Origin: a virus
Length of the DNA: 29,843 bases
Virus record (IMG/VR): IMGVR_UViG_3300030107_007463
Span: 1 to 29,843 of that record
Reading direction: 5' to 3' (one strand)
Each line of letters starts with the position of its first letter. The stretch's first letter is position 1. Shown piece after piece: positions 1-29,843 of this stretch. The position numbers and the translations under genes are program-made. Below the pieces are notes generated by a model. The model searched no databases. It was not told the origin of the DNA and saw only the letters and a list, made by a program, of their open reading frames with translations.

Positions 1-523
1 CGTGAAAAGATATGAACTGGGCAAACTCATAATTATCTTCACGTGAGATAGTATGTATCGTGTCCCTGATGTAGGTAGAGTCTGAATACCAAGTGTTAAA
101 ATAATTACCTTGCGCTGTTTTGTAAGCATGAATGGTCTGACCATTCGCAGTTGCTTTAATCTCGGATCCAAAATCCATAAGAGAAACAACAGGCACTATT
201 TCATTAACGTTCTGTGTGCATTGACCTTGGACAGGAACATGTCGAGTGTAAGTATCCGAAATTTTTTCATGAAACCTCGCATCAAACTCAAGTGTGATCT
301 CGCTTGTCTCGCCCATACAAGCCGGACAAGCCACTTGTCGTAAGTGATAGTGTACATACCCTCCGATACCTTCCATAGGCTCTGTAGAGGGTTCTGAGGC
401 CGGCTCTGAGGGCTTTGAGGTGTCTGTAGGCACTAGACCTTGTGTGTCATTGACTGTGTTTGGCACTTTTGAAATTGACACCTCTGTACAACTCAAAATA
501 AATGCCATTAAAATATATCTCAT
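1..523 (-). CDS. Predicted lipoprotein, C-terminus cut by the window edge
   Basis: The reading frame opens with ATG at 523 behind a GGAG ribosome site and stays open to base 1, so only the first 174 codons are seen. The N-terminus MRYILMAFILSC is a very short lipoprotein signal peptide with Cys12 as the probable lipidated residue (seen; the ILSC box is acceptable but not ideal). A Pro/Ser/Glu/Thr-rich linker of about residues 30-50, with PSEP, ASEP and STEP units, follows. It would hold a globular domain off the membrane. That domain contains a CPAC motif near residue 68 and another Cys near 99. It is the first protein gene after the tmRNA and tRNA-Gly and is probably co-transcribed with them. 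Phage lipoproteins often act in superinfection exclusion or receptor blocking, as T5 Llp does; that role here is inference. The family is not recognised. Confidence 0.75.
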   Translation of the reverse strand, partial: MRYILMAFILSCTEVSISKVPNTVNDTQGLVPTDTSKPSEPASEPSTEPMEGIGGYVHYHLRQVACPACMGETSEITLEFDARFHEKISDTYTRHVPVQGQCTQNVNEIVPVVSLMDFGSEIKATANGQTIHAYKTAQGNYFNTWYSDSTYIRDTIHTISREDNYEFAQFISFH

Positions 524-546
524 TTTGTCTCCAATGTTTAAAATAA

Positions 547-617
547 GCGGGTGATGGGATTCGAACCCACGACCCTCGCGTTGGCAACGCGATGCTCTAC
601 CACTGAGCCACACCCGC
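547..617 (-). tRNA. tRNA-Gly (anticodon GCC)
   Basis: Read on the minus strand, a full cloverleaf is visible. The acceptor GCGGGTG pairs with CACCCGC. The D-stem is GCTC/GAGC, and the anticodon stem TCGCG/CGCGA encloses loop TTGCCAA with anticodon GCC. The T-arm GTGGG-TTCGAAT-CCCAT is present. The CCA end is not encoded (TTA follows). It lies 6 bases downstream of the tmRNA, so the two are probably cut from one transcript. A phage Gly(GCC) tRNA would help read GGC/GGU codons in this AT-rich genome (inference). Confidence 0.96.
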
Positions 618-623
618 AATGTT

Positions 624-955
624 TGGTGGATCCGGCGGGAATCGAACCCGCGTCCGCAATAGTCTTAGTTTGAGTCATTCACATGCTTATCTGGTTATTT
701 CTCTAGCCAGCAAGATAGACGGTTGTAAAACGATGCTTACCGTCCTGTTGCATCGAGTTGTTTTGATTTTTGCAACTGTCCTGTTGTTTTGCTCCTCTTG
801 GATAGATGGCTCGGAGCGGCCACCCGATTAAGCCGCTAGGGCTTCTTCGAAATACAAATTATTGTTTGCGTTTATAAAATTTGAACGATTAAGGTTGGTT
901 CACACCTGCATGCACTCTCCCCTTGATTCTACTCCGTCGAAGCCTTTTCGGACCC
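624..955 (-). ncRNA. ssrA: tmRNA (transfer-messenger RNA), phage-encoded
   Basis: This RNA rescues stalled ribosomes by acting first as an alanine tRNA and then as a short mRNA for a degradation tag. The ends form a 7-bp acceptor, GGGTCCG with CGGATCC, followed by discriminator A and an encoded CCA. The T-arm GCGGG-TTCGATT-CCCGC and the conserved 5' segment AAAAGGCTTCGACGG are present. The tag frame at 828-869 encodes ANNNLYFEEALAA and a TAA stop, with the usual Ala resume codon and ALAA end. At about 332 nt it has normal one-piece length. Its first 27 nt overlap the stop end of the upstream membrane-protein gene. No promoter is evident directly upstream, so it is probably processed from a longer transcript. 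tmRNAs are known in some phages, for example mycobacteriophage Bxz1, but are uncommon. Confidence 0.96.
828..869 (-). other. tmRNA tag-peptide reading frame
   Basis: Thirteen codons plus TAA inside the tmRNA encode ANNNLYFEEALAA. The first codon is GCA (Ala), as in bacterial tags, and the C-terminal ALAA is the usual recognition end for ClpXP-type proteases. This is read directly; the protease role is family knowledge. Confidence 0.93.
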
Positions 956-1108
956 CAATAATTCTTTTATTTTCTCGTATTCATCAGCGGTGTCACCCGG
1001 ATAAATTTCAACCACTTCTTGTTTTTCAGATTTATCTTCAAATTCAGTGGTAAAATAAATACCTAAAACTACCAATATGGCTAAAATAATATTCACAATT
1101 CTTAACAT
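929..1108 (-). CDS. Small single-pass membrane protein overlapping the tmRNA 5' end
   Basis: This 59-residue frame starts with ATG at 1108 after a strong GGAGG site. Residues 3-20 (IVNIILAILVVLGIYF region) form one hydrophobic segment next to the start, consistent with an N-terminal membrane anchor. The remaining 40 residues are hydrophilic and rich in Glu and Lys. The last nine residues and the stop are encoded by the first 27 nt of the tmRNA gene, so tmRNA maturation must remove the stop codon from the message. It starts 11 nt after the end of the 317-residue protein gene and is probably in the same operon. No family is recognised. The strong ribosome site and uninterrupted frame into the RNA gene favour a real gene. 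Confidence 0.7.
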   Translation of the reverse strand: MLRIVNIILAILVVLGIYFTTEFEDKSEKQEVVEIYPGDTADEYEKIKELLGSEKASTE

Positions 1109-1119
1109 TTTTCCTCCAA

Positions 1120-2073
1120 TTAATTACTGTGTTTTCCAACAACCCTGCTATCATCTTCTATTCTGCTTAGTGAATTACCGGCTGTTTTTTTTAATTTTTT
1201 AAGCACATCATATTTTGATGTTCTTGAATAGCCTTTACCAAAATCTGTGCCTACACCGTATTTTTCTAAAACAGCATCAACTTCCTCTTCTGTTTTTGTT
1301 GACTTTAACTCTTCCTCTAAAAAAGAAACCTGATCGATAAGGACTCTATTGGCTATTGTCCATGCCAATGGAAGTTTTCTAACTTTTATGTTCTCTGTCT
1401 TTCCAGTCAAGTAGTTGGTTTGTGTAGCCTCAGTTTCAATAGTGTCAAATAACTTACCTTCATTTGCGTCAATAGCAGAGGTATAACTAAAGAACTCTGG
1501 TTGGCCATATACATACCTCATTAATTTAGTGAGACCAAATCCCTTGTAAAAATCATACGCTAGATCCATAGCCTTTGCTATCTCTGGGTTTGTATCTGCT
1601 ATAAGGTCCAAATCCAACTCTGTCGCATAAGCGTAATAGCCGTTGACTTGACTTTGTGATGTGGGCGCTAGACGCCATTCTCTGCCGTCTTCCAATTCTT
1701 TTGGTGCTATCATTAATTTTCCAATCTTAGAAAATTGTAGTTGTTTAATTTCACTTGGACTTAGACCCTCGTATTTATCTTTTTGAGAAGAGCCGCTTTT
1801 TTCCTTTTCATACTCTTGTACAGCCTTGGCATATTCTGGGTCTTCTAAATCTAACATCGCTAACTCTTCTGGGCTAGCATCTATTAGTTCATCTTGCTGA
1901 GTATCGCTTAATGACTTAAAATAATCGGTATTCATAATAGCATAAAGTAAACCCACCGCAGCGGATCCTGCTAAGAATTGACGTCGAGTAAGTGCCTCTT
2001 CTAATCTTTTTCTTATGATTGGGCTCAAATCTGGGTTGATAAAACCCCGCCAGTTGTTCATCACTTGTTTCAT
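1120..2073 (-). CDS. Hypothetical protein with twin-arginine-like hydrophobic N-terminal segment
   Basis: This is a 317-residue protein with ATG at 2073 and a GAGGA ribosome site 6 nt away. An amphipathic leader contains NNWRGFI. At about residues 30-48 comes TRRQFLAGSAAVGLLYAI, an RRxFL motif followed by a hydrophobic run. That resembles a Tat signal or signal anchor, although it starts unusually far from the N-terminus. An acidic, Glu/Asp/Gln-rich segment of about residues 55-95 follows, then a mixed alpha/beta region and a Lys/Arg-rich C-terminus. No enzyme motif is visible. It is the first gene after a possible promoter at 2093-2121 and precedes the small membrane protein and tmRNA. The N-terminal W-x-x-F pattern is shared with the protein at 3798-4409. 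The function is unknown; Tat export is inference only. Confidence 0.72.
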   Translation of the reverse strand: MKQVMNNWRGFINPDLSPIIRKRLEEALTRRQFLAGSAAVGLLYAIMNTDYFKSLSDTQQDELIDASPEELAMLDLEDPEYAKAVQEYEKEKSGSSQKDKYEGLSPSEIKQLQFSKIGKLMIAPKELEDGREWRLAPTSQSQVNGYYAYATELDLDLIADTNPEIAKAMDLAYDFYKGFGLTKLMRYVYGQPEFFSYTSAIDANEGKLFDTIETEATQTNYLTGKTENIKVRKLPLAWTIANRVLIDQVSFLEEELKSTKTEEEVDAVLEKYGVGTDFGKGYSRTSKYDVLKKLKKTAGNSLSRIEDDSRVVGKHSN

Positions 2074-2092
2074 AATTTATCCTCACATATAT

Positions 2093-2121
2093 AACCTAAC
2101 TTGTTTTACATCACTTGTCAA
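2093..2121 (-). promoter_or_regulatory. Possible sigma70-like promoter for the 317-residue gene
   Basis: A perfect -35 box TTGACA is separated by 17 nt from TAGGTT, a weak -10 box. The spacer ends in GT, as in the other promoters of this window. The -35 box contains the TGA stop of the upstream nucleotidyltransferase-like gene. The leader would be very short, about 13 nt, which lowers confidence. Confidence 0.4.
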
Positions 2122-3035
2122 GTTTTATCATCATCTTTTTTTAAATAGTCGTTTGCAATTGGTTTAAATGCTTGATTTATTAATATAGTTTTGGTTGGCC
2201 TTTTTATATCTTTATCTAAATTTTCAGACATAAAACGTTGATATTGTTGCCATGACCCTATGTTGTAAAAACTTTCAATTTGTATCTCTCGTGCCCGTTC
2301 GGTAACAAATGGGGCAAAAACCTGCTCTAATTCAAAAAATCTTGCCGACCATCTTTCTTCAATTGGCAACTCATCATATTCTTTGTAATCAACTCCGGGC
2401 CTCCATCTTCCTGTGCCTGATTTAATAACTTTTCGAAATTCTATGAATTCATCCTTGCCAAAAGTAAAAGAACAATAAAAATTATCTTTCATTGATTTAT
2501 TATTGGATGTTAGATAAATATTCTTTGCTGAAGATATTACTGATCTGTGTTCTCGAAGTTGCCAAGCAGGGAAATAACCATAAGGAAAACTAACATAGTA
2601 TTTATTTGGCACTAACCAGTGGGATAACTCATCCGCTATTTTAAAAACGGTTAGGGAGCCGTGTAAGACACTCCAAGCAAGACAATCTCTTTTCTCTCTA
2701 TCTTTTGGATGAATTGGTACATAATAAACAGGTATTTGTCTCTTACTTTCGTCAGGGTATTTATCGAATTTACGATAAGCCCATACCGGATCACCGACGA
2801 AATCTCCAATTTTCTTTTTTATTAGCCCGGCTATATCATCATTACAAATTATCCAAATAGTATCACATCCGGCCCAAGCACATTCAGCGACTGCAGCCTC
2901 TAATAGAGTAAAGTCAGGTGCGATTGGCATTAAGCAATCTGGCCATAGTTGATTAAAATCCAAAGTTTGACCCGCAACAGGAACAATACCGGCTAAATGG
3001 AAATATTTTGTATTATTTTCTCTAGTAATTTCCAC
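2118..3035 (-). CDS. Nucleotidyltransferase-like protein (GT-A fold)
   Basis: This 305-residue protein starts with GTG at 3035, supported by an AAGGA site 8 nt upstream, and overlaps the preceding gene by 43 nt. Residues 14-70 have the layout of sugar-nucleotide transferases: a strand HLAGIVPVAG leading to an LMPI segment, then LLEAAVAECAWAGCDTIWI and the CNDD turn. This resembles the N-terminal half of GlmU/GalU-type enzymes, which transfer NTP onto sugar phosphates. The classical G-x-G-T-R loop is altered, since VAGQTLDF stands where AGGxGTRL is expected, so activity is uncertain. The C-terminal 150 residues are charged and not recognised. The neighbour overlaps at its end, suggesting paired translation. 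A role in glycan or DNA modification is inference. Confidence 0.55.
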   Translation of the reverse strand: MEITRENNTKYFHLAGIVPVAGQTLDFNQLWPDCLMPIAPDFTLLEAAVAECAWAGCDTIWIICNDDIAGLIKKKIGDFVGDPVWAYRKFDKYPDESKRQIPVYYVPIHPKDREKRDCLAWSVLHGSLTVFKIADELSHWLVPNKYYVSFPYGYFPAWQLREHRSVISSAKNIYLTSNNKSMKDNFYCSFTFGKDEFIEFRKVIKSGTGRWRPGVDYKEYDELPIEERWSARFFELEQVFAPFVTERAREIQIESFYNIGSWQQYQRFMSENLDKDIKRPTKTILINQAFKPIANDYLKKDDDKT

Positions 3036-3790
3036 GTGTATCCTTGCTCCGTTGGCATATTGTACACTTCATGAAGTGATATGGTGGGTTTAAAATCTGG
3101 TTTTGTAATTCTTTTATTAAATTCAATAATTGGTGTTGTGTAGGTTCCTTTACCCTTGGAATTGTATCCTGTAACTCTACCTCTAATGCCGGCATCCTTC
3201 ATCATCCTTAACATTTTAAGTCTAGAATAGGTTGGTGAGGACTCAAGGCTCTCTAGTTCATCTTCTCTCATGTATGAGACACCCACCAAATCTTTAACAC
3301 TATTACTAACCCTGTCTCTTTCTGAAGAGTAGAAAATGATTTTTTTTATGAAACTATCATCAGAGTCATCGATACAATCTAAGTCGTGAGAGGAGCCAGA
3401 TTTCCAATCAAAATAATCATAAACATAGTACCATCCAGTCTCATCATTATCAAATACGTTAATATTATCACATTTAATATTAATTTTTTGATTATTGTTG
3501 GTTACGATTTCTACAATTTTTTCGCTCATTCGTGCGTTAGAAATATTATTAGGAAACAACAATAAACCAGACATACTTAACAAAAAACATAGTCTGTCCC
3601 ATGCTTGTTGTGGATTTGAGTCTTCAATGCCTAAGAAGGTAAAATCATACTGTGATATGTGTTGATCAAACTTAAAAGGTGGAGATGGATTAGTTAATAT
3701 ACACGCTGTCTCTGTTTTAAATGAGTGTAAAAGGCACGTTAAAGTTCTTCCAATATTTAAATCTTTGTAATACAAATCTATTTCTTGCAT
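2993..3790 (-). CDS. Hypothetical protein coupled to the nucleotidyltransferase-like gene
   Basis: This 265-residue protein starts with ATG at 3790 after a GAGGT site. The N-terminus carries a patterned segment, IGRTLTCLLHSFKTETACIL, then an LTNPSPPF turn and a second helical region WDRLCFLLSMSGLLLF near residue 65. This suggests an alpha/beta domain. An acidic stretch (DLDCIDDSDDS, about residues 135-146) follows, and the C-terminal third is basic. No catalytic motif is recognised. Its last 43 nt overlap the start of the next gene, which argues for translational coupling and a shared process. The product may work with the transferase (inference), but no function can be assigned from sequence alone. 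Confidence 0.68.
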   Translation of the reverse strand: MQEIDLYYKDLNIGRTLTCLLHSFKTETACILTNPSPPFKFDQHISQYDFTFLGIEDSNPQQAWDRLCFLLSMSGLLLFPNNISNARMSEKIVEIVTNNNQKINIKCDNINVFDNDETGWYYVYDYFDWKSGSSHDLDCIDDSDDSFIKKIIFYSSERDRVSNSVKDLVGVSYMREDELESLESSPTYSRLKMLRMMKDAGIRGRVTGYNSKGKGTYTTPIIEFNKRITKPDFKPTISLHEVYNMPTEQGYTWKLLEKIIQNISI

Positions 3791-3797
3791 TTACACC

Positions 3798-4409
3798 TCA
3801 AGATTTTGCCCAAGAACTAACAGTCTGCATGAGCAATGATTGTCCATCGTTAACAAGCCAAACATCATCCACTTGAACGTCACCAACAAATTTGGTTTTA
3901 CGAGGTAATTTAGCAGGAAAGGACACCCCTAAAGAACCTTGTGCAAAGCCCAAGTATTCGAGATAATTATTTTTAAAATGTTCCTTTTGCTCTTCTGATA
4001 ATTGTGCTAGAAAAACATCTAATTTTTTATCCACTATGAAAGAGGCCGCTTCCTTGCCTCCAGCCTTGTACCAATAATAAGAGAGGCCTCCCATTGTATT
4101 ACCAATTTCTAGACCAAGTTTATTCATTTGTTTATCAATTTTTTTTCTCTCAGGTGTCCTTTTCTCAGTTTGTTTTCGGGCAGTTCGTAGACTCTCAAGT
4201 TCTGATTCTTTCTGTTGTACAATATCATTAGACTTTACAATTGCTGCATATTTATTGTAGGCGCTACCGCCATCAGAATATCTATAGACTTGAGGAAAGT
4301 CAATTTTACCTAATAAAATACTGGTGAGGTGTCTTTGTAGTTCTTTATCAATTTCAAATCTCGAATTTTCTTTGAGAAAAATTTTCCACTCATTTAATAT
4401 TTTTTTCAT
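3798..4409 (-). CDS. Hypothetical protein with N-terminal W-x-x-F helix motif
   Basis: This is a 203-residue protein with ATG at 4409 and an AGGA site. It begins MKKILNEWKIFLKEN, a short amphipathic helix similar to NNWRGFI in the 317-residue protein. A Lys/Glu/Arg-rich segment predicted to be coiled coil spans about residues 62-100, followed by GLSYYWYKAGG and a C-terminal beta-rich region. Its start overlaps the end of the upstream small gene by 20 nt. In T4, short N-terminal peptides target internal proteins to the prohead, so this motif might be a comparable address tag. That is inference; no family is recognised. Confidence 0.68.
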   Translation of the reverse strand: MKKILNEWKIFLKENSRFEIDKELQRHLTSILLGKIDFPQVYRYSDGGSAYNKYAAIVKSNDIVQQKESELESLRTARKQTEKRTPERKKIDKQMNKLGLEIGNTMGGLSYYWYKAGGKEAASFIVDKKLDVFLAQLSEEQKEHFKNNYLEYLGFAQGSLGVSFPAKLPRKTKFVGDVQVDDVWLVNDGQSLLMQTVSSWAKS

Positions 4410-4623
4410 CTTTTGTTATCCTGTGTAATAATTCACTTGGTATCTCCATAAATAGTTGGCCACAAACTAATACATCGTATGCATAATATTTTACTCTTAC
4501 GTCAAGATCATGCTCATACATGCGCTTTGGATCAGATGCAACAATACCCACCGAGGCTGTCAAATGTTGAAACAAGATTGCTCCACTTCTATTTAATTTG
4601 AATAAATCTCCCTTCTTAAACAC
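4390..4623 (-). CDS. Small beta-rich hypothetical protein (KxGDL family-like)
   Basis: I place the start at GTG 4623 because an AGGA site lies about 9 nt upstream and the start then overlaps the thyX stop by 8 nt, as at other junctions here. A longer frame to 4680 would run well into thyX without a ribosome site. The 77-residue product begins VFKKGDLFKL, continues with a G-I-V-A-S turn, and ends with DVLVCGQLFMEIPSELLHRI. The spacing of a GDL start, central beta hairpins and a terminal EL helix resembles the 68-residue protein at 14893-15099. Such small SH3-like barrels are common in T4-like phages, but the function is unknown. Confidence 0.65.
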   Translation of the reverse strand: MFKKGDLFKLNRSGAILFQHLTASVGIVASDPKRMYEHDLDVRVKYYAYDVLVCGQLFMEIPSELLHRITKDEKNIK

Positions 4624-5329
4624 CCCTATGATTCCTGTATGCACCAACTGCATCTGGCCAAAGATCTGTTGTGATATCAAGACAGGCTAAGGCAAGATCC
4701 TGTATTTCCTTTTGTGCCCCCTCATGAATTCTAAGCCCGATGAACTTTAATAAATTATTTAAGTTTACTGTTCCATAATATTCTGTGTACATATTTTGAG
4801 GAAGAACCATTCTTGCTTGCTCACGGCACACTCCTGCTGCTAGTAAATTATCAAATAAAATTCTCGATCTTCCTATGTGCATTCGCAACTCTTCTGCGCA
4901 AGAAATACCAAAGGATGGATCAGATAAGTCAGGATAAAGAATTGGATTTACTTCATCCTGATTAGAAGATTGTCTGTTGGACTTATGTTGTGTACGGAAT
5001 GAAGTTGGGCTATAAAAAGCAAGATCTTTATCTGTATATCGTCTGCTAATCTCGTTGTATGACCAAGTCCTATGTCGCATATGTTGAGACCGCACAAAAA
5101 GAGGAACAACAAACTTAAAGGTAACCACATTGTGCTCGAACGTACTCGTGTGTCTGTGTTTAACAAGGTAATTAATAAGTTTCTTATCTCGAGCATCTAG
5201 TTCCTCCTTTTCTACTCCAAATGAAACACGGGCACTGTTCACGATTGTGAGGTCAGAGCCCATGTGATCTATGTATTGCACTTTTCCTATTCCGTCTCCG
5301 TATAGGTTAATTGTTTTTTGGTAATCCAT
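4616..5329 (-). CDS. thyX: Flavin-dependent thymidylate synthase ThyX
   Basis: ThyX makes dTMP from dUMP using methylene-tetrahydrofolate and NADPH with bound FAD, supplying thymidine for phage DNA. The 237-residue length is normal. The signature RHRxxSxNExSxR is present as RHRTWSYNEISRR at residues 85-97, preceded by HTSTFEH near residues 60-66, which matches the FAD/dUMP site. The C-terminal segment YGTVNLNNLLKFIGLR matches the conserved substrate-binding region. ATG at 5329 follows an AGAGGA site and sits beside the stop of the upstream gene at 5331. The gene fits with the ribonucleotide reductase at 6471-8324 in a dNTP-supply group. Confidence 0.96.
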   Translation of the reverse strand: MDYQKTINLYGDGIGKVQYIDHMGSDLTIVNSARVSFGVEKEELDARDKKLINYLVKHRHTSTFEHNVVTFKFVVPLFVRSQHMRHRTWSYNEISRRYTDKDLAFYSPTSFRTQHKSNRQSSNQDEVNPILYPDLSDPSFGISCAEELRMHIGRSRILFDNLLAAGVCREQARMVLPQNMYTEYYGTVNLNNLLKFIGLRIHEGAQKEIQDLALACLDITTDLWPDAVGAYRNHRGV

Positions 5330-5330
5330 T

Positions 5331-5933
5331 CTAATCCTCTTTGGGATAGAGTTCTAAGCCAAACTTTTTACCAGAGGTTGGATCAAACGATACATTATCA
5401 TCAACACCTTTTAGTTCAGTGTCCTTGATAACAAAGCCTGTTTCTTTAGAATATGGATCCTTTCGGTATCCCATGTCGTTATCGTAATCAATTTCATACA
5501 TAGTAAATGCCATGAAACTTTCTCCGGGTTTGATTGCTATTTTTTTTCCAAAGACAAATCCCCACTGCTTGAACTCACGATTTAATTGATCCATCTGTTC
5601 TTCACTTACGTTTAGAATAACTCTAGACTTTTCTGTGAGGCCACCAAAGATGCCTCCAATAGCCATTGATTTAAGACCAAGTTGATCCAATCTTTTTTTG
5701 AATTTTCTATCCAGAAGAACGTTAAAACGAGGATCCGGCGCTGTAGCCATAGGATTTTGTCCCGACATAATACCTACAGTCTTTATGTCAGAATCTCCCT
5801 GTAAAATGCCCATAAGTTTTTCATACTTAGGTTGTCTATCTTCACTTATAACCGGTTCCTCAAGAAGTACAGATTTTTGTCTGTTCTCATGTATAACCTG
5901 TTTGATAATTTTTTTTAGTTTTTCTTTATTCAT
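5331..5933 (-). CDS. DUF3293-like hypothetical protein
   Basis: This is a 200-residue protein with ATG at 5933, overlapping the GroES-like stop by 8 nt, and a GGGAGA site. It begins with a basic helix (MNKEKLKKIIKQVIHEN). The central part has VGIMSGQNPMAT, then a helix with RFNVLLDRKFKKRLDQLGL, a GGIFGG turn, and ILNVSEEQMDQLNREF leading to GFVFGKK. This order resembles the small DUF3293 family (an N-P motif, a helix, a G-rich turn and a final strand). The match is by eye and weak. An acidic tail of about 45 residues has no known match. The DUF3293 function is unknown. Confidence 0.6.
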   Translation of the reverse strand: MNKEKLKKIIKQVIHENRQKSVLLEEPVISEDRQPKYEKLMGILQGDSDIKTVGIMSGQNPMATAPDPRFNVLLDRKFKKRLDQLGLKSMAIGGIFGGLTEKSRVILNVSEEQMDQLNREFKQWGFVFGKKIAIKPGESFMAFTMYEIDYDNDMGYRKDPYSKETGFVIKDTELKGVDDNVSFDPTSGKKFGLELYPKED

Positions 5934-6201
5934 CCTGTAGTCTCCCGTAAACGTAATTTTCCAATACTAGGTAATTAGTTTCTCCCATTGCTTTTATCTC
6001 GTGTAACATTCTCCTTTCAATTACAATTGTATCCCCAATCTTTAATGATATACTACAATCATCAGAGACACCTAACACATCACAAACGAGGAAAGCCGAT
6101 TTTGGTATTTTATAATCGTCTGGTAAAATAAATTTTGTTTGTTCCTCTTCGGTGTCTAAAGGGTGAACAAGAATGTGTCTGTTGTGTGGCTCAAGGTACA
6201 T
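5926..6201 (-). CDS. groES: GroES-like co-chaperonin
   Basis: This 91-residue protein is of Cpn10 type. Co-chaperonins cap the host GroEL ring; T4 gp31 does this to fold its capsid protein. NRHILVHPL near the N-terminus matches the family opening (xRVLVKP). A TKFILPDDYK segment sits where the mobile loop region is expected, and the KIGDTIVIERRMLHEI and NYLVLENYVYGRL strands complete the barrel. I chose ATG at 6201 because GGAG lies just upstream. The in-frame ATG at 6252 falls inside the promoter and would precede the transcript start. No groEL is in this window. A role in folding virion proteins is inference from T4-like phages. Confidence 0.85.
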   Translation of the reverse strand: MYLEPHNRHILVHPLDTEEEQTKFILPDDYKIPKSAFLVCDVLGVSDDCSISLKIGDTIVIERRMLHEIKAMGETNYLVLENYVYGRLQDE

Positions 6202-6240
6202 GTTTTCTCCATCATAAATATAGCAAATGCCTTTTAACAT

Positions 6241-6269
6241 ATTATAACACAATTCTACACAAATGTCAA
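6241..6269 (-). promoter_or_regulatory. Strong sigma70-type promoter for groES-like gene
   Basis: TTGACA and TATAAT, both perfect, are separated by 17 nt; the spacer ends in GTGT. Transcription should start near 6234, about 33 nt before the groES-like ATG at 6201. It lies between the Hc1-like gene stop (6273) and groES. This is the best promoter in the window. Confidence 0.9.
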
Positions 6270-6272
6270 CAA

Positions 6273-6461
6273 TTATTCATGAGAATTTTTCTTTTGTTGA
6301 ATCTCTGCTCTCAACTCTTTAAGTTCTTTAATGGCAGTTAATGCTGCTTTACGTGCACGAGGTGCAGCGGCTTTGTATCCATAAGAACCACACTCAACTT
6401 TATCCACATCCGCCATGGCTAACTTAAGTTCTTCAATAATTAATTCAAGTCTATCTCTCAT
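6273..6461 (-). CDS. Small histone H1/Hc1-like basic protein
   Basis: This is a 62-residue protein with ATG at 6461 and an AGGAG site, 9 nt after the ribonucleotide reductase stop. It begins as an amphipathic helix (RDRLELIIEELKLAM), followed by a motif around GYKAAAPRARKAAL and a Lys/Glu-rich helix. Chlamydial Hc1 has a similar GNKAAAQRVR segment after an N-terminal helix, so a small DNA-associated or nucleoid protein is plausible. It lacks the long basic tail of Hc1. The resemblance is by eye and the function is inferred only. Confidence 0.6.
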   Translation of the reverse strand: MRDRLELIIEELKLAMADVDKVECGSYGYKAAAPRARKAALTAIKELKELRAEIQQKKNSHE

Positions 6462-6470
6462 TTTTTTCTC

Positions 6471-8324
6471 CTAAAAAATTTCACAAGACCCACCAGCACA
6501 TGCTAGTTCGCCTGATAAATTTGTTTCATCTTTCTCTTCTTTAATTAGGTCCAAGTCAATACTTTTTAAGTAAGTTAATAAATTTTCATACTCTTCTTTG
6601 GTACAATCTTCAAAAGGTGCCTGAACATAGGTGTGATCAGAGTGAGGTAATACTGAAAGTCCATTGTAACTGCTTCTGTTTAACCACATCCATTCACCTA
6701 CTGCTTTCCATTCATCTGGTTTGATTGTCACAGTTGCAGATACATTATGACCATTGTTACCATTTTGGTGACCACCTTTAATCCAAGTGTCACTCATATG
6801 CTTTATTCTTTTTAGTAAATCTAGAGCACTCTCATGGCGTGTTATGGCTCCGTCGGGTGCTTTCTGTGGTATTTTTATGATCGCAGTATCATGTGAGCGA
6901 AACTTATCATCTTCAATCAATTCTGGGATATTATTTATTAAATAAGAATAAATTTCTTCATTTTTTCCTACGCGAATTCTGCGTAGATAATAGTTGTTAT
7001 GCCACGCATGAACACCCGATGATGTTCCTAATGCCAAAGAGGTGGTCCCGGCCGGCTTTACACAAGTGGTTCTAGCCGCTGGTTTTATTCCAATTTGCAT
7101 CGCTATTCTTCTATTTTCTCTTTTGACCACAAGAGAAGCCGCTGTTAAGTCTAAATTCAATACTCCACCCGAAGCAATACCCGTCATAGAAACGCCAATA
7201 AGGGCATCCTTTTCCGTTGTACGTTTCCAGACAGGCCTCAGGTAGTGAAAGTCCGTGTAAGAAGCCTGAAGGGTACCTATGAACGTTGCAGCAGCCACTC
7301 TTTCTTCTAGTTCAGGTTGAGTTGAGACATCACTAACGTTTACCTCAGTAAGATTACAGAACTGATTTGGTCTCAAGCCTATTTCGCAACAGGGATTTGT
7401 TCCCCAGTCTTTGTCGTTGGAGAAATAAAAACCCGGCTCTCCAGATCCAGACTCACGAACTCTATCCCAGATAGACATAAAAGTGTTCCGATCAATACGA
7501 TGACGCATAAGCACGACAGAATTGTTTGCTCGGCCTCGCTGTGGGTTGAGTTCCCACCAGTTTCCTGATTTTGCTGCGAGCATTTCTTTGTCGTCAGCAG
7601 AGAAAAGGGAAATAAGAGCAGCCCTCCTAATGCCCCCAGCCAAAACCGCATCCGCAATGTAGCAGATGATATCATGAACTTCAATGGGAGTAAGTTGTTC
7701 TCCGTCATCTTTTTCATCTAGTATTCCTTCTATTTTTACTAAACACTCTTTGAGTGGTTGTGGCCCGGGAGCCTTTCCTCCAGACGTAACTAATCTTGCA
7801 CCTTTAGGACGGATATCAGAAAAATCAAAACGGAGTCTCGATGTACCTTTAAAAAACGAAACAATGAGAGCCTTTACAGAATCTGCCCAACCCTCGATGG
7901 AATCTCCAATAAGAAACCTACGACTTCTCAAGGAAGGTCTTCTTATTTCTGGTAGTTTTTCTACATGGTGTTTTTGCACAGAGAAACCAACCCCAGTGCC
8001 GCCAAGCAACAAAAACATTATTTCAGAAAATACATGGTAATTATCAACTGGTGTGTATGCGCAGTTAAAAATACGATTCGGAGACACCTCAATTGGTTTT
8101 CCTCCAAACTGCATCGATCTCATAGAGGGTAAAACTTTTTTGTCGTACACAAATTCGTATGCATTTTTGATCTCTGTTTCCAAACTGGGAAATTTTTTAA
8201 TATGCATGTTCATGTTTCTAGTAACTAACTCATGCCAGTTTTCTCTACGATTCTCGTCTTGTAAATATCTGGCATATTTCATATACACCGTGACATCTGA
8301 CAAGATTTTTTTCTCTAATTCCAT
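6471..8324 (-). CDS. nrdJ: Class II (adenosylcobalamin-dependent) ribonucleotide reductase, monomeric type
   Basis: This enzyme reduces ribonucleotides to deoxyribonucleotides using a cobalamin-derived thiyl radical. At 617 residues it resembles the monomeric RTPR type. The key residues are visible. Cys88 lies in NCAYTP. Cys312, Glu314 and Cys323 occur in NPCCEIGL and FCNL with the same spacing as the Lactobacillus RTPR C408/E410/C419 site. The C-terminal redox pair Cys609/Cys614 (CAGGSC) matches C731/C736. No separate radical-generating subunit is seen, consistent with class II. It follows the helicase gene, with AGGAG before ATG 8324. The host or its surroundings must supply B12, which is inference. 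Confidence 0.93.
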   Translation of the reverse strand: MELEKKILSDVTVYMKYARYLQDENRRENWHELVTRNMNMHIKKFPSLETEIKNAYEFVYDKKVLPSMRSMQFGGKPIEVSPNRIFNCAYTPVDNYHVFSEIMFLLLGGTGVGFSVQKHHVEKLPEIRRPSLRSRRFLIGDSIEGWADSVKALIVSFFKGTSRLRFDFSDIRPKGARLVTSGGKAPGPQPLKECLVKIEGILDEKDDGEQLTPIEVHDIICYIADAVLAGGIRRAALISLFSADDKEMLAAKSGNWWELNPQRGRANNSVVLMRHRIDRNTFMSIWDRVRESGSGEPGFYFSNDKDWGTNPCCEIGLRPNQFCNLTEVNVSDVSTQPELEERVAAATFIGTLQASYTDFHYLRPVWKRTTEKDALIGVSMTGIASGGVLNLDLTAASLVVKRENRRIAMQIGIKPAARTTCVKPAGTTSLALGTSSGVHAWHNNYYLRRIRVGKNEEIYSYLINNIPELIEDDKFRSHDTAIIKIPQKAPDGAITRHESALDLLKRIKHMSDTWIKGGHQNGNNGHNVSATVTIKPDEWKAVGEWMWLNRSSYNGLSVLPHSDHTYVQAPFEDCTKEEYENLLTYLKSIDLDLIKEEKDETNLSGELACAGGSCEIF

Positions 8325-8334
8325 TCTTGCTCTC

Positions 8335-9693
8335 CTATTTTGATGATATTTCTTGATACTTTTTTCTTAAAATTGACAAAGCCTCGGTCGTAGATTGCAT
8401 AATATCTAAGTCTTCACCTCTGTCTAGAATTTTAATTGTTACATCGGACCAATCAACGAACGCTTGAAAAACCATTCCGTCGGGTCCATTTCTATTTTTT
8501 GCAACAAACACTCTTCCTTTATTTGCTTGTTTGTCTTGTACTGTTCTCGATAAAGAAAATATGAAATCAGCAACAAAACATTTATTAAAAGCCTCCGAGA
8601 TTGATTCCATTGTGATAACCTCGGCATTTAATCCGGAGCGATTTGTCTGAGAGGCTGTCCACAAAGGTAGTTCATAAATTTGAGCCAATGCTCTTAAGCC
8701 CTCATAGATTTCCTCTAACTCATGACGCTTTTCTCCGGATGTCCTAGTGGGTCTTAATAAATCTGCATAATCAACCAGAATAATATCCGGATGAATACCT
8801 CTCTTTTTTAGTTTCTCAATATGATTCTTTATTGTTTGCACTGATGCCGATTTTGTGGGATACTCTTTCACAATCAAAGATCCTTCAATGTCTTGTATTT
8901 TATTTAGTATCTCATCCTTCCTTTCTCTGTGTTCGTTTAGAGGAATCTGTGTTAAACAAGAATCGAATCTACTCCCAACAACTTTATCTTTTAACTCCAA
9001 CGTGTAGTAGACTACCGTTTTACCTTGTTTTAAAGCCTGCGTTGCCAAATGGACCAAAACCATTGACTTACCAGCACCAGTAGGAGCAATAACAACACCC
9101 AATTCACTTTTACCTAAACCTCCTTTACAAATTTCATCAACACGACTCCAGCCGGTTGTTATGGGGCTACGATTTTCAATTTCAAATCGTGCCAATGCAT
9201 CTTTGTGAAAATCATGACCAAAGTTATTGTCAGTTCCTAATTTTAGTGCCTCTTGAATAACTTTCTCTATTTCATCAAAGGACGATGACTTTAATAATTT
9301 AACACACTTCATCATCGCCTGTTTTAATACTTGTTTTCTGCAAAAATCAAGGGCACGATCCTTTACATAGGCTGCTTCTTCTATGCCATCTGATGTATGT
9401 ATTCTGGCGAAAAAAGATCTTACTTGGCCGGCCGTTGCTTTATCATGGTGATTAAGTTCGGTTCTCAAAAGAGACATCATTACCTCGTGATTAGGATGAG
9501 TATCGTATTTCTCACGATAGTTCATCAGTGTCTCTATAAATATCTGTAGATATTTTTTTTCAAAGAAATTCGTGTCCAAAACTTCCGAGATCTGATCATA
9601 AAATGGTCTGTCCTCTAACATTAATTGGCACATATTTTCTTGGAATTTTTTCCCAAAACGAGAAAAGGTTTCGTGGTCGTTATTAATACTCAT
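8335..9693 (-). CDS. dnaB: Replicative DNA helicase, DnaB/gp41-like
   Basis: This 452-residue hexameric helicase unwinds DNA ahead of the polymerase. Residues 1-160 form an N-terminal helical domain. The RecA-like motor follows: Walker A APTGAGKS (203-210), a TLEL helix as in DnaB, Walker B IILVDYADL (304-312), then a WTASQTNRSG motif and an arginine-finger region FVAKNRNGPDG. No primase domain is fused, and no primase is visible in this window. GGAGG precedes ATG 9693, and a promoter with a perfect -35 and -10 lies just upstream. It probably works with the polymerase, ssDNA-binding protein and exonuclease in the same region. Confidence 0.93.
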   Translation of the reverse strand: MSINNDHETFSRFGKKFQENMCQLMLEDRPFYDQISEVLDTNFFEKKYLQIFIETLMNYREKYDTHPNHEVMMSLLRTELNHHDKATAGQVRSFFARIHTSDGIEEAAYVKDRALDFCRKQVLKQAMMKCVKLLKSSSFDEIEKVIQEALKLGTDNNFGHDFHKDALARFEIENRSPITTGWSRVDEICKGGLGKSELGVVIAPTGAGKSMVLVHLATQALKQGKTVVYYTLELKDKVVGSRFDSCLTQIPLNEHRERKDEILNKIQDIEGSLIVKEYPTKSASVQTIKNHIEKLKKRGIHPDIILVDYADLLRPTRTSGEKRHELEEIYEGLRALAQIYELPLWTASQTNRSGLNAEVITMESISEAFNKCFVADFIFSLSRTVQDKQANKGRVFVAKNRNGPDGMVFQAFVDWSDVTIKILDRGEDLDIMQSTTEALSILRKKYQEISSK

Positions 9694-9714
9694 GTGTCCT
9701 CCGTTGTGTTATTA

Positions 9715-9742
9715 ATTATAACTCTAATTTTTGATTTGTCAA
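9715..9742 (-). promoter_or_regulatory. Sigma70-type promoter for helicase/RNR genes
   Basis: TTGACA and TATAAT are separated by 16 nt, the last two spacer bases being GT. It lies in the 58-nt gap between the exonuclease stop and the helicase start, and would drive the helicase and then the ribonucleotide reductase. Confidence 0.85.
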
Positions 9743-9751
9743 AAAGTTTGT

Positions 9752-10702
9752 CTATCTTTTTATTTTTTTCATTACTGCTGATAATTCGTCAAAGTTGATG
9801 TATGAACAATCATCTTCAAACAACATTTTTGTAAACTTTAAGCGCGAAAACTCAGGTTCAAACTTTAATATCGTATTATCAATAAATATTCTGTTGATTG
9901 GTCTGATGTTTGGATTGTAAAGTTGCATGATACTGTAGTTGTTTTTTACCAAATCGGTAGATTGTAAAATGTTCTCATGTAGTTTAAGCCTTTTTGTTTG
10001 CATTGCACAACTTTTAACAATTGCTTGAAAATCATACTCCTCTGAGTTAGCCAAGAAAGGGAAACGTTTAGCGATTGTTTTAAGCCCAACGCCAGACACA
10101 CCGGGAAGGTTATCGCTTTTGTCTCCAGCAATTGCACGAGCAAGGGCAAAATTACTGGGATGAATTTTAAACTCATCAAGAATAGTGGTTTTTGAAACAA
10201 TCTTATCTTGGATGGGTCGATAGATGTATGTGTGGTCATCACAGAGTTGAAAAAAGTCTTTATCGGAAGAGACAATGATTTTATCCCACCCTCCGTAAAC
10301 AAGGTGCCGTGCTCCATAAGCGATAACATCATCGGCCTCAACATAGTCGATTGTAATTTGAATGATTGGTAACTCATTTAAGTACTCCATTAGCCTAATA
10401 AGTTGATAGGCTTTATTCTTTTTTTGTTCTTCATGTGATAATTCAATTAACCTACGATTGAATCTTATTGGACCTCTGCCTTCTTTGTACTCTTTGTTTA
10501 ACGCACGTTTACGTTGAGAACCTTCATGACCATCCCAAACAACAATCACCTCTTGAGGTTGAAACTTTCTACAAACTTTTTGTAAAGATTTTAGAAACCC
10601 TATGCAACCCCCAATAGGATTACCGTGTTTATCCAAAGTTGGGTTTACGATGTAACTGCGGATAAACATATTCAGTCCATCAATAAGCATAACTTTACTC
10701 AT
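9752..10702 (-). CDS. 5'-3' exonuclease (RNase H/FEN-like, PIN domain)
   Basis: This 316-residue enzyme resembles T4 RNase H and the 5' nuclease domain of Pol I, which remove RNA primers and flaps. The metal-binding residues are visible: Asp8 in LIDGLNMF, Asp57 in VVWDG, the E-A-D-D cluster at 122-125, Asp147 and Asp149 in SSDKDF, and Asp194/Asp197 in AGDKSDNLPG. The helix-3-turn-helix GVSGVGLKTI (201-210) binds DNA. RKRALNKEYKEGR is the conserved basic arch segment. ATG 10702 overlaps the stop of the 55-residue gene as ATGA and has GGAGG upstream. Since the polymerase here has no 5' nuclease domain, this gene supplies that activity in trans. Confidence 0.93.
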   Translation of the reverse strand: MSKVMLIDGLNMFIRSYIVNPTLDKHGNPIGGCIGFLKSLQKVCRKFQPQEVIVVWDGHEGSQRKRALNKEYKEGRGPIRFNRRLIELSHEEQKKNKAYQLIRLMEYLNELPIIQITIDYVEADDVIAYGARHLVYGGWDKIIVSSDKDFFQLCDDHTYIYRPIQDKIVSKTTILDEFKIHPSNFALARAIAGDKSDNLPGVSGVGLKTIAKRFPFLANSEEYDFQAIVKSCAMQTKRLKLHENILQSTDLVKNNYSIMQLYNPNIRPINRIFIDNTILKFEPEFSRLKFTKMLFEDDCSYINFDELSAVMKKIKR

Positions 10703-10866
10703 TTTTCCTCCACTATTTCATAATCATATGAAGATTTTGGATAATGATATTCTATTTGGTATTGCCCAACTTTTACAATGAATTTTGTCTCTTTATCTTC
10801 AACAAGCAGTCCTTGATGAACTCTTGTTTTGTCTGTGTTTTTCTGCCAGAAATTTATCTTCTGCAT
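10699..10866 (-). CDS. Small hypothetical protein (55 residues) ahead of the exonuclease
   Basis: An ATG at 10866 after AGGAGG opens a 55-codon frame ending in TGA at 10699, where it shares ATGA with the exonuclease start. The product (MQKINFWQKNTDK at the start) is mostly charged with alternating beta-type residues, such as TKFIVKVGQYQIEYHY. It has no signal peptide or membrane helix and no recognised family. A promoter lies directly upstream. The perfect ribosome site and coupled stop/start support a real gene, possibly a small partner of the exonuclease (inference). Confidence 0.75.
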   Translation of the reverse strand: MQKINFWQKNTDKTRVHQGLLVEDKETKFIVKVGQYQIEYHYPKSSYDYEIVEEK

Positions 10867-10888
10867 AATGTCCTCCTAATATGTTTAT

Positions 10889-10917
10889 ATTATAACGGGT
10901 TATCTATCTCTTGTCAA
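10889..10917 (-). promoter_or_regulatory. Sigma70-type promoter for the 55-residue gene and exonuclease
   Basis: Perfect TTGACA and TATAAT boxes are separated by 17 nt. The site lies 11 nt beyond the uvsX terminator, so a new transcription unit starts where the previous one ends. The start point is predicted near 10882, 16 nt before the ATG at 10866. Confidence 0.88.
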
Positions 10918-10927
10918 ATAATTTGAT

Positions 10928-10964
10928 AAAAAAAATCCTCCTTATCATTACAATAAGGAGGATT
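10928..10964 (-). terminator. Rho-independent terminator after uvsX
   Basis: On the minus strand, a 12-bp perfect stem (AATCCTCCTTAT with ATAAGGAGGATT) encloses a 7-nt loop and is followed by six T. It lies 24 nt beyond the uvsX stop. The stem's left arm contains CCTCCTT, the anti-Shine-Dalgarno sequence. Confidence 0.9.
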
Positions 10965-10988
10965 AGGAAGAATAATAAATAAAGAGTA

Positions 10989-12110
10989 TCAGTCTTTATC
11001 ATCTTCAATGGAGAAGTTTTTTCCTTCTGAATCAAATTTTTTGATAATCTCTTCATCCATAATCTCAAATACGATTGATCTGAATTTATGATCTTTAAGT
11101 TTATCAATCCAACTTGATGACCGGAATTTGTGCTCCTTACCTTTTGAATCGGTAAGGTAATACCATCCTCCACCTACCCGAAATCGGGATGATCCGGATA
11201 AACGGAGTGCTTCAAGCCAAGATTCTTCATCTTGAATTCCAACTTTATCTCCCCAAAGTATCTTGAAGCCACAGGTGCGACCTTCGGTGCCAAATCTTGA
11301 TTTTTCAATCTTAACTTTCACCTCGGAGCCAATCCGCAAACCAGTACCATCAGTAACAAAAGCCGCTTTGGCTTTGCGCTTTGTCAACCATACACGCATC
11401 GATGCAAAATACCCGATAGCCTTGCCACCGGGAGCAATAAAAGGCGTGGTCATCGCTTCTGCAACATTACTAGTAATATTAGTTTTCAACTGATTAATCA
11501 AAATGAGAGTACACTGTTGATTAGCCAGCGGGATTGTTAGTTTTGGAAAAGCCTTAGCAAATATGCGGGGCTTAACCGCCATTGTGGATTGTGGATTAAA
11601 GTCCGATTCAATTTCTTTTTCAGATGAAGTAGCAGCAATGCTATCCCAGATGAAAAGAAATTGGGTCTCAGGATATTCACCCATAAGATCCTCAATGGTT
11701 TCCAATGTTTTCTCAACTGAAACTGCTTGTACATACAAAAGTTCATTTGTATTTACACCAGCATCGGTAAGGAACTTTGGATCGATAGCACTTTCAGCGT
11801 CGAAGTAAACCACAGTGTGACCCATCTTCTGAGCGTTGGCGGCTATCTGAACAGCCATAAAAGATTTACCGGCTGATGACAGTCCAGCAATCTCGGTGAT
11901 TTTCCCAACAGGGATACCACCATACTTTCCTCTAACTGTAATAGAGTCAAGCCATCTAGACCCCGTAGGGATCCAAGTCTTTACTTCGGTAGGATTATCT
12001 TGCCGAAGATCATGTGCAACGTCAAGTCCAACTTTTTTATTGACGAACTTCTTCATTGCACTAATATCTATTTTTCCCGGTTTCGTAGTCATTTTTATTA
12101 CTTTACCCAA
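10989..12110 (-). CDS. uvsX: UvsX/RecA-like recombinase
   Basis: This 373-residue ATPase forms filaments on single-stranded DNA and pairs homologous strands. Walker A GLSSAGKS is at 76-83, and the family VVYFDAESA motif near residues 100-107 is followed by Walker B FLFIWDS with Asp156. An INQL segment and the PGGKA loop of RecA-type proteins come later, and the C-terminus is acidic. I prefer the TTG start at 12110: GGAG lies 10 nt upstream and the start overlaps the preceding stop by 8 nt. The alternative ATG at 12092 has no good ribosome site. A terminator follows. It works with the ssDNA-binding protein encoded two genes upstream. Confidence 0.93.
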   Translation of the reverse strand: MGKVIKMTTKPGKIDISAMKKFVNKKVGLDVAHDLRQDNPTEVKTWIPTGSRWLDSITVRGKYGGIPVGKITEIAGLSSAGKSFMAVQIAANAQKMGHTVVYFDAESAIDPKFLTDAGVNTNELLYVQAVSVEKTLETIEDLMGEYPETQFLFIWDSIAATSSEKEIESDFNPQSTMAVKPRIFAKAFPKLTIPLANQQCTLILINQLKTNITSNVAEAMTTPFIAPGGKAIGYFASMRVWLTKRKAKAAFVTDGTGLRIGSEVKVKIEKSRFGTEGRTCGFKILWGDKVGIQDEESWLEALRLSGSSRFRVGGGWYYLTDSKGKEHKFRSSSWIDKLKDHKFRSIVFEIMDEEIIKKFDSEGKNFSIEDDKD

Positions 12111-12654
12111 TTTTTTTATTCTCCTTTAAGTAGTTTTTTTGTTTCTCAAAATTTTCTTCTTTCAATAAAATCCCATATTTTTTGATGTAACTGTGTGGTA
12201 TTGTCGGACAATTTAAACACACACTTTTGATACATAATTCAAAAATTTGGTTGATCTTTACAAGATCTTCTTTTGTCATTTCTTTATCTATGTTTTTCTT
12301 TAAAATGTCAATATCATTGTAGCCTAGTCTTTTATTAGAACCCTCAAATAACTTGACTTTTTGTGCTTCTAACCAAGAACTTAAAGATCCTGCTGGTAGA
12401 TAATAGTGAACTCCTGTTAATTCTTTGGAATTACTTTCGTCATATTCAGAAATTATGAAATCTGTTTCTTTCCACAAAGCAACAGTTTCCAAGGTAAATC
12501 TTCTTTTAGTAGAACAGTTTTTTCCAGTTTTTTTTGTTTTTAATTCACCTTTCACACCATTTAGAATAAAATCGTATTTTTCCCCTCGCTTATGGCCTCC
12601 AAAACCAAACAGTTTTTTCTGCTTATTTTCACGTGAATCATCTTGCGCTGACAT
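12103..12654 (-). CDS. Possible PD-(D/E)XK nuclease-like protein
   Basis: This is a 183-residue protein with ATG at 12654 after GGAGG. The early segment YDFILNG, then KGELKTKK, has the D-x(n)-E-x-K arrangement of PD-(D/E)XK nucleases, with Asp near residue 28 and ELK near residues 37-39. A strand with TDFIISEYDES follows. The C-terminal half contains CIKSVCLNC, three Cys in a short stretch. It lies between the ssDNA-binding protein and uvsX, and its ribosome site overlaps the T-tract of the terminator, so it is probably expressed by readthrough. A nuclease acting in recombination or host DNA breakdown is inference from motif and position. No specific family is recognised. Confidence 0.6.
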   Translation of the reverse strand: MSAQDDSRENKQKKLFGFGGHKRGEKYDFILNGVKGELKTKKTGKNCSTKRRFTLETVALWKETDFIISEYDESNSKELTGVHYYLPAGSLSSWLEAQKVKLFEGSNKRLGYNDIDILKKNIDKEMTKEDLVKINQIFELCIKSVCLNCPTIPHSYIKKYGILLKEENFEKQKNYLKENKKIG

Positions 12655-12665
12655 ATTAACCTCCG

Positions 12666-12703
12666 AAAAAATGCCGCCACTTTTTTCAGCAGGGTAGGCG
12701 GCA
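12666..12703 (-). terminator. Hairpin terminator after the ssDNA-binding protein gene
   Basis: A 7-bp GC-rich stem, TGCCGCC with GGCGGCA on the minus strand, has an 18-nt loop and is followed by six T. It lies 28 nt beyond the SSB stop. The long loop and the next gene's ribosome site immediately after the T run suggest partial readthrough into the nuclease-like gene and uvsX. Confidence 0.72.
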
Positions 12704-12730
12704 CACCCTTCAACACAGGAGGACTACGAC

Positions 12731-13495
12731 TTACTTATCGTTCATGAAATTTTGAAAAGCCTTGTCAACGTCCGAGGACTTATCTGAGTACTTAGTGGTT
12801 TCACTAGACCTACTTTCAGAGGACGTGTCGTTAGACAGAAAGTCATCTAGTAAAGCCTGTATATCTTCAGGTGTTTTTCGATCGAAAAGATCTCCAATAT
12901 TTGGGACTGACTCGAGCAACTGATCGCAATCAGCAACAGCGTCATCACAAAGTACACTCGGACGTCGACGAGGTTTTAGGGTGGTCTTAGGGAAAGACCC
13001 GGGAGTTCCCGGAATATCATAGTTTAATACTATGTCTGTTCCAGTATCCGAATCAGTAATATCACCATAGTCAGGGTCGAGGACATAACCCAGCAAGGTT
13101 TCATACGCGGTCTTTCCATAAGACCAAACTTTTACTCCCTCAGATTCTTTTCCTCGAACAAGGATTGGTGAATAATAACGCTTACGAACAAAAAGTTTTT
13201 TCGCTTCTGATTTTAACGTACTATCATCATTCTCAACTCCTTCACGCCATAATTTAGACGCAAAATCACAGATTGGACAATCCTCTCCATGGTTTTTCTT
13301 GGGACATAGAATTCCGGGATTTTTGCCTACATTGTAATGGAAGTGGAATTCCTTAAACGGATCTCCGTCTTCTGTAGGTAGAATACGAATTGTTTGGTCG
13401 CCCTGTGACGGTCTCCATTTCGTATTGTTTGATTCTCTTTTACCAGTTTTAGATGCATTAAGTTTGGCGCGCATCGCTTCAATATCTATAGCCAT
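12731..13495 (-). CDS. Single-stranded DNA-binding protein, T4 gp32-like
   Basis: This 254-residue protein coats single-stranded DNA in replication and recombination. The zinc site of gp32 is recognisable: His51-x12-Cys64-x8-Cys73-x2-Cys76, against H-x12-C-x9-C-x2-C in T4. The N-terminus (AMRAKLNASKTGK) is basic and could support cooperative contacts. The C-terminal 45 residues are Asp/Ser-rich and would be the protein-interaction tail. ATG 13495 follows AGGAG. The gene has a strong promoter and a leader of about 90 nt beginning with an inverted repeat, then a terminator, so it can be made in quantity on its own. T4 gp32 represses its own translation through leader RNA; a similar control here is inference. 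Confidence 0.9.
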   Translation of the reverse strand: MAIDIEAMRAKLNASKTGKRESNNTKWRPSQGDQTIRILPTEDGDPFKEFHFHYNVGKNPGILCPKKNHGEDCPICDFASKLWREGVENDDSTLKSEAKKLFVRKRYYSPILVRGKESEGVKVWSYGKTAYETLLGYVLDPDYGDITDSDTGTDIVLNYDIPGTPGSFPKTTLKPRRRPSVLCDDAVADCDQLLESVPNIGDLFDRKTPEDIQALLDDFLSNDTSSESRSSETTKYSDKSSDVDKAFQNFMNDK

Positions 13496-13566
13496 AGTAA
13501 TTCTCCTGTTGTATTGCTATTTTTTAAGGTGAGCAGGGTTTTAACCATACTCCCGGTTTATTTTTT

Positions 13567-13588
13567 ATTGTGAAAATTAACTCACAAT
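13567..13588 (-). promoter_or_regulatory. Inverted repeat at the start of the SSB transcript
   Basis: ATTGTGA and TCACAAT form 7-nt arms around an 8-nt AT-rich centre. The repeat covers the predicted transcription start (about 13585). It could be a repressor operator or, in RNA, a 5' stem-loop next to an unstructured A-rich stretch, a layout like the T4 gp32 autoregulatory leader. The arms resemble CRP/lac half-sites, but the 8-nt gap differs from the CRP spacing of 6. Confidence 0.55.
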
Positions 13589-13591
13589 ATT

Positions 13592-13620
13592 AATATAACA
13601 CGAATTTTAAACCGTGTCAA
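13592..13620 (-). promoter_or_regulatory. Sigma70-type promoter for the ssDNA-binding protein gene
   Basis: TTGACA, 17 nt, then TATATT; the spacer ends in GTGT, as in the groES promoter. It lies just after the 30-residue lipoprotein gene. The predicted start gives a leader of about 90 nt before the SSB start codon. Confidence 0.87.
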
Positions 13621-13629
13621 GTTTTTTTA

Positions 13630-13722
13630 TTAACTTTCTTGTTCAGTACTTGATGTATCGACAGCCGAATCGTCTGCTTTTTCACCGCAACCAATTAATA
13701 AAGTAATCATGAATACTATCAT
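13630..13722 (-). CDS. Tiny lipoprotein (30 residues)
   Basis: An ATG at 13722 follows GGAG and opens a 30-codon frame. The product MIVFMITLLIGCGEKADD is a near-minimal lipoprotein signal: hydrophobic residues 2-10, then lipobox LIGC with Cys12 lipidated, a Gly/Glu/Lys junction and an acidic Asp/Ser/Thr/Glu tail. After cleavage only about 19 residues remain. The gene lies between the WYL_2-like gene and the SSB promoter. Very small lipoproteins can serve in lysis, as colicin lysis proteins do, or in envelope exclusion; either role here is inference. The clear lipobox and ribosome site support it despite the size. Confidence 0.78.
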   Translation of the reverse strand: MIVFMITLLIGCGEKADDSAVDTSSTEQES

Positions 13723-13783
13723 TTTTTCTCCTTAAGAATAAAATGAACGTTTTTTAGAGGAAAAACGAACAAAACCTTGAGGA

Positions 13784-14038
13784 CTAACTGTTGATAGTTA
13801 CATTACGAAAGGATGTCTGAAGAGATCCAATAACCGAATTGTAATTAAAAGTGCGAAACTGTCCTTTGTCAACATCGTAAACAGTTTCAAATCCGGGCTT
13901 GAGACTTCGGGCTCGAGTGAAAACACTCGTGACAGAAGTTGGAAGATCAGTCATTTTAATAAATGACATCGTTCTTTTGTCACCTTTCATAGTAATAAAA
14001 GTACCTGTGTGTACTGGGAATTTTTGTGTAATGCTCAT
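13784..14038 (-). CDS. Small WYL_2/DUF2693-like protein
   Basis: I chose ATG 14038, which has GGAG close upstream. The in-frame codon at 14083 lies within the promoter spacer and would not be transcribed. The 84-residue product has the pattern of a small SH3-barrel family common in phages: MKGDKRTMSFIKMTDLP, then VYDVDKGQFRTFNYNSVIG. This resembles PF10902 (WYL_2, formerly DUF2693), whose function is unknown. The gene starts a new unit behind its own promoter. The assignment is by eye, moderately sure. Confidence 0.7.
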   Translation of the reverse strand: MSITQKFPVHTGTFITMKGDKRTMSFIKMTDLPTSVTSVFTRARSLKPGFETVYDVDKGQFRTFNYNSVIGSLQTSFRNVTINS

Positions 14039-14064
14039 AATTTCTCCTTTTTTAAACATACAAT

Positions 14065-14093
14065 AATGTAACACGTTTGACATTGTTTGTCAA
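14065..14093 (-). promoter_or_regulatory. Sigma70-type promoter for the WYL_2-like gene
   Basis: TTGACA, 17 nt, TACATT; the spacer ends in GTGT. The TGA stop of the FtsZ/tubulin-like gene lies within the -35 box. The predicted start, near 14058, excludes the upstream ATG at 14083 and fixes the start at 14038. Confidence 0.78.
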
Positions 14094-14899
14094 GAAATTT
14101 CTTGAATAAAATGTGTAGAGTGTTTTACATAATAATAATTTTGGTCCTCTGTTGTCGACCAAATTGCAAATGAAACAATTTCATCTGAAATATCGCTTTT
14201 AACCATTTCTTTGATATTGGGCAAAAGATCAACATCATTTGATAAATCATCCTCATTTATGTTAATAATATAACTGGTTTCGGTTATGTTGTCAAGTGGA
14301 AAAAGCATCTTTTTTTCATTTTCTTCTACTTTACCATAACTTAAAGTACAAATACTGCTGATTATCTTTGGCGTATGGACTGATCCAAACTCTGGTTTTA
14401 CATTTCTACAATAATTAAGTGTGTGTATTGTAGAATAAATAAAAAAATTAATTTTATCATAATATTCATAAACTGTTCCATGACCTACAACTCCAAATAA
14501 TTTTTTATTAGACAACAAAATCAATTCAGATATCATACCTGACCTAGCATACTCCTGTAAGACATTAAAATGAACCTTGTGTCTTTGCTTCTCTTCCGTA
14601 GAAGAATATTCTAGATCAGGACAAAGGTAAACAACTTGCATTTTAACGTGCCTCAGTGCCTCTAGAACGCGTAGTGTAGCACCAGATATCTTACCACTAC
14701 CGCAAACAAATAGAATGCCCTCAGTGGCTGATTTGATGGCCTTCTTGCGAGGTTTGTAATTTACCTGATCATATTCTTCCACTGAACTACATTTTTTGAT
14801 TCCCTTACCTTCATCAAGTTGAATAACATGATACTGTTCATGTTGTTCAAAAAGTTTTGCAATATTACATCCGGCTTGGCCAATACCAACGATTAACAT
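14090..14899 (-). CDS. Divergent FtsZ/tubulin-superfamily protein
   Basis: This is a 269-residue protein with ATG 14899 after GGAGG. It opens MLIVGIGQAGCNIAK, and GQAGCN (7-12) matches the tubulin first loop (GQAGNQ). FVCGSGKISGATLRVLE (64-80) stands where FtsZ has the glycine loop GGGTGTGA. LILLSNKKL (127-134) aligns with FtsZ LIVIPNDRL, and the following long helix EYYDKINFFIYS matches H7. VKPEFGSV (167-174) takes the place of the catalytic T7 loop NVDFADV, with one Asp as Glu and the other as Ser. The C-terminal half (ETSYIININEDDL) resembles the second FtsZ domain. Phage tubulins (PhuZ, TubZ) form spindles or segregate DNA. With these altered motifs, GTPase activity is uncertain. Placement beside the polymerase suggests a replication or positioning role (inference). 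Confidence 0.72.
   Translation of the reverse strand: MLIVGIGQAGCNIAKLFEQHEQYHVIQLDEGKGIKKCSSVEEYDQVNYKPRKKAIKSATEGILFVCGSGKISGATLRVLEALRHVKMQVVYLCPDLEYSSTEEKQRHKVHFNVLQEYARSGMISELILLSNKKLFGVVGHGTVYEYYDKINFFIYSTIHTLNYCRNVKPEFGSVHTPKIISSICTLSYGKVEENEKKMLFPLDNITETSYIININEDDLSNDVDLLPNIKEMVKSDISDEIVSFAIWSTTEDQNYYYVKHSTHFIQEIS
14267..14295 (-). promoter_or_regulatory. Possible intragenic promoter in the FtsZ-like gene
   Basis: TTGACA, 17 nt, TATATT, with the spacer ending in GT as in the other promoters. It lies within codons of the FtsZ-like gene, where AT-rich chance matches are likely. It could add transcription of the WYL_2-like and SSB genes. Confidence 0.35.
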
Positions 14900-15099
14900 T
14901 TTTCCTCCAATTTTTCAAATTCATCTTCAAACAAATAGTAAATATGGTTATTTATTACCACAGCGAAAACATTTAAACTATCAAGTCTTTCATGTGTCTC
15001 CACAACGACACCCATCTCACCACCATGCAAATTTACAACCGCTTGTATTTTTGCGACTTTTGGTAAAGTGATTATTAAATCGCCCTCTTGTACTACCAT
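14893..15099 (-). CDS. Small beta-rich hypothetical protein upstream of the FtsZ-like gene
   Basis: This 68-residue protein starts at ATG 15099, overlapping the polymerase stop by 7 nt, with AAGGA 7 nt upstream. It begins VQEGDLIITL and has GGEMGVVVETHE and VFAVVINNHIYYLFEDEFEKL. The repeated short strands and the final acidic helix suggest an SH3-like barrel, similar in layout to the protein at 4390-4623. It ends 7 nt into the FtsZ-like gene, so the two are translated together. It may be a partner of that protein or a polymerase accessory factor (inference). The family is unknown. Confidence 0.7.
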   Translation of the reverse strand: MVVQEGDLIITLPKVAKIQAVVNLHGGEMGVVVETHERLDSLNVFAVVINNHIYYLFEDEFEKLEEKC

Positions 15100-16289
15100 G
15101 TAAATTCCTTCATTTGTCCTAAATTTTTACCGATATGACAAGAAGATAAAAATCTTCCAAGTTTGGTTTCTTCAAATATTTGCTTTAATTGTGGAATAAG
15201 ATCGCGATCATCCCGATGAAGATCGATAATAACACAATCGTGTACAGTAAAGGCGACATAACTTTTCCTATCTCTTAAGAATTTTTCGATTTTATTGACC
15301 CGGTCCAAACAGTTATCAGAGGAACTGGATTGAAGGAGATAGTTGAGCGCGTGAAATCGATCGCAAGTTGTCCTTCTACCAAACGGGGTTTGTAATATTT
15401 TTTCTTGTTCGTCGTAAAATTTTTCGACGAGAGCGTTTTTGCTATAGAATTCAGAATCGATAGTTTTGTTTTCCGAATTGTAGAGCCATGCAAAAAATTT
15501 TTGTTTTGCTTGTCCTCTGCTAATATCTTCTTTAAATATGTTTTTGATGTTCCACTCATGAATATCCTCCTGTGGTTGTTCTTGTCCCATTAGGGAAATC
15601 ATTGTTCTTATCTCTGCGGCATTAAAGTCAAGTTCTAAAAAACAGTCCCACTTGGGCTCGACAATGTCCTTTAATTCGCTTTTAAGATTCATTATGGGGA
15701 ATGACCCCTCCATCGTTGTTAAGCGTCCTGTGACGCTACCAAAGAGGTTGTATTTAATATGCACCTCTTTTCTATCTTTTATCCAATTCCACAAATTTCT
15801 TGCTTTCGCATCATTTTGTGAATAACGAAATAATTTGTGCTTGTTAACGTGTAGGGCACGTTTTTGAAGATTTTGTATGGTTATATAACTGTCATGCAAT
15901 AGCCCGTAATGTATTGGTTTGTCAACATTTGAAAAAACCCAATCACAAATTTCATTTTTAGTTTGGAAATAATGCTGTAAATGTTTGTTTGGTACAAGGT
16001 CAAAAAAGCATACATTATCCATATTAATTTTGCATGTGTAAAAGGATTTAAAGTGACCTTTAATTTTACTTTCCGCAACTTTCCATCTATTCACCAAATG
16101 TTCAGGGCAGATGTCTGAAATTGGAGACCCTTGTGACCACAAATAAGCATATTGTATGTGTCGATCTTCTAAGTGCTCTGAGAATCCCCAAGTTCCTGTT
16201 AAGTTATCTGGGATTCTATCGTAAGTAAATTCACCATTTGAAAACACCCCTATGCAGTCTTTTTTGTCGTCCATTAATTGAAATACCAT
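15093..16289 (-). CDS. polA: Family A DNA polymerase, polymerase domain only
   Basis: This 398-residue enzyme copies DNA. The polymerase motifs are clear. GSVTGRLTT (184-192) is the TGRLSS-type segment. Motif A is DFNAAEIR (221-228), with Asp221 and Glu226. Motif B has Arg258, Lys262, Phe266 and Tyr270 at the same spacing as Pol I R754, K758, F762 and Y766. Motif C is VHDC (349-352), where VHDE is usual, so Cys replaces the second acidic residue. No 3'-5' exonuclease domain fits in the first 180 residues, which look unrelated to one, so proofreading must come from another protein or be absent. ATG 16289 follows GGAGG, and the gene adjoins the 431-residue gene by 8 nt. Confidence 0.92.
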   Translation of the reverse strand: MVFQLMDDKKDCIGVFSNGEFTYDRIPDNLTGTWGFSEHLEDRHIQYAYLWSQGSPISDICPEHLVNRWKVAESKIKGHFKSFYTCKINMDNVCFFDLVPNKHLQHYFQTKNEICDWVFSNVDKPIHYGLLHDSYITIQNLQKRALHVNKHKLFRYSQNDAKARNLWNWIKDRKEVHIKYNLFGSVTGRLTTMEGSFPIMNLKSELKDIVEPKWDCFLELDFNAAEIRTMISLMGQEQPQEDIHEWNIKNIFKEDISRGQAKQKFFAWLYNSENKTIDSEFYSKNALVEKFYDEQEKILQTPFGRRTTCDRFHALNYLLQSSSSDNCLDRVNKIEKFLRDRKSYVAFTVHDCVIIDLHRDDRDLIPQLKQIFEETKLGRFLSSCHIGKNLGQMKEFTW

Positions 16290-16297
16290 TTGTCCTC

Positions 16298-17593
16298 CTA
16301 GTATCCTGATGTGGTTCCTCCTGTTGGGGAAGAATCTGATTGTGGTGATGATGTTGTTTCACCTTGTCCTCTTATTCTACGACCAGATTGTGCATAAGGG
16401 CTCTCATTAATTTTTTGTAATAAATCATGATAACCATAATCCTTGTTCCAAACCTGATCTTTGAATACATTACTAATGTAACCCATTGCATTATCAATGT
16501 CAAGTTTTTTGTTTAAATATTTTGCTTTTTTTATTATTTGTTTTATTTTTTTGTCACTGTAGATGAGGTCTTCTTCACCATTTCTAATCCTAGCGTACAT
16601 ATCTAACAAAAAATTATCTGATGGTCTAAATAAAAGATCAACAGGTTGTCTATCAATTGTATCAAAATAAGTCTTATTACATACTGTATAGAATTTTTTG
16701 TATTTTGGATTTAATAAAACAAACCTATTATAATATATATTAATATTATTTATTAAGCGATTAATATCGTCAAAATACGTTCTGGTGTATCTTGATCTGA
16801 AAAGACTATTTAATCCTAATATCTGCCTGTTACGCAATAAAGTCTGAGAAGCGGGGCTTGCCACATCATAGACCAGAATATTAGGATTATTGTGAGAAAT
16901 AGAAAAACCAAAATTTAAACATAGATTCTTAAAATAATCAAAAGAAGGTTGATCAATTATTGCATCAATTTTTGTTTGGTCATCATCATATCCGATTTCA
17001 AAATATTTTACCGCTAAGCCAGAATCCAACACACTAGAATCAGTAGATTTATTAAATCTTGATAAAGTTACAGGTACATTTTTGGAGTGTGATTCAACTA
17101 AATTAATAAAATTCTTGACATAGTCATAATATGATGTTATATTATCAATACCAATTTCTTCTCGAATAAAATAATTATTAAATGATTTTAAAAAATTTGC
17201 CATGTAATTATCATATTTTATTTTTGGATTACTGTAAGCCTCTATTATTGTGAAATCTTGAAATACTCCTTCTCTTGCAATAAGACCTTTGTTTGCGGCA
17301 ATAGCAAAATTCATTTTCATTAGTGCTAATGCGTCTGCTACAAAATCAAATACTCTAGGGGATTGAGGGTCCGATTCGTTAATATTTACAAGATATTCAG
17401 TTCGAGGAATGATTGAGTAATTTTCATTGTCAATAAGCCCATAATTTTGTAATTCCAAAAAATTAAAATCTTTTGTCATTATTGGACCAATGCCATCATT
17501 TTCTGCATAAGCCTCTGTACCGTATTTTGCTCTAAAATACATCTTTTTTTTAGTGCTCTCCATAGAATTATTAAATTTAAATTTTCTAGACAC
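16298..17593 (-). CDS. Hypothetical protein, probably structural
   Basis: This 431-residue protein starts with GTG at 17593, supported by AAGGAG. It is rich in Asn, Ile, Tyr, Asp and Lys. Its regular helical and strand segments, such as MYFRAKYGTEAYAENDGIG and the YNRFVLLNPKYKKFYTVCNKTY region, suggest a mainly helical fold. The last 30 residues form a Ser/Thr/Gly/Pro/Gln tail typical of a flexible linker. It follows the large hub-like gene by 16 nt and precedes the polymerase. Position at the end of the baseplate block suggests a virion or tail-associated protein (inference). No family is recognised. Confidence 0.65.
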   Translation of the reverse strand: MSRKFKFNNSMESTKKKMYFRAKYGTEAYAENDGIGPIMTKDFNFLELQNYGLIDNENYSIIPRTEYLVNINESDPQSPRVFDFVADALALMKMNFAIAANKGLIAREGVFQDFTIIEAYSNPKIKYDNYMANFLKSFNNYFIREEIGIDNITSYYDYVKNFINLVESHSKNVPVTLSRFNKSTDSSVLDSGLAVKYFEIGYDDDQTKIDAIIDQPSFDYFKNLCLNFGFSISHNNPNILVYDVASPASQTLLRNRQILGLNSLFRSRYTRTYFDDINRLINNINIYYNRFVLLNPKYKKFYTVCNKTYFDTIDRQPVDLLFRPSDNFLLDMYARIRNGEEDLIYSDKKIKQIIKKAKYLNKKLDIDNAMGYISNVFKDQVWNKDYGYHDLLQKINESPYAQSGRRIRGQGETTSSPQSDSSPTGGTTSGY

Positions 17594-17609
17594 TTAAAAC
17601 ACTCCTTTT

Positions 17610-20600
17610 TTATTTATTTGAACAGTTTTCATCATCGCATTTTTCTGTGTAATACGTTACTACACCAAATTCATCGGTCTGGGGTTGCAATACATAATAC
17701 TCCTCATAATCCTCCGCCCCTTCTGGTAGAACTTCGCCCGGATTATATGATATTTTGAAAATACTGTAATCATTTGGACTGGTGTAGCCTGTATTTATCG
17801 CGAAAGATCCATCTGACAATTCCTCAGAGACAATGCTAGCATCTGCGGGTCTTACCTCTAGAACAGCAAAGAACTGATCCAAGATATCACTGTCGGTCTG
17901 TTCGGAGGTTGTCCTCAAGTCTCTTTCATATTCTGTTTCTTGTTCAGATGATATGTTTTCCTGCAGCAATTCCTGTATTTGTGCTTCTTCAATGTCTGCT
18001 TGCTCTGCTTCAATCTGCAGATAAAGATCAGCAGCATCACCACCTGTTTTTAAGGTGTTCAATATTCTTTCTGCTGTATCGATTTTCTGTGCGCATTCCG
18101 CGCTTGATGCACCCTCTATTCTTCTATTTAAGTCTTGTTTTCTTTTTCTTGCTAACTCTCTTCCGGCTTTAGTATCCAAAAACTTGGAATCAATTGATAT
18201 TGTAAAATCTTTAGAATTCTGATTAACATTGTAAGTAACCGATTTTATGATATGATATCCACCAAAACCTAAGTTGTAAGCATTTGAATCTAGAGTATGT
18301 GGACTACCAAGGCCCACATCATTAAGTCTAAAATCAAAAATTTGGCCGGGAAAGAACAAAGTATTGCCGGCTCTATTTTTAAAAGTAAATGATAAATCAT
18401 AAACATTTGATAATAGACTAAGAGATCCGTTCATGTTAGAAAAATACCTAGCCTCTCTTAAACCGGGAGTATTAGTTTTCGAAAATTTAACATCTGAAAT
18501 GTAATTTGTGGTGGTATCTTTCATACCATAATTTACCACCGGAATGTACTTATCAAAACTTTGTTGATCGTTAGCAATGTCCTCCGTTGCATTTCTGTTG
18601 AACACTAAAGGTCTCATAGCATAAATTACACAATAATTTTCTCTTTCGTCTGAGGGAACGCTTGAGTTTTGATAATTAAATGGTCTAACTTTTTCCGTTT
18701 CTGATTTGATAAATGTTTCAACCGGTAAAAAGAATCCCTCGCCTTGTCCACCATAAACTTGATCCGGATATTTTATTGCCCATTGGTGACTTATTTTCTC
18801 ATTTCCTGTTCGGCAATCGGTCATGTACATTAACCTAAAAAGTGGAGGATTATCTTCCGGAGAAGAAAAGCAAGTTTCAAATAACAAACCAGATATTACC
18901 CTTTCAACTAAATCTTTTATCATAGTTGCTATTGGATAATAAAGTAAATTTTTATTGATCACAGTGTCATTAAACCAAGATATGAAAAAGTCTAGTGTTA
19001 ACGGTACACTCAAAATACTTCTCTGCACATCATTTTTTGATCCTTTTTCTTTAGCCAAATTAGGGATTACAAAATTTGTAGCCATGAACTTGAGGTTCAT
19101 AACGCTGTATTGATCAGTGTTTTCATCGCTGTCCTCTTTAAAAATACCATCACTAATAACATCAAGTAAATCACCTAGAAAAAAAACATAACTACCAAGT
19201 ATTGCATCTAATTCAACATCAGAGTCCCCTGCTAAATCGGCATCTGCACTTGAGACACTGGTTCCATCTGTTACTAATGTTTTAGGATCCACCTCGGTTG
19301 GAAATTTGTCATCCCATTTAATCTCTACTATGTTGTCACCAGTCCTTGGGAAAGAACCTTGTGAGATAAACGTCTGAATGTAACTACTAGGGATGTCAAC
19401 CGGGTAGATTTTATCTCTCTTTATTAATCTTCTAATTATCGACTGTAGCGATCTTTTCTTTTCTTGTTCGGCAATATTATTGTTTATTTGCATTATTTCT
19501 CGCATTTCATCTCTAGTACAACCGGCTCTGGCTGCTTGTCTTAAAAGTTTATCTCGAGATTGTCTATTTTTGTTTATTTCTTTATCAGCCAATGCATCAC
19601 AAGCCGGCATTGTTAACATTGAATCAAAATAACCTCTGTAATTTAAAGTGTATGTTAAGTACCCAGTGGAAGAATCCCTCTCAAGTGTATGATCTATCAC
19701 AGCCAAGTCAATTATCAGATCATTGAAATTTTGCAATTCGTGAGATACTGTTTTTTTTGTTATCTTACCTTCATTATTTGTTGTCTCAATAATTTTCTTG
19801 TGTTTTTGATTAGGTTTGACCGGTGATCCAATTTCAAAATTAGAACCCTTTTTTCCTCCGGATCTACTTGTTTCTGTTGTGGGCTCGTCATCCGCCCCCG
19901 CTGAAGTTTCTATTTTAAAATATTGCGATTTTAATATTAACTGTAATCTATTGTAATTTGGGCTGTATTGACTTTTAACATATGATCCAATTTCATTTTT
20001 TGTTATAGTTTCATCTGACAAAGGAAGAGCAACTAGGTCTGCTAAAGTTATTTCTATTCCACCCGGTTTTTGACTATTTAGGGCTTGCGTTAGAAAGGTT
20101 TCAAAATTATCACAAACAAATTGTAATTCTACTTCAACATCTTTTCTGGCTGTGGATGGGTTTGTGCCATCAAACTTAACGCTGATATTTTCTAAATTAA
20201 CAAAACCATTACTTTGTTGAGGTGCACCTAGAAAAATAGACAATTCTGCGTAACTACTGAAAAGACCGCTGGATAAATTTTTAACACTCGCATCTGTTCT
20301 AAAGGATGCACCCAGTTTAGTGATTTCTGCCTCAACAGCATTGGCTATTCTTAGTTTTACAAAATCAATAGTGCTATTTCTAAATGAATTTAGTTCAATC
20401 GGGATATCTTGTATACCACTGTTTGTTCTACGAACAAAATTTAAAGTACCATAAAGCCCTAGTTGACCATAAGTATTAACATGGGTTAAATCTTGTGAAT
20501 CCTGTGCAAAATTATTTTCGGAATTAAAGGTTTTATTTTTAAAAAAATCTTGATAAGACACCGCATAATTACAATAATTGATAAATTTCTCTGGTTTTTT

Positions 20601-21482
20601 GCACCAAAGTGGTATGATTCTACCACTCCACGGCATTACTCCTTTGTTTTTTTTAATGTAGTCATCTTCGATTTTTGACACTCTGACATAGTCATGCATC
20701 ACGGCACATTGCGCGTAGTTAATTAAATCTCCTGCTTGTGCTTTTTTCACACTAGGTTCATCGTCTACCCCTTCAATCGTTCCATCCGCACTCATAATTG
20801 ATGCTTTCATACGATCATCAATTTTCCTGTTGTCTCTCAATAAATCATCAAGTTGTCCGGGGCCCTGACTTGGTGCATCTGCTGCACCAGAAACAGTATC
20901 TTCAAAGTGATGTTCAATTGTCTCATGATAATCTCCCAAAAGATTTTCTTGGTTGGCGAGTCCTTTTAATGAGTCTTCGATTGTAACCCCACTCGCACCA
21001 ACTGTATTTCTTCGGATAACTATTAAAAAACCAAACGCTGGCCCAGCGCCACCGCCTTCGACTTCCCCTAATTGTTGTATTTGTTCATCAAATGCATCAG
21101 CAACAAAGTTTATATATGAGGCTCTATCAATGTTGCCGAAAGAGCCTTTTGCAACCTTATCATGATAAATACCAGCAAATTGTTTAAGATAATCTGTTTC
21201 AACTTCTGGATACACTTTTCTAAAATAATCAATTAAAAACCAGTAATTCCACTTTCCGTCGAACAATCCCGAGTATTTTTCATAGGTATCAGACAAAAGT
21301 GCACCCGAGTCAAAACCGATGGCCACCATCTGTTCTAATTCTTCACTTGTGATTTGACCATCGCTTGTAACTCTTCCTATGCTCCAATCCACGTCGCCTT
21401 CACCAACAAATGGAACAGTGCTCAATCCGCCGGGTAGATTTTCAGTGTATAGATTGTAAAGTTCAGTATTTGTTCTTGCCAT
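17610..21482 (-). CDS. Large baseplate/hub-like structural protein
   Basis: This 1290-residue protein is the largest in the window, with ATG 21482 after GGAAGG. The N-terminal 200 residues include a WNYWFLIDYFRKVYPE helix; domains rich in beta strands follow. Repeated blocks such as DVEVELQFVCDNFETFL, GYLTYTLNYRGYFDSML and TNTPGLREARYFS are typical of viral structural proteins. Near residues 1050-1130, LFFPGQIFDF and LGFGGYHIIKSVTYNVN resemble the ends of hub (gp27/gpD-like) proteins. After residue 1140 the tail is Glu/Gln-rich and coiled, with low-complexity acidic stretches. It lies directly behind the LysM-like baseplate gene, which supports a baseplate role. No enzyme motif is seen, and the exact T4 counterpart cannot be fixed. 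Confidence 0.65.
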   Translation of the reverse strand: MARTNTELYNLYTENLPGGLSTVPFVGEGDVDWSIGRVTSDGQITSEELEQMVAIGFDSGALLSDTYEKYSGLFDGKWNYWFLIDYFRKVYPEVETDYLKQFAGIYHDKVAKGSFGNIDRASYINFVADAFDEQIQQLGEVEGGGAGPAFGFLIVIRRNTVGASGVTIEDSLKGLANQENLLGDYHETIEHHFEDTVSGAADAPSQGPGQLDDLLRDNRKIDDRMKASIMSADGTIEGVDDEPSVKKAQAGDLINYAQCAVMHDYVRVSKIEDDYIKKNKGVMPWSGRIIPLWCKKPEKFINYCNYAVSYQDFFKNKTFNSENNFAQDSQDLTHVNTYGQLGLYGTLNFVRRTNSGIQDIPIELNSFRNSTIDFVKLRIANAVEAEITKLGASFRTDASVKNLSSGLFSSYAELSIFLGAPQQSNGFVNLENISVKFDGTNPSTARKDVEVELQFVCDNFETFLTQALNSQKPGGIEITLADLVALPLSDETITKNEIGSYVKSQYSPNYNRLQLILKSQYFKIETSAGADDEPTTETSRSGGKKGSNFEIGSPVKPNQKHKKIIETTNNEGKITKKTVSHELQNFNDLIIDLAVIDHTLERDSSTGYLTYTLNYRGYFDSMLTMPACDALADKEINKNRQSRDKLLRQAARAGCTRDEMREIMQINNNIAEQEKKRSLQSIIRRLIKRDKIYPVDIPSSYIQTFISQGSFPRTGDNIVEIKWDDKFPTEVDPKTLVTDGTSVSSADADLAGDSDVELDAILGSYVFFLGDLLDVISDGIFKEDSDENTDQYSVMNLKFMATNFVIPNLAKEKGSKNDVQRSILSVPLTLDFFISWFNDTVINKNLLYYPIATMIKDLVERVISGLLFETCFSSPEDNPPLFRLMYMTDCRTGNEKISHQWAIKYPDQVYGGQGEGFFLPVETFIKSETEKVRPFNYQNSSVPSDERENYCVIYAMRPLVFNRNATEDIANDQQSFDKYIPVVNYGMKDTTTNYISDVKFSKTNTPGLREARYFSNMNGSLSLLSNVYDLSFTFKNRAGNTLFFPGQIFDFRLNDVGLGSPHTLDSNAYNLGFGGYHIIKSVTYNVNQNSKDFTISIDSKFLDTKAGRELARKRKQDLNRRIEGASSAECAQKIDTAERILNTLKTGGDAADLYLQIEAEQADIEEAQIQELLQENISSEQETEYERDLRTTSEQTDSDILDQFFAVLEVRPADASIVSEELSDGSFAINTGYTSPNDYSIFKISYNPGEVLPEGAEDYEEYYVLQPQTDEFGVVTYYTEKCDDENCSNK

Positions 21483-21483
21483 A

Positions 21484-21810
21484 TTACCTTCCTATTCTTT
21501 CATCAATTAATTCTGGGTTAGTGGGAATAAAAATCTCATCACCATAATTGTAGTGAGCATCGGTTGGTTTATTGTTTATTAAACCTATGACCCACCAATA
21601 ATTGTAAGTGCCGTAAAATGTTTGTGATAATTTATGTAATGAATCACCAACAGACCAAGTGTAAAGATTGACAGAGATAGAGGAAAATTCCATTCCGGAA
21701 AATACAAAAGTTCTTCTTTGTTGTACAAAATCTATTCCTCTTTTGTCTAAAATATCTTGATACAATTCATTAGAATTTAGTGCTGTTTTTTCATTTTTGT
21801 ATTTTGGCAT
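21484..21810 (-). CDS. LysM-like baseplate protein, T4 gp53-like
   Basis: This 108-residue protein has a LysM-like C-terminal half. YTWSVGDSLHKLSQTFYG leads into YNYWWVIGLINN and YGDEIFIPTNP, the GDSL/start, W-W and IP strand pattern of phage LysM wedge proteins such as T4 gp53 or gpX. These connect the baseplate to the tube or lie at the wedge. ATG 21810 follows an AGAGG site. It sits between the junction protein and the large hub-like gene, fitting a baseplate operon. The assignment to the gp53 class is by pattern and context. Confidence 0.75.
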   Translation of the reverse strand: MPKYKNEKTALNSNELYQDILDKRGIDFVQQRRTFVFSGMEFSSISVNLYTWSVGDSLHKLSQTFYGTYNYWWVIGLINNKPTDAHYNYGDEIFIPTNPELIDERIGR

Positions 21811-21828
21811 GTAGAGGTCCTCTTTGTT

Positions 21829-23388
21829 TTAACTACGTGGAAACTTAAATGGGAAATGTATTTGTTGTCTATTTTCATCATTTAAAAGCGCACCGGTTTT
21901 TTTTCTTAATTTTGGAGAGTTGTAATTTTTCGGTCGACCAGCATACGTATTTTGATACCCAACAATATCACCTTGTACACTGATAGAAAAACCTTTAGGG
22001 TAATATTTTTTAACACTCCCATTTTTGTCGATAAAAAAACCTAAATCATTATTTAGATTAACATCAATTTTTGTAATTACACACATGATACCGTTATCAT
22101 ATATTAAACTGTTAAATGGTGGAGCAACACCCTTGTTGGAATCAATACGCTCCAGTAAATTGGGTATGTAAACGTTTCTTCTAATCTGATCGTGTAATGC
22201 ATAATTAAGATTATCCTCGTCCCATTGGTTTTCATTTAATAGAAGTCTAAATAATATCTGTATTTTTCCACAATTTTTCTTTGCTTGCTCAATATCATCA
22301 GCAACTATGGAAAAGTCAATACTAAACTCTGAATTATCATCAGCAAAATTATTGTAATAAATACCAACATCTGAGCCATTATCTACAGGTTTTGGTTCTA
22401 AATTGGTCTTTTTAGTCATTTTAAAATTGTCTAAAAACATTTCAAAAACACAATAAACAGGTGTTCGATATGTCCTGTGGTTTTGGTCTCCAAGAATCCT
22501 TGTGTAAGGAAGTTCACTGAGGGAATTTCTAGATCCAAATTGTTCTCGATACCAGTTCCCAATCATAAAATATGATTTTACACTGCTGGCATATTTATTG
22601 TCAGTTGTATTCAATGTCTCGTATGAATAATCTTTATTAGCATGTCTAGAGTCCCTAACTTTTATACCAAAAGGCCAACCCCCTTCGTCACCAACTGTAA
22701 ACTCTCCTGAATGGCAAAGGCCTCTAATAATAAAGTTTGGTAGTTTTTTAGTGGTATCTAATTCTACGCTTGTTCCTCCGCCACCACTATCAGTATCGCC
22801 AAGGTCAACAATTTGCTGCATACCTATGGCTTCAACTAAAAAATTAAAACTAACCTTAATGTTTCTAGGAGCACGAAAATCAGAATCATAAAAGTACCCA
22901 GCCTCAACATCAGGCTCATAAGTAAAATCTTTCATGAAACCGGGACAGCCATTTTTTTTTAATGTTGAAAAATTTGTAGGATTGTCATTCATCACAAAAT
23001 TGCCGGATGAAATTAGATTTGATAAAAGAATGTAGACTCTAGGTAACAATAAATTATCGTCCTGAACTGGAGAAATCATTCTCATGATTTCCGATATTTT
23101 AATTAAATTATTTTTTGCATGGTCGACATCATGTGCCGGCACATCAAAATTAATATTCATTGAAACACTGGTAACTTTTTGTAAATAATCTGTACCGTCT
23201 TTGTCTTTTTCTGAGAGTTCCGAAACAGTTTTGTTAACCGTGTATTTGATGTCTCTGACAAAAGCACCAAAGTCTACAAATCTTTGTGAAATGTCAGATC
23301 CCACAAATATTTTTGATGCATAATTGTAAGAAACTTGTTCAGCGTTTGCCCCACCTCTCTCTGTGTAATTATTCCAAAATGTAGCCAC
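21829..23388 (-). CDS. Probable baseplate tail-tube junction protein
   Basis: This 519-residue protein starts with GTG at 23388, one base overlapping the tape-measure TAG, with GAGGG upstream. Segments such as LLPRVYILLSNLI, a CPGFMKDFTYEPDVEAGYFY turn and APRNIKVSFNFLVEAIG resemble the gp48/gp54-type proteins that cap the baseplate and start tube growth. The C-terminal part repeats a similar strand pattern (CVITKIDVNLNNDLGFF, PKGFSISVQGDIVG). Its place after the tape measure and before the LysM-like protein fits that role. The match is by pattern only. Confidence 0.65.
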   Translation of the reverse strand: MATFWNNYTERGGANAEQVSYNYASKIFVGSDISQRFVDFGAFVRDIKYTVNKTVSELSEKDKDGTDYLQKVTSVSMNINFDVPAHDVDHAKNNLIKISEIMRMISPVQDDNLLLPRVYILLSNLISSGNFVMNDNPTNFSTLKKNGCPGFMKDFTYEPDVEAGYFYDSDFRAPRNIKVSFNFLVEAIGMQQIVDLGDTDSGGGGTSVELDTTKKLPNFIIRGLCHSGEFTVGDEGGWPFGIKVRDSRHANKDYSYETLNTTDNKYASSVKSYFMIGNWYREQFGSRNSLSELPYTRILGDQNHRTYRTPVYCVFEMFLDNFKMTKKTNLEPKPVDNGSDVGIYYNNFADDNSEFSIDFSIVADDIEQAKKNCGKIQILFRLLLNENQWDEDNLNYALHDQIRRNVYIPNLLERIDSNKGVAPPFNSLIYDNGIMCVITKIDVNLNNDLGFFIDKNGSVKKYYPKGFSISVQGDIVGYQNTYAGRPKNYNSPKLRKKTGALLNDENRQQIHFPFKFPRS

Positions 23389-25970
23389 TATCCTGCCCTC
23401 GAAATGACCTTTTTAACCACACCCTCTAATTTTTTACCATCCAAATAAACGTTAACAGTGGTTTCAGGCATCTTCATCTCTGGAATATTGACATCAACTG
23501 TGATTTTTCCTTCGACAAAATTCTTCATTATGTCTCCAGATCCAATAACCATACTCGTACCTTCGGAACTAGTGTTCAAGGCAATAAAACCGTCAGCAGC
23601 AGCACTTGAAAGCATGGAAGATATTGAAGCAATCTGGCCTAAGCCAGATGCAAATGCTTGCATCCCAGCACCTATTCTTTCCATAGAATTGGCGACAACT
23701 ATCAGGATGCCAACGTTTGCTAGCAAGCCTACAACGGCAAAAACCGTACCGACACCCATCATAGATGCTGCAAGAACAGCCATACTAGCGGCCGCCATGA
23801 TCCCTGCTGCTCCTAGGACACTAATTGAGGCGGCAATTTGATAAATCCCATCAGCAAATTCCGGAAGGATATCTACACTGTTAATAAATGTATTAAATAG
23901 TCTTTGAGCCGGTTCTGCGCCAACCTCCATTGCATAAAACATAGCAGTAATTGACAATACTAGCCCAGCAACAGCCCCCATGAGACCAAGTATTAGAGGA
24001 ACAACTGGTAAAATCGCTGAACCAAAGGCCAAAAGGGAAAGGGCTATCACACCAAAAATTTGCCAAAAAGGTGGAGAATTTGATTGAACTATAGTTGTGA
24101 TCAGGCTAACAATAATACCTATCAAAGGTAAAATTCCAAATGTTGCAATCCCAGCAGCAAGGGCAAATGCTTTCAGGCTACCTGCAGTAATACCTAACCA
24201 TAAACTTTTTAATTTCATGGCGGCAACGGTTGCAAACATTAATGCTGGGCTGGCTCCTTCTCCTAGATTCTTCAATGTTTGTGCTGTTGTCAAGGCCCCT
24301 GTTGATGCTGCTGATATTTTAAGCCAACTGTCATAAATTATTGTAGCAGTTGTTAATCCTTTTACTAATAATGCACTAATGATTAACAATGGAATGAAAG
24401 CCCCGCCAACAGATTCATTAACGCTAGTGAAACCTTGTATTATTGCAGTAATACCAGAAATGAGAGGCCCTAGTGCTAACGCCATTTGAGAAAACGCTAT
24501 TTTCAATTGATGTGATATTGGAACCAATTGAGTCGTTATTGACAACAACTCCTCTTGTCTTGTGTTTGCTGCGTCTTGTTTTCTTTGGTTTGCATCAATC
24601 TCTTCTTGGCTAGCATTTAAAATCCTTTGTGCCTCAGCCACAGAACTAACTCCAAGTGCTTGAGCAATGTACATTTGCGTGTAGGGATCCATTGAATCCA
24701 TATTAGCACCAACTGCTCGGAGTTCTTGTTTAAGAGTCTTCACTCTTTGATCATAAGACATATTCATCATATCGATCGTGGAAATACTGGTACCCAATAC
24801 AGCATTAAGTTTTGCTGAAACATCTGCTGCACCTTCAAAAGTATCAAATTGTTTTCCTATTGAAACTAGTGTGGACATTTCTACACCAGTTTGTTTTGCT
24901 TGAGCCGCCAAGTTTTTGAAAACGTCCATTGTTCTATTACCATACATCGCAATATCACCGGACACCTGTTGAAAATCACTTATCATTTTAGATGCAGTTA
25001 CTCCCATAGTACTGCCCATCATAGCAATTTGTCTTGTTAAATTCGCCGCTTCTGGAGCAGTCTTATTCATAACTTTAGAGAAAAAATCCATTGACTTTGC
25101 TGCTGATACTGAGTCTACGCCAATTTTTTGCATTAAAACAAGGTTTGTTGCCAAATTCTCATTTGTCTCTTTTGCGTTTGGATTAAAAGCAGCAAAATTA
25201 TTAGCCAAGGCACCCATTGCCTGACCGGCTTCTTCAATTGATCCTCCGGCTGCAACTGTGTTTGTATATACGCTTTGAAACGTGCCGGCCATTTGTGTGC
25301 TAAAACCTGTCATTTTACCAAACGCTTTTGACGCGTCATCTAAACCCACAGCAATCTTTATTACTTGATCAAGAACATTAGCGCTGATTGTGCTCATTTT
25401 AACAAAATCACCTGCAACCATAAATGAACTAAATCCTGCTTTTTTTAATGCTTTTGCTTTGTTGAACATTTGTCCAGTTATTGTCTTAGAAAAACTGGCT
25501 TGAGCCCCTAAACTAGAGGCAATACTATCATTTAAACCTTTTATTTCATCAAGCGCTTTCTTTTCTTCTTGTTTTTGTTTTTTGCGTTCTTCATATTTTA
25601 AGTTGATTTCTGACTCTAATATTTTTAGTTTTTCTGTCTCATCAACATTTCTTGCCATGATTTCTGCGATATCAACACCTAGATCTCGATACTCTGCATT
25701 AAGTTCAACTATTTTCTGTTGGTCTGTTAATAATTCTTTCGCAAAATCTACGTCCTTTAATTTTGCTAGCAACGTTTCTTTCAATACATCTGTTCTTTGC
25801 TGCTCTAGTTCGTTGATTTTGATAAGTTTATCATAATCGTCTTCTACTAAATTACTAAATTTAGTCCTTTCTTCATTAATTCTCTTTTGTAATACAGCAG
25901 CAGATTCAAGTTTTTTGTTTAAGTCTTCCTGAATCTGCTTCAGTAACTCTGCTTTTTCTTGTTCAGTCAT
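23388..25970 (-). CDS. Tail tape measure protein
   Basis: This 860-residue protein sets tail length and threads into the host envelope. Residues 1-150 are a coiled coil, Glu/Lys/Leu-rich with heptad spacing. The middle is helical, and residues about 500-790 contain several long hydrophobic segments, such as GAFIPLLIISALLVKGL and the AGLVLSITAMFYAM region. These are typical of tape measures that insert in membranes. The C-terminus ends in a beta segment (TTVNVYLDGKKLEGVVK). By the usual 0.15 nm per residue, the tail would be about 130 nm long (inference). The gene follows the gp26-like pair and its terminator, and ATG 25970 has AAGGA upstream. Confidence 0.9.
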   Translation of the reverse strand: MTEQEKAELLKQIQEDLNKKLESAAVLQKRINEERTKFSNLVEDDYDKLIKINELEQQRTDVLKETLLAKLKDVDFAKELLTDQQKIVELNAEYRDLGVDIAEIMARNVDETEKLKILESEINLKYEERKKQKQEEKKALDEIKGLNDSIASSLGAQASFSKTITGQMFNKAKALKKAGFSSFMVAGDFVKMSTISANVLDQVIKIAVGLDDASKAFGKMTGFSTQMAGTFQSVYTNTVAAGGSIEEAGQAMGALANNFAAFNPNAKETNENLATNLVLMQKIGVDSVSAAKSMDFFSKVMNKTAPEAANLTRQIAMMGSTMGVTASKMISDFQQVSGDIAMYGNRTMDVFKNLAAQAKQTGVEMSTLVSIGKQFDTFEGAADVSAKLNAVLGTSISTIDMMNMSYDQRVKTLKQELRAVGANMDSMDPYTQMYIAQALGVSSVAEAQRILNASQEEIDANQRKQDAANTRQEELLSITTQLVPISHQLKIAFSQMALALGPLISGITAIIQGFTSVNESVGGAFIPLLIISALLVKGLTTATIIYDSWLKISAASTGALTTAQTLKNLGEGASPALMFATVAAMKLKSLWLGITAGSLKAFALAAGIATFGILPLIGIIVSLITTIVQSNSPPFWQIFGVIALSLLAFGSAILPVVPLILGLMGAVAGLVLSITAMFYAMEVGAEPAQRLFNTFINSVDILPEFADGIYQIAASISVLGAAGIMAAASMAVLAASMMGVGTVFAVVGLLANVGILIVVANSMERIGAGMQAFASGLGQIASISSMLSSAAADGFIALNTSSEGTSMVIGSGDIMKNFVEGKITVDVNIPEMKMPETTVNVYLDGKKLEGVVKKVISRAG

Positions 25971-26006
25971 CGATAGGAGTCCTTCTCTACTTAAATAGTT
26001 ATCAAG

Positions 26007-26034
26007 AAAAAATGCCCGACTTTACATCGAGCAT
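26007..26034 (-). terminator. Rho-independent terminator before the tape measure
   Basis: On the minus strand, ATGCTCGA pairs with TCGGGCAT (8 bp, one G-U) around a 7-nt loop, followed by six T. It lies just after the small chaperone-like ORF. On the other strand the stem has a mismatch and no T tract, so it acts leftward. It may limit tape-measure expression relative to the tube and sheath genes. Confidence 0.8.
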
Positions 26035-26037
26035 ATC

Positions 26038-26232
26038 TTATCTTTTAGATTTGTTCATTTCTTTTTTTTCTTTTTCATATTCTTCGATAGTGCGCTTAAG
26101 CCACCAACCTCGAAGACCAACGGGTAAGTTGTAAAGTTCATAAAGAGACCAACCCCCATAGTGTTTCAAAATAAAAAACGATTCATACACTTGTTCCATG
26201 TAATCATTCGTTAGGCCAAAAAAAGTCGGCAC
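26038..26232 (-). CDS. Small overlapping protein, possible tail chaperone or frameshift product
   Basis: This 64-codon frame begins at GTG 26232 inside the end of the gp26-like gene, in the +1 frame; a shorter ATG start exists at 26199. Neither has a clear ribosome site. The product has the conserved-looking core YESFFILKHYGGWSLYELYNLPVGLRGWWL and a Lys/Glu-rich tail, a pattern I associate with small proteins near the baseplate genes of T4-like marine phages. It lies directly ahead of the tape measure, where many phages make a G/GT-like chaperone pair by frameshifting. The T-run in the overlap could allow fusion to the upstream protein. Reinitiation after the upstream TGA is an alternative. 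Confidence 0.65.
   Translation of the reverse strand: MPTFFGLTNDYMEQVYESFFILKHYGGWSLYELYNLPVGLRGWWLKRTIEEYEKEKKEMNKSKR
26204..26232 (-). other. Candidate +1/-2 frameshift region with T7 run
   Basis: The gp26-like frame reads GAC TTT TTT TGG before its TGA at 26204. The run of seven T (26218-26224) lies between the first possible codon of the next frame and that stop. Skipping one T after TTT TTT continues as GGC CTA in the small ORF. A -1 shift would not enter that frame. This is sequence-based inference only. Confidence 0.4.
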
Positions 26233-27040
26233 CGAACGGCACCGTCATTTCCTCCTCATGTCCACATTCAGGGCATTCAAACAAGTCTTTAATTTGCAAA
26301 TCAGGAGATATTGCTTTAAAAACATTTCTTAAGTGTTTAGAATCCATCGCGGTCATATTATTAATTACATGATCTACAACTTTTCTATCTTTATGTTCAT
26401 TAAAAGAAATGACAAATTGTTTCATTTGGTTAGTAATAATGTTGTCTAATATTTTTTTACCTTTGTTTTTTCTAACCAATTGTTGCTCATCTTTTCCGAT
26501 TAGTGGCCTAATTTCCGCTAATATTCCTGATAAGGGTAGGGTTGTTTTGAAGGTCATTTTGTCTGTAATTTCAATTCCATATTGTTCATAGTTGTCTCCA
26601 GCATAAACTTCATGTTCATTTAAGTCAAAATTTTGTTTTGAAACAGCCGAACAAGAAGGACAGGATACTTTTGTCTTGTAAATATTACCATAGGCAGATG
26701 CTCTTGCGTAAATCAAAATAGCATTTCTATCTCCAATGTACAATTGATCACCTTTAATAGATTTGTTCTTAATTAAACTATCAATAACCCTATCAATAGC
26801 CAATCCTTTTCTTAACAAAGATTGATTAGTTAGTAAATCCTCATCCTTTGCTGTCATATATCTAATTTCAATTGTGTCTTGTCCACACAATGGATGACCA
26901 GTCGGATACCTACCTTTTGATGGCAATTCAACAAACTCTGTGGGAGTCACAAAATCCATTGGATTTGCCATTGGTGGCGGATCCTCTGTTTTTTCAGGTT
27001 TATGACCGCCCGTCAAGCGGTCCTCATTATTTCTTCTCAT
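26204..27040 (-). CDS. T4 gp26/PF12322-like baseplate or hub protein
   Basis: This 278-residue protein resembles the T4_baseplate (PF12322) group. Its hallmark segments are VELPSKGRYPTGHPLCGQ, EIRYMTAKDEDLLTNQSLL and YARASAYGNIYKTKVSCPSC. Two Cys pairs, CPSC and CPECGH near the C-terminus, could bind zinc. The N-terminal 25 residues are Pro/Lys/Glu-rich and look disordered. The family assists baseplate hub assembly or tail assembly. ATG 27040 follows AGAGG. The gene follows the tube pair and overlaps the next small ORF by 29 nt, with a T-run at the overlap. Confidence 0.85.
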   Translation of the reverse strand: MRRNNEDRLTGGHKPEKTEDPPPMANPMDFVTPTEFVELPSKGRYPTGHPLCGQDTIEIRYMTAKDEDLLTNQSLLRKGLAIDRVIDSLIKNKSIKGDQLYIGDRNAILIYARASAYGNIYKTKVSCPSCSAVSKQNFDLNEHEVYAGDNYEQYGIEITDKMTFKTTLPLSGILAEIRPLIGKDEQQLVRKNKGKKILDNIITNQMKQFVISFNEHKDRKVVDHVINNMTAMDSKHLRNVFKAISPDLQIKDLFECPECGHEEEMTVPFGADFFWPNE

Positions 27041-27066
27041 TTACACCTCTAATGTTTAAAGTTATT

Positions 27067-27654
27067 TTATTCACTGGTATCACCGTTTTCTTGTTCAGTA
27101 TCAACATCTTGAGTACCAAAGATATTTTGCCCACTAGAATGTTCAGCATAGTCATAATCTAATTCTAAGGTGTACTCAACAAACTCATCTGAGCCATATG
27201 CCAAATCTCCCCAATTAATTGACCTTATTATTGGATTAATTAATTTCCACTGTTCTGTGACTTTTACTTTTGACCCTTCGGTTTTATCAGTAGATATTTG
27301 TTGTATTAAAATTTCGCCCAACGCTTCAACCATATCTTTTTTTGAAGGGGACGATGTCTCGGTTGGATTTGAATACTTCCCGTTTTCTGCAAAACTTAAC
27401 AAGTATTTACACGCATCAAGTTCATCTTTTTGATTACCACCGCCATTCATATCAACGAAAGTTACAGTTATTGTATTCCACTTAGGTAAGCCGGGATATT
27501 TAAAATAATGATTAATCATTTTATATTCTTTATTATCAAAAGTTAAAGTAGGCTTAGTAACAGTCTTAACAAACATTGTAAATTTACCATTTATTACTAA
27601 AACAAATCTATCTTTAAATTTTGGCGTAACCTCTCGCTCTGTCCAAAAAGCCAT
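27067..27654 (-). CDS. Tail tube protein, gp19-like (second copy)
   Basis: This is a 195-residue paralogue of the next gene. Shared blocks are KPTLTFDNKEYKMINHYFKYPG, WNTITVTFVD, INPIIRSINWGDLAYGSDEFVEYTL and LDYDYA; the first is split by a few substitutions against the neighbour. These are the conserved parts of T4 gp19-type tube proteins, which stack in rings inside the sheath. It has a Ser/Glu/Asp-rich tail. ATG 27654 follows AGAGGT. The tandem pair suggests a main tube subunit and a variant, perhaps a tail terminator, completion or special ring protein (inference). Confidence 0.85.
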   Translation of the reverse strand: MAFWTEREVTPKFKDRFVLVINGKFTMFVKTVTKPTLTFDNKEYKMINHYFKYPGLPKWNTITVTFVDMNGGGNQKDELDACKYLLSFAENGKYSNPTETSSPSKKDMVEALGEILIQQISTDKTEGSKVKVTEQWKLINPIIRSINWGDLAYGSDEFVEYTLELDYDYAEHSSGQNIFGTQDVDTEQENGDTSE

Positions 27655-27665
27655 TCATACCTCTT

Positions 27666-28295
27666 TTAACTTTCAGTATTGAAAAAATCGTCCGTTGGTG
27701 AATCACTAGTTGCGCCTTCAATCAAGGTTATATCTGCTGCAACAGTTTGATCAATAGCGGTAGATGTATCTCCAGACAAGATTTCACATTGAGCCCAATC
27801 ATAACGAAGAGTCAAAGTTAATTCTACTAATCCATCATCATCATATGCCAGATCACCATATTTAACACCTTTAATAAATGGGTTGTTTAGTGTCCACCTT
27901 TCAATAACCTGACCCGTTGCATCAAGTTGTTCTATTTGAACACTACCAAGAGCAGCGGCTCCTTTACCTTTGGACATGGTTTCGTATGTTCCGTTACCAT
28001 TTGTTGGTATTGCATATCCTTGTGCATCTATCATCGCGTTTATTTGAGCGGTTGCACCGGGAGAAACAGGATCAACTAATGTCATCTCTATTTCATTCCA
28101 AGAGATTCTCCCCGGGTAATAAAATTTATGAGTTAGAAAAGTATGTTCAGTTTCACTAATTTCAAAGTTTGGCTTTGATACGCCCTTTGCAAACCAAACA
28201 ACGGTGGTTGCAAGTCCATTGAAAAGAATCTTAAACCTAAATTTTCTTTTTGGCTCTTTATTGCCAATGCCCATTGCTTCAGACCAAAATGACAT
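27666..28295 (-). CDS. Tail tube protein, gp19-like (first copy)
   Basis: This 209-residue tube subunit has the gp19 pattern: KPNFEISETEHTFLTHKFYYPG, ISWNEIEMTLVDP, LNNPFIKGVKYGDLAYDDDG and LVELTLTLRYDWA. It lies just downstream of the sheath gene, as in T4 (gp18-gp19). AAGGAG precedes ATG 28295. The C-terminus is acidic with repeated Thr/Asp/Ser. It has the better match to the gp19 layout, so this is the probable main tube protein, with the next gene as its variant. Confidence 0.9.
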   Translation of the reverse strand: MSFWSEAMGIGNKEPKRKFRFKILFNGLATTVVWFAKGVSKPNFEISETEHTFLTHKFYYPGRISWNEIEMTLVDPVSPGATAQINAMIDAQGYAIPTNGNGTYETMSKGKGAAALGSVQIEQLDATGQVIERWTLNNPFIKGVKYGDLAYDDDGLVELTLTLRYDWAQCEILSGDTSTAIDQTVAADITLIEGATSDSPTDDFFNTES

Positions 28296-28327
28296 GTAAT
28301 GTTTCTCCTTTTAATTTAATTAGTGTT

Positions 28328-29843
28328 TTAAACAAATTCTGCACCGGTTCTCTTAATAATAAAGTCTACTACGATGTATTCTATAGCCCGAGCCGGTTTA
28401 ATAAAGACCTTCGCGTACATAACGTTAGCATCGATTAGATCAGCGGTTGTTGTAGTTTCATCAAGAACTAATTTGTAATCTGTCAACCCAAATCGTGCAC
28501 GAACGTTAGACAAGATTGGATTTACTTCAGATTTGAATCTTGCCCACGTGGACTCAACATTTTGATCAAAAAGAAGATTTCTAGCAACATCATTAACTCT
28601 AGACTTTAAGTAAAGAAGCAGTCGTCGTACATTTATTCTATCTAAAGCAGATTGACCTGCTTGTAGAGTTTTTTGACCAAAAATTACAACACCTTCAGCC
28701 GGGAAAGTGGCAATAGGATTGATATTTTCTTGATACAACAAATCTCTATCATTTGAATCTAGTCTTTGGCGAGCCTGAATCACAGCGGGGCCTCGAGATC
28801 CACCAAGAGTCCCTAAACCACCACGATTAAATCCAGCCGGCGCGAACCAAATTTCTGATCGAGCCTGAGATTGTGCCATTGCGCCCAACCCAGCGATTGA
28901 CGGTGGTATCCAAACTCTTTGTCCACCAGAAATATTATCAACAATTTGAACCCAAGGGTAGAAACAACAAGCAAAACTTGAATTAAGATTTCTACCTTTT
29001 AATGAAGATACCGCTGAGGCAACTGAGCCTCTTCTAGTTTGAGCAGTGTCTTTAGATTCCGCTGTAGGTACGTAGTCATTTTCAATATCAATAATGGCTA
29101 GCATGTCTTGTCGACTTTCAGCAGTGCTGATCAATTTATTAGTAATCAGTGGCTTGTAGATACCCGGCGCCAGCAATAAGTTTGCACGAACCAATTCTTC
29201 ATCTTTAACAGAGTCGATGGCTTTATTTAAAGTGTATTGAACATAGTTAGTTGTTTCACTTAAAGAAGATCCAATCAAATCGTTCCTAAGAGGTTCTTTT
29301 TCCGTAATATCAAAACCTTCAGTTCCTCCCCACATTGGCATCATGAATTGCTTAACGTTTTTGTCAAGGAGATCACCAAACGAATTATCTTTTGAGTATG
29401 AATTAGTCCCACCGGTACCATTGAAAGCACCAGAGGTGTAGGTAACCGTGTTATTAGTGGTGTTGATTACGATATCATCTAAAGAAAAGATAAATGAATA
29501 TTCATAATCTGCGTTTGCTGGAATATGGCTATTAGTATCAGCGGGAAGACCTCTCAAATAATCAATGTAATCTGGGTCGTTTGCTGTTGAGGTGTTACTC
29601 AATTTTGGCCTAATTCCATAATAAACTCGATAAGGATCGGCCGCTCCGCCTTGAGTTCCATTACCTCTTAGCGCTAGTGAAGGGAAATTGAACGAAGCAG
29701 AATAAGCAGGGGGTCCTACCACAAAATTCTGTGTGCCTCCCGCACCTCCCGGAACAGCACTACTAGATGCAATAAACACACCATCAAAGTTATCGTTGTC
29801 AGTACCAGCGGTTGGAGTAGCAGCAGATATTCTATTGGCCGAA
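28328..29843 (-). CDS. Tail sheath protein, T4 gp18-like, N-terminus beyond the window
   Basis: The frame is open to the last base. The GTG at 29779 is only an internal codon, because in-frame residues continue upstream without a stop. At least 505 residues are visible. The conserved sheath C-terminus is clear: RVWIPPSIAGLGAMA, IWFAPAGFNRGGL, NPIATFPAEGVVIFGQKTL, RINVRRLLLYLK, DETTTTADLIDANVMYAKV and PARAIEYIVVDFIIKRTGAEF. The sheath contracts to drive the tube through the host envelope. The upstream part visible here is less conserved and rich in Asn, Thr and Gly, as in surface domains. The tube genes follow directly. Confidence 0.95.
   Translation of the reverse strand, partial: SANRISAATPTAGTDNDNFDGVFIASSSAVPGGAGGTQNFVVGPPAYSASFNFPSLALRGNGTQGGAADPYRVYYGIRPKLSNTSTANDPDYIDYLRGLPADTNSHIPANADYEYSFIFSLDDIVINTTNNTVTYTSGAFNGTGGTNSYSKDNSFGDLLDKNVKQFMMPMWGGTEGFDITEKEPLRNDLIGSSLSETTNYVQYTLNKAIDSVKDEELVRANLLLAPGIYKPLITNKLISTAESRQDMLAIIDIENDYVPTAESKDTAQTRRGSVASAVSSLKGRNLNSSFACCFYPWVQIVDNISGGQRVWIPPSIAGLGAMAQSQARSEIWFAPAGFNRGGLGTLGGSRGPAVIQARQRLDSNDRDLLYQENINPIATFPAEGVVIFGQKTLQAGQSALDRINVRRLLLYLKSRVNDVARNLLFDQNVESTWARFKSEVNPILSNVRARFGLTDYKLVLDETTTTADLIDANVMYAKVFIKPARAIEYIVVDFIIKRTGAEFV

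What the first reader, a model, noticed from the sequence alone, without database searches (positions are those of the whole stretch)
14090..14899. Divergent FtsZ/tubulin-like protein with altered nucleotide and catalytic loops beside the DNA polymerase
The order of motifs fits the tubulin/FtsZ fold from end to end: GQAGCN at residues 7-12, a glycine loop CGSGKISG at 66-73, LILLSNKKL, a long H7-like helix, and KPEFGSV where FtsZ has NVDFADV. The signature GGGTGTG is replaced, and one of the two catalytic acidic residues is lost (D to S) while the other is Glu. Known phage tubulins (PhuZ, TubZ) are outside T4-like replication clusters as far as I know. This could be a non-hydrolysing or Lys-assisted relative that positions the replication site or DNA.
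Basis: partly seen in the sequence, partly recalled or inferred. Interest (0 to 1): 0.8.

Follow-up and report, generated by a model that had tools for sequence, protein, structure and literature searches.

The report
Tubulin-fold protein beside phage DNA polymerase
A large, uncultured group of aquatic T4-like viruses of bacteria carries, directly after its DNA polymerase gene, a small relative of the cell-skeleton proteins tubulin and FtsZ that has kept the residues for holding a guanine nucleotide but lost the parts used to break it down, so a tubulin-fold protein probably serves viral DNA replication.

Summary
The 269-aa ORF at 14090-14899(-) gives an AlphaFold model with pLDDT 92.7 and pTM 0.91. 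Its 50 best-listed PDB matches are all FtsZ or TubZ (best E 1.3e-11), and a second, about 35%-identical member gives the same result (E 1.9e-13). It is one member of a family with at least 576 hits in viral contigs and no PHROG of its own. The two guanine-recognition Asn are kept (N131 98%, N151 100%). The GGGTGTG signature, the FtsZ T3 sequence, the T7 catalytic aspartates and helices H8/H9 are gone. The gene follows a short family A DNA polymerase in 181 of 199 loci; the other 18 contigs start within 645 nt upstream. A gp32-like SSB follows in 193. The host phages are the uncultured Far-T4 clade; in contigs picked only by capsid gene it was present in 11 of 11 where its site is covered. The one isolate, RM378, lacks it. 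Most likely it is a guanine-nucleotide-binding, non-hydrolysing accessory of the polymerase/replisome. That function is inferred; polymerisation, nucleotide and partner binding are untested.

The parts
14090..14899 (-). tubulin/FtsZ-fold protein (here TUB), 269 aa
   Evidence: AF2 pLDDT 92.7, pTM 0.91; Foldseek PDB top 50 all FtsZ/TubZ, best E 1.3e-11, TM 0.73; at least 576 viral relatives
14904..14908 (-). Shine-Dalgarno GGAGG, 4 nt before the TUB start codon
   Evidence: read directly from the sequence
14858..14887 (-). T1-like loop, residues 5-14 GIGQAGCNIA
   Evidence: G7 100%, G5 99%, G10 99%, A9 93%, C11 90% of 122 sequences
14681..14704 (-). T4-like loop, residues 66-73 CGSGKISG, in place of GGGTGTG and two residues shorter than FtsZ
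   Evidence: profile alignment to FtsZ and family counts
14507..14509 (-). N131, equivalent of E. coli FtsZ N165 (T6, guanine)
   Evidence: 98% conserved; aligned; role of N165 in PMC8456036
14447..14449 (-). N151 in H7, equivalent of E. coli FtsZ N186 / S. aureus D187 (guanine)
   Evidence: 100% conserved; aligned
14402..14458 (-). central helix H7, residues 148-166
   Evidence: DSSP on the AF2 model; also H151-173 in the second model
14357..14401 (-). slot of the T7 loop and H8, residues 167-181: no helix, no column with conserved Asp/Glu; among the two least conserved regions
14893..15099 (-). 68-aa ORF between POL and TUB, overlapping each by 7 nt; found only in the window's subclade
15093..16289 (-). 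short family A DNA polymerase (POL), 398 aa, too short to hold the 3'-5' exonuclease domain of Pol I
   Evidence: Pfam DNA_pol_A 1.5e-9; PHROG DNA polymerase 3.2e-20
12731..13495 (-). gp32-like single-strand binding protein (SSB), downstream of TUB
   Evidence: Pfam gp32 1.4e-16; downstream in 193 of 199 loci
13784..14083 (-). small ORF between TUB and SSB, present in many relatives, function unknown
10989..12110 (-). RecA-like recombinase of the same gene cluster
   Evidence: Pfam RecA 2.6e-40
9752..10702 (-). 5'-3' exonuclease of the same gene cluster
   Evidence: Pfam 5_3_exonuc_N 1.2e-28
8335..9693 (-). DnaB-like helicase of the same gene cluster
   Evidence: Pfam DnaB_C 6.5e-22

Best explanation
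TUB is a minimal, divergent protein of the tubulin/FtsZ fold that binds a guanine nucleotide but does not hydrolyse it by the tubulin/FtsZ mechanism. It is a core part of the replication machinery of Far-T4 phages and acts with the short family A DNA polymerase encoded directly upstream, most likely as a nucleotide-stabilised accessory or scaffold subunit of the polymerase/replisome. Shown by computation: the fold, the conserved guanine-site residues, the loss of GGGTGTG, the T3 sequence, T7 aspartates, H8 and H9, and the POL-TUB-SSB order. Inferred: nucleotide binding, lack of hydrolysis, partnership with the polymerase.
For: Fold: two AF2 models (pLDDT 92.7 and 95.6) whose best PDB matches are all FtsZ/TubZ; profile score 8 s.d. 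above shuffled controls. Pocket: N131 98%, N151 100%, aromatic at 147 in about 90%, D29 92%, T1 glycines 99-100%. Lost catalysis: no conserved acid in 167-181, no H8 helix in either model; in FtsZ the T7 aspartates hold the attacking water (PMC8936486). Context: POL directly upstream in 181 of 199 loci, the rest truncated; SSB downstream in 193; of 152 complete pairs 120 are within 30 nt and 77 overlap. POL and TUB distances correlate at 0.80, higher than either with SSB (0.70, 0.68). Present in 11 of 11 capsid-selected contigs that cover the site. One copy in each of 11 large contigs.
Against: No biochemistry and no predicted complex: partnership rests on gene order. Correlated distances are expected for any neighbouring co-inherited genes. 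Loss of canonical T7/H8 contacts does not exclude another kind of filament. N12, the T1 Asn, is only 66% conserved, so the mode of phosphate binding is unclear. RM378, the only isolate of the clade, replicates without it, although with a different polymerase.
Confidence: 0.5

Rival explanations
1. It is a phage cytoskeletal protein like PhuZ or TubZ: it polymerises into filaments that position or segregate phage DNA, and the polymerase linkage only reflects timing of expression.
For: Same fold as FtsZ, TubZ and other viral FtsZ/tubulin-like proteins; known phage tubulins do position DNA (PMC4244570); in phiKZ the PhuZ gene lies about 8 kb from a DNA polymerase gene.
Against: T7 aspartates, H8 and the GGGTGTG loop, which carry longitudinal contacts and hydrolysis in FtsZ, are absent; no long C-terminal tail; linkage is to the polymerase itself, often with overlapping reading frames.
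Confidence: 0.22
2. It is a decoy or cap of the host FtsZ: the tubulin-like top face without a T7 bottom face binds host FtsZ and blocks division.
For: Nucleotide loops kept while the bottom T7 face is lost, as expected of a chain terminator; phage inhibitors of FtsZ are a known kind (general knowledge).
Against: Very divergent family (26-72% identity) yet strictly tied to POL and SSB; sequence similarity to FtsZ is only at profile level, not what a close mimic would show.
Confidence: 0.1
3. It is a sensor or buffer of guanine nucleotides (GTP, dGTP) that adjusts polymerase activity to the nucleotide pool.
For: Conserved guanine pocket without hydrolysis residues; ribonucleotide reductase and ThyX genes in the same window.
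Against: No direct evidence; nucleotide synthesis genes are common in T4-like phages (general knowledge).
Confidence: 0.08
4. It is an ordinary Rossmann NAD(P)-binding dehydrogenase-like protein with a chance resemblance to tubulin.
For: Weak Pfam matches to Sacchrp_dh_NADP (0.0018) and TrkA_N in single members.
Against: High-confidence models with H7 and the C-terminal mixed sheet; all 50 top PDB matches are FtsZ/TubZ in both models; profile control.
Confidence: 0.02

Closest known systems
Bacterial FtsZ
   Same: Fold, order of elements S1-H1 ... H7 and C-terminal domain (S7-S10, H10), guanine-site residues (E. coli N165, N186), T1 glycines
   Different: About 270 aa; no GGGTGTG; T3 sequence replaced by a conserved ExYE; no T7 aspartates; no H8 or H9; about 12% identity; linked to phage DNA polymerase rather than division genes
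TubZ (plasmid and phage partition tubulin)
   Same: Fold (Foldseek E 4e-11)
   Different: TubZ chains in PDB run to about 400 aa; no signature or T7 residues in TUB; TUB is linked to replication genes
PhuZ of nucleus-forming jumbo phages
   Same: Tubulin fold in a tailed phage; T1 of phiKZ PhuZ aligns weakly
   Different: The TUB profile finds nothing in phiKZ or 201phi2-1; PhuZ phages are not Far-T4; no POL-SSB pairing
Two further FtsZ-tubulin families of Makarova and Koonin 2010 (PMC2875224)
   Same: Precedent for divergent FtsZ-tubulin families outside division
   Different: Cellular, implicated in membrane remodelling; no direct comparison was made here
Uncultured phage FtsZ-like protein A0A6J5RW92
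   Same: Best viral structural match, E 4e-12, TM 0.76
   Different: 452 aa, annotated FtsZ; genome context not examined

Membership tests
Tubulin/FtsZ fold (superfamily) | N-terminal nucleotide-binding domain, long central H7 and C-terminal domain with mixed sheet | tested here: met
   DSSP order and Foldseek for two members
Tubulin/FtsZ fold (superfamily) | Detectable sequence profile (PF00091 above its cut-off) | tested here: not met
   17 of 90 members match at E up to 0.1, best 1.5e-4; window 17.4 bits against cut-off 33
FtsZ / tubulin / TubZ proper | Signature motif GGGTGTG (T4) | tested here: not met
   GSGxISG or SCGxISG instead
FtsZ / tubulin / TubZ proper | T7 loop with catalytic acids (NxDxxD) and H8 | tested here: not met
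   No conserved acid at 167-181; no helix there in either model
FtsZ / tubulin / TubZ proper | Guanine-recognising Asn in T6 and Asn/Asp in H7 | tested here: met
   N131 98%, N151 100%
FtsZ / tubulin / TubZ proper | GTP-dependent polymerisation | not testable with these tools
   needs protein
PhuZ family | Sequence kinship with PhuZ of phiKZ or 201phi2-1 | tested here: not met
   no match at E up to 1 in either genome; profile comparison not significant
Rossmann NAD(P)-binding dehydrogenase | Structural match to dehydrogenases and no tubulin C-terminal domain | tested here: not met
Far-T4 phages (the carrier) | gp23 related to that of Rhodothermus phage RM378 | tested here: met
   11 of 11 large relative contigs, E about 1e-47 to 1e-51; the window itself holds no gp23 but its sheath, tube, RNR and DnaB match RM378. 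No gp23 tree was built.

The most novel reading that the evidence does not exclude
A tubulin-fold protein has been recruited as a dedicated subunit of a DNA polymerase, possibly taking the place of the sliding clamp as processivity factor in Far-T4 phages: no gp45, DnaN or clamp-loader match was found in their large contigs, though divergent clamps could be missed and the contigs may be incomplete.
Probability: 0.15. Interest if true: 0.92.

Novelty: new variant of a known kind. Interest (0 to 1): 0.72.

Why it matters
Tubulin-fold proteins are known as filament-forming GTPases for division, transport and DNA positioning. Here one with its guanine pocket kept and its hydrolysis parts lost is a core gene, paired with the DNA polymerase gene, in a widespread clade of aquatic phages whose replication is unstudied. 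It has no PHROG and is not mentioned in the main text of the three Far-T4 papers searched. If it is a replisome subunit, it would be a new use of the tubulin fold; if it forms filaments without canonical hydrolysis residues, it would test which parts of the fold are needed for assembly.

Tried and rejected
NAD-binding Rossmann reading: weak Pfam hits only, rejected by both folds. Single-sequence and profile searches of PDB sequences: nothing significant. Cultured phages: no tblastn match for TUB or POL in 50,697 records. RM378 p006, E 0.009 with the family profile: helical protein, short local match, chance. E. coli FtsZ against phages: hits look like bacterial DNA in phage records, used only as FtsZ references. 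L143 appeared to lack POL because of an upstream start codon; POL is there. Clamp and clamp-loader searches negative but not decisive.

Full report
What was checked. The ORF at 14090-14899 on the minus strand encodes 269 aa behind a clear GGAGG.

Relatives. A first scan found a 69% identical neighbour. Ninety non-redundant members were aligned; identity to the window runs from 72 to 26%. A larger set has 121 clusters at 85% identity. No member was found in 50,697 phage records with two different queries. One was found among the bacterial and archaeal genome contigs scanned, in a WOR-3 MAG, itself within POL-TUB-SSB, so presumably phage DNA. Scanned singly, no PHROG is matched by more than one of the 90 members.

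Fold. AlphaFold2 on the family alignment gave pLDDT 92.7 and pTM 0.91. Foldseek against PDB gave 313 matches at E up to 0.001; the 50 listed are all FtsZ or TubZ (best 3wgl, E 1.3e-11, TM 0.73 by query). The second model, for a member about 35% identical to the window, gave pLDDT 95.6 and again only FtsZ/TubZ among the listed hits (best 5mn5, E 1.9e-13). In the viral structure library the best match is an FtsZ-annotated protein of an uncultured phage (E 4e-12). The profile-profile score against nine FtsZ sequences is 31.1, while 40 column-shuffled versions of the family average 14.7 with s.d. 2.0 and maximum 18.9. The HH-suite probability itself is low (13%), so sequence alone would not have settled it; the fold does. 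These are predicted, not solved, structures.

Anatomy. The order of elements is S1-H1-S2-(short helices)-S3-H3-S4-H4-S5-H5-H7-S7-S8-H10-S9-S10 (naming by comparison with FtsZ). Kept: T1 glycines (G5, G7, G10 at 99-100%), D29 at the end of S2 (92%; equivalent by position to D46 of S. aureus FtsZ, my assignment), T5 P94 (86%), N131 (98%) aligned with E. coli N165 which hydrogen-bonds guanine (PMC8456036), N151 (100%) aligned with E. coli N186 / S. aureus D187, and an aromatic residue at 147 in about 90% where FtsZ has the stacking Phe. Changed or lost: GGGTGTG becomes G-S-G-x-I-S-G or S-C-G-x-I-S-G, two residues shorter; the T3 sequence is replaced by a short helix with conserved E41 and Y43 (98%, 96%); the slot of T7 and H8 (167-181) has no helix, is among the two least conserved regions (1.61 bits against 2.16 overall; the H10 region is 1.57), and no column keeps an acid; H9 is absent. 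In FtsZ the two T7 aspartates hold the attacking water on the neighbour's nucleotide (PMC8936486). So the protein looks built to hold a guanine nucleotide but not to hydrolyse it in the FtsZ way. The conserved patch LQEYARSG (Q115, S120 100%; R119 99%) at the end of H4 has no counterpart known to me and may be a partner surface.

Context. Of 199 loci with TUB, 181 have the polymerase upstream (180 by filter plus L143 by inspection); in the other 18 the contig starts 645 nt or less upstream. Some contigs were sampled twice, so these are loci, not independent phages. In 152 complete pairs the gap is 30 nt or less in 120 and the reading frames overlap in 77. SSB of the gp32 family follows in 193, then RecA, 5'-3' exonuclease and DnaB. 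In the window a 68-aa ORF sits between POL and TUB, overlapping both by 7 nt, only in the nearest subclade. The polymerase is about 396 aa in the median (390-448), a size for the polymerase domain alone. POL and TUB distances correlate at 0.80, POL-SSB 0.70, TUB-SSB 0.68, suggestive only.

Carrier. RM378 gp23 matches all 11 large contigs, and the window's sheath, tube, RNR and DnaB match RM378: the phages are Far-T4 (Roux et al. 2015, PMC4360716). To avoid selecting on TUB, contigs were picked by Far-T4 gp23 and then searched: 11 of 13 have TUB, and the two without end 10-12 kb after gp23, short of the usual distance of about 20 kb. RM378 lacks TUB and this polymerase by profile search. The main texts of three Far-T4 papers do not mention tubulin or FtsZ; supplements could not be read.

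Mechanism. The tight, often overlapping pairing with the polymerase, one copy per large contig and presence throughout the sampled clade point to a replication role. I favour a guanine-nucleotide-stabilised, non-hydrolysing accessory of polymerase or replisome (0.5). A filament that places DNA, as with PhuZ, is the main rival (0.22); loss of the T7/H8 face speaks against the canonical filament but not against every filament. A cap on host FtsZ and a nucleotide sensor are less likely. Whether it replaces a clamp is open: gp45, DnaN and clamp-loader searches were negative in the large contigs, but the gp45 models could miss divergent clamps and completeness is unknown.

Filing. By the membership rule it is not an FtsZ, tubulin, TubZ or PhuZ: signature and T7 were tested and not met. 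It is a new family of the tubulin/FtsZ fold, associated with phage DNA replication.

Noticed in passing
window 624-955 (-) and 546-617 (-): A complete phage-borne tmRNA gene (Rfam RF00023, 111.7 bits; tag ANNNLYFEEALAA) beside a tRNA-Gly(GCC). The same pair with the same tag is in L315, and L316 has a tmRNA with tag ANNNLFFDEVALAA; none found in the 20 kb stretches L317 and L318.
   Followed up: partly
window 15093-16289 (-): The family A polymerase is unusually short and appears to have HDC (HDS in L143) where Pol I motif C has HDE; no tblastn relative in cultured phages.
   Followed up: partly
window 14893-15099 (-): A 68-aa ORF chained between POL and TUB by 7-nt overlaps, only in the nearest subclade; L001 carries two such small ORFs.
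   Followed up: partly
L214 (CP070664.1, WOR-3 bacterium MAG): A POL-TUB-SSB cluster inside a 2.8 Mb bacterial MAG chromosome record; either an integrated or a wrongly joined phage.
   Followed up: no
window 1120-2073 (-): A 317-aa protein with an RRQFLAGSAAVGLL stretch near its start, resembling a twin-arginine signal, in a phage genome.
   Followed up: no
TUB residues 112-121 (window 14537-14566) in all members: The LQEYARSG patch with Q115, R119 and S120 nearly invariant is as conserved as the T1 nucleotide loop (3.53 against 3.5 bits) and has no known role in FtsZ that I can name.
   Followed up: partly
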